NCBI GenBank assembly: GCA_020054095.1
Contig: JAGVMA010000057.1
Coordinates: 1 to 64,000, forward strand
DNA from: Bacteroidia bacterium
GTDB taxonomy: Bacteria > Bacteroidota > Bacteroidia > JADZBD01
Reading direction: 5' to 3'
DNA: 64,000 bases
Shown piece by piece: positions 1-64,000 of the stretch. The position numbers and the translations under genes are program-made. Within the stretch, counting starts at the first letter, position 1, and each line of letters opens with the position of its first letter. The notes beneath the pieces are model-generated. The model was not told where the DNA came from. It did no database searches and saw only the letters and a program-made list of their open reading frames with translations.

Positions 1-21
1 CTGCTATGGCTCGCAGCGAAG

Positions 22-46
22 TTGCGATTTGCGATTTGCGATTTGC
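22..46. repeat. 7-bp tandem repeat (TTGCGAT x3)
   Basis: Three head-to-tail copies of TTGCGAT followed by a partial copy. No reading frame at the window edge explains it. It looks like an intergenic microsatellite; no function is proposed. Confidence 0.7.
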
Positions 47-228
47 TTCATAAAGTATAATTTTTAGCTAATGTATAAAATTGAGAAGCGAAAGTCAAGT
101 TTTTTGTAAAAAAATTAAAACTGAAATGCCGGTAACCACAAGAGTTTTGCAGCTTAATTCCGTATACAGAATTAATAATTGATTTTAAGGCGATAAAAAA
201 TGCTACATAATACATAGTCGAATTTAAC

Positions 229-236
229 TACATTTG
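229..236 (+). promoter_or_regulatory. Bacteroidetes -7 promoter box
   Basis: TACATTTG matches the Bacteroidetes primary-sigma -7 consensus TAnnTTTG and lies 28 nt before the first gene. No convincing -33 TTTG at the usual spacing was found, so this is a motif match only. Confidence 0.5.
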
Positions 237-264
237 CGGCACTGAAAACAATACAAAACAAAAA

Positions 265-1167
265 ATGGAAAACAAAAATTCAAACAACAAAGGGTTATTA
301 ATAGGCGTAATTGTTTTACTGCTTGGTTCAATAGCTTTTAACATTTATCAATATTCGCACGGGGTGGATGTGATGAACCAAATGCAAGCAAAAATTGATA
401 CCGTTTACATTGAAAAAGGACGTGTGCAAGAAGAATTGGAAATTACATCGGCCGATTTAGAAAAATACAAAGGTATGAACGATTCGCTTGACCGTATGGT
501 GAATGAACAGCAAATGCAATTACAAGAGTTGGAACAAAAAATTAACAACTTGAAATCGGCAGCAAAAAAAGATGCGGCTAAGAAAAAAGAATTAGATGCA
601 TTAGTAAGCGAATACAAACAAAAACTAAACGATGCACTTGAGCAGATTGACAAACTAATTACCGAAAACAAAATGCTGAAAGACGAAAACGCTAATCTTA
701 ATACGCAAGTGAGCAGCTTAACGGATGAGAAAAGCAACTTGCAGCAAAAAGTAAATACTGCTGCATTAATTAAAACCGAGTATGTAAAAATTAAATCGCT
801 GAAAGATAAAATGCTTGGCGATGGATATGCTGAAACTTCGTTAGCTAAAAAGGTGAGCAAGTTTGATATATCGTTTACAATGCTTGATAATAAGTTAGCA
901 TCTACAGGCGATAAAACAATTCACATTCGCCTAATTGGTCCTGATGGAAAAGTGATAAGCCAAAACACACAAAACTTTAAACGCAATGATACAGGCGAGG
1001 AAGTACAATTTACAAGCACACTATTTGTAAACTACGATAACGGAGCCAAAAAAGAAGTGGCTGCAAGTTACGAAGACAAAAAAGCAAACTTTAAAGCAGG
1101 AAAATACAAAGTAGAAGTTTACATTGATGGCATTATAAGCGGTGCCGGTGGTGTGGTACTTAAATAG
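265..1167 (+). CDS. Coiled-coil membrane-anchored hypothetical protein
   Basis: A 300-residue protein of unknown function. A short polar N-terminus is followed by one hydrophobic segment (about residues 10-27), which fits a signal anchor with the rest outside the cytoplasm. Residues about 38-165 are rich in Lys, Glu, Gln and Leu with heptad-like spacing, so a long coiled coil is expected. The last ~110 residues lack that pattern and look like a small beta domain (FDISFTML at the start, GKYKVEVYIDG near the end). Proteins of this architecture are common and uncharacterised in Bacteroidetes; a cell-envelope scaffold role is only inference. It starts at the first ATG after a TAnnTTTG box and stands alone: a palindrome cluster separates it from the next gene. 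Confidence 0.8.
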   Translation: MENKNSNNKGLLIGVIVLLLGSIAFNIYQYSHGVDVMNQMQAKIDTVYIEKGRVQEELEITSADLEKYKGMNDSLDRMVNEQQMQLQELEQKINNLKSAAKKDAAKKKELDALVSEYKQKLNDALEQIDKLITENKMLKDENANLNTQVSSLTDEKSNLQQKVNTAALIKTEYVKIKSLKDKMLGDGYAETSLAKKVSKFDISFTMLDNKLASTGDKTIHIRLIGPDGKVISQNTQNFKRNDTGEEVQFTSTLFVNYDNGAKKEVAASYEDKKANFKAGKYKVEVYIDGIISGAGGVVLK

Positions 1168-1175
1168 TATTTAGC

Positions 1176-1190
1176 CCCGAAGCATCGGGA
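1176..1190. repeat. Short palindromic repeat CCCGAAGCATCGGGA
   Basis: CCCGA and TCGGG arms around an AGCA loop, just after the preceding stop codon. The identical 15-mer occurs at 44063-44077, so this is one copy of a dispersed palindromic element rather than an ordinary terminator; there is no T-tract here. Confidence 0.7.
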
Positions 1191-1224
1191 TTAGAATTTA
1201 GAATTGGTGATTTAGTATTTTTAA

Positions 1225-1281
1225 AATTAAAGGTTTTAAGAGCGTTAATAAATGTTAAACGTAAACTTAAAACCTTTAATT
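1225..1281. repeat. 16-bp perfect inverted repeat
   Basis: The arm aattaaaggttttaag (1225-1240) is the exact reverse complement of 1266-1281, with a 25-nt spacer. It could act as a transcription terminator for the upstream gene or be a palindromic repeat unit. It sits between two codirectional genes. Confidence 0.75.
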
Positions 1282-1318
1282 TCTATATTAATGCAATAAG
1301 CGTTACACCTATTCGTTA

Positions 1319-1326
1319 TATATTTG
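1319..1326 (+). promoter_or_regulatory. Bacteroidetes -7 promoter box
   Basis: TATATTTG matches TAnnTTTG and lies 25 nt upstream of the TTG start of the glycosyltransferase gene, which supports that unusual start. Confidence 0.55.
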
Positions 1327-1351
1327 TTTTTAAACTTTTACAAAACCAGCA

Positions 1352-2062
1352 TTGCCCGATAGCATAATTATATTACCAACTTATAACGAGAAAGAAAACA
1401 TAGAGCGCATGTTGCAGAAAATATTTTCGCTGCCATATCCGTTTCATGTGCTGGTGGTAGATGATGGCTCGCCCGATGGAACAGCCGATATTGTAAAAAC
1501 CTACCGCGAAAAATACCCCGATAAACTTTTTATAGAAGAACGTAAAGGCAAGCTCGGGCTTGGCACAGCATATATACACGGCTTTAAATGGGCATTAGCC
1601 AAAGGATATGAATTTATTTTTGAAATGGACTGCGATTTTTCTCACAACCCCGATGATTTAATTCGCCTTAAAACTGCTTGCGACAATGGTGCCGATTTAG
1701 CAATAGGTTCGAGGTATGTAACTGGCGGCAAAATAAAAAACTGGCCTTTGGACAGATTGCTTATGTCCTACTTCGCATCTATATATGTACGAATGGTTTT
1801 GTGGATAGGCATAAAAGACACCACTGCCGGTTTTAAATGCTACCGAAAACGAGTATTAGAAAAAATAAAACTAAACGAAGTGCGCTATGTAGGTTATGCT
1901 TTTCAGATAGAAATGAAATACCGCACACGCAAAGCCGGATATAAAATTACCGAAGTGCCCATCACCTTTACCGACCGCCAATTTGGAACATCAAAAATGA
2001 GTGGTAAAATTTTTAAAGAAGGATTACTTGGTGTTTTGCAATTAAGGTTTATGAAGTTTTAA
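1352..2062 (+). CDS. Polyprenol monophosphomannose synthase-like GT2 glycosyltransferase
   Basis: Probable family 2 glycosyltransferase that moves a mannosyl (or related) residue from a GDP-sugar to polyprenyl phosphate at the cytoplasmic face of the membrane. Seen: 236 residues; LPTYNEKENI near the N-terminus, the nucleotide-binding DDGSPDGT at about 37-44, the DxD-type MDCDFSHNP at about 92-100, GSRYVTGG and the late DRQFGTSKMS motif, all typical of the soluble DPM1-like family. There is no C-terminal membrane segment, as in single-domain bacterial DPM synthases. Start: an in-frame TAA at 1331 leaves only six codons before this TTG, so translation must begin at TTG 1352 or a rarer codon. 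A strong bidirectional terminator follows. The exact donor sugar cannot be read from sequence. Confidence 0.88.
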   Translation: MPDSIIILPTYNEKENIERMLQKIFSLPYPFHVLVVDDGSPDGTADIVKTYREKYPDKLFIEERKGKLGLGTAYIHGFKWALAKGYEFIFEMDCDFSHNPDDLIRLKTACDNGADLAIGSRYVTGGKIKNWPLDRLLMSYFASIYVRMVLWIGIKDTTAGFKCYRKRVLEKIKLNEVRYVGYAFQIEMKYRTRKAGYKITEVPITFTDRQFGTSKMSGKIFKEGLLGVLQLRFMKF

Positions 2063-2063
2063 C

Positions 2064-2095
2064 AAAAAAAGCGAGGAGTAGTCCTCGCTTTTTTA
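2064..2095. terminator. Bidirectional intrinsic terminator
   Basis: A 7-bp GC-rich stem (gcgagga/tcctcgc, 2071-2077 and 2082-2088) with a tetraloop, A-tract before and T-tract after. It lies between a plus-strand gene and a converging minus-strand one, so it can serve both. Confidence 0.85.
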
Positions 2096-2121
2096 TTGTC
2101 TTATTATTTTTTGTCTTACTT

Positions 2122-2781
2122 TTACTTTATCAACAAAACATGCCCCAGGTATTCGTGTTTTTTACCAAATACGGAATCTTTAAAACGACATTTCCACACG
2201 TAAACATCTATCTGTGCAATTTCTTTTCCGTCATTGGCTTTTCCATCCCATGCTTGTTGCCATTGAGTAGTTTTCCAAATTAAATTTCCCCATCGGTCGA
2301 ACACAAATAGCTCAAATGTGCTTGCATCAATACCTACTCCTTCCGGAGTCCAGCTATCGTTTTTGCCATCGCCATTTGGTGTAAATGCATTAGGCGCATA
2401 GAACGTAAATTCAGGGCGAATTTCAATACATATTGAAGTTGTATCACGGCAAGTGTATTGGTTTTCTGCCATTAACACCGGGCAGAAAGTGCCTGTATCT
2501 TCATACGTAAATTGTGGGTTTTGCTGATTAGATGTAGAGTTAAGCGGGTCGGCAAAATTCCAAGTCCAGCTTGTAGCACCTACCGATAAATCAGTAAACG
2601 TAATTTCAGAGTTAAATATATCAGTAACTATAGGATTAGCCGAAAACGCTGCTTGCGGAAACGGATGCACGTTAATTAAATTAGGATACAGGTATGATGC
2701 CGTGCAGCCCATATTATCACTAATTATTACTGCCGCCTGGTACGAGCCGGGAGAAGTATAGCAGTGATTAGGATTCTGCAA
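2122..2781 (-). pseudogene. 5'-truncated PKD-domain protein with T9SS type B sorting domain
   Basis: C-terminal remnant of a large secreted or surface protein. Seen: the frame opens inside a PKD domain (NPNHCYTSPGSYQAAV, normally the second half of the fold), continues through a second PKD-like unit (FTDLSVGATSWTWNF) and ends in a gliding-motility-associated type B sorting domain (APNAFTPNGDGKNDSW, then FDRWGNLIW and YVWKCRF). In this family the sorting domain sends cargo through the SprA translocon, which is also encoded in this window. There is no signal peptide, and an in-frame TGA lies two codons upstream of the only candidate start, a TTG. The 5' part is therefore missing. The break coincides with the edge of an unrelated gene tail on the opposite strand. 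Confidence 0.8.
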
Positions 2782-2866
2782 ATTAGCTCAGCTACTATGG
2801 GATGTTAAAAATACTGCATTAGTTGCACCGCTTATTGATAAATTAAAGAAGAATATTAGCGTTTAA
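2780..2866 (+). pseudogene. C-terminal remnant of a lost plus-strand gene
   Basis: Twenty-eight sense codons ending in TAA read as a plausible amphipathic C-terminus (LAQLLWDVKNTALVAPLIDK, then KLKKNISV). The pattern resembles a helical repeat, HEAT-like at most. The open frame begins exactly where the type B cargo gene breaks off on the other strand. No start codon or promoter is available, so it is interpreted as the tail of a deleted gene. The family is not recognised. Confidence 0.45.
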
Positions 2867-2917
2867 TAGCCCAATAAAACTAATTTTGCCGCTTAATTTT
2901 AAAACAAACCCTCGTAA

Positions 2918-4753
2918 ATGAAAACAAAACAACTACTCACGCTTACATTATTTAGTATTTTGGCAATTATTGGCAAGGCACAGCCCATTGGCTGGAACTT
3001 TGCAGTGCCCATTGCAGTTACCGAAAACTCGGGAAGCACAATAGTTAATTACCAAATGCGATTAACTATTAACACACAGCAGTACATTAGTGCCAATTTA
3101 ATGCAAGCCAATGGCGAAGACATTCGCTTTGGTAAAGATTGTGCCGGCAACACACTCTATAATTATTGGATAGAATCAGGTATAAACACAACCAATACTG
3201 TAATTTGGGTTAAGATAGATACATTGTTTGCATCGCAAACCCGCAACATATATATGTATTACAGTAACAGCACAGCTACTCCGGCAAGCGCTGTTATGGG
3301 TACTTTTTTTGGCCCTCATTCTTCTACTGATAGTGTTGCAAGTGGTGGCGCGGGTGGCGTAGCTAATAGCCAACGTGGTTTCCGTTTTGCACCTAACGAA
3401 GATTTGTTGGTTACCGCATTTGGCAAACGCGAACCAAATGGTACTACACGCTATATAACACTTTTTGATTTTACTACACAAGCCATTGTACAGCAATTGC
3501 AAGTGGGCGGCCCTGCTGCACAATACAGCTATGGCAACTTGGCTAATCCCATTTGGTTAACACAAGGCACACAATATTCTTTACAACTTTTTCAAGGAAC
3601 TGGCGATGGTTATTATTTTGGCACCTCATCACAAATAGGCCAGCACCTTACTTATTTCGATATGAAATATTGCAATAGCTGCACACAAAACACATTCCCT
3701 ACAAGTACACTTACTAATTACCATTACGGCTACCCCGATTTATGGTACTTTACAAAAACCAACGTGAGTGTGCCTCCTACTTTTATTATTGGCAGTTTAT
3801 TATCTGTTAATGCAGGTTACCCCAGCACCATCTGCGAAGGCACATCGGTGGTTATAGGTGGTAATGCCGGAGGAGGAACTGCGCCTTATACTTATTCGTG
3901 GGCACCTGCTACTGCTTTAAGTTCGAGCACGGTGGCACAACCTACTGCAAATCCTACTATTACTACTACTTACACGGTGCATGTTACCGATGCTGCCGGA
4001 TGTACTGCAAGTTCGCAAGTAACAGTAAACGTAAATTCACAACCGATAGTTTACATTATTGGTAATCCCACTACTATATGCATAGGCGATACTGTAATGC
4101 TTAACGGCATGGGCGGCAATGCTTATACTTGGAGCACTGGCGATACCATTAGCACCATTATGGTGATGCCTACTGCTACCACTACTTATACCGTAATAGG
4201 AACCGAAACTGTTAACGGCTGCTCCGATACAAATAACATTACTATTAACGTAAACCCGCTTCCGGTAGTTAGTTATAACGAAACACAAACATTAGTGTGT
4301 GTTAACTGGGCGCCTATTACTTTAACATCGGGCACCCCGGCTAACGGAACTTACAGCGGCACTGCTGTTACAGGCAATATGTTCGATCCGGCCACAGCAG
4401 GCGCAGGCACCTATAGCATCATTTATACTTTTACTGATGTGAACGGATGCACCAGTGCCGATACTTCTATAATTACTGTTGACTTGTGCACAGGAATTAA
4501 TAGTACTAACACGGCACTTAACTTATCGGTTTTCCCTAATCCGTTTACCAATGAGTTATTTATCTTAAACAATACTAAAGCAAACACTATTACTGTTACA
4601 GTTTATAACAGCATAGGCGATGTGGTAACAAACTTTACTACTGCCGAAAAACAATTTACTTTAAATACCGCCAACTTTAGTCAAGGCATTTATTTTATTG
4701 CTATTGGCAATGGCTTGAACGAAGTAAAAACTGTGAAGGTTATTAAGCAATAA
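2918..4753 (+). CDS. Secreted DUF2341-type protein with T9SS type A sorting domain
   Basis: A 611-residue exported protein of unknown ligand. Seen: a signal peptide (about residues 1-22, hydrophobic core then KAQ); a DUF2341-like region at about 40-130 (YQMRLTINTQQ, NYWIES, NIYMYYSN), a beta-sandwich family often found in surface adhesins and lectin-like proteins; two Ig-like repeats, each beginning with a PxTIC motif (about 300-375 and 380-448), with the cysteine spacing of Bacteroidetes adhesin repeats; and a C-terminal type A sorting domain (LSVFPNPFTNEL ... GIYFIAIGNGLNEVKTVKVIK). Known family behaviour: export by Sec, then T9SS translocation and removal of the C-terminal domain by PorU-type sortase. 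The role is inferred to be adhesion or matrix binding. Confidence 0.85.
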   Translation: MKTKQLLTLTLFSILAIIGKAQPIGWNFAVPIAVTENSGSTIVNYQMRLTINTQQYISANLMQANGEDIRFGKDCAGNTLYNYWIESGINTTNTVIWVKIDTLFASQTRNIYMYYSNSTATPASAVMGTFFGPHSSTDSVASGGAGGVANSQRGFRFAPNEDLLVTAFGKREPNGTTRYITLFDFTTQAIVQQLQVGGPAAQYSYGNLANPIWLTQGTQYSLQLFQGTGDGYYFGTSSQIGQHLTYFDMKYCNSCTQNTFPTSTLTNYHYGYPDLWYFTKTNVSVPPTFIIGSLLSVNAGYPSTICEGTSVVIGGNAGGGTAPYTYSWAPATALSSSTVAQPTANPTITTTYTVHVTDAAGCTASSQVTVNVNSQPIVYIIGNPTTICIGDTVMLNGMGGNAYTWSTGDTISTIMVMPTATTTYTVIGTETVNGCSDTNNITINVNPLPVVSYNETQTLVCVNWAPITLTSGTPANGTYSGTAVTGNMFDPATAGAGTYSIIYTFTDVNGCTSADTSIITVDLCTGINSTNTALNLSVFPNPFTNELFILNNTKANTITVTVYNSIGDVVTNFTTAEKQFTLNTANFSQGIYFIAIGNGLNEVKTVKVIKQ

Positions 4754-4780
4754 GCTATTAGTAAATAGTTTTTAGTACTA

Positions 4781-4830
4781 AAAAATCACCGTTTTGTCCC
4801 TGAGCGTAGTCGAAGGGAACGGTGATTTTT
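4781..4830. terminator. Bidirectional terminator with a nested palindromic repeat
   Basis: A 13-bp outer stem (aaaaatcaccgtt, 4781-4793, with 4818-4830) encloses a 24-nt insert carrying CCTGAGCGTAGTCGAAGG, a variant of the repeat seen three times near 9.2-9.35 kb. The hairpin lies between convergent genes, and its last bases touch the stop codon of the bestrophin-like gene. Confidence 0.8.
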
Positions 4831-5705
4831 TATTTACTGAATATTTCCGTAACCGAATCTTCTATTTTTCCGGCAAGCTCATCGGTAGGCAGGTCGTTAT
4901 CATCATCGCCAAATGGGTCTTCTATTTCTTCGGCAAGTATTTCTAAACTCACCATTACATAAAAAATAAAAAGTGTGATGGGTACTGTCCAATATCCGAA
5001 AGAGGGAATTAAGCCAAACGGAAGGGTGATTACATAAATGAAAATAAATTTTTTGATAAACAAGCTGTACGAAAACGGAATGGGTGTGCTGCGTATTCGC
5101 TCGCAGGCGCCCATTATATCGGGTAGCACGCTCACTTCGTTTTCGATGGAATAAAACTCAATATCGGTAATTATGTTTTGCTGGCGCAGATGCACTAAGC
5201 GCTCGTACATAAGTTTGGTTACAGCATTGGGTTTGTTTTTGTATTTGCTCACTTCATCTTTTAAGTGTTCGGGTAGTTCCACTTTGTGCATATCCACACC
5301 TTGGCGCAAGTGCTCTTTACTGATGTAGGGATAAGCAATAATCAATTGCTTTAGTTCGGTAATTAGCTGGCCGTGCTGTGGCGCTATTATGGTTTTAATT
5401 TTTATGGCCATGCTGCGGCTTTGGTTCACTAAGCTGCCCCATAGTTTGCGCCCTTCCCACCAGCGATCATAAGCACTATTGGTGCGAAACACTAATACCA
5501 AGCCCATTATAAAACCTATTAGCGAGTGAACGGATAGCGTGTTTCTGAACACCGATAAATCTTTAGCATACGTAAGCTCTAACCATGTAACACCGCCTGC
5601 ATATAGTGCCATAAGCAGTAGTTCGGCCTTGAGCATAGAAATAGTATCGCTCCTGTGGAATTTTACAATGTGCCTAAACCATGTTTTGGGATTGTATTTT
5701 ATCAT
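4830..5705 (-). CDS. Bestrophin-family (UPF0187/YneE-like) ion channel
   Basis: Integral inner-membrane protein of the bestrophin family, which forms pentameric ligand-gated anion or cation channels. Seen: 291 residues, normal for bacterial members. N-terminal hydrophobic segments lie at about 26-44 and 60-78, followed by the family signature FRTNSAYDRWWEGRKLWG (about 74-91), a helical cytoplasmic region, and two further hydrophobic segments at about 210-255. The C-terminus is acidic (EEIEDPFGDDDNDLP), matching the conserved IEDPFG motif after the last membrane helix. Ion selectivity cannot be told from the sequence. The ATG is preceded by a repeat-filled spacer rather than an obvious promoter. 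Confidence 0.9.
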   Translation of the reverse strand: MIKYNPKTWFRHIVKFHRSDTISMLKAELLLMALYAGGVTWLELTYAKDLSVFRNTLSVHSLIGFIMGLVLVFRTNSAYDRWWEGRKLWGSLVNQSRSMAIKIKTIIAPQHGQLITELKQLIIAYPYISKEHLRQGVDMHKVELPEHLKDEVSKYKNKPNAVTKLMYERLVHLRQQNIITDIEFYSIENEVSVLPDIMGACERIRSTPIPFSYSLFIKKFIFIYVITLPFGLIPSFGYWTVPITLFIFYVMVSLEILAEEIEDPFGDDDNDLPTDELAGKIEDSVTEIFSK

Positions 5706-5718
5706 GGCTCAAAAGTAG

Positions 5719-5897
5719 GAAGTATTATGTACTGAGTACAAAGTATTATGTACCAAGTAGAAAGTATTAAGTACCAAGTATTAAGTATTATGAATGAAGT
5801 AACGAGTTGTAAGTGTAAGGTAAAAACGATTTTAAATCTATAATTTGAATCGTGCTTTATACTCAGTACTTAATACATAATACTTTTTACTTTCTAC
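5719..5897. repeat. AAGTATTA(A/T)GTAC direct and inverted repeat array
   Basis: Between two minus-strand genes, AGTATTA(T/A)GTAC-like units recur at about 5720, 5741, 5763 and 5778, and the inverted version (actcagtacttaatacataatac) lies at about 5860-5883. The arms could fold into a long imperfect hairpin. A related TACTTAATAC array sits between nrdB and nrdA at 11.83-11.88 kb. Confidence 0.65.
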
Positions 5898-5903
5898 TTT
5901 TTT

Positions 5904-6590
5904 TTACAAAATAATTTCGCTTGCTACATCGCTCCATGGGCCGGTTTTGCCCGAATTGGTTTTATACCGTGCGCGATAATAAGCAGTAAGTCCTTTTTGC
6001 TGCGGCTGCTGTGTAATTTTTAGCAAATGCTTGCCGCTATCCATCAGTGGCTGAAACTGTATTGAGTTTTCGGGCAAATTAGCCGCGCCTATAAAATTTT
6101 GTATTTCCACTTTTTGATTATCGGGCATGGCATTGCTATCGGGCGTTTGCGGATTTTGAAACCGCAGCACTTGTATGCCATTGCTTATTTTATCGAAACT
6201 GATAACGGGTGCAAAATTAACTGCTTGAATGGGCGTGGGATTAAAATCGCGCTGCGGCAGGTTAAGCACATTGCGACTATTAGGCGTAAGAAACGATTGC
6301 GGAATATCGCCATAGATAATGCGCAACTGCGCCTCTAACTGCGCTCTGCGCTGTTTCACAATATCGCGTATAGATTTTGTAACCGTATCGGGGCTGGTAT
6401 AAAGCAGCCACAATTGCCGCCAGCCAAGGTTGCTTTGGCTTACGCCCGGTTTATCTACCAGTTGGTTAAGGGCATCTAAATTAGCGCCCGATACCGATAA
6501 CGAAGCCGCATTGGCATTAATGTAAGGCGTTACAGTATCAATGTAATCGTTAAAATCGTTAACGGGTTGTGGAAATGGACCATCACTCAT
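5904..6590 (-). CDS. Hypothetical protein with fibronectin-III-like C-terminus
   Basis: 228 residues, no signal peptide or membrane segment, function unknown. The N-terminal half is helical and polar (residues 1-95, with NLGWRQLWLLYTSPDT and a basic helix IVKQRRAQLEAQLR). The C-terminal half (about 125-228) has beta-strand spacing ending in LTAYYRARYKTNSGKTGPWS, which resembles the last strands of a fibronectin type III fold. It overlaps the upstream HTH gene by 8 nt, so the two are probably cotranscribed and translationally coupled. Similar two-gene units in Bacteroidetes are uncharacterised as far as I know. Confidence 0.7.
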   Translation of the reverse strand: MSDGPFPQPVNDFNDYIDTVTPYINANAASLSVSGANLDALNQLVDKPGVSQSNLGWRQLWLLYTSPDTVTKSIRDIVKQRRAQLEAQLRIIYGDIPQSFLTPNSRNVLNLPQRDFNPTPIQAVNFAPVISFDKISNGIQVLRFQNPQTPDSNAMPDNQKVEIQNFIGAANLPENSIQFQPLMDSGKHLLKITQQPQQKGLTAYYRARYKTNSGKTGPWSDVASEIIL

Positions 6591-6867
6591 GTGTTGTTGT
6601 TTTTAGGGTTTGTGTTATTTCTGATTTGTCAATTACTTCGGGGTGGTTAATATCTACAATCACTATTTTTTTGCCGCTCGCACGCAGCAATTCATCGGCT
6701 TTTATAATGCCGGGCTCGGTATTGTAGAGTTCTAATTTTTGGATGTATTGCTTAGATGTGCCTGCTCGCTTGCCAAATTGCCCGTGTGTTTCGTTAACCC
6801 TGAGCCGCGCCTTGCGGCACGTATCCACAATTTGCACTACCAGCGGATGATTATATTTTGGAAGCAT
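6583..6867 (-). CDS. Small HTH-like DNA-binding protein
   Basis: 94 residues from ATG 6867; a further 30 codons upstream are open but basic and atypical, so the internal ATG is preferred. The centre (QFGKRAGTSKQYIQKLELYNTEPGI) reads as a Cro/XRE-type helix-turn-helix with an unusual spacing, and the tail (ELLRASGKKIVIVDINH) is a short beta strand. It is likely a regulator or DNA-binding partner of the overlapping downstream protein. The HTH call rests on pattern only. Confidence 0.6.
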   Translation of the reverse strand: MLPKYNHPLVVQIVDTCRKARLRVNETHGQFGKRAGTSKQYIQKLELYNTEPGIIKADELLRASGKKIVIVDINHPEVIDKSEITQTLKTTTHE

Positions 6868-7172
6868 TACAAAACAAAAATCCTGAAAGAAAAATTCTTT
6901 AGCGGCAATTATAATTGTCTTTTTTTTGCCGATTTTAAACAGCCGCTTGCGCAGCACAATAGTTTAGCTTCTAAGCTAAATTATGGCGCTTATAATTTTA
7001 ACTATTTAGCTCGTGAATTTAATTATTGCGCTTAGCAGCTAAACTATGCTGCTTGCAAGCTAAAAAATTAGCAAGTGCAGCTCACTACTTTAGCTCGGCA
7101 CGGCAAATATGCTGCTGTGTGTAGCAGTGGGTGCGGCATAAGTGGGAAGGGGTGGCTGGTGGGCGGGGGTGG
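6868..7172. other. Palindrome-rich spacer, no gene recognised
   Basis: 305 nt between the HTH gene and the SIR2-like gene. It contains TTTAGCTT/AAGCTAAA (6963-6980), GCTTGCAAGC (7051-7060) and several further TTAGC/GCTAA words in both orientations, then a very G-rich tract directly after the SIR2-like stop. No open frame with coding character was seen. This could be an insertion scar or a non-coding structured element. Confidence 0.5.
7144..7169 (+). other. Potential G-quadruplex tract
   Basis: Four G-runs (3, 4, 3 and 5 G) separated by loops of 2, 8 and 1 nt on the plus strand, four bases from the stop codon of the SIR2-like gene. In a genome this AT-rich such a run is unusual. Folding is not demonstrated. 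Confidence 0.4.
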
Positions 7173-8483
7173 TTAGGTAAAGAATGGGTCTAACTTTTTA
7201 ATATACTCAGTAAAACCTTGTTTATAAAACTTCCAATCTTGTTTTGTCATCAATGGTAAGGACTCTTTAAAACTTTTCTTAACATATTCACTACCTCCTG
7301 TAACAGCGGTTATTTTTATTTTTTTACCCTCTAAGTGATTCTTTATTAACGATTGGAATTTTGATTCCGTTCCCTTCCACCCAATAATTAATATTTCCTC
7401 AATATGTGGCAATACACTATTAAGCATTTGAAGATGGGCTTCTGGCATAACAAATTCATCTTTATTTTTATATGGAATCAGTAGCTGAGGCATATATAGG
7501 TCGCTTGATTCAACAAGCAAATTATTTGTTACTATCTTCGAACTAATTATATTAATCTCTTCTTTAAAATATTCAGAGAATTCATATGGCAACATTTTTC
7601 TATCATACAAATAATGAGCAAACTGGATAAAACTGAACCTGTTAAATTCACTATTTCCTGGAATATTTAATTTTTTAGTATCAATAAATCTTCCCCAATT
7701 ACATGAGCCATGAGGTTTAAAATAAAGTAAGTTGCCTTGCTTCCAATCAATATAGCTATCTATAGTATCGAAATTATATCTTGCGTCTGCAATTAACGCT
7801 TCTTCTAATAATAAGTCATAATTAAAATTAACGAATATCACTAACTCTCCATTTGAGTCGGCATACTCTCGTGCTTGCTTTACAATGTTATAGTAATTAC
7901 TTGTATCACTTCCACTACATATACTTGATATACTTAAAAATAAATTAGCGATATAATACTGGCAGCTAATTAGCTTTTCCATCAACAATGGGTCGTAATT
8001 TTCAGAAACTCTTTTCCATTGTTTTTCAAAATATTCTTCTAATGAATTAGTATGAAGTTTAATTTCTGATGCTAATGTATGCGCTCCCGGAAAATCTTTT
8101 AGTGTTTCAGTATAAGGCAATTGGAATATGTCTTTTGTTAGTGGAGGATTGTAATCTCCAGATTCCATATTATATGAATATTGGCAAGATGCTCCTGCGC
8201 CAAAAATTACCATTTTTTTTGCCTTTTTATTTGGCAATTGAAAGGATTTGTAACTTGGGGGTTGATAGCTCATTTTGGAAATGGGTTCATACATGGCTAT
8301 CATTTCTAATGTTACAACTGTGCCATACTTTTCCCATTCATTTTGCTGGTTGGGTTCAACAATAACATAACAATCTTCAGTAATGATTTTTTTACAAATA
8401 CCAAATAATGGGGCTTCCTTATGATATAAATAGAAAGCATATCGCAGAGACTTTGACAATGAATAGAATTCAGATTCTGTCAT
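7173..8483 (-). CDS. SIR2-like (NAD-binding) protein, candidate antiviral NADase
   Basis: 436 residues. Seen: an N-terminal ~85-residue module of unknown fold, then a SIR2/STALD-type Rossmann domain with VIFGAGAS (92-99), PPLT (113-116), VNFNYD (218-223), FKPHGS (255-260, the His-Gly in the place of the sirtuin catalytic His) and ILIIGW (364-369). Known: SIR2-like domains of this divergent kind in bacteria mostly act as NAD+-depleting effectors in anti-phage systems (Thoeris ThsA, DSR and similar) rather than as deacetylases. Inferred: the unknown N-terminal module may sense infection. It sits alone among repeats, orphan toxin-antitoxin-like genes and AT-rich spacers, a typical accessory setting. 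No second system component is recognisable except a possible 53-residue membrane protein just upstream on the same strand. Confidence 0.75.
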   Translation of the reverse strand: MTESEFYSLSKSLRYAFYLYHKEAPLFGICKKIITEDCYVIVEPNQQNEWEKYGTVVTLEMIAMYEPISKMSYQPPSYKSFQLPNKKAKKMVIFGAGASCQYSYNMESGDYNPPLTKDIFQLPYTETLKDFPGAHTLASEIKLHTNSLEEYFEKQWKRVSENYDPLLMEKLISCQYYIANLFLSISSICSGSDTSNYYNIVKQAREYADSNGELVIFVNFNYDLLLEEALIADARYNFDTIDSYIDWKQGNLLYFKPHGSCNWGRFIDTKKLNIPGNSEFNRFSFIQFAHYLYDRKMLPYEFSEYFKEEINIISSKIVTNNLLVESSDLYMPQLLIPYKNKDEFVMPEAHLQMLNSVLPHIEEILIIGWKGTESKFQSLIKNHLEGKKIKITAVTGGSEYVKKSFKESLPLMTKQDWKFYKQGFTEYIKKLDPFFT

Positions 8484-8561
8484 TCCTCAGAAATAATATT
8501 ATTATTAACTACGAACTTACTACACATTCAAAAAAAGAATATTACAGCTAAAAATGGGCAC

Positions 8562-8723
8562 TTAAGCCGCCATGTATGTTGGTTTAAAGCCAATAGGTGA
8601 CGGAATTGAATTGTTGGAAGAGTCAGATAATTGGGTGTTTAGGCGCAGCCAATAATAGTAAACAACCAGTAGAAGTAACCCAGCAAAAAAAACAGCGGCA
8701 GAAGTAATTAGAAAATTTTTCAT
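8562..8723 (-). CDS. Possible 53-residue single-pass membrane protein
   Basis: From ATG 8723: a short basic N-terminus, one strong hydrophobic helix (about residues 4-24, SAAVFFAGLLLLVVYYYW) and a polar tail rich in Ser, Asn and Pro. It precedes the SIR2-like gene by 78 nt on the same strand, so cotranscription is possible. It could be a spurious ORF; codon context is the only support. The frame extends further upstream but without membrane-protein character. Confidence 0.4.
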   Translation of the reverse strand: MKNFLITSAAVFFAGLLLLVVYYYWLRLNTQLSDSSNNSIPSPIGFKPTYMAA

Positions 8724-8850
8724 AGATAGTAAATAAGAAATTAAATGACTCCGACATTGGAGCATAATAAAGACATCGCTGCTTATTATTCGGTTGCATA
8801 TGGTAAAAATAAAATCATCCAAAGTCATTCTACTCTACTTCTTGTTTTCC

Positions 8851-8858
8851 TACCTTTG
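8851..8858 (+). promoter_or_regulatory. Bacteroidetes -7 promoter box
   Basis: TACCTTTG matches TAnnTTTG, 19 nt upstream of the ATG of the antitoxin-like gene. Confidence 0.55.
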
Positions 8859-8877
8859 AAAAACCAAACCACATACC

Positions 8878-9084
8878 ATGACAGCCACTGCACTAAAAAA
8901 AGAAATACACAAAGCAATAGATGTAATAGATGATGAAGTTTTTTTAAAAGCTGTTTATACCATTATTAGCGATAGGCAACACGATAGTGTTACGCTTACT
9001 AAAAGCCAAAAAGAAGTATTAAACCTCCGCAGAAAAACTGCAAAGCCCACCGATTTTATTTTGTGGAGCAAGGCAAAAAGATAA
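8878..9084 (+). CDS. Small antitoxin-like protein, apparently orphan
   Basis: 68 residues. The N-terminal half (TALKKEIHKAIDVIDDEVFLKAVYTII) matches the helical pattern of short Bacteroidetes addiction-module antitoxins (MTxxxLKKxIHKxID), which normally precede a RelE/ParE toxin. The C-terminus (TDFILWSKAKR) is not the usual acidic or flexible toxin-binding tail. No complete toxin ORF follows. The next ~70 nt contain a short out-of-frame stretch that could be the tail of a lost toxin. Role inferred from pattern only. Confidence 0.55.
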   Translation: MTATALKKEIHKAIDVIDDEVFLKAVYTIISDRQHDSVTLTKSQKEVLNLRRKTAKPTDFILWSKAKR

Positions 9085-9388
9085 TTACTTGTTAGTGGCA
9101 ATTATTGTTTCACACTACAGAGTCTTTAAAACATATTCCTAAAGAAGTAAAATAAAAATCACACACAGATTGTTTAATAGAATTCTTCGGTAAATACTAT
9201 TTTTTGTAAAAAGAGTTGGGTCACCCTGAGCTTGTCGAAGGATGCAAACTGCCAGCGCACATATTTCGACAAGCTCAATATGACAACACACAATTATCCG
9301 AAGAGCTCTAACAAAGTAACAGCCCCGCTATCCTTCGACAAGCTCAGGATGACAGCGGGGCTGTTATTATTTTACTTTAAATTTTCGC
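9085..9388. other. Spacer with palindromic repeats, no intact gene
   Basis: 304 nt between the antitoxin-like gene and the 3' end of nrdA. The first ~70 nt may hold a toxin-tail remnant (frame ending ...SLKHIPKEVK then stop, near 9167). The second half is dominated by the CCTGAGCTTGTCGAAGG repeat cluster. Nothing else is recognised. Confidence 0.5.
9225..9352. repeat. CCTGAGCTTGTCGAAGG palindromic repeats (three copies)
   Basis: One forward copy at about 9226-9242, a degenerate inverted copy (TTTCGACAAGCTCAATATGAC) at about 9265-9285 and a full inverted copy at about 9332-9348. The outer copies can pair into a long hairpin downstream of nrdA. A variant sits inside the terminator at 4.8 kb. 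Words of this kind are frequent extragenic repeats in Bacteroidetes genomes. Confidence 0.7.
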
Positions 9389-11791
9389 CTAGCTACCGCA
9401 TGCTTCGCAATCTTCGGGGTTATCTAATGAGCATGATATTTGTGCTGCTTGTTCATCGGGGGTTAACTGGTTGCTGGTTGCTGGTTGCTGGTTCTCGGTT
9501 GCTATGGTTGCCGGGGTTTCGTTTACTGCGGTTTGGTCTAATGTAAATTTAATTGCATCGGCTGCTGCTTTGGTGCGCATATAGTACATGCCGGTTTTTA
9601 GTCCTTTTTTCCAGGCGTAAAAGTGCATGCTGCTTAGCTTAGCAAAGTTGGGGCTTTCTACAAATAGGTTTAGCGATTGGCTTTGGCAAATGTATGCGCC
9701 ACGGTCGGCAGCCATGTCAATAATTACTTTTTGTTTTATTTCCCACACGGTTTTGTAAAGGTCTTTTATGTTTTGTGGTATCTCGTCTATGTTTTGTACC
9801 GAGCCATTGGCTGCCATTACTTTTTGGCGCATTTTTTCGTTCCAGAGGCCAAGTGCTACAAGGTCTTTTAATAAATGTTTGTTCACTATTGCAAATTCTC
9901 CGCTTAATACTCTGCGCGAGTAAATGTTGCTTGTGTATGGTTCAAAGCATTCGTTATTGCCAAGTATTTGGCTGGTGCTTGCTGTGGGCATGGGTGCGAG
10001 TAATAGTGAGTTGCGCACTCCGTATTTTTTTACTTCTTCTTTTAATACATCCCATTCCCAGCGGGCAGATGGTGTTACGTTCCACATATCAAATTGGAAT
10101 ATGCCTTTTGATACGGGCGATCCGGCATACGATTCGTAGGCGCCATCTATTTTAGCAAGGTCTTTACTTGCCGTCATGGATGCGTAGTAAATGGTTTCGT
10201 GTATTTCTTTGTTTAGTTGTGCTGCTTCAGGGCTATCGAACGGGAAACGCATTAAAATAAATGCATCGGCAAGGCCTTGTATGCCTAAGCCAATGGGGCG
10301 GTGGCGCAGGTTACTGTTGCGTGCTTCGGGCACGGGGTAGTAATTGCGGTCAATTATTTTATTTAGGTTTTTGGTTATTTGATAGGTGATTTCAAATAAT
10401 TTTTGGTGGTCGAATTCGGCATCTTTTACAAAGCGTGGCAATGCAATGCTGGCGAGGTTACACACTGCAATTTCATCGGGCGCGGTGTATTCTATAATCT
10501 CGGTGCATAGGTTGCTCGATTTTATGGTGCCCAGATTTTGTTGGTTGCTTTTGCTGTTACATGCATCTTTATAAAGCATGTAAGGGTTGCCGGTTTCTAT
10601 TTGCGATTCTAATATTTTGTTCCACAAGTCGCGTGCTTCAATGGTTTTGCGTCCGCGTCCTTCTGCTTCGTATTTCAGATAAAGTGTTTCAAATTCTGCT
10701 CCCCAGCAATCGGCAAGGCCGGGTGCTTCATTAGGGCAGAAGAGTGTCCATGTGCTGTTTTCTTCTACGCGTTTCATAAATAAATCGCATATCCAAAGTG
10801 CGAGGAATAAATCGCGGGCACGCATTTCTTCTTTACCATTGTTTTTACGCAGGTCGAGGAATTCGAAAATATCGCTGTGCCATGGTTCGATGTAAATGGC
10901 AAACGAGCCTTTGCGTTTGCCTCCGCCTTGGTCTACATAGCGGGCGGTATCGTTAAACACGCGCAGCATTGGTATTATGCCATTGCTGGTTCCGTTGGTT
11001 CCGCGTATGTATGAGCCGGTGGCGCGTATGTTGTGTATGCTTAGTCCTATTCCGCCTGCCGATTGTGATATTTTAGCGCAGTTTTTGAGTGTATCGTAAA
11101 TGCCATCTATGCTATCGTCTTTCATGGTTAACAAAAAGCACGAGCTCATTTGTGGCTTGGGTGTGCCTGCGTTAAATAGTGTTGGCGTGGCGTGTGTAAA
11201 CCAGCGCTCGCTCATCATGTGGTAAGTGGTGATGGCCGATTCTATATCTTCTTTATGGATGCCTACTGCTACGCGCATAAGCATGTGTTGCGGGCGTTCG
11301 GCTACTTGGCCGTTAATTTTAAGCAGGTAACTTTTTTCTAATGTTTTAAATCCGAAGAAATCGTAACCAAAATCGCGGTCGTAAATAATAGTAGAGTCTA
11401 ATACTTCGGCATTGGCTTTAATGATTTCATTCACATCATCGGCAAGTAGTGGTGCTTTCTTTCCTGTTTTGGGGTCAATATAGTTATAGAGTAACTCCAT
11501 GGTTTTGGAGAAACTTTTATTGGTGTTTTTGTGCAGGTTGCTTACTGCAATGCGCGATGCTACTTGGGCATAATCGGGGTGCTTGGTGGTGAGTGTTGCT
11601 GCTATTTCGGCAGCAAGGTTATCTAATTCGCTGGTGGTTACTCCATCGTACACGCCTTCAATTACTTTCATGGCAATTTGTACGGGGTTTACGTGTACGG
11701 GATCTAAACCGTAACATAGTTTTTGAATACGGGCAGTAATTTTGTCAAATTTTACTACTTCTTTTCTTCCATCGCGTTTAACTACGAACAT
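9389..11791 (-). CDS. nrdA: Class I ribonucleoside-diphosphate reductase, alpha subunit
   Basis: Large subunit that reduces NDPs to dNDPs using the radical supplied by NrdB. Seen: 800 residues; an N-terminal ATP-cone ([17 protein letters not shown]) implying dATP/ATP activity control; the barrel with the redox cysteine in MSSCFLL; the catalytic loop SNLCTEI with its Asn-x-Cys-x-Glu triad; the late barrel motif [19 protein letters not shown]; the Tyr-Tyr radical-path region near MYYMRT; and a C-terminal swinging arm ending CEACGS whose CxxC is re-reduced by thioredoxin. The linker before the arm is Gln/Thr-rich and encoded by a GGTTGCT minisatellite. It lies 95 nt downstream of nrdB on the same strand, with a repeat array in the gap. 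Confidence 0.97.
9469..9503. repeat. GGTTGCT minisatellite inside nrdA
   Basis: Five 7-bp units (the fourth diverged to GGTTCTC) within the codons for the Gln/Ser/Thr-rich linker between the NrdA catalytic domain and its CxxC tail. A 7-bp unit shifts frame unless three units change together, so length variation here should be constrained. Confidence 0.7.
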
Positions 11792-11828
11792 AGGCGCTGC
11801 TTTTTGAGGTTTCGGGGTTAACTTACTA

Positions 11829-11882
11829 TTATACTTTTACTCTATACTTAATACTCTATACTTAATACTCTATTACTTTTTA
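11829..11882. repeat. TACTTAATAC-type direct repeat between nrdB and nrdA
   Basis: Units of the form ACTCTATACTTAAT repeat two to three times in the 95-nt spacer of the nrd operon. They resemble the inverted arm of the 5.72-5.90 kb array, so the same repeat family appears to have inserted in an operon spacer. Confidence 0.55.
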
Positions 11883-11886
11883 CTTT

Positions 11887-12858
11887 TTAAAAATCTTCGT
11901 CAAGTTTAAATTGCTTGTCTTCTTCTTTTTCTCCTACTCCTGCTTTTTTGTATTCGGCAACTCGTTTTTCAAAGAAATTGGTTTTGCCTTGTAATGAAAT
12001 CAATTCCATAAAATCGAACGGGTTAGTGGCATTGTATGCTTTGGCGCATCCTAACGATACCAATAATCTGTCTGCAACAAATTCTATGTATTGGCACATC
12101 ATTTCGGCATTCATTCCTATCAATCGCACGGGCAGTGCATCGCTCACAAATTCTTTTTCTATTTCTACTGCGTTCATTATAATTTCTTTTACTTGGTTGG
12201 GGTCTAATTTGTTAACCAATTGCTTGTAAAGGAAACATGCAAAATCGCAGTGCAGGCCTTCATCGCGCGATATTAGCTCGTTAGAGAAACTCAAGCCGGG
12301 CATTAATCCTCTTTTCTTTAACCAAAAGATGGAGCAAAAGCTACCCGAAAAGAAAATGCCTTCAACTGCTGCAAATGCAATTAGTCTTTCGGCAAAACTT
12401 CCGTTAGAAATCCAGCGCAATGCCCATTCGGCTTTTTTCTTCACACAGTCAAGGGTATCTATGGCGTGGAAGAGGTGGTCTTTTTCTGCCGGATCTTTTA
12501 TATAAGTATCAATTAATAGGGAATAGGTTTCTGAATGTATATTCTCTATCATGATTTGAAATCCGTAGAAACAACGTGCTTCGGGGTATTGCACCTCATT
12601 CATAAAATTGATGGCGAGGTTTTCGTTTACAATTCCGTCACTGGCGGCAAAAAATGCAAGAACGTGTTTTATAAAATGCTGTTCGTCTTTATTCAGTTTG
12701 CTGTTCCAGTCTGTAAGGTCTGATGAGAGGTCAATCTCTTCGGCAGTCCAAAAGCTGGCTTCGGCTTTTTTATACATTTCCCAAATTTCGCGATGTTTGA
12801 TTGGAAACAACACAAAGCGATCTTTGTTTTCTTGTAAAATTGGTTCAATCTTTTCCAT
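11887..12858 (-). CDS. nrdB: Class I ribonucleoside-diphosphate reductase, beta subunit
   Basis: Di-metal radical-generating subunit of ribonucleotide reductase. Seen: 323 residues; metal ligands in the usual order, Asp74 (ASDGIVNEN), Glu105 and His108 in ENIHSETY with the radical Tyr112 four residues after the His, Glu in [10 protein letters not shown], and Glu/His in DEGLHCDF. Because the Tyr is present, a class Ia/Ib-type tyrosyl radical is expected rather than a Tyr-less subclass. The C-terminal tail ends FKLDEDF, the acidic/aromatic peptide that docks on NrdA. It is the first gene of the nrdB-nrdA unit and has a long (430 nt) upstream region. Confidence 0.96.
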
Positions 12859-13288
12859 AAGTCAATAGTTTCTATTTTATTTTTTTAACACTGTTTCGTT
12901 CAAAACCCGATTTTTTAGAGGAGACGAATCCCTGAGAGAATTTTTTCTCTTCGATGAATGCGTCAATAAACTCGTTGATTATTTAAATCAGGTGAGCAAA
13001 AATGTAGAAAATTGATTTTGAAAAAACACAGTTCATTTTAAAATTGTGAGCAAGTTTTAAACATGCCAAATTGATGATTTATGTTGAAAACATGCTCTAT
13101 CCCTTGCTGCTATTGAGATAGCTAATTGTGTAAAAAAAAACGAGCTGCATTAAAAATATTTCTTGCAGAATTAATTTTTTTTTCAGTATTAAATTTAGCG
13201 TGTGCTTGCATTTGAAAACACCACCCTTATTGACTATAAAAGAAACGCTGCGCTACACTATTATTGTTTAGTGATGTTTATGAAATAA
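12859..13288. other. 430-nt upstream region of nrdB, no gene recognised
   Basis: AT-rich. It contains an AGAGAA-tttt-TTCTCT hairpin (12935-12950) about 80 nt before the nrdB start and several homopolymer A/T runs. No clear NrdR-type box, riboswitch core or ORF with coding character was found. It probably holds the nrdB promoter and 5' leader plus the tail region of the pirin gene. Confidence 0.5.
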
Positions 13289-13999
13289 TTAATTCATTGG
13301 TACTTCCATTACCAAAACCGAAGAGCTTGTTTTAGCTTTTATGGTTATCTCATTTGCATCTGTTATTGCAATTGCATCGCGTTTTATTAATGTGTTTCCG
13401 CTTAGTTCTATTTCGCCATCAATATTCATTAAATAGATGCCATTTGTTTTAGTATTTAGTGTGTAGGTTAATTCACTGCCGGCATCTAAATCGGCTAACG
13501 AAAAAAATGCATTTTGGTTCACCCACAAATTGCTGCCGTTTTTTTCGGGCGAAACGATGAGTTGAAATTTGTTTTTACGCTCGGCCGTGTTAAACGATTT
13601 TTGATCGTAACGTGGTGTTGCATTTTTAATATTAGGGAAAATCCATATTTGAAAAAGCGAAACCTCATCTGTTGCCGAAGGGTTAAACTCCGAGTGCATT
13701 ACACCTGTGCCGGCACTCATCACTTGCACATCACCGGCATTAATAACGCCTTCGTTGCCCATATTATCTCGATGTTTTAGCGCTCCTTTCAGCGGAATGG
13801 TTATTATTTCCATGTTATCGTGCGGGTGCATGCCAAATCCCATTGATGGCGCCACTATATCATCGTTCAAAACCCGAAGCACTCCAAAATGAACTTTATC
13901 AGGATTGTGGTAATTAGCAAAGCTAAAACTGTGTTTTGCATTTAGCCAGCCATGGTTTGCGCTTCCGCGACTATCTGCCTTGTGTATGATGGTTTTCAT
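13289..13999 (-). CDS. Pirin family protein
   Basis: Bicupin of the pirin family; members bind iron and several have quercetin 2,3-dioxygenase activity, others act as redox-sensitive regulators. Seen: 236 residues from ATG 13999 (19 further upstream codons are not family-like). The N-terminus KADSRGSANHGWLNAKHSFSF is the pirin signature, and metal ligands are expected in GMHPHDNMEII (His pair) and in GVMHSEFNPS (His and Glu). The C-terminal cupin is divergent, as usual. It follows yceI on the same strand by 77 nt, and marR lies beyond, so it may belong to a MarR-controlled stress unit. The substrate is unknown. Confidence 0.9.
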   Translation of the reverse strand: MKTIIHKADSRGSANHGWLNAKHSFSFANYHNPDKVHFGVLRVLNDDIVAPSMGFGMHPHDNMEIITIPLKGALKHRDNMGNEGVINAGDVQVMSAGTGVMHSEFNPSATDEVSLFQIWIFPNIKNATPRYDQKSFNTAERKNKFQLIVSPEKNGSNLWVNQNAFFSLADLDAGSELTYTLNTKTNGIYLMNIDGEIELSGNTLIKRDAIAITDANEITIKAKTSSSVLVMEVPMN

Positions 14000-14076
14000 C
14001 TTTTTATTTTTATGGGTTATAAATGTATTGATAAAGGAGCAGGTTTTATTTGCCACCTGCTCCTTTTTTGTTTTTA

Positions 14077-14598
14077 TTATTTTACCAATTGTACTTGTGC
14101 ATGAATTTTCACTTCATCGCTCACCACCGCTCCACCGGCCTCTGTCAAGGCATTCCACTTTAAGCCAAATTCTTTTCGGCTTATTTTTCCGGTAATTTCA
14201 AAGCCGGCTTTTGTTTGTCCCCACGGGTCTTTTGCAATTCCGTTAAGTTCTACATCAAGTGTAACGAGTTTGGTTACATCCTTAATAGTTAGGTTGCCTG
14301 TTAGTTTTCCCGATTCAAATTTAGTTGCTGTAAATTTAATTTCGGGAAATGCCGCTGCATCAAAAAAATCGGGCGATTTAAGGTGCCCATCGCGTTGTTC
14401 GTTTCCGGTAGAAATAGAATTTACATCGGCCAAAAAATTGATAGATGCGCGGTTAAAGGTATCGTCATCGGCCTCAATTTCGGCTGCGTATTTTTGAAAA
14501 CTTCCGGTAACGGTAGTTAGCATCAAGTGTTTTACTTTAAATTCAATTTGTGTGTGCGTGGCATCAATTGCCCATTTGGTTTTTGTTAGTGTTTCCAT
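14077..14598 (-). CDS. YceI family lipid/isoprenoid-binding protein
   Basis: Lipocalin-like beta-barrel of the YceI family, whose structurally known members bind polyisoprenoid chains. Seen: 173 residues, W-IDATHTQIEFKVKHL near the start, DVNSISTGNEQRDGHLKSPDFFDAAAFPEI in the centre, GNLTIKDVTK and the closing VSDEVKIHAQVQLVK, all family landmarks. Unlike periplasmic YceI it has no signal peptide, so it is expected in the cytoplasm. A TTGTTACAACAAATATT element lies 45 nt upstream of the ATG and is repeated before the adjacent marR gene. Confidence 0.92.
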   Translation of the reverse strand: METLTKTKWAIDATHTQIEFKVKHLMLTTVTGSFQKYAAEIEADDDTFNRASINFLADVNSISTGNEQRDGHLKSPDFFDAAAFPEIKFTATKFESGKLTGNLTIKDVTKLVTLDVELNGIAKDPWGQTKAGFEITGKISRKEFGLKWNALTEAGGAVVSDEVKIHAQVQLVK

Positions 14599-14642
14599 GT
14601 TTTTTTATTTATTAGTTATTACTTATTTTGTTTTTACTTTTT

Positions 14643-14659
14643 TTGTTACAACAAATATT
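14643..14659. promoter_or_regulatory. Candidate MarR operator upstream of yceI
   Basis: TTGTTACAACAAATATT, a near-palindrome followed by a fixed AAATATT-type tail. It differs in one base from the element in front of marR. The position, 45-61 nt before the yceI ATG, suits a repressor site. Confidence 0.55.
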
Positions 14660-14672
14660 AGTGTAAAAAAAT

Positions 14673-15122
14673 TTATCCTCTTATTTTATCGAGTAAATCG
14701 GAGAGTTTTTGTGCCTCTTGTTCAGATATGTTTTTTAACTGGACACTAGCATTCTTTTTAATTTCAGGGGCAATGGCTGCCAATAGTTTTATGCCTTTAT
14801 CGGTAATGTTCACGTCCATCATTCTGCGGTTACTATCGCAAAGCTTGCGTTTTACTGCTCCCATTTTCTCCAGCTTATCAAGCAAGCGAGTAACATCAGC
14901 GCCTTTATCAAGCATTACTTTTTTTATTTCGCCCGGTGAAACCGGATTAGGGTGCTTACCTTTTATTATACGTAACACATTATAATGCTGTGGCTGTATG
15001 GCGTGCTTTTTTAACATTGTAACTTGGCTTTGCCAGAAGAAATTATGCGTGTAAATGATGTTCACCATCGCTTTTTGGATGTTACTATCAAACTTGCTTT
15101 TTATTTCGTCATCTATTTTCAC
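14673..15122 (-). CDS. MarR family transcriptional regulator
   Basis: Winged-helix repressor of the MarR family, dimeric, usually released from DNA by small phenolic or oxidant ligands. Seen: about 149 residues from GTG 15122 (a TTG six codons earlier is also possible); dimerisation helices at both ends; the winged helix at about 45-110 with GEIKKVMLDKGADVTRLLDKLEKMGAVKR as recognition region and CDSNRRMMDVNITDKG as the wing, including the conserved Asp-Arg pair. It is upstream of yceI and pirin on the same strand. A perfect TTGTTGCAACAA palindrome 28 nt before the GTG suggests autoregulation. Confidence 0.9.
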   Translation of the reverse strand: MKIDDEIKSKFDSNIQKAMVNIIYTHNFFWQSQVTMLKKHAIQPQHYNVLRIIKGKHPNPVSPGEIKKVMLDKGADVTRLLDKLEKMGAVKRKLCDSNRRMMDVNITDKGIKLLAAIAPEIKKNASVQLKNISEQEAQKLSDLLDKIRG

Positions 15123-15149
15123 GTAGCAAATATATAACAATTACAATTA

Positions 15150-15166
15150 TTGTTGCAACAAATATT
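15150..15166. promoter_or_regulatory. Candidate MarR operator upstream of marR
   Basis: TTGTTGCAACAAATATT; the first 12 bases are a perfect palindrome. It shares 16 of 17 bases with 14643-14659 before yceI. Confidence 0.6.
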
Positions 15167-15207
15167 GTGATAAAATAACGAACTGTTTCAAAATCAGCGC
15201 GTTAAAA

Positions 15208-15603
15208 TTACTCGGTAACGCTAAGTTCTACGTTTATCTCGTCTTTTTTCTCGCTGTTTTTTATTTTCAACATCATTCCCCCGGTTACTCTGTAACGGCC
15301 GGAACTATCCATTCCGGTGCCGTATAAAAAATATTTTCCTTTGATTAATCCATGGCAATGCACATGATCTTCGCCCACAGTGCCAACAAAATAAGCATCG
15401 AAATCGGAAGGTTTGGTTCCCGATAATTCATCGGCATTAAATTTTACAAAAACAGTATCGGGGTAACACCAACGTGGTTTTTAATTATACTGCCGCAATG
15501 GCTAATTTTTACAACTAATGTAGCATCGCCACCAAGGCCTGATTTTTTGCATCCACTACTAATGCAATAGCGGTAATTAAAAAAATGGTTTTATGTTTTT
15601 CAT
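15208..15603 (-). pseudogene. Decayed small lipoprotein gene
   Basis: The minus strand encodes a recognisable lipoprotein split over three frames. ATG 15603 begins MKNIKPFF, a hydrophobic signal stretch (LITAIALVV) lies in a second frame, the lipobox and mature start (SGCKKSGLGGDATLVVKI) in a third, and the rest (YPDTVFVKFNADELSG ... VGEDHVHCHGLIKGKYFLYG ... EINVELSVTE stop) in another. At least two to three single-base indels are needed to restore one frame, one of them in a T7 tract (15578-15584 region). Intact relatives in Bacteroidetes are secreted lipoproteins of unknown function with the same CKKSGLGGDATL start. Confidence 0.7.
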
Positions 15604-15686
15604 AGTGTTGGGTTTAATGTGGGTCTTAAAATCTCGTTTGTAAAGGTATTATCAATTGCCACACAATTGCTTAATAAATTAGCTCT

Positions 15687-16087
15687 TTGCATCATTTAAG
15701 TTATATTTTGCCTGCTGCTTATAATGAAAAACTAACCAATATTTCTATTCAACATGGCAAGGCAATAAACTATACTTTTTCGGCCGGTTATTTGCTACTG
15801 CCTTTTAAAAATAAAAGCTATAAGCAAACTAACCTGAATTTGTATGCCGAATTTATTGGCAAAAAGTATGAGGGCGCAATAATTAAAAAGGCAAACAACC
15901 CTATTTTAATTGAAAGTGCTGCATCGCTCGAAAAGGTTAATTACATTGAGCTAAGACCGGGCTTCCAATTAATTTTCAGGTCAAATTTTCGGATAGATAT
16001 CACCTCTTCGTTTGCAGTTTACAATAAATCATACGCACGCTTTTACCCAGCTTTTTATTTCAATATTCAGCGCTATTTTTTCTTTAA
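15687..16087 (+). pseudogene. C-terminal remnant of an outer-membrane beta-barrel protein
   Basis: About 130 residues with alternating hydrophobicity and the terminal-strand pattern of Bacteroidetes barrels (RPGFQLIFRSNFRIDIT ... YARFYPAFYFNIQRYFFF). The frame lacks a start and signal peptide: an in-frame TAA sits at 15675. One extra T in the T6 tract near 16076-16081 would end the protein at the TAA at 16085, where a barrel normally stops. As it stands, the frame runs on into ruvA. Interpreted as the 3' piece of a deleted gene. Confidence 0.6.
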
Positions 16088-16148
16088 AAAAGAGGCATAT
16101 TTTAGCTGTTTTTTTCGGCTAAACTTTATTATCTTCGGCATCCTTTTT

Positions 16149-16736
16149 ATGTATAATCACTTTAGCGGCAAATTAATAGAAAAATCGCCTACCCACGTTG
16201 TTATAGAATGTGGTGGTGTGGGATATGAATTGCAAATATCATTAAACACGTTTTCTAAACTTGCCGATGCCGATAGTTGTAAACTATTTGCCGAGCAATT
16301 ATATGTGCGTGATAGCTTGCCACGCAGTTTTGGATTTTATGATACTGCCGAGCGCGAACTATTCCGCAAACTGGTTTCGGTTTCGGGCGTGGGCGGAACC
16401 ACAGCACTCATTATGCTATCATCTATGTCGGCCGATGAAATAGCAGCCGCCATTAATACTGCCGATGTTGCCCGACTGAAAGGAATAAAGGGAATTGGCG
16501 AAAAAACCGCACAACGAATAATTGTAGATTTAAAGGGAAAATTTGGAAAAGACGACATTTTGCCATTAAATATTTTACAACAGCACAATAAAACGCGCGA
16601 AGATGCGTTAATAGCTCTGCTTAGTTTAGGTTTTGCCAAAAACATAGCCGAAAAAGCGCTTGATAAAGTGGTGAAAACCGACCCCTCAAAAAAATCGGTG
16701 GAGCAACTTATAAAAGACGCGCTCAAAAATTTATAA
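16149..16736 (+). CDS. ruvA: Holliday junction branch migration protein RuvA
   Basis: RuvA binds four-way junctions as a tetramer and loads the RuvB motor. Seen: 195 residues from ATG 16149; the N-terminal OB domain (MYNHFSGKLIEKSPTHVVIECGGVGYEL), two helix-hairpin-helix units (VSGVGGTTAL and IKGIGEKTAQRII) and the C-terminal RuvB-binding domain (REDALIALLSLGF). The open frame extends 154 codons upstream, but that part belongs to a decayed outer-membrane protein. The ATG chosen gives the standard N-terminus. The stop overlaps the sprA start (TAATG), so sprA translation is probably coupled. Confidence 0.95.
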   Translation: MYNHFSGKLIEKSPTHVVIECGGVGYELQISLNTFSKLADADSCKLFAEQLYVRDSLPRSFGFYDTAERELFRKLVSVSGVGGTTALIMLSSMSADEIAAAINTADVARLKGIKGIGEKTAQRIIVDLKGKFGKDDILPLNILQQHNKTREDALIALLSLGFAKNIAEKALDKVVKTDPSKKSVEQLIKDALKNL

Positions 16737-19700
16737 TGTTTAAAAAAGTGAGATTACATACACTTGGCTTTACATTTGCCGCCACCGCAGCCCTTTTTAC
16801 GCTGGTGTGGGCAAGCAGTGCCAAACCAAGTGCCGTAAATTTTTTAAACGATGCGCCCAATACTTTAACCACCGCCATTGATACGCCAAGTACCGACACC
16901 ATTATTGACCCAAAATTACGTTACGAGTTTGAGGACCACTCGTATGGCGACCCAACCGACAACCCTGAAGGAAATTTGTTTTTAACCACACCATCAAACG
17001 TAAAAACTACTTACAACTACGACCCCGACTCTAACCTGTTTTACATAAACGAAACCATGGGTAATTTGAATTACCGAAATCCTACTTACATGACTTTGGA
17101 TGAATACATGGCTTACCAAAAACAGCAAAACTTAAAAGATTACTGGAAAAAACGCCAGCATGCCGATAACTTAAACGCACCAAAGAAAAACGGACTTGTT
17201 CCAAAACTATACATCAATAACATTGTGTTCGACCGAATTTTTGGAGGAAACACAGTTGATATTCGCCCGAATGGTTCGGCCGAATTAATTTTTGGAGTTA
17301 ATGTTTCTAAAACCGATAATCCTTCGTTACCCATTCGCCAGCGCAGAGTCAGCACTTTTGATTTTAACGAAAAAATACAGTTGAACGTAATAGGTAAAAT
17401 TGGTGATAAGCTAAAACTTACAACCAACTACAATACCGAAGCCTCGTTTGATTTTGAAAATCAAATGAAATTGGAATACACCGGTTACGAAGATGACATC
17501 ATTAAAAAAATAGAAGCCGGTAACGTAAACCTACCACTTAGCGGAAGCTTAATTACCGGTAGCCAAAGCTTATTCGGCATAAAAACACAAATGCAATTTG
17601 GCAAAATGACGGTTACAAGTGTTTTATCGCAGCAGCGCGGAAAAAAATCGGAGATTGAGGTTACAGGTGGTGCCCAAACAACCAACTTTGAAATTAAAGG
17701 CGATAACTACGAGGCAAGCAAGCACTATTTTTTGGCACACTATTTCCGCGATACTTATAACCAAACCCTATCGGGATTACCCGTTATACAAACAGGAATA
17801 AATGTTACAAAAGTGGAAGTGTGGATTACCAACACATCGGCATCAACCAACGATACACGCGACATTTTAGCATTAACCGATTTGGGCGAATCTACCGGAC
17901 GAATTAGTAACACTATCGTTGTTACATCGCCCAACCAACAAGGAACGCTGCCTGCTAATAACGTAAACAATATTGATCCTTCTCAATGGCCGGTAACACA
18001 AACAACACCTCCGCCAATTCACCCGAAAAGAGACCCGGCAACTGTGGTTAATGAATGGGATAATGCTTTTGGAATGGATCCTGTGAAAGATTTTGAGAAA
18101 GTAACTCTTGCTCGTAAGCTCACTCCTAATGAGTTCACCTTCAATCCAAAATTAGGATACATCTCATTAAACACACAGTTAAACCCCGATCAGGTTTTAG
18201 CCGTTGCATTTCAATACACCATTAATGGCAACACTTATCAAGTGGGTGAATTTTCAACCGATGGTGTTCCTACCAACCATGTTTTGTATGTAAAACTTTT
18301 AAAAGGCACCATTGTTAGTCCGCGTGCAAATCCACTATTATGGGATTTGATGATGAAAAACATTTACGCCTTAGGCGCGTATCAGGTTCGCCCCGAAAGT
18401 TTTAAACTCGAAATACTTTATAACAATCCGGGCACGGGCACTTATGTAAACGTGCTACCCGAAACCAATTTGCCATTGGTTACAGGCAAACCATTGATAA
18501 ACGTAATGGGTCTCGATAATATTAATACACAACTTTACGGTGCGCCCGATGGCGTGTTCGATTTTATTGAAGGCGTTACCATTAACCCGCAAAACGGGCG
18601 CTTAATATTTCCGGTAGTGGAACCATTTGGGCAATATTTAAACGATAAAATAGTAGACAATAATATTAATAACCAAACCACAGCTAACAAATACACTTAT
18701 CAGCAACTATACGATTCCACAAAAATTGTTGCCTTGCAGTTTCCTGAAAAAAATCGTTTCATTTTCCGCGGCAGTTATAAATCAGCATCGGGATCAGATA
18801 TTTCGTTAAACGCTGCTAACGTGCCGCAAGGTTCGGTTACAGTAACCGCAGGTGGCGTGCCACTAACCGAAAACGTAGATTACACGGTTGACTATGCGTT
18901 AGGAAAAGTGAAAATTATTAACGAAGGTATTTTACAATCGGGCACACCTATAAAAATTTCGCTTGAAAGTAACTCACTCTTTAGCATACAGCAGCGCACC
19001 ATGATGGGCGCCCGATTTGATTACCGAGTAAATAAAGATTTTACTCTCGGCTCCACCATTTTGCGATTAGGCGAAAAACCGCTTACTCAAAAAGTGAACA
19101 TAGGTGATGAACCCATACGCAATACCGTGGTGGGTTTAGACGGGAACTACCGCACCGAAGCACCGTGGCTTACTCGCATCATTGATAAACTTCCGTTGCT
19201 TTCTACCAAAGAAATGTCAACCATCACAACAAGTTTTGAGGTGGCCAAGTTTTTCCCGGGCCACGCTCGTGCAATTGGCAAAGAGGGCAATTCATACATT
19301 GATGATTTTGAAGGAAGCCAAACAACCATTGACATAAAAAACTGGGGCGCATGGACTTTATCGAGTGTGCCGCAAGGCAATAACCCTAATTTTCCGGAAG
19401 CAGGTTTTGGCGGCACAGCATCGGGCTTTAATCGCGCCAAGTTAGCGTGGTATATTATTGATCCTATTTTCTTACGAGCAGTAGGTACAGGAAATAACGT
19501 ATCAGACTATATTGACCCCGTTGACCAATCGAACAACTTAGTGCGCGAAATTTTAGAAACCGAAATTTTCCCTAACAAGCAACAAGCAAGCGGCCAGCCC
19601 ATTAATATTCCTACCCTCGATTTATCTTTTTACCCCAATGAAGTAGGCCCATATAATTATGACACAACCAATATTACTTTTAACTCACAAACTAATCAAC

Positions 19701-22700
19701 TTTTACTTACAAACCCAGATACCCGTTGGGGCGGAATAATGCGCAAAATAGAAACCAACGATTGGGAAGCCGCCAACGTGGAGTTTATTCAGTTTTGGGT
19801 GATGGATCCATTTGTGCGCGATTTAAGCGGGAACTCCACTGATTATCAAAATTATTTTGGCACCACACCACCACTAAACGGAGAGCTTTATATTGATATC
19901 GGAAACATATCGGAAGATATTTTAAAAGACGGTAAAAAAAGTTTTGAAAACGGATTACCCACGCCTTTTACAGCACTGGGTACAGACAATACTCCTTGGG
20001 GAAAAGTACCCCAAATACAATCACTTGTTTTTGCATTTAGTAATGGATCGAATGAGAATGAAACAGCACAATCGCGTACAGCACAAGACATTGGATTAGA
20101 TGGATTAGACAACAACGGTGAGGCAACCTATTTTAATTTGTATATGGCAAAGGTCAATACCTTATTTGGTACTGCCGCTTTTAATCAGTTACAGCAAGAT
20201 CCATCGCACGATAAATACCACTATTTCCGCGGTAACGATTACGATACAGACCAACGTAAAATTTTATTCCGCTATAAAGACTTTAACGGCATGGAAGGCA
20301 ACTCGCCTGTGGCACAAAGCAACGAACCTTATCCTACATCGGCAACCACTATCCCAAATACAGAAGACGTGAACCGCGATAATAACCTCAGCGAAACGGA
20401 AGGTTATTTCGAATACAAAGTGAAAATTAATCCTACTGATATTAATCCGTTTGGTGTGGGCAATAACTACATTACAAGTGTTTATCAAGCAAGCACTACT
20501 GCCGTTGACGGAACTACTAAAACCGTTAACTGGTATCAGTTTAAAATTCCGGTAAAAGAATTTTTACCCCAAAACAAATTCGGCAACATCGAAGATTTTC
20601 GCTCCATCCGTTTTATGCGCATGTACTTAAAGGGATTTGACAAACCAATAGTGTTGCGTTTTGCACGATTAGATCTTGTGCGTGGCGAGTGGCGCAAATA
20701 TGCTTTTGATCTATTAACTCCGGGCGAATATATTCCGGTAGATAATAACAGCGGAACATCGTTTGATATTTCGGCAGTTAACTACGAAGAAAATGGAACT
20801 AAAACTCCGGTTAACTACGTGCTTCCGCCACAAATTCAGCGAGAAGTAGATATAGCCACAGCTAACTTGGTACGTTTAAATGAGCAATCTCTATCCATGA
20901 AAGTATGTGGCCTGAAAGATGGCGACTCACGCGCATGTTTTAAAAATGTTGATTTAGATGTGCGCTCATACAAAACACTAAAAATGTTTATACATGCCGA
21001 ATCGTTCCCCGGCCAAGATAATTTAGAAGATAAAGACCTTAACTGCTTTATTCGCTTAGGAACAGATTATACCGATAACTATTATGAGTATGAAATTCCG
21101 TTATATGTAACTGCACCGGGAGTCTATAACACTAATGATGACAATGATAAACGAAAAGTTTGGTTAGAAAAAAACGATATGATTTTAAAATTTGCCGATT
21201 TGCAAACTGCCAAGCAACAGCGCAATTCACAAATGCAAAACCCAAGCAGTGGTGTATCGTTAAACAGCGAATATGTTTTAACCATTACCGATGCACAAGG
21301 CAACCCGCGTATTATTCGCATAAAAGGAAATCCTAACTTAAGTACCATAAAAACGATAATGATAGGTGTGCGCAATCCTAAACGCACCGGAACATCTGAC
21401 AGTGATGATGGCTTGGATAAATGTGCCGAAGTGTGGGTGAATGAGTTACGCTTAACCGATTTTGATGAATTAGGCGGGTGGGCTGCAACAAGCCGCATAA
21501 CTGCAAAACTTGCCGATTTTGGCACATTCAGCATATCGGGCAATTTAAGCACACCCGGCTGGGGAAGTATTGAAAAACGGGTGAGCGAACGTAAACGCGA
21601 AACCACCTTGCAATATGATATAGCCACACAATTAAATTTAGGAAAACTTATTCATGAAAAATACAATATTCAAATTCCTGTTTTTATCGGATTTTCGCAA
21701 GGAAGAATTAACCCGCAGTTTAATCCGTTCGACCCCGATATAGAGCTTAAAAATATTTACAATTCGCCCGAACTTTCGCAAGAATATAAAGATTCAATAC
21801 GAAAAGTGGTGCAGGATTTTTCACAGCGAAAGAGCATAAACCTAACCAATGTGAAAAAAGACAAAGGTAAGGGCAAAACAAAATCGCATATTTATGATGT
21901 AGAAAATTTTGCACTTAATCTTTCTTATTCCGAGTACTATAACCGCAGTGCAACTGTTACTCATTTTCTCACGAAAAATTATCGAGGTGGCATTACATAT
22001 AATTACAGAGCGCAACCTAAAAACATAAAACCTTTCGGAAAAACAAAATCAAAATGGATGAGCAAAAAGGGCTTTGCATTTCTTAAAGATTTTAATTTTT
22101 ATCCATACCCTAACATGCTTTCGTTCATTACAGATGTTGACAGGTATTACAGCGAACGCTTAGTGCGTAACATTACTCAAGATCAGTTTTTAGTGATAGA
22201 TACCACATTTGAAAAACGCTGGAACTGGAACAGGGCTTATGATTTAAACTACGATATTGCCAAATCGCTGAAACTTGTTTACTCAGCCGATAACCTTAGT
22301 CAAATACGCGAGCCGGATGGCAAGATAGATACCCAAACCGAAAAAAATTCGATACGCGATGAGGTTTATAAATTTGGCACCACCACCAAATACGGTCAGC
22401 GAGTAAAAATTGACTACACTATCCCTATAAATAAATTTCCACTTTTAGATTGGGTAACATCCACCACAAGTTATACAGGAGGATACGATTGGGCACGCTC
22501 ATCATTTAATGCCGATACGCTTGGCAATTTGCTGAGCAATAATAATTCTAAAACACTTAACGTGCAGATGAACATGCCTACGCTGTACAACCGGATTCCG
22601 TATTTTAAAAAAGTAAACCAAAAAGTGCAGAAGAAGCAACAAAATAATGGCAAAGATGGCAACGGCAAAGGACCTAACAAACCACCACCGCCTACCAACA

Positions 22701-24136
22701 CCACACCGCAAGACACTACCAAGAAAAAGAAAAAAGACGACAACAGTTTTACATTACCCGAATATATTGTACGCACAATAATGCTGATAAAAAACGTATC
22801 GGTATCATACACCGAAAACGGGGGAATGATTATACCCGGCTATACCAACAGAACTGTGGTGATGGGCATGAACCCAAACACTCCGTTCAGTGGAGCTGTA
22901 GCAACGCCCGGCTTGGGTTTTGTTTTTGGCGACCAGCGCGACCCCCGAACATTGCTAGAAGAAAACAACCTACTGAGTAAATATGCGTTCAATAATTTAT
23001 TTACCAAAACGCGCGTACAAAACATAAGTGGCCGCGCCAATATAGAACCCATTCCTGATTTTAAAATAGAACTAACGGCTAACCGTAATTTCTCGAAAAA
23101 TTTTTCTGAAATGTTTCAATACGATGCATTTAGCGATGAGTTTTTACACTTAAGCCCATTGGAAACAGGAAACTTTAGTATGAGTTTCCAAACATGGCGC
23201 ACTGCATTTGAAAAACAAGGCAAAGATTTTTCGTCCAAAACATTCCAGCGATTCTTAGATAGCCGTAACACCATCTCATTCCGCTTACACGATAAAAACC
23301 CGGACAATTCTACTGCCATTGACCCAAATACCAATTTCTGGGAAGGCTATGGAAAAACTTCGCAAGAAGTAATGATGTTCGCATTTCTATCAGCTTACAG
23401 CGGAAGCAATGAAAACACTTTCACGCTCAACACCTTTCCTACTATTCCGAAACCTAACTGGCGCTTAACTTACGATGGCTTAGCAAAAGTGCCTGCTATT
23501 AAAAAACACTTTAAAACATTCACCGTTTCGCATGCTTATCGCTCATCCATGAGTTTTAACTACACTACCAATTTACTATATCAAGAAAACAATGGTGGCG
23601 CATCTGCCACTGATATAACGGGCAACTTAATTGTGAAAGAGCAAATAAACTCGGTGAGTTTCTCCGAACAATTTGCACCACTATTTAAAATTGATATGGC
23701 GATGAACAAGCGCTTAACCGGAAACGTGGAATTAAAACGCGACCGAAATGTATCGCTTAGTTTTGCCAATAGCCAAATAACGGAGTTAAACGGACGCGAA
23801 TATATTTTTGGAGTGGGCTACCGCATTCCAGAACTGCAAATAAAATACAGCAAACAAAAAGGGAAAAAACCGTTGAAAAGCGATTTGGTTTTACGCTCAG
23901 ATATTAACATCCGTAAAAACACTACTGTAATCAGAAAAATAGTGGAAGAAGTTACACAACCTACAGCAGGACAAACTGTAATATCCATAAAATTTACTGC
24001 CGACTATGTAATCAGCGATAAGCTTAATATCCGAATTTTCTACGATCAGGTTTTAACACGCCCTGCCATTTCTACAAGCTATAACTCATCAAACATTAAT
24101 TCGGGAGTGAGTATTCGTTTCGCATTGTCGCAATAA
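16736..24136 (+). CDS. sprA: T9SS outer-membrane translocon protein SprA
   Basis: 2466 residues. SprA (Sov in Porphyromonas) forms the 36-strand outer-membrane pore of the type IX secretion system and is needed for secretion of proteins with C-terminal sorting domains and for gliding in gliding species. Seen: a signal peptide (about 1-30); an early conserved region (YRNPTYMTLDEYMAYQ); long beta-strand-rich stretches with repeated aromatic girdles; SprA-family segments such as GNSYIDDFEGSQTTIDIKNW and EVWVNELRLTDFDE; a low-complexity Pro/Asn/Lys loop near 1975-2010; and a terminal strand ending SIRFALSQ. The reading frame is intact through numerous A/T homopolymers. It is directly coupled to ruvA. 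gcvH follows, an order common in Bacteroidetes. Confidence 0.97.
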   Translation: MFKKVRLHTLGFTFAATAALFTLVWASSAKPSAVNFLNDAPNTLTTAIDTPSTDTIIDPKLRYEFEDHSYGDPTDNPEGNLFLTTPSNVKTTYNYDPDSNLFYINETMGNLNYRNPTYMTLDEYMAYQKQQNLKDYWKKRQHADNLNAPKKNGLVPKLYINNIVFDRIFGGNTVDIRPNGSAELIFGVNVSKTDNPSLPIRQRRVSTFDFNEKIQLNVIGKIGDKLKLTTNYNTEASFDFENQMKLEYTGYEDDIIKKIEAGNVNLPLSGSLITGSQSLFGIKTQMQFGKMTVTSVLSQQRGKKSEIEVTGGAQTTNFEIKGDNYEASKHYFLAHYFRDTYNQTLSGLPVIQTGINVTKVEVWITNTSASTNDTRDILALTDLGESTGRISNTIVVTSPNQQGTLPANNVNNIDPSQWPVTQTTPPPIHPKRDPATVVNEWDNAFGMDPVKDFEKVTLARKLTPNEFTFNPKLGYISLNTQLNPDQVLAVAFQYTINGNTYQVGEFSTDGVPTNHVLYVKLLKGTIVSPRANPLLWDLMMKNIYALGAYQVRPESFKLEILYNNPGTGTYVNVLPETNLPLVTGKPLINVMGLDNINTQLYGAPDGVFDFIEGVTINPQNGRLIFPVVEPFGQYLNDKIVDNNINNQTTANKYTYQQLYDSTKIVALQFPEKNRFIFRGSYKSASGSDISLNAANVPQGSVTVTAGGVPLTENVDYTVDYALGKVKIINEGILQSGTPIKISLESNSLFSIQQRTMMGARFDYRVNKDFTLGSTILRLGEKPLTQKVNIGDEPIRNTVVGLDGNYRTEAPWLTRIIDKLPLLSTKEMSTITTSFEVAKFFPGHARAIGKEGNSYIDDFEGSQTTIDIKNWGAWTLSSVPQGNNPNFPEAGFGGTASGFNRAKLAWYIIDPIFLRAVGTGNNVSDYIDPVDQSNNLVREILETEIFPNKQQASGQPINIPTLDLSFYPNEVGPYNYDTTNITFNSQTNQLLLTNPDTRWGGIMRKIETNDWEAANVEFIQFWVMDPFVRDLSGNSTDYQNYFGTTPPLNGELYIDIGNISEDILKDGKKSFENGLPTPFTALGTDNTPWGKVPQIQSLVFAFSNGSNENETAQSRTAQDIGLDGLDNNGEATYFNLYMAKVNTLFGTAAFNQLQQDPSHDKYHYFRGNDYDTDQRKILFRYKDFNGMEGNSPVAQSNEPYPTSATTIPNTEDVNRDNNLSETEGYFEYKVKINPTDINPFGVGNNYITSVYQASTTAVDGTTKTVNWYQFKIPVKEFLPQNKFGNIEDFRSIRFMRMYLKGFDKPIVLRFARLDLVRGEWRKYAFDLLTPGEYIPVDNNSGTSFDISAVNYEENGTKTPVNYVLPPQIQREVDIATANLVRLNEQSLSMKVCGLKDGDSRACFKNVDLDVRSYKTLKMFIHAESFPGQDNLEDKDLNCFIRLGTDYTDNYYEYEIPLYVTAPGVYNTNDDNDKRKVWLEKNDMILKFADLQTAKQQRNSQMQNPSSGVSLNSEYVLTITDAQGNPRIIRIKGNPNLSTIKTIMIGVRNPKRTGTSDSDDGLDKCAEVWVNELRLTDFDELGGWAATSRITAKLADFGTFSISGNLSTPGWGSIEKRVSERKRETTLQYDIATQLNLGKLIHEKYNIQIPVFIGFSQGRINPQFNPFDPDIELKNIYNSPELSQEYKDSIRKVVQDFSQRKSINLTNVKKDKGKGKTKSHIYDVENFALNLSYSEYYNRSATVTHFLTKNYRGGITYNYRAQPKNIKPFGKTKSKWMSKKGFAFLKDFNFYPYPNMLSFITDVDRYYSERLVRNITQDQFLVIDTTFEKRWNWNRAYDLNYDIAKSLKLVYSADNLSQIREPDGKIDTQTEKNSIRDEVYKFGTTTKYGQRVKIDYTIPINKFPLLDWVTSTTSYTGGYDWARSSFNADTLGNLLSNNNSKTLNVQMNMPTLYNRIPYFKKVNQKVQKKQQNNGKDGNGKGPNKPPPPTNTTPQDTTKKKKKDDNSFTLPEYIVRTIMLIKNVSVSYTENGGMIIPGYTNRTVVMGMNPNTPFSGAVATPGLGFVFGDQRDPRTLLEENNLLSKYAFNNLFTKTRVQNISGRANIEPIPDFKIELTANRNFSKNFSEMFQYDAFSDEFLHLSPLETGNFSMSFQTWRTAFEKQGKDFSSKTFQRFLDSRNTISFRLHDKNPDNSTAIDPNTNFWEGYGKTSQEVMMFAFLSAYSGSNENTFTLNTFPTIPKPNWRLTYDGLAKVPAIKKHFKTFTVSHAYRSSMSFNYTTNLLYQENNGGASATDITGNLIVKEQINSVSFSEQFAPLFKIDMAMNKRLTGNVELKRDRNVSLSFANSQITELNGREYIFGVGYRIPELQIKYSKQKGKKPLKSDLVLRSDINIRKNTTVIRKIVEEVTQPTAGQTVISIKFTADYVISDKLNIRIFYDQVLTRPAISTSYNSSNINSGVSIRFALSQ

Positions 24137-24165
24137 TTTTCTGTTTTATGTTTGGGTTTTACATA

Positions 24166-24173
24166 TATATTTG
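24166..24173 (+). promoter_or_regulatory. Bacteroidetes -7 promoter box
   Basis: TATATTTG matches TAnnTTTG, 16 nt before the gcvH ATG, so gcvH probably has its own promoter after sprA. Confidence 0.55.
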
Positions 24174-24189
24174 ACAAAAAATTTAAAAA

Positions 24190-24570
24190 ATGACTTTTCC
24201 CGAAAATTTAAAATACACCAAAGACCACGAGTGGGTAAAAATAGAAGGCAACCGTGCAACAGTAGGTATTACTGAATTTGCGCAAGGCGAATTAGGTGAT
24301 ATTGTGTATGTAGAAATTGAGACCGAAGGCGAAACACTAAAACACGAAGAGGTGTTCGGCACGGTAGAAGCGGTTAAAACTGTTTCGGATTTATTTATGC
24401 CGCTGAGCGGAAAAATTACCGAAGTGAATCCAGGCTTGCAATCAAACCCCGAAAGCGTGAACAAAGATCCTTACGGAAGCGGCTGGATGATAAAAGTAGA
24501 AATGAGCAATGCTGCCGAAGCAAATAATTTGCTGAGTGCCGCTGATTATAAAACTTTAGTAGGTCATTAA
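24190..24570 (+). CDS. gcvH: Glycine cleavage system H protein
   Basis: Lipoyl carrier that shuttles the aminomethyl group between the P, T and L proteins during glycine oxidation. Seen: 126 residues, full length; hybrid lipoyl fold with [32 protein letters not shown], and the lipoylation Lys63 in [16 protein letters not shown]. The C-terminus ([13 protein letters not shown]) is typical. No gcvP or gcvT is nearby; Bacteroidetes commonly keep gcvH next to sprA. In some bacteria H protein also serves as a lipoate relay. Confidence 0.96.
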
Positions 24571-24591
24571 TTTTTTCTCGCGCAAGAGAAA

Positions 24592-24990
24592 ATGTTTTTA
24601 AAACACACAAAATGGGCAATGCTATGGGCGTTGCTCATTTTTATTTTATGCGCTATCCCGGGCCAAGATTTGCCACATATTTCCTTTTTAGAATTACTTG
24701 CATTTGATAAATGGGTGCATGCCGGAATATTTTTTGTGCAAATGCTTTTAACATCAAAGGCATTTATAGTGCAAATAAATTTTGTAGCGCTAAAAAACCA
24801 TGCTAAATTATTTTCACTTGCAATATGTATAGTGTATGGTGCATCGCTCGAAATTATGCAGCAATTGGTTTTTGATGACCGCACGGCAGATTTATACGAT
24901 TTTATTGCCAATACATTTGGCGCTGTATGCGGATATATTTTTTACAAGTATTTTAATAAATTTATATTGGAAAAATTACACCGCCAATGA
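24592..24990 (+). CDS. VanZ family membrane protein
   Basis: 132-residue integral membrane protein of the VanZ family, named after a teicoplanin-resistance accessory protein; the molecular function is unknown. Seen: four hydrophobic segments (about 9-25, 41-62, 68-86, 103-122), the motif DKWVHAGIFF in the first half and GASLEIMQQLVFDDRTADLYDFIANTFGAVCG in the second, which carries the family's conserved acidic residues. It starts 21 nt after gcvH and its stop overlaps the next start (ATGA), so it belongs to the same transcription unit. No sign of a resistance cluster. Confidence 0.9.
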   Translation: MFLKHTKWAMLWALLIFILCAIPGQDLPHISFLELLAFDKWVHAGIFFVQMLLTSKAFIVQINFVALKNHAKLFSLAICIVYGASLEIMQQLVFDDRTADLYDFIANTFGAVCGYIFYKYFNKFILEKLHRQ

Positions 24991-25436
24991 TTGAGTGGAC
25001 TTGCAAAAAATTTACTGACCTATCGCCAAGCGAACTTTATGAAATTATGAAACTACGTGCTGCTGTTTTTGTAGTTGAACAAAAATGTGCTTACCAAGAT
25101 GCAGACGGAAAAGACAGTAACGCACATCATGTGATGGGATATGATGAGCAGAAAAGTTTAATTGCTTACAGTAGAATTTTACCGGCAGGCGTTTCGTACA
25201 ACGAGCCATCTATTGGCAGAGTTGTGAGCGCAACAAATTATCGAGGCAAAGGAATAGGAAAAGAATTAATGAAAGAAACGATGCGCGCCCTGAAAACAAT
25301 GTATGGTAATGTACCCGTTCGCATTTCAGCGCAATGCTATTTACTTAAATTTTATACCGACTTAAATTTTAAAATTGTAGGCAACGAATATTTAGAAGAC
25401 AATATACCGCATTGCGAAATGCTTTTCACTCCTTAA
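24987..25436 (+). CDS. GNAT family N-acetyltransferase, ElaA-like
   Basis: 149-residue single-domain GNAT enzyme. Seen: the N-terminal ElaA-type segment LSPSELYEIMKLRAAVFVVEQKCAYQDADGKD, the acetyl-CoA-binding loop VVSATNYRGKGIGKELM (R/Q-x-x-G-x-G/A variant) and the closing YTDLNFKIVGNEYLEDNIPHCEM. ElaA substrates are not known. It overlaps the VanZ gene by 4 nt and is followed by acs 9 nt later, so the run gcvH-vanZ-GNAT-acs is probably one unit. Confidence 0.88.
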   Translation: MIEWTCKKFTDLSPSELYEIMKLRAAVFVVEQKCAYQDADGKDSNAHHVMGYDEQKSLIAYSRILPAGVSYNEPSIGRVVSATNYRGKGIGKELMKETMRALKTMYGNVPVRISAQCYLLKFYTDLNFKIVGNEYLEDNIPHCEMLFTP

Positions 25437-25445
25437 ATTTTTACA

Positions 25446-27341
25446 ATGTATGATATAACTAATTTTAACGAATACCAAGCCGAGTATAAAAAGAGTGTAG
25501 AAAATCCTGAATTGTTTTGGGCAGAAAAAGCAGCGCAGTTTTCGTGGAAAGAAAAATGGAACGAAGTTTTGAAATGGAATTTTTCGGAGCCAAAAGTAGA
25601 ATGGTTTATTGGTGGCAAATTAAACATCACCGAAAATTGCTTAGATCGCCATTTAAAAAACAATCCAAACAAAACTGCTATTATTTGGGAGCCCAATAAC
25701 CCAAACGAACAATCGCAAACTATTTCTTATAAAGAATTGCATGAGCGGGTGTGCAGATTTGCAAACGTGCTGAAAAAAAATGGAGCAAAAAAAGGTGACC
25801 GTATATGTATTTATATGCCAATGGTACCTGAACTTGCTGTAGCAGTTTTGGCATGTGCACGAATTGGTGCAATTCACTCGGTTGTTTTTGGTGGTTTTTC
25901 TTTTCATTCGTTAGCCGATAGAATTAATGATGCCGATTGCAACATGGTAATTACTGCCGATGGTGCATATCGAGGAGCAAAAGAAATTCTGCTTAAAGCA
26001 GTGGTTGATGAAGCAGTAATACATTGCAATACAGTAAACCGTGTTATTGTTTTACATCGCACCGGTTGCGAAATAAATATGCAACCCAATCGTGATGTGT
26101 GGTGGCACGAAGAAGAAAAAAATGTGAACAGTAATTGTGATGCCGAAATAATGGATTCGGAAGACATTTTGTTCATCCTTTACACAAGTGGCTCCACAGG
26201 AAAACCAAAAGGTGTGGTTCACACCTGTGGCGGCTATATGGTTTACACAGCTTACACTTTTAAAAATGTTTTTCAGTACAAAGCAGATGATATTTATTGG
26301 TGTACGGCTGATGTTGGTTGGATTACAGGGCACTCCTATTTAATTTACGGCCCATTATTGAATGGCGCAACCACAGTTATGTTTGAAGGCATTCCTACGT
26401 TTCCGGATGCTGGCAGATTTTGGAAAGTAATTGATAAACACAATGTGAGTATTTTTTATACTGCGCCAACGGCAATCCGCTCGTTAGAAGCATGCGGGTT
26501 AAATTATGTTGCTCCCTATAAACTCAGTTCGTTGCGAATATTAGGCACAGTAGGCGAACCAATTAACGAAGAAGCTTGGCACTGGTACAATAAAAACATT
26601 GGAAAAGAAAAATGCCCGATAGTTGACACTTGGTGGCAAACCGAAACAGGCGGAATAATGATATCGCCTTTAGCCGGAATTACAAAAACAAAACCGAGTT
26701 ATGCTACTCTTCCGCTGCCCGGAGTGCAGCCCGTTTTATTAGACGAAAGTGGAAATGAAATTACAGGCAATAATGCCGAAGGAAGATTATGCATAAAATT
26801 TCCATGGCCATCTATCATTCGCACCACATTTAAAAACCATGATCGCTGCCGCGAAACGTATTTTTCTGTTTTTAAAAATTATTATTTCACGGGCGATGGC
26901 TGCAAGCGCGATGGAAACGGCTACTACCGAATTACAGGCCGGGTTGATGATGTAATAAAAGTTTCGGGACATTTACTCGGAACTGCCGAAATAGAAAACG
27001 CGATTAATCAACACAAAAATATTGTAGAGAGTGCAGTTGTTGGTTTTCCGCACGATATAAAAGGATGGGGAATTTATGCTTATGTGATTACAGAAAATAA
27101 ACCAGAAAATACTGAAGAACTAAAAAAAGAAATAGTAGCAACTGTAACAAAATACATGGGCGCAATAGCCAAGCCTGACAAAATTCAAATTGTGAGCGGC
27201 TTGCCTAAAACACGCTCCGGAAAAATAATGCGAAGGATATTAAGAAAAATTGCAGAAAACGAAATTGGTAATTTAGGTGATACTTCTACCCTGCTCGACC
27301 CAACAGTGGTTGACGAGATAATTAAAAACAGAATTAACTAA
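25446..27341 (+). CDS. acs: Acetyl-CoA synthetase (AMP-forming)
   Basis: Activates acetate to acetyl-CoA via acetyl-AMP. Seen: 631 residues, the usual size; ACS N-terminal domain (YQAEYKKSVENPELFWAEKA); VFGGFS; the AMP-binding P-loop YTSGSTGKPKGVVH; DVGWITGHSY; DTWWQTETGG, whose Trp limits the acyl pocket to acetate/propionate; GYYRITGRVDDVIKVSGH; and the C-terminal SGKIMRRILRK whose Lys is the catalytic residue and usual acetylation site. The neighbouring GNAT is ElaA-like, not Pat-like, so a link to Acs acetylation is only speculation. It converges on a minus-strand gene with a 14-nt gap. Confidence 0.96.
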   Translation: MYDITNFNEYQAEYKKSVENPELFWAEKAAQFSWKEKWNEVLKWNFSEPKVEWFIGGKLNITENCLDRHLKNNPNKTAIIWEPNNPNEQSQTISYKELHERVCRFANVLKKNGAKKGDRICIYMPMVPELAVAVLACARIGAIHSVVFGGFSFHSLADRINDADCNMVITADGAYRGAKEILLKAVVDEAVIHCNTVNRVIVLHRTGCEINMQPNRDVWWHEEEKNVNSNCDAEIMDSEDILFILYTSGSTGKPKGVVHTCGGYMVYTAYTFKNVFQYKADDIYWCTADVGWITGHSYLIYGPLLNGATTVMFEGIPTFPDAGRFWKVIDKHNVSIFYTAPTAIRSLEACGLNYVAPYKLSSLRILGTVGEPINEEAWHWYNKNIGKEKCPIVDTWWQTETGGIMISPLAGITKTKPSYATLPLPGVQPVLLDESGNEITGNNAEGRLCIKFPWPSIIRTTFKNHDRCRETYFSVFKNYYFTGDGCKRDGNGYYRITGRVDDVIKVSGHLLGTAEIENAINQHKNIVESAVVGFPHDIKGWGIYAYVITENKPENTEELKKEIVATVTKYMGAIAKPDKIQIVSGLPKTRSGKIMRRILRKIAENEIGNLGDTSTLLDPTVVDEIIKNRIN

Positions 27342-27355
27342 CTCCACATATTTGC

Positions 27356-28906
27356 CTAAGCAAGCGCTTTTACTTTTTGCTTAATAATAAACTCCACCGA
27401 CCTTGCTTTTTCTTTACTCTCTAGCCACGAAATAATATCGAAATATAAAAAAGCGCGTTTCTCATATTTGCTTTGCTCCAATTTTTTTAAATTATTTTTT
27501 AGATGAACAAAAGCAGCTACCAATAATTTTCTTGAGCCATTGTTTTTATTCAGATTTTTTAAAAACGAAAGTATGTGGCTGTAATATAGTTGAAAAGATT
27601 TTTTTCTTAACAGATAACGGTAAGTTGATTTAATATCGTATTCCAATAGGTCTTCTTTACCCATTTCAAAAAAACAAATAAGGCGAAGAATACGCGCAAA
27701 GGCATGTATGTCTTCCCGCAAAACAGTTTCTTTATCATTAATAATTTGGTTTAGCCACTTTACAACAACTTTATAATTGTCGCTTCCAAAATAAAGGCAG
27801 GCAATTTTATAATAAAACACAATTACCGTATGCCTATCCAATAAAGGGATAAATTTTTCTAACTCGTTTTCAAATTTTTTCACAATCCTGGTTCCGGAAG
27901 TAAATTCGCCAATCATAAAGTGGCGATTAATTTCATGCAAATAAATTGTTTTAAATAAATGCAGGTTTATGTTTTCGGTAGTCGGAAATTTTGAGTCTCT
28001 TTTTAATAGAATTAGTTTTTTGTGAGTAATTGAGAAGTCGGTATATAAGCCCATTTTATTTTGAGCAACCAGCAAACTATTAATTGCCCTAATGTACATT
28101 TCCGGCTTATTGTATTTCATCTCCGGATAATCGTCAAAAAGTTTCACCCATCGCTTGGCATAATGATGTCCGTTTTTAAAATCTTGAATAAAAAAATAAA
28201 ATCCGGTGTATGAAAAATACAAATACATTTTCTCCTGAAAAGACAAATCAGCTTCAATATATGGCGGAATATTAGCATTGAAATATTTATTTATATACTC
28301 ATAGTCAGCATTATTTCTAATAAAGCCAATCTTTTGGTAAAGCGAATTAAGCTTTAACGACAAACTGGAAAAAGCATTAATATTAGAAATGCTTTTTGAT
28401 ACCGTATTGGTTTGAGCAATAATTTCAGAAACTTCGGTTTCATTAGCCGCCCCTGTTGTCTGCTTTAAAATCATTTTTTGCAATTCAATAATTTCAAGCA
28501 AGAGCACTTTGGTATCGCAAGCTGTTGCAATTTTTTTTGCCTTTTCAATGAGCATTAGCGCCTCTTTGTACAAGCATTTGTTGTAAAGAATATGTGCATA
28601 ATTTATATGAGAAATCACTGTTAACTCCCCTTTTCGCATTGTGTTTCCCAGAAGCAAGCATTTAAAAATTTGAGACTGCAAATGTGCCTTCAAGTTAGGC
28701 ATTTGCTTTTTAGAAAATATTTTGTGTCGTTTTAAGATTGCTGCTTCATCATAAATCTTTTGTTTACTTATTATATCGAATAAAAGAATAAATTTCTTGC
28801 TTTCAGATGAACTTAATCTCGTTACAAATAATTTAAAAGCACGTTTCTCACTCTTTGTAAGAGACTTAATAAGTTTAAAAAGTGTGCCATATATTAATTT
28901 GGACAT
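27356..28906 (-). CDS. Helical hypothetical protein, paralogue of the gene at 34.0 kb
   Basis: 516 residues, function unknown. The N-terminus (LFKLIKSLTKSEKRAFKLF ... ESKKFILLFDIISKQKIYDEAAILK) is clearly related to residues 7-60 of the 500-residue protein encoded at 34033-35535. The remainder is predicted almost wholly helical with TPR-like spacing (EALMLIEKAKKIA; WLNQIINDKE), and both proteins share a WLN-x-I/V-x-x-K/D region in the same relative place. No signal peptide or membrane helix. The two paralogues flank the leucine operon and point away from it. Similar proteins are widespread in Bacteroidetes without an assigned role. Confidence 0.75.
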   Translation of the reverse strand: MSKLIYGTLFKLIKSLTKSEKRAFKLFVTRLSSSESKKFILLFDIISKQKIYDEAAILKRHKIFSKKQMPNLKAHLQSQIFKCLLLGNTMRKGELTVISHINYAHILYNKCLYKEALMLIEKAKKIATACDTKVLLLEIIELQKMILKQTTGAANETEVSEIIAQTNTVSKSISNINAFSSLSLKLNSLYQKIGFIRNNADYEYINKYFNANIPPYIEADLSFQEKMYLYFSYTGFYFFIQDFKNGHHYAKRWVKLFDDYPEMKYNKPEMYIRAINSLLVAQNKMGLYTDFSITHKKLILLKRDSKFPTTENINLHLFKTIYLHEINRHFMIGEFTSGTRIVKKFENELEKFIPLLDRHTVIVFYYKIACLYFGSDNYKVVVKWLNQIINDKETVLREDIHAFARILRLICFFEMGKEDLLEYDIKSTYRYLLRKKSFQLYYSHILSFLKNLNKNNGSRKLLVAAFVHLKNNLKKLEQSKYEKRAFLYFDIISWLESKEKARSVEFIIKQKVKALA

Positions 28907-29006
28907 TGGGTTTATAATTAGTTATATGTATTAATTTTATTAGCTAATACGAATGTATACAAATATTATTTTAGTTTGAACATCGTAGTAGATTTTAATA
29001 TTAGCA

Positions 29007-29036
29007 TTTGTACAGCAAGTATTAAAAATACATTTG
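29007..29036 (+). promoter_or_regulatory. leu operon promoter (-33 and -7 boxes)
   Basis: TTTG (29007-29010), 18-nt spacer, TACATTTG (29029-29036): both halves of the Bacteroidetes promoter. The leuA ATG begins only 7 nt after the -7 box, so the mRNA should be leaderless or nearly so. Confidence 0.65.
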
Positions 29037-29043
29037 TTATGTA

Positions 29044-30207
29044 ATGAGCAAACGAGTTTACATATTTGATACCACCCTAAGAGATGGTGAACAGGTGCCG
29101 GGCTGCCAGCTAAACACCGATGAAAAAATTATAGTAGCAAAGGCATTAGAAGAATTAGGCGTTGATATAATTGAAGCCGGATTTCCAATTTCAAGTCCAG
29201 CCGATTTTAAATCAGTAGAGGCAATCAGCAAAAATGTTAAAAATGTTTCGGTGTGTGCTTTGTCGCGTGCAGTAAAAAAGGACATTGATTGTGCTGCCGA
29301 AGCATTGCAATTTGCTAAGCATCCGCGTATACACACGGGCATAGGAAGTTCAGATATACACATTCATCATAAATTTAAAAGCACAAGAGAAAAAATACTT
29401 TCACAGGGAGTGGACGCAGTTAAGTGGGCAAAAAAATCAGTAGAAGATGTGGAGTTTTATGCAGAAGATGCCGGAAGAGCTAATAATATTTTTTTAGCCC
29501 AAATGGTGGAAGCTGCAATTGATGCAGGTGCGACAGTAATTAATATCCCTGATACAACCGGCTATTGCTTGCCACACGAATACGGTAAGAAAATAAATTT
29601 TTTGATGGAGAATGTAACCAATATTCATAAAGCAATTATAGCGGTGCATTGCCATAACGATTTAGGATTATCAACCGCTAATTCTATTTCGGGGATACAA
29701 AACGGAGCATCGCAAATTGAGTGTACTATTAATGGAATTGGCGAACGTGCCGGAAACACATCGCTTGAAGAATGTGCGATGATTATTAAAAGCCATGCCG
29801 ATTTAAATTTTCATACCAATATTGATACGTCTAAAATTAGCGGTATTAGCAAATTAGTTTCAAAATTAATGCGAATGAATGTGCAGCCCAATAAAGCGAT
29901 AGTAGGATCTAATGCATTTGCGCACTCATCAGGTATTCATCAAGATGGATTTCTGAAAAACAGAAATACGTATGAAATAATTAACCCAGAAGATGTGGGA
30001 GTTGAATCATCGTCTATAATACTAACCGCACGAAGCGGAAGAGCTGCGCTTTACTACCGCTTTTCTCAAATAGGAATAAATGTGTTGCCAGACGAGTTAG
30101 ATAGACTATACAGCAAATTTCTAATTGAAGCTGACAGAAAAAAACTGATAACTGATGATGATTTAATATCGCTTTACGAATTACACGGAATTAAAATTTC
30201 AAAATAA
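29044..30207 (+). CDS. leuA: 2-isopropylmalate synthase, short form
   Basis: Condenses 2-ketoisovalerate with acetyl-CoA, the first committed leucine step. Seen: 387 residues; [16 protein letters not shown] near the start (catalytic Arg-Asp), [21 protein letters not shown] (metal-binding His pair), [14 protein letters not shown], and [13 protein letters not shown]. The protein ends soon after the barrel and subdomain, lacking the ~120-residue C-terminal regulatory domain of long LeuA, so classical leucine feedback binding is not expected. Short forms are usual in this phylum. Because LeuA, citramalate and homocitrate synthases are related, the assignment leans on the adjacent leuCDB genes. 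Confidence 0.92.
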
Positions 30208-30208
30208 A

Positions 30209-31609
30209 ATGGGCAAAACACTTTTTGAGAAGATATGGGACAAGCACGTAGTACGTTATATTGAAAACGAAACGGCAGTACTATACATTGATAGACATTA
30301 TATTCACGAGGTAACAAGCCCGCAGGCATTTAACGCAATTGAAAAAAATGGATTAAAAATTTTCAGGCCAGAAAAAACTACAGCTACGGCAGACCATAAT
30401 GTGCCTACTGTTAATCAGCATTTACCTATTTCAGAAAAACTGTCGCGTATCCAAGTTGAACAATTAGAGATTAATTGTAAAAAACACAATATTCAATTAT
30501 TTAATTTGCAAAACGAGCACCAAGGAATCGTTCACGTAATTGGACCTGAATTGGGATTGACATTACCCGGCAGCACAATAGTTTGTGGCGACAGTCACAC
30601 CTCTACTCACGGGGCATTGGGTGCAATTGCATTTGGAATTGGCACTAGTGAAATTGAACAAGTTTTTGCATCGCAGTGCATAATTCAAAACAAACCTAAA
30701 ACACTAAAAATAAACGTAACAGGTAAACTTCAAAAAGGTGTTACCGCAAAAGATGTTATACTATACATCATCTCTAAAATAAGCACAAGTGGAGCAACCG
30801 GTTATTTTATAGAGTATTGCGGAGAAACGATTAGTAATTTTTCTATGGAAGAAAGAATGACTATTTGCAACATGAGTATAGAAATGGGTGCGCGTGGTGG
30901 CTTAATTAGCCCCGACAGTAAAACGATTGAATATTTAAAGAATAAAAAATTTGCTCCTACTGGTTATGATTTTGAATTGGCGAAAGAAAATTGGAGCAAT
31001 TTATTTTCAGATGCTGATGCAAAATTTGACCGTGAATTATTTTTTAGTGCGAGTGAAATTTCGCCAATGGTGAGCTACGGAACTAATCCCGGAATGGCAA
31101 TTTCTGTTTCTGAAAATATTCCACTTTCTAATTCTCTATCGGGCAGCGAAAAAATTTCATTCGCAAATTCATTAAACTATATGAATTTTTATGAAGGCGA
31201 AAAATTAGTGGGGAAAAAAATAGATTATGTATTTATTGGGTCGTGTACCAATTCGCGAATAGAAGATTTGCGCAGTGCGGCAGAAATTATAAAAGGAAAA
31301 GCTAAATCAGCAAATGTAATAGCTTGGGTGGTGCCAGGTTCAAAAAAAGTAGAGCAGCAAGCAATAGCCGAAGGAATAGATAAGATATTTACTGCGGCCG
31401 GATTTGAATTTAGGCAGCCAGGCTGTTCGGCTTGTTTAGGAATGAATGAAGATAAAATTCCGGAAGGTAAATATTGTGTATCAACATCAAACAGAAATTT
31501 TGAAGGGCGACAAGGAAAAGGTGCGCGCACCATATTGGCAAGCCCAATAATGGCTGCGATAGCAGCTATAAAGGGAGAAATAACAGATGTGAGAAATTAT
31601 TTAAACTAA
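30209..31609 (+). CDS. leuC: 3-isopropylmalate dehydratase large subunit
   Basis: Aconitase-family [4Fe-4S] enzyme subunit that isomerises 2- to 3-isopropylmalate with LeuD. Seen: 466 residues, normal; [12 protein letters not shown] start, [24 protein letters not shown], and the cluster cysteines in [13 protein letters not shown] and [12 protein letters not shown]. It starts 1 nt after the leuA stop, so it is translated from the same message. Confidence 0.96.
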
Positions 31610-31616
31610 AAAATTG

Positions 31617-32246
31617 ATGAAACAAAAAATTGAAAAAATAAAATCAACTGCTGTTCCACTACCTATTGAAAATATTGATACCGATCAAATTATTCCGGCT
31701 CGGTTTTTAAAAAGCACAACCAAAGATGGAATGGGCAAAAATTTATTTTGCGATTGGCGCTATGATGTTTCAGGAAATGCTAAAAATGATTTCGTATTAA
31801 ATAATTCAGAATACGATGGGAAAATATTAGTGGCAGGAAAAAATTTTGGCTGCGGCTCAAGCAGAGAACATGCCGCCTGGGCACTATCCGATTATGGTTT
31901 TAAAATTATTGTATCAAGCTTTTTTGCTGATATTTTTATAAACAATGCCTATAACAACGGTATGTTACCAATACAAGTAAGTGATGATTTTTTATCACTA
32001 CTGTTTTCGCACTTGATCGAAAACAGCAAACAAGAAGTTGAAATTGATTTACCTACTCAAACCATTGCAATTTGCGGAACTATGTTGAAGGAAAAATTTG
32101 AAATTAATCCTTACAGAAAACAATGCCTGTTAAATGGGTTAGACAATGTTGACTATTTAACAAGTATTAAATCAGAGATTGAAAAATTTGAAACTAAAAA
32201 TGAAACCTATTATGTTAACGAAGAAGATTGGCTTATTGCCGGGTGA
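31617..32246 (+). CDS. leuD: 3-isopropylmalate dehydratase small subunit
   Basis: Swivel-domain partner of LeuC. Seen: 209 residues from ATG 31617 (a TTG one codon earlier is open but unlikely); [53 protein letters not shown] and NNGMLPI are family signatures. Its last 47 nt are also the beginning of leuB in another frame, an unusually long overlap that implies tight coupling. Confidence 0.95.
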
Positions 32247-33294
32247 TGGTATTGGCCCTGAAGTAACTGCCGAGGCAGTAAAGGTATTAAATGCAGTAAG
32301 TAAAGTTACTGGCGTAAATTTTAAATTTTCAGAAGCCACTATTGGTGCTGATGCTATTCGCAAACACAATAATCCGCTGCCCGATAGTACACTGCAAATG
32401 TGTGCCGCATCCGATGCTGTATTATTTGGCGCCATTGGCTCTCCGGAATTTGACAATAACCCCGATGCAAAAATTAGACCGGAGCAAGGTCTTTTAAAAC
32501 TGAGAAAAGAATTGGAGTTATTTGCCAATATACGACCGGTGAAGGCTTACAATTCACTTGCACATTTATCTCCATTAAAATCCGAAAAAATAAAAAATGT
32601 GAATTTTATTGTTGTTCGCGAATTAACCGGTGGTATTTATTTTGGTGATAAAAATTTAAGTTTAGATGGGCAAACTGCTACAGACACTTGCACCTATTCT
32701 GTTAACGAGATTGAACGAATTGCTCATGTCGCTTTTGCAATTGCAAAATCGCGTAAAAGAAAATTAACACTCGTTGACAAAGCAAATGTTTTAGAAACAT
32801 CGCGGTTGTGGAGAAAAACAATTGCCGATATTTCTAAATCGTATCCCGATATTTTAGTTGAGACAATGTATGTGGATAATGCTGCCATGAAAATAATTCA
32901 AGAGCCGGCAGCTTTTGATGTGGTGCTTACCGAAAATATGTTTGGCGATATTTTAACAGATGAAGCGAGTGTAATTTCTGGCTCAATTGGGTTGATGCCA
33001 TCTGCATCAATCGGAAAAAAAATAGCATTGTATGAGCCTATTCATGGTGCTTATCCGCAGGCGGCAGGCAAGCAAATTGCGAATCCGGTGGGCGCAATTT
33101 TATCGGCTGCTATGATGCTCGAAACATCTTTTGGCATGATGGTGGAAGCAGCTATCATAGAAAAAGCTGTTAGTCAATCATTAAATTTTGGGGTATGTAC
33201 TCCGGATATTAATCCCGATAAAAATTACAGCACATCGGCAGTTGGAAACGCAATAGCAAGTTTGGTAAACGAAGAAGTGATTCAAACTGTGTAG
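32200..33294 (+). CDS. leuB: 3-isopropylmalate dehydrogenase
   Basis: NAD-dependent oxidative decarboxylation of 3-isopropylmalate to 2-ketoisocaproate. Seen: about 364 residues from ATG 32200 (ATG 32212 is an alternative giving [13 protein letters not shown]); [14 protein letters not shown], the substrate Arg cluster ([17 protein letters not shown] and [12 protein letters not shown]), the catalytic Tyr in [24 protein letters not shown] and the adenosine-binding [13 protein letters not shown]. Last gene of leuACDB. leu genes alone are present; ilv genes are not in the window. Confidence 0.95.
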
Positions 33295-33299
33295 TGCTT

Positions 33300-33602
33300 T
33301 TACTCCACTATATGTTCCTCTTCCACTTGTAACACTTCTTTGTAAGTCGCTGATAGTGGATCGTCATCATAAATGTATGTAACCACATAACATTTATTTT
33401 CGTTCCGGCCACTGTTAAGTGTTAATGTATAAGTGTGTGATGTGCTATCGTTAACCACAATATTTCCAGCAAAAGTTGTATCGCCCCATGATGAATTCAT
33501 GCTAACTCTTAAAACATGGCGATGCTCATAATTCAAAATATCTGATGGGCTTTGTGAATTATCTTTTTGTGGTTTTTTAAATGCTGCATTCAGCAATCCG
33601 CA
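33300..33602 (-). pseudogene. 5'-truncated small lipoprotein-like gene
   Basis: About 99 codons running from a Cys-Gly (CGLLNAAFKKPQKD), as if just after a lipobox cysteine, to a normal stop, with a beta-rich body (HVLRVSMNSSWGDTTFAGNIVVND ... CYVVTYIYDDD). A TAG sits immediately before the Cys codon, and no signal peptide exists in that frame; the only start is a TTG after the Cys. It is probably a lipoprotein whose signal peptide was lost. Function unknown. Confidence 0.5.
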
Positions 33603-33611
33603 CTAAAATTT

Positions 33612-33761
33612 TTAACGCCCGATGTGGGCGATAAGTCTTCTATATTTAATAGTTCTTGTCAGTTGGCGATTGTCGGTATTGTAAATGTTTTCAACTTTAG
33701 TTTTTGTTTCTGGCAGATTAGAAAACATGCTTGCTACATTGCCTGACCAAGTGCGGTATGA
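33612..33761 (-). pseudogene. Possible 49-codon coding remnant
   Basis: A frame bounded by a TGA upstream and a TAA downstream reads as ordinary protein (SYRTWSGNVASMFSNLPE, then KTKVENIYNTDNRQLTRTIK). It includes an ATG at residue 12, but no promoter is evident and the family is not recognised. It lies just upstream of the truncated lipoprotein on the same strand. The remaining sequence to 34032 shows no other coding stretch; it contains the promoter of the next gene. Confidence 0.3.
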
Positions 33762-34002
33762 TCAGAAGTGGTTTGAATATTTCACATAAAACAATCGTGT
33801 GATTGTAGTTACCAATTTTTTTATGCTTTGGAGTTAATAAAATTCTACTATTTGCAAACACAAAGCAGTTTTAGTGCATATCAATAATTTGTTTTAATTA
33901 AGTAGGGCGGCAACCAAACCAGATCTCAGTTTCTCTGATTATTAGTATTTGAATTTTTTACTCATTTTAGACAAATTGATTCCTTTTATATACACTATAT
34001 GT

Positions 34003-34010
34003 TATATTTG
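34003..34010 (+). promoter_or_regulatory. Bacteroidetes -7 promoter box
   Basis: TATATTTG matches TAnnTTTG, 22 nt upstream of the ATG of the 500-residue helical protein. Confidence 0.55.
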
Positions 34011-34032
34011 CTTTCAATAGGATGCTTATTCT

Positions 34033-35535
34033 ATGACACCATCAGAAGATTTATTCAGACTAATAAAATCTCTTTCGCCTAACGAAAAGGGATATTTTAA
34101 AAAGTTTTCGCGCTTACATGCACGCGAAAGCAAGAATAATTACATGGTTTTATTCGAAGCCATCGAAAAACAAGAGGAATACGATGAGGCATCTTTGCTC
34201 AAGAAATTTAAACGCAAGCAGTTTATTAACCAATTTCCGGTGGCTAAAAACTATTTATTTAATCTTATACTTAAAGCACTTGATGTTTACCACTCTGAAA
34301 TAGATTTAGAAATTGGCTTTTTAATTCATTGCTCACTCATGCTTACTGATAAAGCCATGTTTGACGCTGCCAACAAATACCTCAAAAAAGCAAAAGCATT
34401 AGCCAAACAATATCACAAGCTTTCATACCTAAATAAAATTCATAACCACGAATTATATTTATTACGCATGGGTTTTCCGGTTAAGCACACCGACCAGGCC
34501 GAAAAACTTTATACCGAGCGAGTGGAAAATGCAAAACAAATGAAGTACGTAATAGAGTTGCAACATATAAACGACCAAATGATGATTTTGCTTGCCGAAA
34601 GTTTTGGCACACAACATGCAAGCACAATAGCGCAAATGGAAAAATTAATGGCAGCCCCCGAAATGAAATTAAATCCGGAGGTACTTAACATACAAGCGCT
34701 GGCTGAATACTGGACGGCTCGAATCAACTACTATCTGGCAAAAAACGACAATAAAAACCTTTATCTATCAACTACTGCAATGATGAAGGTGCTGGTAGAT
34801 AAAAAAGAATTAGTAAACAGGAGAGTTAAATTAATGGCACTTCAACATCATTGTAAAGCATGCTTGCTTATGTTAAAAATTAACGAAGCGCAGGCAACTG
34901 TAAAACAACTTAAATATTTTGAATCACTTAATGAATTAGACTCGTTTTCGGTTTTCCAATCAATTACCACTACTGAGTTACAAATAAATTTACATACTGG
35001 CGATTTTGATAAATCGGTGCAGCTGATTGCAAAAGCCGAAAAAGAGTTAGAAAAATTTAGCCCCATTATTCAAACCGGTTTTATGGCCGAAATTGCAGGG
35101 CTTGCCGCACTCACCTATTTTGCTAATGGATATTATAAAGAAGCTACCAAATGGCTAAACGATGTACTTAATGCCAAACAATCTGAGGTAAACGAAATCA
35201 TCATTTCGGCATGCAAAATGCTTGAGTTAATTATCTGCATGGAGTATCATAAAATTGATTTATTTGAATACAAATTTCGCTCTTACGAAAGGCAATGTAA
35301 AAAAGAAAAAGATGCAAAATTGTTTAATTTACTAATGATTAATGCTTTGCGTAAAATTGCTATTGCCGATAAAAAAGACCGGGCAGCAAAATACAATGCG
35401 GCACTAATTATTTATAAGTCTGAAATACTGAAAAACAGCTCACACGCAAACACTTTCGGAAATTTTAATATAGAACTCTGGCTCTCAAGTAAAATAAAAA
35501 ATGTTTCTTTTGCAGCATTGCTGAGCGCCCAATAA
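34033..35535 (+). CDS. Helical hypothetical protein, paralogue of the gene at 27.4 kb
   Basis: 500 residues, unknown function. The start (LFRLIKSLSPNEKGYFKKFSRLH ... ESKNNYMVLFEAIEKQEEYDEASLLKKF) aligns by eye with the 516-residue minus-strand protein upstream of leuA. The body is helical with repeat-like spacing (AANKYLKKAKALAKQYHK, then YFANGYYKEATKWLNDVL), suggesting TPR-type solenoid helices. No export signal. It stands as a single gene with its own -7 box, beyond the leu operon. Confidence 0.75.
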   Translation: MTPSEDLFRLIKSLSPNEKGYFKKFSRLHARESKNNYMVLFEAIEKQEEYDEASLLKKFKRKQFINQFPVAKNYLFNLILKALDVYHSEIDLEIGFLIHCSLMLTDKAMFDAANKYLKKAKALAKQYHKLSYLNKIHNHELYLLRMGFPVKHTDQAEKLYTERVENAKQMKYVIELQHINDQMMILLAESFGTQHASTIAQMEKLMAAPEMKLNPEVLNIQALAEYWTARINYYLAKNDNKNLYLSTTAMMKVLVDKKELVNRRVKLMALQHHCKACLLMLKINEAQATVKQLKYFESLNELDSFSVFQSITTTELQINLHTGDFDKSVQLIAKAEKELEKFSPIIQTGFMAEIAGLAALTYFANGYYKEATKWLNDVLNAKQSEVNEIIISACKMLELIICMEYHKIDLFEYKFRSYERQCKKEKDAKLFNLLMINALRKIAIADKKDRAAKYNAALIIYKSEILKNSSHANTFGNFNIELWLSSKIKNVSFAALLSAQ

Positions 35536-35577
35536 ATTTACTTATGCGTTTTACTATTGCTTTAATTATAAGCGGTA

Positions 35578-36291
35578 TTATGCACTCAAAACATTTTCTT
35601 GTTTAATTAAGTCTTCGCCTCTCATACGTAATAAAATTTGTGCCACCGTTAAAACATCTTTACGACAATAGTTGGCAATACGTTCTAAATTTTTTTGATT
35701 GTAATACACATCGTATACCATGCTGCCATCAATATCATCTTTAGGTGTTTTTATTCCCAAAGTGTGCGCCAATAAATTTAAAGAGGTGTAGCTCTTATTA
35801 TCGCCAAATTTCCATAGCTCCATAGTATCTAAGTGTTTTATTTCCCATGGTTTTTTACCTGCTATGTTTAATATTTTCGGGATTTTAATTCCATTAATTA
35901 ACATTCTGCGAGCTATAAACGGGAAATCAAACTCCTTACCATTATGTGCACACAAAAGCGAATCGGTTTTATTAAAGTGTTTTACAAGCATGGCCGAAAA
36001 ATCAGAAAGTAATTTTTTCTCATCGTGCCCCGAAAAAATTTTAGTACGAAATTGCTTCTTGTTTATAAAACCAACTCCAATGCAGATTATTTTGCCAAAC
36101 TCGGCATAAATGCCTGCACTACGGTAATGTTCATCAGTTGTCTGGCTGGTCTTTCCATTTCTAAACAGTGTTTCCACTTTTTTATTCCATAAGTCTTTTG
36201 CTGTAGCATCTAATTTCACATAATGCTCATGCAAGGGAACAGTTTCAATATCTAAAAATAATACCGATTGTATTTTAATTTCACTGAGCAC
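35578..36291 (-). CDS. DEDD-type 3'-5' exonuclease
   Basis: Ribonuclease H-like exonuclease related to the proofreading domain of family B polymerases. Seen: 237 residues; motif I LFLDIETVPL (Asp14, Glu16), motif II LLCAHNGKEFDFPFIARRM (Asp), motif III IANYCRKDVLTVAQI (Tyr...Asp, DEDDy-type spacing). No polymerase domain follows, so this is a stand-alone nuclease; such genes are frequent in Bacteroidetes and their substrate is unknown. It is the last gene of a minus-strand run, 6 nt after the 434-residue amidohydrolase. Confidence 0.88.
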   Translation of the reverse strand: MLSEIKIQSVLFLDIETVPLHEHYVKLDATAKDLWNKKVETLFRNGKTSQTTDEHYRSAGIYAEFGKIICIGVGFINKKQFRTKIFSGHDEKKLLSDFSAMLVKHFNKTDSLLCAHNGKEFDFPFIARRMLINGIKIPKILNIAGKKPWEIKHLDTMELWKFGDNKSYTSLNLLAHTLGIKTPKDDIDGSMVYDVYYNQKNLERIANYCRKDVLTVAQILLRMRGEDLIKQENVLSA

Positions 36292-36297
36292 AGAATA

Positions 36298-37602
36298 CTA
36301 TTTGCCGTATTTTTTCATATAACGATTATACATTTCTGTTTGCTCGTTTTGTAAATCAATAGTTTTGCCTTGAATAAAAGCATGTGTTACATTATTGCTT
36401 ATCACATCAAGCGCATCTCCTACGGAAATAAACAGCGTTGCATCTTTGCCTTGTTCCAATGAGCCGCATTGAGCATCTACTCCTAAAATTTTTGCTGCAT
36501 TTAAAGTTATACTAGCCACTGCATCTTCTTTACTTAAGCCAAAACCAACAGCAGTGCCTGCCATAAATGGCAAGTTGCGAGTGTGTATCTGTTCCATATC
36601 GCCCGAATTATCTAAACAAAAAAGCACGCCTGCTTTTTGAAGCATTGCCGGCAACTTAAACACTAAATCGTAATCATCTTCAGGCCTATCAGGCAAATCG
36701 TGAATACGATTGATGATAACGCTCACATTGCTTTCTTTTAATATATCAGTAACCATCCAAGCATCGCGGCCGCCTATAATTACTATTTTTTTTACTCCCA
36801 TTTTCTTGGCAAAGAAAATAGATTCCGATATTTCTTTCATACCGTTTGCACGGATATAAAGTATTTGTGTGCCCGAAAAAATTCCGCGCATTGCTTCCAT
36901 GCGTAAATTTTTTTCATCCACTTTTTCGTTTTCGGAATATGCTTTTGCATCAGTAAAAAACTTTTTTAAATCACTTACTTCGTTGTCATAGTTTTTGTTT
37001 TTTTCTACCGGTCCCGGTTCAGCCCACCAGCCACCGCGTGTAACCATAGCAGGCCAGCTTAAATGTACACCATCATCTTTTTTCAAAACTGCATCTTCCC
37101 AGTTCCATCCATCTAAACTGAATATGGATGATGTTCCGGAAATGCGGCCACCGCGTGGACAAACCTGTGCAGTTAAAACACCATTTGTGCGCACTGTTGG
37201 TATTATTTTCGAATCGGTATTATAAGCAATGAGCGAGCGAACATTCGGAATTATTTTTCCTACTTCTTGCACATCGTTAGTTGAACGCACCGCACCTATC
37301 TCAACCAAACCAAGTGTGGAATTAGCTGCAATAAAGCCCGGGTAAACGTGCTTACCCATTGCATCTACGGTTACATCAAATTTGCTTACATCTATTTTCG
37401 ATGAAGTAGCATCAGCCACCAATGTTATTTTCCCGTCTTTAAATCCTATGTATGAATTTTGAATCACTTGACCATTGCCAATGTGAGCGGTTGCATTTTT
37501 TATTAAAACGCTTTTTGTTTGCTTAGGTGCGGGCACCGGTTTTTGCGCCACAGCAATAGTAGTAGCAAATATAAAGAGTGTTATATAATTAAGTGTTTTC
37601 AT
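36298..37602 (-). CDS. Secreted amidohydrolase-family protein, metal site incomplete
   Basis: 434 residues with a signal peptide (about 1-19, ending VAVAQ). The fold is amidohydrolase-like (composite beta domain AHIGNGQVIQNSYIGFKDGKI; late segments LNAAKILGVDAQCGSLEQGKDATLFI). The strand-1 metal motif HxH, expected after GKHVYPGF, is replaced by IAANSTLG, so a canonical zinc site cannot form. It follows the 1029-residue relative by 20 nt and shares its N-terminal layout, so the pair may form one periplasmic complex. Function unknown; possibly a non-catalytic partner. Confidence 0.85.
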   Translation of the reverse strand: MKTLNYITLFIFATTIAVAQKPVPAPKQTKSVLIKNATAHIGNGQVIQNSYIGFKDGKITLVADATSSKIDVSKFDVTVDAMGKHVYPGFIAANSTLGLVEIGAVRSTNDVQEVGKIIPNVRSLIAYNTDSKIIPTVRTNGVLTAQVCPRGGRISGTSSIFSLDGWNWEDAVLKKDDGVHLSWPAMVTRGGWWAEPGPVEKNKNYDNEVSDLKKFFTDAKAYSENEKVDEKNLRMEAMRGIFSGTQILYIRANGMKEISESIFFAKKMGVKKIVIIGGRDAWMVTDILKESNVSVIINRIHDLPDRPEDDYDLVFKLPAMLQKAGVLFCLDNSGDMEQIHTRNLPFMAGTAVGFGLSKEDAVASITLNAAKILGVDAQCGSLEQGKDATLFISVGDALDVISNNVTHAFIQGKTIDLQNEQTEMYNRYMKKYGK

Positions 37603-37622
37603 CCTTGAGTTGTGTTATAAAT

Positions 37623-40600
37623 TTAGTGTTGCTCCTCTTCCTCGTGTAAGTCCTCGCTAAACATATCGCCATAGTTTTCTAAATCTTCGCAATGATACAT
37701 TTTAGGTTTTTTAGGTGTAGGTTTTTGGGTGGGTGCTCCACCATTTTTCTCCATCAGCATTTTTTGAATAAGGCGTGCGCGTTCTTTTTTAATTTGTTCG
37801 CGCAATTCTAAATCTTTTACAATATCAAAATATACAACGCCTTCAATAATTGTTTTCTCTACTTTAGCAAAAACCGAAAGCGGGTTATCGCTCCAAAGCA
37901 CCACATCTGCATCTTTACCCACTTTTATGCTACCTGTTTTATTATCTAAGTGCAATGCTTTAGCAGGATTAAGTGTAATCATTTTAAAGGCATCCACCTG
38001 TGGCACATTTCCATATTTTACAACTTTGCCCGCTTCTTGATTTAATCTGCGCGCCATTTCGGCATCATCGGAATTAATACAAACATTTAACCCTAATGCA
38101 TACATGATAGCTGCGTTTTGCGGAATGGCATCGTACACTTCAAATTTATAGGCCCACCAATCAGAAAAGGTAGAAGCGCTTACACCATGCTGTTTCATCT
38201 TATCGCCCACTTTATATCCTTCTAATATATGAGTGAAGGTGTTTACTTTAAATCCCATAGAATCGCCTACGTGCATAAGCATATTAATTTCTGATTGAAC
38301 ATACGAGTGGCAAGTGATGAAACGCTTGTTGTTTAAAATTTCAGAAACTGTTTCCAAATCTAAATCTTTGCGAGGCATTTTAGCATTGGTTTTATCTTTG
38401 GGTGACAGGCCTTTATAAGCGTCCCATTGTTTTTGATATTCTTTGGCGCGTGTAAAATAATCGTAATATACTTGCTCCACGCCCATTCGCGTTTGCGGAA
38501 AGCGGACAGTGTTAAAATCGCCCCAGTTAGCTTGTTTCACATTTTCGCCAAGTGCAAATTTTATAAATCCATCGGCTCCTTTAATTTTCATTTCATCGGC
38601 ACTTGCTCCCCATTTTAATTTTACGAGCGATGATTGTCCGCCTATTGCATTAGCCGAGCCGTGCAATTGCTGAATGGCTGTAACACCGCCTGCAAGTTGG
38701 CGGTAAATATTTATATCATCCGGAAACACCACATCGCCAATTCTTACCTCAGCGCTCGATGATTGTGTGCCTTCGTTAACACCATTGCTAATTGCAATGT
38801 GCGAGTGCTCATCAATAATACCTGCTGTTAAATGTTTGCCAGTGCCATCTATAATTAATGCTTTCACGGTTTTGGGCACTTCTAAATTATCGCCAATGCG
38901 TACAATTTTGCCATCGGTTATCATCACATCTTTGTTTTGCAAAATCCCTTCTTGCTCGTTAGTCCACACGGTAACATTTTTAATAATAAGCGCATTCCAT
39001 CTGTTCATGAACTTTTGGAAAAACGATGAATCTAATTTTGTGCTGCCATAAGCATTAAAAGGATAAAGCACATCATCAAGCGTAGGCATTTGTTTTTTAG
39101 TGCTGTCTTTTTTCACGGTACTGGTTACAAATGCGCTGGTTAAATTTGCTTTCCAGTTAATCCAATCGCCATTACCTAATTGCCCTTTGCCCGAAAAACT
39201 CACGGGGGTTTCTTTAACCGATCCGGTTAAGCGTATAACTCCTTTTTCATCTTTTAAATTATAGTTTAGCGAGATAATGCTATTGGTGAGCGATAAGTTC
39301 ACACTAATTTTTGTGGTATCATTTAGCTGAATAATTGCTTTAGGTTTTTCAACATCGCCTTCTATTTTCAAATTCAGCTTGGCATTATTGCTCACCAATA
39401 AATCGTAATTACCTCGCACATCAATAATATCTAATGCATTAATAATGTATTGTTCGCCTGCCACCCAGTTTTGGTAAACAATGCATTTCTCGTCAAAAAT
39501 ATTTCCCGATGTGATAATAAAATTAGCAAGCATACCTACTTTTAACGAACCTATTTTAGTGCTTGCATTTAATAATTCGGCAGGTGTAAATGTGAGTGCT
39601 TTTAGTGCTGCTTTTTCAGTTAAACCATACTCTATTGCCTTGCGTAAATTTTTCCAGAAATCTTTTTTCTCTTTTAAATCGGCAGTAGTGAAAGCAAACG
39701 GAATAAAGTTTTTTTCAAATGCCGATGGGTTTAGCGGTGCCATTTCCCAGTGTTTCATTTCGGTTAATGTTACCATTAGTGCATCCACAGGGTCTTCCAC
39801 ATCATAAGCCATGGGGAAATTAAGCGGTAAAATAAATTTTGCATTCGTAAGTTTTATATCATCCATGCGCTGATACTCATTGCCGCTGCCCTTAATAATG
39901 TATTGCACTTTAAATTCATCGCCCACTTTATCGGCACGCACAGCCGAAAATTTATCGGTGGTTTCAAAAATTTGTGGTAGCTGTTGCAGCTTGTTAAATG
40001 CATCGAGTGCTATGTTATATTCCTCTTTATCAATTAATCCGTTGTACCAAAGTGCATCGTAATACGTTTGGCGCAATAGCGCTATACTTCCCATTAGCGA
40101 TGAAGGATAATCTTGAGTAGAACTTCCTTTTTCGAACGAATACATGGCTGCTGCTTTATCGTTTACCACCATGTTGTTTTCTTTATCCTTGCCAAGCATA
40201 ACTAATGCTGCTGAACCGCGCGCAATACCATCTTTATTAAATGTGAGCACGGTGCCAAATCCCATTTTGCGCATTTCTTCGGCCGATTTATTATCAGCAC
40301 TAAATAATTTAATGGCGTCCGTTTCGGGCTTTATAGCTTGATTCCAGTTGTAAGCGCCTTTGTTATTATTTTCCATTTGCGGACCGGGCTGCCAAGGTGC
40401 TTTTTTAATTTCGGGCATGCCATAAGTAGTGTAAGGGTCAATAAACGAGGGATAAATGCTTTTGCCTTTCATATCCATTACCACGGTGCCTTTAGGGATG
40501 ATAACGGTTGCTGCCGCCTGCACCACTTTTCCATCTTTAATAAGCAAGGTGGCGTTTTCTATTATGGTTTGATAATCAACATACAGTTTTACATTGGTAA

Positions 40601-40712
40601 AAGCATAATAGTTGTGATTATTATCGGGTGCGCCATTAACCTGGAATGTGGTAGTTTGTGCATTAACAAATACAAAACCAAATAGGGCAATTGCTGTAAA
40701 TAATTTTCTCAT
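37623..40712 (-). CDS. Large two-unit amidohydrolase-family protein, exported
   Basis: 1029 residues with a signal peptide (about 1-18, VFVNAQ). Seen: an N-terminal amidohydrolase-like half whose strand-1 motif is degraded (GKSIYPSFIDPYTTYG, no HxH) and a C-terminal half that keeps it (GKHLTAGIIDEHSHIAIS), with further ligands likely in RFITCHSYVQSE, TFTHILEGYK and CINSDDAEMARR. Only the second half should therefore bind metal and catalyse hydrolysis. Its tail is acidic and His-rich (EDLHEEEEQH). It is first in a unit with the 434-residue relative and an exonuclease. Such pairs recur in Bacteroidetes; peptidase or deaminase substrates are unassigned. Confidence 0.9.
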   Translation of the reverse strand: MRKLFTAIALFGFVFVNAQTTTFQVNGAPDNNHNYYAFTNVKLYVDYQTIIENATLLIKDGKVVQAAATVIIPKGTVVMDMKGKSIYPSFIDPYTTYGMPEIKKAPWQPGPQMENNNKGAYNWNQAIKPETDAIKLFSADNKSAEEMRKMGFGTVLTFNKDGIARGSAALVMLGKDKENNMVVNDKAAAMYSFEKGSSTQDYPSSLMGSIALLRQTYYDALWYNGLIDKEEYNIALDAFNKLQQLPQIFETTDKFSAVRADKVGDEFKVQYIIKGSGNEYQRMDDIKLTNAKFILPLNFPMAYDVEDPVDALMVTLTEMKHWEMAPLNPSAFEKNFIPFAFTTADLKEKKDFWKNLRKAIEYGLTEKAALKALTFTPAELLNASTKIGSLKVGMLANFIITSGNIFDEKCIVYQNWVAGEQYIINALDIIDVRGNYDLLVSNNAKLNLKIEGDVEKPKAIIQLNDTTKISVNLSLTNSIISLNYNLKDEKGVIRLTGSVKETPVSFSGKGQLGNGDWINWKANLTSAFVTSTVKKDSTKKQMPTLDDVLYPFNAYGSTKLDSSFFQKFMNRWNALIIKNVTVWTNEQEGILQNKDVMITDGKIVRIGDNLEVPKTVKALIIDGTGKHLTAGIIDEHSHIAISNGVNEGTQSSSAEVRIGDVVFPDDINIYRQLAGGVTAIQQLHGSANAIGGQSSLVKLKWGASADEMKIKGADGFIKFALGENVKQANWGDFNTVRFPQTRMGVEQVYYDYFTRAKEYQKQWDAYKGLSPKDKTNAKMPRKDLDLETVSEILNNKRFITCHSYVQSEINMLMHVGDSMGFKVNTFTHILEGYKVGDKMKQHGVSASTFSDWWAYKFEVYDAIPQNAAIMYALGLNVCINSDDAEMARRLNQEAGKVVKYGNVPQVDAFKMITLNPAKALHLDNKTGSIKVGKDADVVLWSDNPLSVFAKVEKTIIEGVVYFDIVKDLELREQIKKERARLIQKMLMEKNGGAPTQKPTPKKPKMYHCEDLENYGDMFSEDLHEEEEQH

Positions 40713-40741
40713 AAGTAGGTTATAAATCGTGCAAAGGAGAG

Positions 40742-40749
40742 CAAACCTA
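40742..40749 (-). promoter_or_regulatory. Bacteroidetes -7 promoter box
   Basis: On the minus strand TAGGTTTG matches TAnnTTTG, 29 nt upstream of the 1029-residue amidohydrolase ATG. Confidence 0.45.
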
Positions 40750-40815
40750 CATTTTTTTATTAAATAATAAAACCACCCTTTTGCAAGCGGTTAGCAAGCA
40801 GTTTTAGCGGTTTAT

Positions 40816-41853
40816 TTAAACTGTTTTCTTTGGCTTAGGTCGCAGCCTACTTTTGTGTACTGCATGTGCATTGGTTTTAATTTTTCCTTTGCGTAAAGTG
40901 CGTTGCTCCTCTATGGGCAATGCAGCTATTTTTTTACATTCGGCCGAGCAGCAGTTGTTCATTTTTTCGGCACAAGCAGGGCATTGTATAAATAATAAAT
41001 GGCAATCATCATTGGCGCAATTTACATGTGTATCGCACGGGTTGCCACACTGGTGGCATTGGGCTATCACATCATTTGTTATGCGTTCGCCCATGCGCTC
41101 ATCAAAAACAAAGTTTTTGCCTATAAACTTCGATTTTATTTTTTTTCGTTTCACTTCTTTGGCATATTCTATAATGCCGCCATATAATTGGTTTACATCT
41201 GTAAAGCCATTGTGTTTCATGTAGGCACTTGCTTTTTCGCAGCGGATGCCACCGGTGCAATAGAGTAATAATTTTTTTTCTTTTTTATCTTTCAGCATTT
41301 CGGCAACAAGCGGCAGCTCTTCTCTAAATGTATCGGCATCGGGGCAAATAGCGCCTTCAAAGCGGCCCACTTCACTTTCGTAATGGTTGCGCATATCTAC
41401 TACTATGGTATCGGGCAGGGCAAGTGCGGCATTAAATTCTTCGGCTGTTAAATGTTTGCCTACATTAGTTACATCGTAACTGTTATCGTTTAATCCATCG
41501 GCAACTATTTTATGTTTTATGCGCACTATTAGTTTATAAAACGATTTCCCATCATCTTCCACTGCAATTTTAAAAGGCATGTTTTTAAATCGCTCATCGG
41601 CATTAAGCATGTTTTTAAATTGCTCAAAATTATGTTCGGGTACACTTAGCTGTGCGTTAATGCCTTCTTTAGCTAAGTAAATACGGCCAAACACGCTTAG
41701 CTTGTTCCATTGCAAGTAAAGCTCATCGCGCAAAACGGGCGGCTCATTAATAATTACATAACGGTAAAACGATAGTGTAACGCGTCTAAACGGCTCGGCC
41801 ATTAATTGCTTTTTTAAAACACGCTTATCTATTTTATTGTGCAACTGTGCCAC
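40816..41853 (-). CDS. trhO: tRNA uridine(34) hydroxylase TrhO (rhodanese-like)
   Basis: TrhO/YceA hydroxylates wobble U34 (ho5U) in an oxygen-dependent way. Seen: 345 residues; N-terminal acylphosphatase-like domain ([42 protein letters not shown]), rhodanese domain ([19 protein letters not shown]) with the active-site loop [10 protein letters not shown] (Cys199), and a C-terminal Cys-rich zinc-type module ([11 protein letters not shown] ... CPACAEK ... CCSAEC). The start appears to be GTG 41853; an -7-like TATTTTTG on the minus strand ends about 5 nt before it, so translation may be leaderless or begin slightly further in. Single-gene unit. Confidence 0.93.
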
Positions 41854-41909
41854 AGTGCAAAAATAAGGGTTTTTGAAAAACTGAAGAGGGGATTAAGGAT
41901 GTTAATGAA

Positions 41910-42287
41910 TTAGTGGCTCGCCTTTGTTAGCTTGTATGTTTGGATTAAAACTTCGGTTGGGATTTTTAAATTGCTGTGCAAGATTCTAATCATTTCCAAT
42001 GTTAGTTTTCTTTTTTTGCTTAAAATTTCGCTGGCACGGCTTTTTAGCCCCACCACTTTAGCAAGGTCGGTTTGGTTGTAGCCATATTGCTCCATCCTAA
42101 ATTTTATTGCTTCTATCGGGTCAGGAAATCCAATAGGGAAATGTTCGTCTTCATATTTTTCAATTAAAATACTTAGCACCTCCAACTCATCACCTTCAGG
42201 GGATCCCTTCTTGGCATCAAATATTTTCTCAAGTCTTTCCAAAGCGTTTTGGTAATCCTTTTTTGTTTTAATTGGTTTTATAGTCAT
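41910..42287 (-). CDS. higA: HigA-type antitoxin
   Basis: Antitoxin and autorepressor of a type II HigBA system. Seen: 125 residues; an N-terminal helical part (KKDYQNALERLEKIFDAKKGSPEGDELEVLSILIEKYEDEHFPI) typical of the longer HigA group, then an XRE helix-turn-helix (EQYGYNQTDLAKVVGLKSRASEILSKKRKLT, about 67-97). It lies 5 nt downstream of higB, the toxin-first order characteristic of hig loci. HigA is intact although its toxin gene carries a frameshift. Confidence 0.88.
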   Translation of the reverse strand: MTIKPIKTKKDYQNALERLEKIFDAKKGSPEGDELEVLSILIEKYEDEHFPIGFPDPIEAIKFRMEQYGYNQTDLAKVVGLKSRASEILSKKRKLTLEMIRILHSNLKIPTEVLIQTYKLTKASH

Positions 42288-42292
42288 CTGTT

Positions 42293-42587
42293 TTAAATTT
42301 TAGCTGCATTTATTTTATCGTACTCGGCATGGGTTCCTATAAATCTAACCCAGAGCATACCATAATCATAATTTATTCTTACTATCAATCGGTATTTATT
42401 GCCTTTTATGTTAAACATCACTCTGTTGTTTTCTATAAAACTTGCGCTTGGATATTCTTTTTTTATTTCTTTTGGCGATTTCCATTCTGCTTTACTCGTT
42501 TCCTGAAAACCATGCTTTAAGCTGCTGTTGGCTATCGGCATGTTTTTCCAAAAATATCCTCAATATTTTTTTTGAAATTACTCTCAA
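42293..42587 (-). pseudogene. higB: HigB-type mRNA interferase toxin, frameshifted
   Basis: The canonical HigB N-terminus (RVISKKILRIFLEKHADSQQ, then QLKAW) is encoded from TTG 42587 in one frame. The rest (FQETSKAEWKSPKEIKKEYP ... GNKYRLIVRINYD ... FIGTHAEYDKI) is in another. The frames join if one base is removed from the A4 run at 42506-42509 (T4 on the coding strand). As sequenced, the first frame stops after a few residues (WFSGNE) and the second could only start at an internal ATG (42541), giving 82 residues without the first two HigB secondary-structure elements. Either a broken toxin or a single-base sequencing error. Confidence 0.78.
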
Positions 42588-42640
42588 TTAATTTTCTTTT
42601 GCCAAAGACAAGAAAAGTTCCCGAATTGGGAAAGTGAATT

Positions 42641-42910
42641 TTATAAAAAGTAAATTAGAAGCCAGAGAATAAAAATCCACAGTGTTTTAGCAAAAAATAT
42701 TTTCCAAGAAATGTATTTGTATTCTTCCCCGCTTTTAACAAAAGGATTGAATATGCTTAAAGATTGTATAGTCAGGAAGTAGTATATAATTTTTTTATAC
42801 CAAATTTGACTAAAATACTTGTCATAAAAATCAAAACTTATGCTCTCTGATTTAAAAACGAAAAATGGAATTAGCAGAATAATGATCAAACCAAATATAA
42901 CTTCAACCAC
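42641..42910 (-). CDS. Small membrane protein, unknown
   Basis: 89 residues from GTG 42910. Hydrophobic helices at about 4-20, 41-58 and 72-89, with a short charged loop between. No family recognised. It lies 17 nt after the ancestral stop of the DUF6338-like gene on the same strand and is probably its operon partner. Very AT-rich, like the rest of the island. Confidence 0.5.
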   Translation of the reverse strand: MVEVIFGLIIILLIPFFVFKSESISFDFYDKYFSQIWYKKIIYYFLTIQSLSIFNPFVKSGEEYKYISWKIFFAKTLWIFILWLLIYFL

Positions 42911-42927
42911 ATTTGGTGTTTTTGATT

Positions 42928-43707
42928 TTAATATATTTTTAGTCTCCTGGTCTCCTGATAGATATACGTTAAGTTAATATTTTTCATGGTTGAACAATCA
43001 ACCACTAAAATTGTTCCAGGTATTTCGACTCGCACTCGTTTATTTTCTCTAACTCTATATCGTTATGCATTTTGAAGAAAAACTTTACTAAGTTCATTGC
43101 ATTTACTATCGCTCAACTCATAATCTACTACTATGTCAGAATACAAATGAGTCCCACTGTTGGAATCTATCATAATGTCAACTTTTGTAAAAAGATGTTT
43201 TTTGTTTTTTTGCTTAAGATGCTTAAGTTTTTTAAAACCTCCATATTGACCATTAAATATGTAGAACCAGTAGTTTTTAAAGCGAAGTATTTTAAATTTT
43301 GTATCAAGTTTTGTTATCCTAATTATTCTTCCCGATAATGCCCCAAGTATGACAGCAATTAAGTACTGAAATCCAATAAAGGGGGTTACTTTATTAAGAA
43401 TTAAATTATTAAAAGTCGGCTGTGTAGCATCTTGTGTTTCTGTAAGTTTAATATCAGGATTGTTAATTTCCTTTAACTTGTCAATAATCATAGCTATATC
43501 AACTTCAACAAAAAAATAACTGTATAGTATAAATGATAAAATTACAATAGTTAACCCAGGTATAACAGATCTTGCTAAAAGACCTGCTAAATTTTGACCA
43601 GTGTTAAATTCTTTGGAAAATTCGCCATAAAAGTGAAGCCTTCTAAAGATTAAGCCAGGAAATAGTATTAGGACTAAAATTACAAAAAATCCAAAGGAAA
43701 TTTCCAT
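42928..43707 (-). pseudogene. DUF6338-like membrane protein with premature stop
   Basis: From ATG 43707: an N-terminal helix and FPGLIFRRLHFYGEFSKEF, two more membrane segments (about 49-70 and 112-130), then a cytoplasmic domain (GGFKKLKHLKQKNK ... IMIDSNSGTHLYSDIVVDYELSD). A TAA at 43063-43065 ends it after 214 residues, but the same frame continues for 44 more codons (RYRVRENKRVRVEIPGTILV, then VDCSTMKNINLTYIYQE) to TAA 42928. That continuation looks like the normal C-terminus of the family, so the gene appears to carry a nonsense mutation. Function of the family is unknown; such proteins are often in mobile or defence-rich regions. Confidence 0.6.
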
Positions 43708-43927
43708 TAGATTATAATCTCATTGTGGTGATTTTCGGATTCAGAAACCTGAATTTTTTCGTTAACGTCCTGCATTTTAATTTCATCAGATAGGATTTTT
43801 TTCCTTCCTTAGAAACGATTTTACTATTATCATTTTCGAAAATAGATTTTACCGCAAGAATCGCCAAAACTCCAAAAAGAATCTTAAACCAAGTTTCTCC
43901 AATATCTGTATTTTCTGAATTTTTCAT
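43707..43927 (-). pseudogene. Small single-helix protein with a frameshift
   Basis: From ATG 43927: a short polar N-terminus and one membrane helix (TWFKILFGVLAILAVKSIF), then SKEGKK. After this the reading frame shifts in an A7 run (minus strand). Restoring one A gives ILSDEIKMQDVNEKIQVSES, then ENHHNEIII and a stop that overlaps the next ATG as TAATG, the expected coupled arrangement. Without the base the frame ends KITTMRL at 43712. It is therefore interpreted as the first gene of the membrane cassette, frameshifted. No family recognised. Confidence 0.6.
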
Positions 43928-44050
43928 CGTGTTAAATATCGTCAATTTTATTAAAATGCCTACTAATACCTTATTTAAAAATGAGATGTAAGTTGTTAAT
44001 AATCCATAAAATTATTAAAAATGTGCGAACATATTATTAATCTAAGCTCT

Positions 44051-44091
44051 ATTATTTCTGTTCCCGAAGCATCGGGACAGAAATAATTTTT
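44051..44091. repeat. Long hairpin built on the CCCGAAGCATCGGG palindrome
   Basis: A 16-bp stem with one bulged T (44051-44067 and 44072-44087), AGCA loop and a short T-run after it. The core 15-mer is identical to 1176-1190. It lies between two divergently oriented genes, where a terminator is not needed, which supports a mobile palindromic element. The rest of 43946-44238 shows no coding stretch. Confidence 0.65.
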
Positions 44092-44238
44092 GTTTTAAAA
44101 ATCTACTGCCTTATCCTCTACTCATAATGCTGCGTTATAAAGTCATATTACAATCGTGTAAGGTCAGTTTGTTTTGTTGTAAACTCATTCTATTTTAATC
44201 TGTGGTTAGTTTACATTTGTATATGCTGTACAAAAAAC

Positions 44239-44921
44239 ATGAAAACATTTTTATTGTTCCTGAAAAATAAATGTTTCTACCTACCGTTTTACATTCTTTT
44301 TATCGTTGTGCTAAGTTCATGTTCTATTCAAAAACGCCATTATTTAAAAGGCTACTATGTTGACTGGAATAACCAAATCGGCAAGAAAAGCGAAAGCACA
44401 CAAATAAAAAATTTACAAACCACTGAATCAGAAAAAGAAATAACTGCCGCAGTAAAAGAAAAGGCAAAAGAAAAAACCATAGCACCCGAAGAACATGTTA
44501 CGAAAACAGTTCCAGAAATTATTGTTTTGCCTGAAAAGAAAGAGGGAGCTTCTGTTAGAAAAGTTGTGAAAAAGGAAAATTCGCGACCGGATGATACAAA
44601 AAAGGAGCTTAAAAAACTGTAACCTGTTGGAACCATTGGAATTATTACCTGCTTTGTTTTAGCAATGGTTGGAATGAGCGCAATTACAATGGGATTGACT
44701 CTCTTGGCGTTGTTACATTATTTGCCGCATGGCTATTGCTAATGATCTTTGGTTTTATTTCAAAAAGGAGGATAAAAAATAATCCTGATTTGTGGCGTGG
44801 TAAACAAAGAGCCAATTGGATGATGGCAATTCCTCTTCTTATTATTATACTGCTGACGCTCATTAGTGCAGTTGCCGATGGAAATGTGAATGTTTGGTTT
44901 GTGATTGGATTCGGGATATAG
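44239..44921 (+). pseudogene. Lipoprotein with membrane domain, split by a stop and a frameshift
   Basis: The first 127 codons encode a lipoprotein start (lipobox VVLSSCSIQKRHY, the SCSIQKRHY word being common in Bacteroidetes) and a Lys/Glu-rich linker ending in LKKL, then TAA 44620. The same frame resumes at once with PVGTIGIITCFVLAMVGMSA, and after a one-base shift near 44700-44712 another frame carries VVTLFAAWLLLMIFGFISKR ... GKQRANWMMAIPLLIIILLTL to TAG 44921. Together these give one ~225-residue lipoprotein with C-terminal membrane helices, now inactivated by a nonsense codon and an indel. Confidence 0.65.
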
Positions 44922-45107
44922 AAAATTAGCCAAATACTAGCCGATGTAAACAATAAACTTTCGGCACAAAGGCAGTCGCCATTGTACAAATCCGGCTTTG
45001 TTATGCGTAGAAAAAAATTTACCAAATAAATTTTAGGGCATTTTTTGTTCACATATATATTTCTATTTTTACGGCTCACGAAAAAAATTACCCCCTTAAT
45101 TAAAACA

Positions 45108-46046
45108 ATGACGGATAAAATATTGGTAATTGGCTCATCGGGCCAAATAGGAACCGAATTAGTAATGAAACTGCGCCAAATTTATGGCAGCGCTAATGTG
45201 GTAGCTTCCGATTTAAAAGAAGGCAGCGCAGAAATAATGCAAAGCGGCCCGTTTGAAATTTTAGATGCGCTGGATGCAGTAAAAATACACGAGGTTGTAA
45301 AAAAACATAAAATAAATCAGGTCTATCTTTTAGCTGCACTGCTATCGGCCACAGCCGAACAAAACCCAAAATTTGGCTGGAAACTGAACATGGAGGGCTT
45401 GTTCCATATATTAGATATGGCCAAAGAAAAAATAATAAGTAAAGTATATTGGCCAAGCTCTATAGCTGTTTTTGGTCCCACCACTCCGCGCCAAAATACA
45501 CCACAGTTTACCGTTATGGAACCCAATACCGTTTATGGCATTAGCAAACAAGCGGGCGAGCGCTGGTGCGAATATTATTTTAATAAATACGGTGTAGATG
45601 TGCGCAGCTTGCGTTACCCCGGATTAATAGGATGGAAAGCAGCCCCCGGTGGCGGCACCACCGATTATGCAGTGCATATTTATCATCAGGCATTAAAAAC
45701 AGGCGATTACGAGTGCTTTTTATCCGAAAACACTACTTTACCTATGATGTATATGGACGATGCCATAAACGCCACCGTTAATTTAATGTTAGCCGATGCC
45801 GAAAAAATAAAAGTACGCTCGAGCTACAACATTGCCGGCATGAGTTTTTCGCCAAAAGAGATAGCAGCATCTATACAAAAGCATATTCCCTCATTTACAA
45901 TAAGTTACAACCCCGATTTTAGGCAAGCCATTGCCGATAGTTGGCCACAAAGTATAGATGATACAGTAGCAAATAAAAACTGGGGATGGAAAGCGGCACA
46001 CGATTTGCAAAAACTAACCGAAACTATGCTAACTAACCTAAAATAA
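45108..46046 (+). CDS. NAD-dependent epimerase/dehydratase, probably L-threonine 3-dehydrogenase
   Basis: Extended short-chain dehydrogenase of 312 residues from ATG 45108 (21 upstream open codons are not family-like). Seen: ILVIGSSGQIGTEL (NAD-binding GxxGxxG), YWPSSIAVFGPTTPRQNTPQ, TVMEPNTVYGISKQAGERWCEYY containing the catalytic YxxxK, and RSLRYPGLIGWKAAPGGGTTDYAV. This series is characteristic of the UDP-galactose-epimerase-like threonine dehydrogenases that oxidise L-threonine to 2-amino-3-ketobutyrate. A glycine C-acetyltransferase gene would be expected elsewhere. Substrate by family only. Confidence 0.88.
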   Translation: MTDKILVIGSSGQIGTELVMKLRQIYGSANVVASDLKEGSAEIMQSGPFEILDALDAVKIHEVVKKHKINQVYLLAALLSATAEQNPKFGWKLNMEGLFHILDMAKEKIISKVYWPSSIAVFGPTTPRQNTPQFTVMEPNTVYGISKQAGERWCEYYFNKYGVDVRSLRYPGLIGWKAAPGGGTTDYAVHIYHQALKTGDYECFLSENTTLPMMYMDDAINATVNLMLADAEKIKVRSSYNIAGMSFSPKEIAASIQKHIPSFTISYNPDFRQAIADSWPQSIDDTVANKNWGWKAAHDLQKLTETMLTNLK

Positions 46047-46243
46047 AATATTTAACAAAACAATGTAACCTTTGCAATTAATAATCGTTTAACTAAATAG
46101 TGATTGCAAAAACCAAATATTGTTTTTAAAATTGTCGCCCTTGTCGAATTTTAGTTAAAGTTGGTCTAAAAACAGTATCTATGTCAATTGTGTATCCGTT
46201 AAATAGTTGTAAATTTGATTCAGTTAAGCACCCTTACCCCAGC

Positions 46244-47134
46244 ATGAAGAAATTTTTACTCGTAATAGTTTTTATCACCGTTAAAGTTGGCTTGGCGCAA
46301 TCGAGCGATACTACCAATTTTACCGATCCTAATGGATTAAAACAAGGGCACTGGCTTATTTATGGTAAAGACGATAAATCAGTAACCGGCTACCAACCCA
46401 CCGACAAAGTAAGAGAAGGCGATTATAAAGACAACCGCAAAAGCGGTGTGTGGGTTACGTACTGGCCTAACGGCAACAAAAAAAGTGAAGTAACATTTGT
46501 AAATAATACGGCAAAAGGTTTTGCCACCATGTATTTTGAAGATGGCAAAAAACAAGAAGAAGGCAACTGGGAAAACAACCGCTGGACGGGTGCATATAAA
46601 ATGTATCATCCTAATGGCAATTTGTTTTACGAATTTGCCTACACCACAGCAGGAAAAAGAAACGGAAAACAAACTTATTACCACGAAAATGGGCAAGTAA
46701 TGATGACCGGTGATATGAAAGATGGTAAAGAATCAGGAACTTGGAATGAATATTACGAAAACGGAGATTTAAAATCTAAAAAAGGATTTAACGATGGAAA
46801 AGTAGACCCAAACCAATACGAAACCTATGCACCTAAAAAACCAATAGTAGAAACTGTTAAGAAAGACGATACACCTAAAAATGCTCCGCCACCACCAAAA
46901 GTAGATCCTAACAAGGATAAAAAGAACACGGGCAACATTGAAGTATTTAGCGGTAATGGCTATGCCAAATTGTATAACATGAACAAGCAATTATCAAAAG
47001 ATGGCACGTTTAAAAACTACAAGCTGATAGATGGTAAAGATTATATCTACAATAAAGATGGCATACTACTGCAAATAGCAGTGTACAAAGCTGGTAAATA
47101 TGTGGGCGATGCTCCTTTAGAGGATAACAAATAA
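46244..47134 (+). CDS. Secreted MORN-repeat (YwqK-like) protein
   Basis: 296 residues from ATG 46244, with a signal peptide (about 1-18, VKVGLAQ); an upstream in-frame ATG at 46181 would bury it. Seen: five to six MORN_2-type repeats of about 22 residues (GLKQGHWLIYG, RKSGVWVTYWPNGNKK, AKGFATMYFEDGKKQEEG, NRWTGAYKMYHPNGN, KRNGKQTYYHENGQV, KESGTWNEYYENGDLK), a Pro/Lys-rich linker, and a last C-terminal repeat-like part. The 'antitoxin' label often put on such proteins comes from a distant relative; an envelope role is more likely. Followed by a strong terminator. Confidence 0.85.
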   Translation: MKKFLLVIVFITVKVGLAQSSDTTNFTDPNGLKQGHWLIYGKDDKSVTGYQPTDKVREGDYKDNRKSGVWVTYWPNGNKKSEVTFVNNTAKGFATMYFEDGKKQEEGNWENNRWTGAYKMYHPNGNLFYEFAYTTAGKRNGKQTYYHENGQVMMTGDMKDGKESGTWNEYYENGDLKSKKGFNDGKVDPNQYETYAPKKPIVETVKKDDTPKNAPPPPKVDPNKDKKNTGNIEVFSGNGYAKLYNMNKQLSKDGTFKNYKLIDGKDYIYNKDGILLQIAVYKAGKYVGDAPLEDNK

Positions 47135-47154
47135 TACACAGATAAACAGATTTC

Positions 47155-47198
47155 AAAAAAATCTTCTTTCGTACGAAAGAAGATTTTTTATTTTTATA
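47155..47198. terminator. Intrinsic terminator
   Basis: A perfect stem (atcttctttc/gaaagaagat, extended by flanking A and T runs) around GTAC, followed by a T-rich tract, directly after the MORN-repeat gene and 6-15 nt before cysS. Confidence 0.85.
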
Positions 47199-47203
47199 CA
47201 GTT

Positions 47204-48682
47204 ATGATTAATCAGCAAATACAAATTTACAATACACTTACCCGCACAAAAGAAAAGTTTGCACCACTTAACCCCCCATTTGTGGGTTTATATGTTTGCG
47301 GCCCCACAGTTTACAGCGATGTTCACCTTGGTAACTGCCGCACTTTTATTTCGTTCGATTTAATTTGCCGCTACCTAAAGTTTATAGGATTTAAAGTAAG
47401 ATACGTACGCAATATTACCGATGCCGGCCACTTGGAAGGCGATCGCGATGAAGGAGATGATAAATTTGCGAAAAAAGCAAAGCTCGAGCAAGTGGAGCCA
47501 ATGGAAATAGTGCAGAAATACACCGTTGGGTTTCACGATGTGATGCGTACGTTTAATACAATGCCACCAAGCATAGAACCTACGGCCACAGGCCATATTT
47601 GTGAGCAAATAGAAATGACCAAAAAAATAATTGCTAACGGTTATGCTTATGTGGTGAATGGCACCGTTTATTTTGATGTAGAAAAATACAATAAAGAATT
47701 TCTGTACGGACAATTGACTAATCGCAAATTAGAAGAATTGCTTGAAGGCACACGCGAACTTGACGGGCAAGACGAAAAACGTGGCCGCCTTGATTTTGCA
47801 TTGTGGATAAACGCCAAACCCGAACATATTATGCGCTGGCCTTCGCCTTGGGGCTGGGGATTCCCGGGATGGCACATTGAATGTTCTGCCATGAGCAGTA
47901 AATATTTAGGCGATGCAATTGATATACATGGAGGCGGAATGGATTTGCAAGCAACGCATCACACCAATGAAATAGCACAATCGCAGGCATGTAATCACCA
48001 AGCACCAGTAAAGTATTGGATGCATACAAATATGCTCACCGTAAACGGAGTACGCATGAGTAAAAGTGCAGGTAATGGTTTTTTGCCCGATGAATTATTT
48101 ACAGGCAACCACCCACTTTTAGAAAAGGGATACTCGCCTATGGCAGTTCGGTTTTTTATGATGCAAACGCATTATCGCAGCACACTCGATTTTTCAAATG
48201 CAGCATTACAAGCTGCCGAAAAAGGTTTTGAACGATTAATGGCAGCATATAACACACTGCAAAACTTAACACCAAGCGCAGCATCGAGTTTTGACTTAAA
48301 CCAATTAAAACAAAAATGCTACGATGCAATGAACGATGATTTTAATGCACCTATTTTGCTTGCACAACTTTTTGATGGCGTAAAAATTATTAATTCAGTA
48401 AACGATGGAAAAGAAAAAATAAGCGCTGCCGATTTAGATGAAATGCAAAAACTATTTAGCGGTTTTATTTTTGATGTGCTTGGGCTTGCTGCCGACAGTA
48501 ATGCAAGTGCCGCTAATGATGATACACTAAGTACTGTAATGAGTTTAGTGATAGATATACGCAAAGATGCTAAAACAAAAAAAGATTTTTCTACTTCGGA
48601 TAAAATACGCGATGATTTGGCAAAAGCAAAAATTACACTTAAAGATACAAAAGATGGTACCGAATGGAAATTAGAAAAATAG
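47204..48682 (+). CDS. cysS: Cysteinyl-tRNA synthetase
   Basis: Class I aminoacyl-tRNA synthetase charging tRNA-Cys. Seen: 492 residues; CGPTVYSDVHLGNCRTF with the HIGH-type motif and a zinc Cys; DLICRYLKFIGFKVRYVRNITD; GWHIECSAMSSKYLG with zinc ligands; HHTNEIAQSQA; and RMSKSAGN (KMSKS loop). The C-terminal anticodon domain is helical (LNQLKQKCYDAMNDDFNAP). The gene ends 19 nt inside the next one, suggesting cotranscription. Transcription must begin within or just after the terminator hairpin upstream. Confidence 0.96.
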   Translation: MINQQIQIYNTLTRTKEKFAPLNPPFVGLYVCGPTVYSDVHLGNCRTFISFDLICRYLKFIGFKVRYVRNITDAGHLEGDRDEGDDKFAKKAKLEQVEPMEIVQKYTVGFHDVMRTFNTMPPSIEPTATGHICEQIEMTKKIIANGYAYVVNGTVYFDVEKYNKEFLYGQLTNRKLEELLEGTRELDGQDEKRGRLDFALWINAKPEHIMRWPSPWGWGFPGWHIECSAMSSKYLGDAIDIHGGGMDLQATHHTNEIAQSQACNHQAPVKYWMHTNMLTVNGVRMSKSAGNGFLPDELFTGNHPLLEKGYSPMAVRFFMMQTHYRSTLDFSNAALQAAEKGFERLMAAYNTLQNLTPSAASSFDLNQLKQKCYDAMNDDFNAPILLAQLFDGVKIINSVNDGKEKISAADLDEMQKLFSGFIFDVLGLAADSNASAANDDTLSTVMSLVIDIRKDAKTKKDFSTSDKIRDDLAKAKITLKDTKDGTEWKLEK

Positions 48683-49623
48683 TTTTTCTTGCATTTTCAT
48701 TATTTTTTTTTGCTTGTGGCGATAATGAACCACCAATAGATAAACTGCCCGAGAAAAAGAAACCGGAACAAAAAAAACTTAGCGCTCCGATTTTTAACCC
48801 CGACACTTGCTACGCCTATATAAAAGCCCAAGTTGATTTCGGTTATCGCATACCCAAAACTGCGGCTCATGAAAAATGTGTTAACTATTTAGTAAATCAA
48901 TTAAAAAAAATGGGCTTAGCTGTTCAAATACAAAATGGCACAGCTACCGATTTTGAAAACGAGCCGCTTCCGATTAAAAATATAATAGCATCGTACAAAC
49001 CAAATGAACAAAAACGAATTTTGCTTTGTGCGCATTATGATACTCGCCCATTTGCCGATAGAGATACTGATGCAAATAAAAAAAAGCCTATTGACGGAGC
49101 CATTGATGGAGCAAGTGGTGTGGCTGTTATACTTGAATTAGCAAGGGAGTTTGCAATCGCAAAGCCAAGTATTGGTATTGATATTATTTTTTTTGATGCC
49201 GAAGATTATGGCGATAAATATTGTCTCGGCTCCATGTATTGGTCGCAAAACATGCACCTGCCAAATTATTATGCACAATATGCTATTCTATTAGATATGG
49301 TGGGGGCAAAAAATGCAAAGTTTCCTTTAGAAGGAAATTCAAAATACTATGCGGGTGATATTCAAAAAAAAATTTGGAACAAAGCCGCTGAAATTGGGTA
49401 TAGCGATTATTTTATTTTTGATGAAGTACAAGCCATTACCGATGATCATGTGTATTTAAATTCCATTGCACACATCCCATCGGTGGATATAATTCAAATG
49501 AATCCACAAACAAAAGACTTTGGCGACTATCACCACAAACTTACCGACAACATTAGTATGGTTGACAAAAACACATTAAAGGCGGTAGGCCAAACACTAT
49601 CAGACATAATTTATTCCGAATAA
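48664..49623 (+). CDS. M28-family peptidase / glutaminyl cyclase-like lipoprotein
   Basis: 319 residues. Seen: a lipoprotein signal (FFFACGD, lipid Cys18), then an M28 fold with CAHYDTRPFADRD (metal His-x-Asp), DGASGVAVILELA (bridging Asp), FFDAEDYGD (catalytic acid), and later TDDHVYLNSIAHIPSVDII with the last His. Bacteroidetes proteins of this layout are annotated either as M28 aminopeptidases or as glutaminyl-peptide cyclotransferases; the two share this scaffold and the sequence does not settle it. Cyclase activity would fit this phylum, where exported proteins often have N-terminal pyroglutamate. Overlaps cysS by 19 nt. Confidence 0.85.
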   Translation: MEIRKIVFLAFSLFFFACGDNEPPIDKLPEKKKPEQKKLSAPIFNPDTCYAYIKAQVDFGYRIPKTAAHEKCVNYLVNQLKKMGLAVQIQNGTATDFENEPLPIKNIIASYKPNEQKRILLCAHYDTRPFADRDTDANKKKPIDGAIDGASGVAVILELAREFAIAKPSIGIDIIFFDAEDYGDKYCLGSMYWSQNMHLPNYYAQYAILLDMVGAKNAKFPLEGNSKYYAGDIQKKIWNKAAEIGYSDYFIFDEVQAITDDHVYLNSIAHIPSVDIIQMNPQTKDFGDYHHKLTDNISMVDKNTLKAVGQTLSDIIYSE

Positions 49624-49668
49624 ATCAATAAAGATTTTTACATTCGTTTTTCTATAAAAAATAAACGA

Positions 49669-52527
49669 ATGTCGGCTCCGAAAAAACTTTTTTTACTTGA
49701 TGCGTTTGCGCTTATTTATCGCGCTTACTTTGCCTTCAGCAATAATCACCGTGTAAATTCTAAAGGGTTAAACACATCTGCAATATTTGGTTTTACAAAT
49801 ACACTGCTCGAAGTTTTAAAAAAAGAAAAACCATCGCACATAGCAGTTGTTTTTGATACAGCCGCACCCACACAACGGCACGAAGAGTTTGCCGACTATA
49901 AAGCAAACCGCGAAGAAATGCCCGATGATTTAAAAAAATCATTGCCGTATATAAAAAAATTGATTGAAGGTTTTAATATACCTATTATTGGTATTGATGG
50001 ATACGAGGCAGATGATGTGATTGGCACACTCGCAAAAAAAGCAGAGCAAAAAGGATACATCACTTATATGATGACACCTGATAAAGATTACGGTCAACTT
50101 GTATCAGAAAATATATTTATATACAAGCCAGCACGTGGTGGAGCGGGCGCAGAAATATTAGGTCCGGCAGAAATTTGTAAACGATGGGATATTAAAAGAG
50201 TTGATCAAGTAATTGAAATTTTAGGACTAATGGGCGATGCCGTTGACAATATTCCGGGCATACGTGGTGTGGGCGAAAAAACAGCTATTCAGTTAATAAA
50301 AGATTTTGACACAATAGAAAACTTAATACAAAGCACTGATAAATTAAAAGGAAAACTGAAGGAGAAGGTAGAACTTGGAAAAGAAATGGCGATTCAATCA
50401 AAAAGATTAGCAACCATTATTTTAGATGTGCCGGTAGATTTAGAAGAAGATAAATTAATACTTGATGAGCCAAACAAAGAAAGTTTGCGCGATTTATTTG
50501 CCGAATTAGAATTCAAACGATTAGCTGAACAAATTTTGGGAAGGAGTGAAACGATTAGCGCTCCTGAACCAACACCAGAAGCAAACGCAAATGTGCAGCG
50601 CGATTTATTCGGCAATCCAATAGGCGGAACTACAGTAGTTGAAGAAGAGATAATAGTTGAGGAGAAAATTTTATCAACTATTGAAAATACACCTCATAAA
50701 TACACACTGATTAATGACGATGACGCTTGTTACAAATTACTGGATGATTTATTGAAACAAAAAGAAGTTTGTTTTGATACTGAAACCACCGGATTAAATC
50801 AGCTGGAAGATGAATTAGTAGGGCTTGCATTTTCATATAAAACACACGAGGGATACTATGTTGCAATTCCGGAAGATAAAAACGAAGCGAAGAAACGTGT
50901 AGAAATTTTTAGGCCATTTTTTGAAAGTAACATTACCAAAATTGCACACAATATAAAATTTGATTTGGCTTTTGTAAAGCGCTATGGCATAGTAGTTAAC
51001 GGCCCTTGTTTCGACACAATGATTGCACACTATGTTTTATTTCCGGAAGAATCAGGAAAGGACAAAAGAAAGTTAGATACGCTTGCAAGAATTTTTTTTA
51101 ATTACTCACCCGTGCCGATTGAAGCGCTAATTGGAAAAAAAGGAAAAGCGCAATTAAATATGCGCCAAGTGCCGCTCCAACAAATTGCCGATTATGCTGC
51201 CGAAGATGCTGACATTACATTTCGGTTAAAAGAAAAACTATCAGCGCTTTTAGAAAAATCGCCAATAAAAAGTATTTTTAGTGATATTGAAATTCCGCTT
51301 GTGCCTGTTTTAGAAGCCATGGAAACCGAAGGAATAAAATTAAACGCGCAAACATTAAATGAATACTCGACCGAGCTTGAAAAAGAAATTTTATTAGTTG
51401 AAGATGAAATACAACAAATGGCGAATCGCCCTTTGTTTAAAAACGGAAAGGGGGCAATGGAAAAATGGAACTTAAATTCGCCAAAACAAGTTGGTGAAGT
51501 TTTGTTTGAGCAAATGAATTTAGTGGAAAAAGCAAAAAAAACCAAGACAGGACAGTATGCAACAGGGGAAGAAATATTAATTAAAATAGAACACAAGCAT
51601 CCTATTATTTCGAAAATTTTAGACTATCGCGAGCTAACTAAACTAAAGAACACCTATGTTGATACCCTCCCACATTTAGTAAATAAAAACACTGGGCATA
51701 TACACACCTCCTTTAATCAAGTAGTAGCATCTACTGGACGATTAAGCTCTGATAATCCAAACCTGCAAAATATACCAATACGAACTGACAAGGGAAAAGA
51801 AGTGAGAAAAGTATTTGTTCCGCGCGATGAAAATTACACGTTGCTATCTGCAGATTATTCGCAAATAGAATTGCGCATTATGGCACATATGAGTAAAGAT
51901 GCAGGAATGATAGAAGCATTTCAGCAACGGCAAGATATACATACAGCAACAGCTGCAAAGGTTTATGGTGTTAGCTTAGAAAATGTTAGTTCCGATATGC
52001 GCAGAAATGCAAAAATGGTAAACTTTGGTATCATATACGGAATATCTGCTTTCGGCTTAGCCGACCGATTAAGCATATCGCGCACGGAAGCAAAAACTAT
52101 TATCGAAAATTATTTTCAAAAATATGCGAGCGTAAAAGAGTACATGGATGAAAGCGTGGCGCGGGCAAAAGAAAAAGGATACACAGAAACAATTTTGGGC
52201 AGGCGATTAAATTTAAAAAACATAAACGCAAGCAACGCGCTTGAGCGTGGTTATGCTGAGCGTATAGCCATTAACGCACCTATACAAGGCAGCGCTGCCG
52301 ATATGATAAAATTGGCAATGATTAACATTCACAAAAAGTTTATAAAACAAAATTTTAAAAGTAAAATGCTTTTACAAGTGCACGATGAATTGGTTTTTGA
52401 TGCTCACAAAGATGAATTAGAAATAATAAAACCCGTTATTGAAAGTTGCATGATAAATGCAATGAAAATGGATGTGCCCGTGGAAGTAGGAATAGGAACC
52501 GGACTTAACTGGTTAGAAGCACACTAA
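49669..52527 (+). CDS. polA: DNA polymerase I
   Basis: 952 residues with three domains. Seen: 5'-3' exonuclease (LFLLDAFALIYRAYFAF; GYEADDVIGTLAKKAE; GDAVDNIPGIRGVGEKTA), an active 3'-5' exonuclease (CFDTETTGL, KIAHNIKFDLAF, DYAAEDADITFRL keep all acidic ligands), and the family A polymerase (STGRLSSDNPNLQNIPIR; LLSADYSQIELRIMAH; RRNAKMVNFGIIYGIS; LLQVHDELVFD). A proofreading-competent Pol I is therefore predicted. The 3' end overlaps metF on the other strand by 4 nt. Confidence 0.97.
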   Translation: MSAPKKLFLLDAFALIYRAYFAFSNNHRVNSKGLNTSAIFGFTNTLLEVLKKEKPSHIAVVFDTAAPTQRHEEFADYKANREEMPDDLKKSLPYIKKLIEGFNIPIIGIDGYEADDVIGTLAKKAEQKGYITYMMTPDKDYGQLVSENIFIYKPARGGAGAEILGPAEICKRWDIKRVDQVIEILGLMGDAVDNIPGIRGVGEKTAIQLIKDFDTIENLIQSTDKLKGKLKEKVELGKEMAIQSKRLATIILDVPVDLEEDKLILDEPNKESLRDLFAELEFKRLAEQILGRSETISAPEPTPEANANVQRDLFGNPIGGTTVVEEEIIVEEKILSTIENTPHKYTLINDDDACYKLLDDLLKQKEVCFDTETTGLNQLEDELVGLAFSYKTHEGYYVAIPEDKNEAKKRVEIFRPFFESNITKIAHNIKFDLAFVKRYGIVVNGPCFDTMIAHYVLFPEESGKDKRKLDTLARIFFNYSPVPIEALIGKKGKAQLNMRQVPLQQIADYAAEDADITFRLKEKLSALLEKSPIKSIFSDIEIPLVPVLEAMETEGIKLNAQTLNEYSTELEKEILLVEDEIQQMANRPLFKNGKGAMEKWNLNSPKQVGEVLFEQMNLVEKAKKTKTGQYATGEEILIKIEHKHPIISKILDYRELTKLKNTYVDTLPHLVNKNTGHIHTSFNQVVASTGRLSSDNPNLQNIPIRTDKGKEVRKVFVPRDENYTLLSADYSQIELRIMAHMSKDAGMIEAFQQRQDIHTATAAKVYGVSLENVSSDMRRNAKMVNFGIIYGISAFGLADRLSISRTEAKTIIENYFQKYASVKEYMDESVARAKEKGYTETILGRRLNLKNINASNALERGYAERIAINAPIQGSAADMIKLAMINIHKKFIKQNFKSKMLLQVHDELVFDAHKDELEIIKPVIESCMINAMKMDVPVEVGIGTGLNWLEAH

Positions 52528-53477
52528 AAAATAGCGCTCGCTACTTTTCGTGTAGAATCTGAAACGCCCATTGTATAATAGTGTAAACACGGTGCACCCT
52601 TTTGCATTAATTCTTTTGATTGTGCAATGCACCATTCCACTCCCACTTGTTTCGCCTCAGCATCGTTCTTACACTTTTCTACTGCCTGATGTAATTCAAA
52701 CGGAATATCAATTTTAAATATTTTAGGAAGTATGGTAAGTTGCTTTTTAGTAGTAAGCATTTTTAAACCCGGAATAATTGGAACATTAATATTCATGGCG
52801 TTGCATTTTTCTACAAAATCGAAATATGCTTTATTATCAAAAAACATTTGAGTTACAATATAATCAGCACCGGCATTTATTTTCGATTGCAGGTGAAGCA
52901 TATCCGATGTCATATTTGGCGCTTCAAAATGCTTTTCGGGATAACCGGCAACTCCCACGCAAAAATTAGTAGGCGCCACCTGCTGCATCTCTTCGTCCAT
53001 ATATTTTCCGCTATTTAATGATCGTATTTGTTTCACTAAATCCACCGCATAAGCATGTCCATTAGGTTCTGGCACAAAAGTAGGTTCGCTTTTTATTGAA
53101 TCGCCACGCAAAGCAAGCACGTTATCAATTCCTAAAAAATGTAAATCAATTAAAGCATTCTCGGTTTCTTCCACACTAAAGCCACCGCATATAATGTGCG
53201 GAATTGCATCCACTTTATATCTGTTCATGATAGCAGCACAAATGCCAACGGTACCCGGGCGCTTGCGAGTTGATACTTTTTCTAAAAATCCACCTTCGCG
53301 TTTTTTGTAAACATACTCCTCGCGGTGGTAAGTAACATCCACAAACGATGGTTTAAATTCCATCAGCGGATCAATGCCATCAAAAATAGATTGGATGCTT
53401 TTGCCTTTTAATGGCGGCAAAATTTCTATTGAAAACAGTGTTGATTTGGCTTGCTTTAAGTGGTCGGTTACTTTCAT
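52524..53477 (-). CDS. metF: Methylenetetrahydrofolate reductase
   Basis: FAD-dependent reduction of 5,10-methylene-THF to 5-methyl-THF for methionine synthesis. Seen: 317 residues, a normal bacterial MetF; FSIEILPPLKGKSI (catalytic Glu), VDVTYHREEY, HIICGGFSVEET, DNVLALRGD, YPEKHFEAPN and DYIVTQMFFDN are all family blocks. It has a TAnnTTTG box 20 nt upstream, divergent from lepA. Confidence 0.95.
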   Translation of the reverse strand: MKVTDHLKQAKSTLFSIEILPPLKGKSIQSIFDGIDPLMEFKPSFVDVTYHREEYVYKKREGGFLEKVSTRKRPGTVGICAAIMNRYKVDAIPHIICGGFSVEETENALIDLHFLGIDNVLALRGDSIKSEPTFVPEPNGHAYAVDLVKQIRSLNSGKYMDEEMQQVAPTNFCVGVAGYPEKHFEAPNMTSDMLHLQSKINAGADYIVTQMFFDNKAYFDFVEKCNAMNINVPIIPGLKMLTTKKQLTILPKIFKIDIPFELHQAVEKCKNDAEAKQVGVEWCIAQSKELMQKGAPCLHYYTMGVSDSTRKVASAIF

Positions 53478-53497
53478 TGTAAATTATAATAGGGATG

Positions 53498-53505
53498 CAA
53501 AAGTA
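53498..53505 (-). promoter_or_regulatory. metF -7 promoter box
   Basis: On the minus strand TACTTTTG matches TAnnTTTG, about 20 nt before the metF ATG. Confidence 0.5.
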
Positions 53506-53540
53506 AATAAATATGCTTTATAAGTGTGGCTAAAAAATTG

Positions 53541-53548
53541 TACTTTCG
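53541..53548 (+). promoter_or_regulatory. lepA -7-like promoter box
   Basis: TACTTTCG, a one-base variant of TAnnTTTG, 27 nt before the lepA ATG; the divergent metF box lies 36 nt away. Confidence 0.4.
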
Positions 53549-53575
53549 CAATCCCTAAAAAGGGTAAGAGAATAG

Positions 53576-55384
53576 ATGAAGAACATTCGTAATTTCAGCA
53601 TTATTGCACATATTGATCATGGCAAAAGTACTTTGGCAGACAGACTGCTGGAATACACAAAAACCATTACCAAGCGCGAAATGCAAGCGCAAGTGCTTGA
53701 TGATATGGATTTAGAACGTGAGCGTGGCATTACCATTAAAAGTAAAGCCATCCAAATGGAATACGAATACCAAGGGCAAAATCCGGAATATAAAGGACAA
53801 AAATTTGTTCTTAATTTAATTGACACTCCCGGCCACGTTGATTTTAGTTACGAAGTTTCGCGCTCCATTGCTGCTTGCGAAGGTGCGCTGCTGCTTGTGG
53901 ACGCTTCGCAAGGTATACAGGCGCAAACAATTTCTAACCTTTATCTCGCGCTTGACAATGACTTAGAAATTATTCCGGTATTAAATAAAATAGATTTGCC
54001 AAGCGCTAATCCTGAAGAAGTGAAAGACCAAATTGTGGATTTAATTGGCTGCAAGCGCGATGAAATTTTAGCTGCATCGGGCAAAACCGGTTCGGGCGTT
54101 TTTGAATTACTTGATGCGGTTATTGAAAGGATTCCTGCTCCTAAGGGCGATTTACAAGCACCGGCACAAGCGCTTATTTTCGATTCTGTGTTTAATTCCT
54201 TCCGAGGAATTATTGCCTATTTCCGTGTGCTAAACGGAGAAATAAAAAAAGGCGACAAAGTAAAATTTGTTGCTACCGATAGAGAATACATTGCCGATGA
54301 AATAGGAATTTTAAAATTAAGCTTAGAGCCAAAAGATAAAGTAAGTGCCGGTAATGTGGGCTATATTATTTCAGGAATTAAAGCAGCAAGTGAAGTAAAA
54401 GTAGGCGATACCATTACGCATGTGGATCGCCCGTGCGAAAACGCAATTGATGGATTTGAGGAAGTAAAACCCATGGTATTTGCCGGTATCTATCCGGTGG
54501 ATACGGATGATTATGAAGAACTACGCGATAGCATGGAAAAATTAAAACTGAATGATGCATCACTAACTTGGGAGCCTGAAAGTTCGGCAGCACTTGGCTT
54601 TGGTTTCCGATGTGGCTTTTTAGGCATGCTACACATGGAAATTATACAAGAACGATTAGAACGCGAATTTAATATGACCGTTATTACCACCGTTCCTAAC
54701 GTATCGTACGATGCTTTTAAAACCAGCGGAGAAGAATTGCACTTACGTAACCCATCCGATTTTCCTGACCCAAGTATTCTCGATAGAATTGAAGAGCCAT
54801 ATATAAAAGCAAGCATCATCACAAAATCAGAATACATTGGTTCGATAATGACGCTTTGTATGGACAAACGAGGCGTTTTGATAAATCAAAATTATTTAAC
54901 CACCGATAGAGTAGAATTAACATTTGAAATGCCCCTTGCCGAAATTGTTTTTGATTTCTATGATAAACTAAAAACCATTTCGCGCGGATACGCTTCATTT
55001 GATTATCACCAGATAGATTACCGCGCTAGCGATTTAGTAAAGATTGATATCTTGGTAAATGGCGATCCTGTGGATGCACTATCTGCACTTATACACCGAA
55101 GTAAAGCGCAAGATTTCGGCCGCAAAATTTGCGAAAAACTGAAAGAACTCATTCACAAACAACAATTCCAAATTGCCATACAAGCTGCGATTGGCTCAAA
55201 AATTATTGCCCGCGAAACTTTATCAGCACTTCGCAAAGATGTTACAGCAAAATGTTATGGCGGTGATATTTCTCGTAAACGAAAATTATTAGAAAAACAA
55301 AAGGAGGGCAAAAAGCGGATGCGCCAAGTTGGTTCGGTTGAAATTCCGCAAAGTGCTTTCCTGGCAGTGCTTAAGCTCGATTAG
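53576..55384 (+). CDS. lepA: Elongation factor 4 (LepA), ribosome-back-translocating GTPase
   Basis: Translational GTPase that acts on stalled or misassembled ribosomes. Seen: 602 residues; G1 [10 protein letters not shown]2 [10 protein letters not shown]3 DTPGHVDF, G4 NKIDLP, then LepA-specific domains ([43 protein letters not shown]) and the unique C-terminal domain ([36 protein letters not shown]). The ATG gives the standard LepA start. Converges with murI with a 1-nt gap. Confidence 0.97.
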
Positions 55385-55385
55385 C

Positions 55386-56210
55386 TTATTTCCAAATATC
55401 GGCCTCTTGCAATTTTATTTTTCCTTTAAAGAAAAACTTTGTGCTTTGCTCAAATGAATCGGTATAATCCGAAACAAAAAACTGATGCTTAGGCGATTTG
55501 CTTTTACTCAGTAATTTATTTTTAGAAAGGACACTTGCAACTTCAGTAGCCACAATTCCCGCTGAATCAAGAATAGTAATTTTCCCTTTGTAGAATTCTT
55601 CCACTTCGGGTTTTATTAGCGGATAATGTGTGCAAGCAAGTATTAAAGAGTCAATTTTATTTAATTTCCGACTGTTTAAATAAGCATTAATAATGGTGCG
55701 CGAAATTTTATTATTAAAAAATCCTTCTTCTATCATGCTTGCTAAAAGCGGAGTGGCGAGCGAAGGCACTTGGCGTTTTGCATCAAGTTGCTTAATTTTC
55801 TTCTCGTAAATGCCAGAGCGAATAGTTCCTTTGGTGCCAATAACGCCTATGCTCTTCATGTTTTTATTTTTTAAAACATGCGCCACCACCGGATCTATCA
55901 CATTGATGACGTGCGCACGTTTTCCAACAAAATCTTTCACCACTTCATAACCCATTGAAGATGCAGTGTTACATGCTATTACAATCGTTTTACAATTATG
56001 CTCAAGCATGAATTGCGAAATACGCATGCAGTAATATTTTATTGAGTCGGCCGACTTTTCTCCGTAAGGTAAATGGGCAGTATCGCCAAAATAAATTAGT
56101 TTTTCATTAGGCAATACTTTGCTTATTGCATTGGCAACAGTAAGCCCTCCTATGCCGGAATCAAATATTCCTATGGGGCCATTAGCAGTAAAATTTGATT
56201 TGTTTTTCAC
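55386..56210 (-). CDS. murI: Glutamate racemase
   Basis: Cofactor-independent racemase supplying D-Glu for peptidoglycan. Seen: 274 residues; GIFDSGIGGLTVANAI, YFGDTAHLPYGEKS, the two catalytic cysteines in VIACNTASSMGYE and LACTHYPLI, and GTKGTIRSGIYE. No regulatory N-terminal extension of the UDP-MurNAc-Ala-responsive type is obvious. Confidence 0.95.
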   Translation of the reverse strand: MKNKSNFTANGPIGIFDSGIGGLTVANAISKVLPNEKLIYFGDTAHLPYGEKSADSIKYYCMRISQFMLEHNCKTIVIACNTASSMGYEVVKDFVGKRAHVINVIDPVVAHVLKNKNMKSIGVIGTKGTIRSGIYEKKIKQLDAKRQVPSLATPLLASMIEEGFFNNKISRTIINAYLNSRKLNKIDSLILACTHYPLIKPEVEEFYKGKITILDSAGIVATEVASVLSKNKLLSKSKSPKHQFFVSDYTDSFEQSTKFFFKGKIKLQEADIWK

Positions 56211-56349
56211 TGTGTAGATTTTAAATCAGAGTATAAATATAGCCGAGAAATAAAAAAAAGTAAAATTTTTCTTGCATGGTATTAAAAAATAAATTTCATT
56301 TGCATACGAAAATAAAAAACACAGTTTACTTCTTTCACTAAAAAAGAAA

Positions 56350-56487
56350 ATGAAAATGAAAAAAATAAAGTTGACACACAACTTCTTTTCAGCTACCGGC
56401 AAGGCGTTCGGCTTAGTTGCTGTTTTGTTTACCCACCCTGTTGTATGCGTTATTTGCAGCAGAGTTCCGTTTTTCCCGAGACGCTGA
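56350..56487 (+). CDS. Candidate arginine-operon leader peptide (45 aa)
   Basis: A short ORF between murI and the arg operon. From ATG 56350 (ATG 56356 also possible): a basic start (MKMKKIKLTHNFF), then SATGKAFGLVAVLFTHPVVC and a tail VICSRVPFFPRR ending in CCG AGA CGC TGA. Three of its 45 codons are Arg and two are the last sense codons. CCCGA at 56475-56479, inside those codons, can pair with TCGGG (56503-56507), while GCGTA (56489-56493) can pair with TACGC (56513-56517); the two stems exclude each other. That suits a ribosome-sensing attenuator for arginine. No T-tract terminator was found before the first arg gene, so the output step (termination, or translation of the NAGS gene) is open. 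Confidence 0.6.
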   Translation: MKMKKIKLTHNFFSATGKAFGLVAVLFTHPVVCVICSRVPFFPRR

Positions 56488-56599
56488 TGCGTAAAAATTA
56501 AATCGGGGTACCTACGCGGAATCCACTTTCAAACATACTGAAACTAAATCAAGAGTAATTCTCTAAGGAGATTTTACATTCCTAATTCTTTTTCATTAC

Positions 56600-57295
56600 A
56601 TGGAAAACAAGAACAACTTTATTGTTGCTGTTGCGACAATTGAACATACTTTATTCGCAGAAAAAATTTGCGAAGAGATGGCTAACTCAGCCAAAGCGCG
56701 TGGAACGGGTATTGCAAAACGCACACCTGAATACGTGAGTCAAAAAATAGTGGAAGGAAAAGCAGTTATTGCATTTACCGAAAATGGCGAATGGGCCGGC
56801 TTCTGTTACATCGAAACATGGGGGCACGGAAATTACGTTGCTAATTCGGGGTTAATTGTGGCACCACATTTTCGTAAAAGCGGGCTTGCGAAAGCTATCA
56901 AGAAAAAAATATTTGAACTATCGCGCAACAAATTTCCTGAAGCAAAAATATTTGGGCTAACTACCGGATTAGCTGTAATGAAAATAAATTCAGAATTAGG
57001 TTACGAACCGGTTACCTATTCTGAGCTTACGGATGACGAAGAATTTTGGAAAGGCTGCCGAAGCTGCGTGAATTTTGAAATACTACAAAGCAAAGAGCGA
57101 AAAAACTGCCTTTGCACCGCCATGCTTTATAATCCGCAAGAAAAACAGAAAGAGAAAAAAAGATTTTGGGACTTCGCAAAAAATTCAAAGTTATACGAAC
57201 GGTTTATGCAGATGAAGAAGATAACATTACTAAATCCTAAAAAGAAAGAAAGCCAAACTGAAAAGAAATCATTAATAACATTTTTAAATTTTTAA
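56600..57295 (+). CDS. GNAT acetyltransferase, probable N-acetylglutamate synthase
   Basis: First gene of the arginine operon, expected to make N-acetyl-L-glutamate. Seen: 231 residues; a GNAT domain (IAKRTPEYVSQKIVEGKAVIAF; GFCYIETWGHGNYVANSGLIVAPHFRKSGLAKAIKKK, the latter with the acetyl-CoA loop) and a C-terminal region with FWKGCRSCVNFEIL and a Lys-rich tail. It is not ArgA (no kinase-like domain) nor ArgJ. The role follows from its place directly ahead of argG-argC-argD-argF'-argB-argH and from the lack of another acetyl donor step. Spacing to argG is 4 nt. Confidence 0.8.
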   Translation: MENKNNFIVAVATIEHTLFAEKICEEMANSAKARGTGIAKRTPEYVSQKIVEGKAVIAFTENGEWAGFCYIETWGHGNYVANSGLIVAPHFRKSGLAKAIKKKIFELSRNKFPEAKIFGLTTGLAVMKINSELGYEPVTYSELTDDEEFWKGCRSCVNFEILQSKERKNCLCTAMLYNPQEKQKEKKRFWDFAKNSKLYERFMQMKKITLLNPKKKESQTEKKSLITFLNF

Positions 57296-57299
57296 CAAG

Positions 57300-58508
57300 A
57301 TGACAAAAACAAAAAAAGTAGTATTAGCATTTAGCGGAGGCCTTGACACAAGCTACTGCGCCATTTACCTTGCCAAAGAAAAAAACATGGAAGTTCATGC
57401 ACTAACTGTAAACACAGGTGGGTTTTGTGCTGAAGAAGTAAAAAAGATTGAAGCACACGCATTGGCACTTGGCGTAAAATCTTTTAAGTGCGTGGACGAA
57501 ACAAAAAATTACTACAACACGGTTATAAAGTATTTAATATTCGGTAATGTTTTAAAAAACAGTATTTATCCGTTATCTGTGAGTGCCGAACGAATGATCC
57601 AGGCAATTGCAGTTGCTAATTATGCAAGCTTGCTTAATACCGATGCCGTTGCTCATGGCAGCACCGGTGCAGGAAACGACCAAGTGAGATTCGACATTGT
57701 TTTTAATACGATGGTGCCCGAAATGGAAATTATCACTCCAATTCGCGATAGGAAACTTTCGCGCGAAGAAGAAATAAATTATTTGAAAGCAAATGGTATT
57801 GAGATGAATTTTGAAAAAGCGAAGTATTCCATAAACAAAGGAATGTGGGGAACATCTGTGGGCGGAAAAGAAACACTCACCTCTCACCTGCCGTTGCCCG
57901 ATGATGCATTTCCAATTCCTGTAACAAAAACAGAAAGTGAAAATATTGAACTCGAATTTAAAAACGGAGAATTAGTTTCAGTAAACAATTTGCATTTTGA
58001 GCATCCGGTTAATGCTATTGAACATTTACAGTTTGTTGCTGTTCCTTTTGGAATTGGACGTGACGTACACGTAGGCGACACTATCATTGGAATAAAAGGA
58101 AGAGTAGGATTTGAAGCTGCTGCACCATTAATAATTATAAAAGCGCATCATTTATTAGAAAAACATGTGCTAACAAAATGGCAACTGCACTGGAAAGAAC
58201 AATTGGCAAACTGGTATGGAAACTCTTTGCACGAGGGTTTGTATTTAGAACCAACCATGCGAAACATGGAATCGTTTTTTACTGAAACACAAAAAAATGT
58301 AACGGGAAAGGTATTTCTGACACTCCATCCTTATCGTTTTACTTTAAACGGAATTAAATCTGAACATGATTTAATGTCATCAAAATTTGGCAGCTACGGT
58401 GAAGAAAATAAAACTTGGACAGGTGCAGATGTAAAAGGATTTACAAAAATAATGGGCAATCAACAGCTTATCTACAACATAATAAACAAAACAGAATATG
58501 CAAAATAA
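57300..58508 (+). CDS. argG: Argininosuccinate synthase
   Basis: Joins citrulline and aspartate with ATP. Seen: 402 residues; the PP-loop LAFSGGLDTSYCAIYL, AHGSTGAGNDQVRFD, ITPIRDRKLSREEE, YSINKGMWGTSVGGKET and IKGRVGFEAAAP are ArgG landmarks. The 3' end overlaps argC by 11 nt. Confidence 0.96.
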   Translation: MTKTKKVVLAFSGGLDTSYCAIYLAKEKNMEVHALTVNTGGFCAEEVKKIEAHALALGVKSFKCVDETKNYYNTVIKYLIFGNVLKNSIYPLSVSAERMIQAIAVANYASLLNTDAVAHGSTGAGNDQVRFDIVFNTMVPEMEIITPIRDRKLSREEEINYLKANGIEMNFEKAKYSINKGMWGTSVGGKETLTSHLPLPDDAFPIPVTKTESENIELEFKNGELVSVNNLHFEHPVNAIEHLQFVAVPFGIGRDVHVGDTIIGIKGRVGFEAAAPLIIIKAHHLLEKHVLTKWQLHWKEQLANWYGNSLHEGLYLEPTMRNMESFFTETQKNVTGKVFLTLHPYRFTLNGIKSEHDLMSSKFGSYGEENKTWTGADVKGFTKIMGNQQLIYNIINKTEYAK

Positions 58509-59463
58509 AATCAAAGTTGGCATAGTAGGGAGCGCAGGATACACTGGCGGAGAACTAATACGGCTTTTACTACTGCATCCATTTTGCGAAATTGTATTCG
58601 CAAACAGCAAAAGCAATGCTAACAAAAAAATATGCGAGGTGCATGCAGATTTAATTGGTGAAACGGATTTGAAGTTCTCGGCTGACATTAAATCAGATAT
58701 AGATGTTTTGTTTTTATGCGTTGGGCACGGAGAGGCAAAACTGTTTTTAGAAAAAAATAAAATTAGTAATTCTGTAACTATAATTGATTTATCGCAAGAC
58801 AACAGACTGAACCCCGAATTTGTTTATGGCTTGTGCGAGATGAATGGTGCAACAATTAAATCGGCTAAAAGAATTGCAAACCCAGGCTGCTTTGCAACAG
58901 CCATACAATTAGCGCTATTGCCATTAGCGAAAAACAATTTACTAAACAATGAAATTCATATTTCGGCTACCACCGGCTCAACCGGTGCAGGGCAATCTCA
59001 TAGCGGAACTTCCCACTTTAGTTGGCGGCAGAATAATTTAAGTGTTTACAAAGCTTTCGAGCATCAACATTTGGCAGAAATAAATCAATCATTAAAAAAA
59101 TTACAATTGGGATTTAATCAAGAAATAAATTTTGTTCCGATGAGAGGAAGTTTTACGCGCGGAATACTTGCAAGCATTTATACTGATTGCACTATAAGTT
59201 TGCCAGACGCAAAAAAAATATTTGATGAGTTTTACCAAAACTCGAATTATGTTTTTTTGAGCGAGGCAGCTGTAGATTTAAAACAAGTAGTAAACACAAA
59301 TAAATGTTTGCTACATGTGGAGCAGCACGGAAAAAAAATATTTATTGTAAGTGCAATTGATAACTTATTAAAAGGCGCAAGTGGTCAGGCAGTACAAAAC
59401 ATGAACATAGCTTTTGGACTAAAAGAAACAGAAGGATTAAAATTAAAAGCAACTACATTTTAA
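58498..59463 (+). CDS. argC: N-acetyl-gamma-glutamyl-phosphate reductase
   Basis: NADPH-dependent reduction of N-acetylglutamyl phosphate. Seen: 321 residues; VGIVGSAGYTGGELIRLL, LFLCVGHGEAK, the catalytic Cys in ANPGCFATAIQLALLPL, STGAGQSHSGTSHFSW, and FVPMRGSFTRGILASIY. Type 1 short form. Overlaps argG and is followed by argD after 1 nt. Confidence 0.95.
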   Translation: MQNKIKVGIVGSAGYTGGELIRLLLLHPFCEIVFANSKSNANKKICEVHADLIGETDLKFSADIKSDIDVLFLCVGHGEAKLFLEKNKISNSVTIIDLSQDNRLNPEFVYGLCEMNGATIKSAKRIANPGCFATAIQLALLPLAKNNLLNNEIHISATTGSTGAGQSHSGTSHFSWRQNNLSVYKAFEHQHLAEINQSLKKLQLGFNQEINFVPMRGSFTRGILASIYTDCTISLPDAKKIFDEFYQNSNYVFLSEAAVDLKQVVNTNKCLLHVEQHGKKIFIVSAIDNLLKGASGQAVQNMNIAFGLKETEGLKLKATTF

Positions 59464-59464
59464 C

Positions 59465-60607
59465 ATGAAAATTTTTGATGTATATCCAATTTTTGACATA
59501 GAGCCGGTGAAAGCAAGTGGCTCATATTTATGGGATAAAAGCGGAGTCCAATATTTAGATCTGTATGGTGGGCATGCTGTAATATCTGTGGGGCACTCGC
59601 ATCCATATTACGTAGCAAAAATTACTGAGCAACTAAATAAAATTGGTTTTTATTCTAATTCCATCAAAATTTCGTTACAAGAAGAATTGGCGGAAAAACT
59701 TGGCAAATTATCGGGCTGCGAAAACTACTCGCTTTTTTTATGCAATTCAGGTGCTGAAGCAAACGAGAATGCGCTTAAGTTAGCATCATTTGAAAACGGG
59801 AGAAAAAAAGTAGTTGCGATAAAAAAAGCGTTTCACGGGCGCACTTCACTTGCTGTGGCAGCTACTGATGACAAATCAATTGTATCGCCAATAAACGAGA
59901 AAAGCGATGTAGTATTTGTTGGCATGAATGATGAATCAGCTATTGAAAGCGCAATAGATAAAACCACATGTGCTGTTATAATTGAAGGAATACAAGGCGT
60001 GGGAGGCGTAAAAGTTCCCGCAGACTCATTTTTGAAAAAAATAAAATTATTATGCGAAAAAAATAATGCAATACTAATTTTGGATGAAGTACAATCAGGC
60101 TACGGGCGAAGCGGCAAATTTTTTGCTCACCAATATTCGGAAATAAAGCCCGATATAATTACTGTAGCAAAAGGAATGGGAAATGGTTTTCCGGTTGCGG
60201 GCGTGCTTATCTCTGAAAAATTTAATGCCAAGCACGGAGTGTTGGGAACAACATTTGGTGGGAATCATCTTGCGTGTACTGCTGCTATAGCTGTGCTTGA
60301 TATTATTAAAAACGAAAAACTTGTGGACAATGCAATTGAGATGGGAAAATATATCACAACTGAGATATCAAGCATAAAAGAAATAAAAGAAATACGGGGC
60401 AAAGGATTAATGCTTGGCATTGAATTAAATTTTAACTGTAATGAATTAAGAAAACAATTACTGTTTGAGCACAACATATTCACGGGATCCGCTTCCGATA
60501 AAAATACAATTAGAATATTGCCTGCATTAAACATCAGAAAAACAGACATTGATGTTTTTATAGAGGCATTCAGTAAAGTTTTAACTAATCAAAAACAATA
60601 TACATGA
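59465..60607 (+). CDS. argD: Acetylornithine (or acylornithine) aminotransferase
   Basis: PLP class-III aminotransferase. Seen: 380 residues; YLDLYGGHAVISVGHSHPYY, NSGAEANENALKLA, KAFHGRT, ILDEVQSGYGRSGKFFAHQ, and the PLP Lys in ITVAKGMGNGFPVAGVLIS, followed by TFGGNHLACTAA. Operon position assigns it to arginine rather than lysine synthesis, though ArgD enzymes are often bifunctional. Overlaps the carbamoyltransferase by 4 nt. Confidence 0.93.
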   Translation: MKIFDVYPIFDIEPVKASGSYLWDKSGVQYLDLYGGHAVISVGHSHPYYVAKITEQLNKIGFYSNSIKISLQEELAEKLGKLSGCENYSLFLCNSGAEANENALKLASFENGRKKVVAIKKAFHGRTSLAVAATDDKSIVSPINEKSDVVFVGMNDESAIESAIDKTTCAVIIEGIQGVGGVKVPADSFLKKIKLLCEKNNAILILDEVQSGYGRSGKFFAHQYSEIKPDIITVAKGMGNGFPVAGVLISEKFNAKHGVLGTTFGGNHLACTAAIAVLDIIKNEKLVDNAIEMGKYITTEISSIKEIKEIRGKGLMLGIELNFNCNELRKQLLFEHNIFTGSASDKNTIRILPALNIRKTDIDVFIEAFSKVLTNQKQYT

Positions 60608-61602
60608 AGCATTTCACAACAGTTCACGATGTAAAAAACATTGACTCACTTATTGATGATGCATTACTATTAAAAAACAATCCATTTACACATCAGCATT
60701 TAGGAAAAAATAAAACACTCGGATTAATTTTTCTCAACCCAAGTTTACGCACACGGATGAGTGCACAAAAAGCTGCAATGAATTTGGGTATGAATGTAAT
60801 TTCCATGAACGTAGATAAAGATGGCTGGGCGCTTGAATATGAAGATGGGGCAATTATGAACGGAAATAAGATAGAGCACATAAAAGATGCTGCTGCGGTA
60901 ATGGGAACATATTGTGATATAATCGGAATCAGATGCTTCCCGAATTTGCAAAACAAAGCTGAGGACTATTCAGAAAAGGTATTTATAAAATTCATGAAGT
61001 ATTGCAAGGTGCCAATCATTAGTTTGGAAAGCGCCACGCTGCATCCATTACAAAGTTTTGCCGATTTAATTAGCATAAAAGAAACGTGGAAGCAAAAAAT
61101 AAAACCAAAAATTGTGTTAACCTGGGCACCGCATATTAAAGCGTTGCCACAAGCTGTAGCAAATTCTTTTAGCGAATGGATGCTTAAAGCGGATTACGAT
61201 TTAACAATTGCGCACCCAAATGGATATGAACTTAGCGAAGATTACACTGGTGGGGCAAAAATTACAAACAACCAAAAAGAGGCAATGCTTGGTGCAGATT
61301 ACGTGTATGTGAAAAACTGGTCGTGCTATAATGAATATGGAAAAATTACTGCTGAGCACAACGATTGGGTGTTAACAAAAGAAAAAATGAAAATCACAAA
61401 TGATGCAAAAATCATGCACTGTTTGCCTGTTAGAAGAAATATAGAACTAAGTGACGAGTTGATTGATTGTAGTAACTCGCTAATAATTAAGCAAGCAGAA
61501 AACAGAGTGTATGCAGCTCAAGCAGTTTTGAAATCAATTCTGGAAAAAGAAAATATAATTACTCAAAAAATAAATCATGAAGAAAAACTTGCAAATAGTT
61601 AA
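60604..61602 (+). CDS. argF': N-acetyl- or N-succinyl-ornithine carbamoyltransferase
   Basis: Transcarbamylase acting on acylated ornithine, the hallmark of the arginine pathway in Bacteroidetes and Xanthomonas. Seen: 332 residues; carbamoyl-phosphate loop FLNPSLRTRMSAQKAAMNLG (SLRTR instead of STRT), WALEYEDGAIMNGNKIEHI, LESATLHPLQSFADL, WAPHIKALPQAVANSF and the C-terminal MHCLPVRRNIELSDELID. In Bacteroides the enzyme uses succinylornithine and a single residue in the loop after MNG (Pro90 there) sets the specificity. Here the likely equivalent is Ile90 in NKIEH, so acetyl versus succinyl is not settled. Overlaps argB by 26 nt. Confidence 0.9.
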   Translation: MKHFTTVHDVKNIDSLIDDALLLKNNPFTHQHLGKNKTLGLIFLNPSLRTRMSAQKAAMNLGMNVISMNVDKDGWALEYEDGAIMNGNKIEHIKDAAAVMGTYCDIIGIRCFPNLQNKAEDYSEKVFIKFMKYCKVPIISLESATLHPLQSFADLISIKETWKQKIKPKIVLTWAPHIKALPQAVANSFSEWMLKADYDLTIAHPNGYELSEDYTGGAKITNNQKEAMLGADYVYVKNWSCYNEYGKITAEHNDWVLTKEKMKITNDAKIMHCLPVRRNIELSDELIDCSNSLIIKQAENRVYAAQAVLKSILEKENIITQKINHEEKLANS

Positions 61603-62368
61603 AATAGGCGGCAATGTAATTGACGATGAAAAAATGTTGGAGCAATTTTTAGTTGATTATTCAAAAATTAAAAAAAACAAAATACTGGTACATGGTGGCG
61701 GTAAACTTGCAACCGAATTGGCAAACAAATTAGGTGTTGCGCAATCTATGATTGATGGGCGAAGAGTTACCGATGTCGAGACGCTACAAATTACAACTAT
61801 GGTTTATGGGGGTTTAATTAACAAATCAATAGTGGCTAAATTGCAAGCAAAAAAAACAAATGCTGTTGGGCTGTGTGGTGCAGATTTGAATACAATAAAT
61901 GCTCACAAGCGTAATGATTCAAAAATTGATTACGGATTTGTAGGCGATATAGATGCTGTGAACACAAAAGCAATATGCGCTCTTATTGAATCAGGAGCAG
62001 CTATTGTATTTTGCGCCATCACTCACGATGGCAAAGGGCAATTGTTAAACACCAACGCAGACACCATAGCATCGGAAATAGCAATAGCGTTATCAAAAAT
62101 TTATAATGTTCAACTAAATTATTGTTTCGAAAAGAATGGAGTACTTAAAAATATAGAAATTGAAAATGATATTCACCATACAATAACAAGCGATAACTAC
62201 AAAATTTTAATCGCTGATGGTACAATTTCAAAAGGCATGATTCCGAAACTTAATAATGCTTTTAATGCAATAGAACATGGTGTAAAAAAAGTAATTATAG
62301 GACATTCAACAAAAATAGCCGCTATTATAAAAAGTGAAAAAAACTGCGGAACAATTTTAGCAAATTAA
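61577..62368 (+). CDS. argB: N-acetylglutamate kinase
   Basis: Phosphorylates N-acetyl-L-glutamate (or acylglutamate). Seen: 263 residues; VKIGGNVIDDEKML, VHGGGKLATELANKLG, RVTDVETLQITTMVYGG, VGLCGADLNTINAHKR, GFVGDIDAVNTKAI, LNTNADTIASEIAIAL and a C-terminal GTI ending. The N-terminus starts directly at the beta strand without the extra helix of arginine-inhibited hexameric forms, so weak feedback control is expected (inference). 4 nt before argH. Confidence 0.94.
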   Translation: MKKNLQIVKIGGNVIDDEKMLEQFLVDYSKIKKNKILVHGGGKLATELANKLGVAQSMIDGRRVTDVETLQITTMVYGGLINKSIVAKLQAKKTNAVGLCGADLNTINAHKRNDSKIDYGFVGDIDAVNTKAICALIESGAAIVFCAITHDGKGQLLNTNADTIASEIAIALSKIYNVQLNYCFEKNGVLKNIEIENDIHHTITSDNYKILIADGTISKGMIPKLNNAFNAIEHGVKKVIIGHSTKIAAIIKSEKNCGTILAN

Positions 62369-62372
62369 AAAA

Positions 62373-63677
62373 ATGAAAACAAAACTCTGGCAAAAAGAAA
62401 ACTCCACAATAAACAAAATGGTTGAATGTTTCACCATCGGGAATGACAATGAAATTGATTTGCGTTTAGCAAAATACGATGTAATTGGTTCGCTGGCTCA
62501 TGTAAAAATGCTCAACTCCATTGGTATAGTAAGTAATAAGGAATTTGGGGCAATTACCGATGAATTAAAAAATATTTTAGAATTCATAAATGTTGGGGAT
62601 TTTAAAATTGAAACGGGCGTAGAAGACGTACATTCCCAAATAGAATTAATGCTAACAACAGAAATTGGCGATGCTGCAAAAAAAATTCACACCGGTCGAT
62701 CGCGAAACGATCAAGTATTGCTTGACATAAAATTGTATTTAAAAGACGAACTGAAAGAAATAACCAAACTGGTTTCTGAGTTGTTTGATTTACTAATATC
62801 GCTGAGCAACGAGCACAAAAATAAACTATTGCCGGGCTATACACATTTGCAAATCGCAATGCCATCGTCATTTGGGTTGTGGTTTGGAGCTTATGCCGAA
62901 AGTTTAACCGATGATATGGAAATGATTATTGCCGCATACAATGTTGTGAATAAAAACCCGCTGGGTTCAGGAGCCGGTTATGGCAGCTCGTTTTCATTGA
63001 ACAGAAAAGAAACTACCGAGCTACTTGATTTCGAAACGCTAAACTACAATTCAATATATGCTCAGATGACGAGAGGGAAAACAGAAAAAATTGTTTCCAT
63101 TGCAATGGCAGCTGTGGCGAGCACATTATCAAAATTAGCTTACGATGTTTGCCTTTACTTAAATCAGAATTTTGATTTTATCACATTCCCTGATGAACTA
63201 ACAACGGGGAGCAGCATTATGCCGCACAAAAAAAATCCGGACATATTTGAGCTAACGCGTGCAAAATGCAACAGAATACAAGCGCTGCCCAATGAACTAA
63301 CATTACTAATAAACAATTTACCATCTGGTTACCACCGCGACATGCAACTGTCAAAGGAAATATTATTCCCCGCCTTAACAGCCCTGAAATCTTGTTTGAG
63401 TATAATCACTTATTCATTCGGGAAAATAACAGTGAATGAAAACATACTCGATGATAAAAAATATGAGAATTTATTTAGTGTTGAGCGAGTGAATGAATTA
63501 GTGAAGCAAGGAATTAGTTTTAGAGATGCCTATAAAATTACTGCCGAAGAAATAGATCGTGGTGAGTTTTCATCAAAAAAAACCATATCACACACCCACG
63601 AAGGCAGTATAGGAGACTTATGCAACACCGAAATTGAAAAAAGAATGAAGCAGAAAGTGCAGCAAATATTGGGCTAA
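62373..63677 (+). CDS. argH: Argininosuccinate lyase
   Basis: Cleaves argininosuccinate to arginine and fumarate. Seen: 434 residues; GVEDVHSQIELMLTTEIGDAAKKIHTGRSRNDQV, LLPGYTHLQIAMPSSFG, NPLGSGAGYGSSFSLNR, and the signature GSSIMPHKKNPDIFEL with the catalytic Ser. Last gene of the operon. Neither argE (deacylase) nor ornithine-releasing argJ is in the window, so the deacylation step must be encoded elsewhere. Confidence 0.96.
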   Translation: MKTKLWQKENSTINKMVECFTIGNDNEIDLRLAKYDVIGSLAHVKMLNSIGIVSNKEFGAITDELKNILEFINVGDFKIETGVEDVHSQIELMLTTEIGDAAKKIHTGRSRNDQVLLDIKLYLKDELKEITKLVSELFDLLISLSNEHKNKLLPGYTHLQIAMPSSFGLWFGAYAESLTDDMEMIIAAYNVVNKNPLGSGAGYGSSFSLNRKETTELLDFETLNYNSIYAQMTRGKTEKIVSIAMAAVASTLSKLAYDVCLYLNQNFDFITFPDELTTGSSIMPHKKNPDIFELTRAKCNRIQALPNELTLLINNLPSGYHRDMQLSKEILFPALTALKSCLSIITYSFGKITVNENILDDKKYENLFSVERVNELVKQGISFRDAYKITAEEIDRGEFSSKKTISHTHEGSIGDLCNTEIEKRMKQKVQQILG

Positions 63678-63757
63678 GAAAGAGAAAAAGTAATTTATTT
63701 AAAAAACATTTGGCAATGTGACATAAATTAGCATACATTTGCTTCGTTAAAAATAAA

Positions 63758-63841
63758 ATGACAAACAAAAACAGATATTATTTTTTCTTTTATCCGACAC
63801 CCACAAAGGGACTGCGAAAGGAAATTTATTTCTGTAACTAA
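63758..63841 (+). CDS. Candidate pheA-operon leader peptide (27 aa)
   Basis: ATG 63758 to TAA 63839-63841. Residues 6-12 are RYYFFFY (codons 7-12 are Tyr, Tyr, Phe, Phe, Phe, Tyr), with another Tyr-Phe near the end (EIYFCN). It is followed by a terminator hairpin and then by a prephenate dehydratase gene. GGGACT at 63808-63813 is complementary to AGTCCC in the 5' arm of the terminator (63869-63874). A ribosome stalled on the aromatic codons would leave GGGACT free to form this antiterminator; one that runs on to the stop would cover it. This is the classical attenuation logic for phenylalanine/tyrosine control. Confidence 0.75.
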   Translation: MTNKNRYYFFFYPTPTKGLRKEIYFCN

Positions 63842-63865
63842 ACAAAAATATAAATAACCTAAAAA

Positions 63866-63899
63866 GCGAGTCCCGACAAAATCGGGACTCGCTTTTTTT
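63866..63899 (+). terminator. Attenuator terminator of the pheA operon
   Basis: An 11-bp perfect stem (gcgagtcccga, 63866-63876, with 63882-63892), CAAAA loop and seven Ts, 25 nt after the leader stop and 22 nt before pheA. It sits in front of, not behind, the gene it would control. Confidence 0.85.
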
Positions 63900-63921
63900 A
63901 TACCAACAAAATACAAAACAA

Positions 63922-64000
63922 ATGAGAAACTTTAAAGTAGCAATCTACGGCACAGCGGCATCGTATCACGATTTAGCCGCACAAAAATTTTATGGCGAAG
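63922..64000 (+). CDS. pheA: Prephenate dehydratase, N-terminal part (runs off the window)
   Basis: The first 26 codons (MRNFKVAIYGTAASYHDLAA, then QKFYGE) match the start of prephenate dehydratase, VAIxGxxGSxHxxAAxxxFG, although the usual Gly-Ser is Ala-Ser here. The enzyme converts prephenate to phenylpyruvate for phenylalanine synthesis. No chorismate-mutase domain precedes it, so it would be the monofunctional type. Only the N-terminus is visible; the identity is further supported by the Phe/Tyr-rich leader. Confidence 0.75.
   Translation, partial: MRNFKVAIYGTAASYHDLAAQKFYGE

Follow-up and report, generated by a model that had tools for sequence, protein, structure and literature searches.

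The window analysed here (the whole 64,000-nt stretch of DNA) carries a seven-gene arginine cluster in the order GNAT-argG-argC-argD-argF-argB-argH. Between this cluster and a divergent murI-like ORF on the opposite strand, which starts at 56210 and owes its name to the first-pass annotation, lies a 45-codon ORF. The features of the region are as follows.

56272-56302, plus strand: weak promoter-like site of the Bacteroidota type, read from the sequence (TTG at 56272-56274, 20 nt, TTCATTTG at 56295-56302)
56350-56487, plus strand: putative leader ORF, 45 codons from ATG to TGA, MKMKKIKLTHNFFSATGKAFGLVAVLFTHPVVCVICSRVPFFPRR and stop (sequence, orthologues before GNAT-argG, class-wide counterparts)
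56390-56430, plus strand: T1, a tentative hairpin candidate, stem 56390-56393/56419-56422 with an inner helix, U-tract TTTTGTTT at 56423-56430 (layout in relatives)
56461-56463, plus strand: Arg codon AGA, -8 from the stop (Arg at -8 in 86 of 138 leaders)
56479-56481 and 56482-56484, plus strand: terminal Arg codons AGA (-2) and CGC (-1) (Arg at -2 in 136 of 138 leaders)
56481-56492, plus strand: hairpin P1, ACGC-TGAT-GCGT, with the leader stop codon in its loop (comparable stop-codon hairpins in most families)
56506-56524, plus strand: hairpin P2, GGGTACC-TACGC-GGAATCC, pentaloop 56513-56517 (loop-motif test, covariation)
56600-57295, plus strand: GNAT acyltransferase, first gene of the cluster (ORF list, Pfam)
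57300-58508, plus strand: argG (Pfam match)
58498-59463, plus strand: argC (Pfam match)
59465-60607, plus strand: argD (Pfam match)
60604-61602, plus strand: argF-type carbamoyltransferase (Pfam match)
61577-62368, plus strand: argB (Pfam match)
62373-63677, plus strand: argH (Pfam match)

The ORF reported by the first-pass annotation is indeed present; its 3′ end reads CCG AGA CGC TGA, i.e., Pro-Arg-Arg-stop, with the further AGA six codons before the terminal pair, and 112 nt separate it from the GNAT start. As expected for an attenuator, this short ORF lies between a predicted promoter and the first gene of the operon. The Bacteroidota promoter consensus is TAnnTTTG, of which the A is missing in TTCATTTG; a similar pattern was found ahead of 11 of 97 leaders, vs. 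0.5 in shuffled sequences. With just three Arg codons, the window leader has few compared with classical leaders, which counts against the attenuator reading. A scan of the window with Rfam 15 gave no match above the gathering score.

The first-pass annotation had also proposed a tblastn search with the peptide and an inspection of the gene that follows each match. Among 99 relatives, this search revealed two clear co-linear homologues (61% and 46% identity, E 4e-11 and 3e-4), MKKVKLSFNFLSAADKAFGVLAVLFSSPRAAVIIAREVPFFRRR and MKNKNINALKAAARRVFAAVAVLFSIPAGIVFATSKVPFFPRR, each located 120-130 nt 5′ of the same GNAT gene and then argG. Furthermore, 80 GNAT loci were taken from named genomes, among them Pedobacter, Chitinophagaceae, Adhaeribacter and Rufibacter, and nearly all bear a short ORF ending in Arg-Arg-stop or Arg-x-stop 75-170 nt upstream of GNAT, with tails such as PFWVRR, PFRVRR, RQNYTPRI, MPRV and PLRA. 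The GNAT gene is present in 133 of 395 genomes of the class, and 130 upstream regions were scored by a strict rule: an ATG-initiated ORF had to be 12 or more codons long, to stop 55-190 nt upstream of GNAT and to have at least two Arg among the last ten residues and one in the last two. The rule was passed at 63 loci (48%). Among the controls it was passed by 4.2% of dinucleotide shuffles, by 7.4% of random windows taken at the GNAT loci and by 9 of 130 reverse complements, so that an Arg-tailed ORF at the leader position is 7-12 times commoner class-wide than in the controls. These counts come from related genomes that are not independent; identical or nearly identical tails were thinned, and no tree was used. 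Several further loci bear visibly Arg-rich tails that miss the strict rule, and in the GNAT-bearing families f6, f16, f22, f53, f60 and f72 no clear leader was found. A peptide profile (A2) searched across the class gave four clear matches only, because the peptides diverge too fast. We give hardly any credence to the view that the ORF encodes a small functional protein or is a chance ORF unrelated to arginine control: nothing specific speaks for it, the peptide matching no Pfam family, and against it stand the position, the Arg tail and the class-wide recurrence at about 7 times the level of random windows.

Two variants were noticed among these loci. One leader before GNAT (L072) is expanded by a tandem peptide repeat, YGRPAPMANDF, and keeps a VGVRR tail. 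At three loci of family f2 (G206, G326 and G382) the leaders apparently end in RRASLA-stop or RRASWA-stop, a tail that escapes the strict rule, and a GGCC hairpin spans the region from the Arg codon to the stop.

The distribution of the ArgR repressor gives the leader its context. ArgR (PF01316) was matched in 17 of the 395 class genomes and in 8 of 14 controls, and the search of the window genome gave no PF01316 match. In 12 of the 13 ArgR-positive GNAT genomes, argR lies directly upstream of GNAT, at the position of the leader, and no leader is present there; in the thirteenth (G164) the ArgR match is marginal and lies elsewhere in the genome. The single apparent leader among the ArgR-positive GNAT genomes, a strict-rule pass (G394), falls within the argR reading frame. 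Arg-tailed leaders were found at 62 of 117 GNAT loci from genomes without an ArgR match. The best explanation of this arrangement is that the putative leader stands in for the repressor gene, in function as well as in position. Related mini-genes thus precede arginine genes in many families of the class, apparently sensing the arginine supply where ArgR is missing. This would supply a regulator for the arginine operon in the large part of the Bacteroidota that lacks ArgR, and would place a repressor protein and a leader peptide at one and the same position before the same gene.

The middle of the peptide had been taken in the first-pass annotation to be selected at the protein level, a view that the relatives do not bear out. 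A hairpin with a run of T behind it is formed by the conserved mid-peptide codons of 24 related leaders (Chitinophagaceae, Rufibacter, f1, f36, f38, f39 and f58); its 3′ arm ends about 42 nt before the leader end (20 of 109 leaders in this bin, vs. 0.15 expected). All six pairs show double changes, 98.6% of cells pair, and the covariation was reached in 0 of 500 shuffles; since the covariation set was selected for the hairpin, its constant position carries more weight. The mid-peptide motif IPAGIVF or LPGTVFF is thus, judging by the sequences, a reading of the hairpin plus U-tract, kept at the RNA level, and it is explained without protein-level selection because the terminator-like element dictates it in the relatives. 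In Chitinophagaceae leaders an Arg codon, CGT at -23, stands immediately 5′ of the U-tract GGGTTTTT of an upstream hairpin; Arg occupies -23 in 16 of the 24 leaders carrying the -42 element. The window leader itself is missing the element at -42. Its candidate T1 is weaker, with a U-tract near -69 inside the ORF; the layout is common to the three nearest relatives of the window (L031, G334 and L051), the covariation over these four sequences is not significant, and the fold of the window has a z of -0.15.

An in-frame hairpin of this kind calls to mind the E. coli pyrBI leader (pyrL), which is 135 nt long and contains an in-frame terminator suppressed by a closely following ribosome (PMC4824070, PMC5021804). 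By analogy, an intrinsic terminator within the ORF would be suppressed only by a closely following ribosome, so that the leader would read coupling (and thereby perhaps UTP or translation in general); the Arg codons would add a second input. The hairpin and U-tract about 42 nt before the end of 24 related leaders, and a leader length of 138 nt against the 135 nt of pyrBI (PMC4824070), are consistent with such a scheme. However, the window has no element at -42 and only a weak one at -69, and coupling alone does not explain the Arg codons. The relatives resemble pyrBI in the in-frame terminator; pyrBI responds to UTP and not to an amino acid, whereas the arg ORF closes with Arg codons. As the main principle of control we regard this scheme as rather unlikely.

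Between families the peptides are mostly unalignable, and only Arg near the end is constant. The penultimate codon is Arg in 60 of 63 strict-rule leaders and in 136 of 138 leaders of the two sets combined; since Arg within the final two residues was itself a criterion for the sets, it is the preference for -2 that is the observation. The last residue is drawn from the small set R, I, V, P and A. All six Arg codons are used in the leaders, and CGA makes up 18.5% of their Arg codons vs. 7.0% in the large ORFs of the same loci. Comparison of the leaders thus shows, at the sequence level, Arg codons under selection, and an attenuator would be expected to have such codons for its own end product, lying close to the ORF end and kept in relatives. 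The first-pass annotation had raised nascent-peptide arrest as an alternative. In this reading the peptide would stall the ribosome at the stop codon when arginine or ornithine is sensed, in the manner of AAP, TnaC and SpeFL, and not for want of charged tRNA. The recurrent C-terminal pattern (aromatic)-x-[P/V/I/T]-R-[R/I/V/A/P]-stop, with Arg nearly always penultimate, and the very constant RQNYTPRI tails of Pedobacter do count in its favour. Outside close relatives, however, Arg is all that is common; many leaders contain 3-5 Arg codons at varied spacing, the peptide middle is explained by the RNA hairpin, the His and Trp leaders encoded in the same genome are simple runs of codons, and the residues conserved class-wide do not extend beyond the Arg positions. 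Arrest is thereby weakened to an improbable alternative. The pattern and usage of the Arg codons strongly suggest codon sensing, and since the peptides are otherwise mostly unalignable while Arg near the end is constant, sensing of tRNA charging is favoured over an arrest peptide.

The leader and downstream RNA of the window fold no more stably than shuffled sequences (z -0.15 to -0.36), and the structural case therefore rests on comparison. When 51 non-redundant leaders were folded in 32-nt segments, the profile dipped twice, to a mean z of -1.2 at the stop codon and of -1.8 a further 30 nt on, and was flat between the two minima and for about 30 nt beyond. The second minimum corresponds to P2, placed at about +16 to +36 after the leader in most families (about 18-37 nt downstream for the hairpin with the UAYGY pentaloop), with a loop CC-UAYGY-GG in about ten of them; the P2 stem of the window has seven positions, including one A-A mismatch. 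This CC-UAYGY-GG loop motif, searched for with no stem required, occurs in 16 distinct contexts in arg spacers vs. 0.7 expected, and at least four of five further outer pairs are present in 15 of the 16 arg-spacer matches vs. 2 of 36 elsewhere. The P2 stem also covaries (37 double changes, 0 of 500 shuffles), but the sequences had partly been chosen for the stem, so that the stem-free loop-motif test is the fairer one. Taken together, the comparison shows P1 and P2 as real elements of the leader family, as far as sequences can tell.

The first-pass annotation had envisaged a different fold, with stalling at the Arg codons switching between two overlapping stems. The segments concerned exist and are complementary, CCCGA (56475-56479) to TCGGG (56503-56507) and GCGTA (56489-56493) to TACGC (56513-56517), but the switch is not conserved as stated; what is conserved is P1 and P2 with its UAYGY loop, which are not mutually exclusive across families, and no exclusive fold is kept between families. 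The CCCGA/TCGGG helix was rejected, as it is not kept in the two nearest relatives. The complementarity of the loop to GCGTA is kept in the window's own group and is not general: kissing of the P2 loop with the 3′ arm of P1 was detected in 8 of 119 cases at p ≤ 0.05, near chance, and was retained only as a feature of this close group. P2 as a DNA operator was likewise rejected, because the stem sequence varies freely and the pairing is kept. A search with the P2 model (R1) at other operons gave clear matches all at arg sites, which had trained the model; the ten non-arg matches that were inspected fall within or next to unrelated genes and look fortuitous. At Pedobacter loci such as L047 and L068 a constant hairpin (e.g., GAGGAATTGATCCTC) stands about 40-70 nt before GNAT. 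The loop of this hairpin could pair with CAATTAA shortly 3′ of it, possibly making an H-type pseudoknot close to the start of GNAT.

No intrinsic terminator was found after the leader in the window. Over the 51 leaders, the U content after P2 is 29% and there is no U-tract as a rule; the 40 nt after P2 are G-poor (10-14% G, C/G about 1.5-2.3), a composition that would suit Rho and is not proof of it. This bears directly on classical attenuation by a terminator between the leader and GNAT, for which one might argue since his and trp of the same genome are controlled so. The window genome (G000) encodes a His leader, MKQFTHIHHHHTFP and stop, about 82 nt before hisG (L301, G000:C82), accompanied by an antiterminator-like repeat of the classical type, GGGUAAGC/GCUUAC. 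It also encodes a Trp leader, MRIILNNNWWWLNS and stop, about 84 nt before trpE (L316, G000:C40); each is then followed by an intrinsic terminator, strong in the case of trp, consisting of a GC-rich hairpin and a U-tract. In two f15 genomes among the relatives, ilvD is preceded by Leu/Ile/Val-rich leaders (L305 and L306, MNGKVFLLSIIILLEF and MYPSVFLLSLIILIGFSK, each closed by a stop) with intrinsic terminators, and the his leaders of the same two genomes (L300 and L304) seem to be without one. The His and Trp leaders, together with the ilvD leaders of relatives, indicate that leader-peptide control is in normal use in this genome. The arg leader, however, is three times as long as its his and trp counterparts and has no terminator after it, so that classical attenuation is largely refuted here and very improbable.

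The arginine-sensing leader proposed in the first-pass annotation is thus supported: homologous leaders precede the GNAT gene of the operon, and their terminal Arg codons are conserved. Comparison shows what the putative leader senses and which gene it targets, and we consider it probable that the element is a cis-acting leader peptide of the arginine operon in which the supply of Arg-tRNA sets the ribosome position. The pioneer ribosome would translate the 45-codon ORF, slowing down at the Arg codons at -8, -2 and -1 and keeping P1 open if charged Arg-tRNA is scarce; when arginine is ample, it would reach the stop and leave, and its release would let P1 form. The ribosome position would thereby decide whether P1 forms next to the constant hairpin P2, and the P1/P2 state would set either the amount of transcript continuing into the GNAT-arg genes or their translation. 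The sensor is well supported, whereas for the output step we infer one of several candidates, namely Rho-dependent termination in the G-poor stretch after P2, the in-ORF terminator-like hairpins when coupling fails, or translational effects. Since no intrinsic terminator follows the leader, Rho or in-ORF termination would be more likely than terminator/antiterminator switching.

More tentatively, and with less confidence than doubt, we suggest a class-wide arginine control of new design that replaces ArgR in Bacteroidota. It would combine an Arg-tailed leader of about 44 codons, an in-frame terminator-like hairpin with a U-tract as a coupling checkpoint, a stop-codon hairpin and a UAYGY-pentaloop hairpin at a fixed spot just ahead of the stopped ribosome, with no downstream intrinsic terminator. 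This would offer a testable attenuator architecture unlike that of the genome's own his and trp leaders.

The arg leader resembles the E. coli-type his, trp, ilv and thr attenuators in having a short ORF, end-product codons near its end and RNA hairpins after it; it differs in its length (45 codons vs. about 14-30), its few regulatory codons, the lack of a terminator after it and, in relatives, the extra in-ORF hairpin with a U-tract. The fungal arginine attenuator peptide (arg-2/CPA1) is likewise encoded by an arginine-responsive upstream ORF of an arginine gene, but it acts by a conserved peptide sequence, and the arg leader peptide is not conserved. In the open-access papers that were searched, no arginine leader of this kind was found; the only related statement there is a general remark, in a Flavobacterium psychrophilum study, on leader-peptide attenuation before amino-acid operons (PMC9723704). 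Codon sensing without an intrinsic terminator is known from the proline-codon leaders mgtL and mgtP of Salmonella, where Rho has been shown for mgtA and suggested for mgtCBR (PMC3641672, PMC5021804), although proline, Mg2+ and the RNA set these systems apart. Paired Arg codons occur in Salmonella speF orf34 (SpeFL), whose two consecutive Arg codons in the regulatory ORF respond to arginine (PMC6386406); it belongs to another operon and phylum, is controlled by Rho and RNase G, and we saw no sequence relation to the arg leader.
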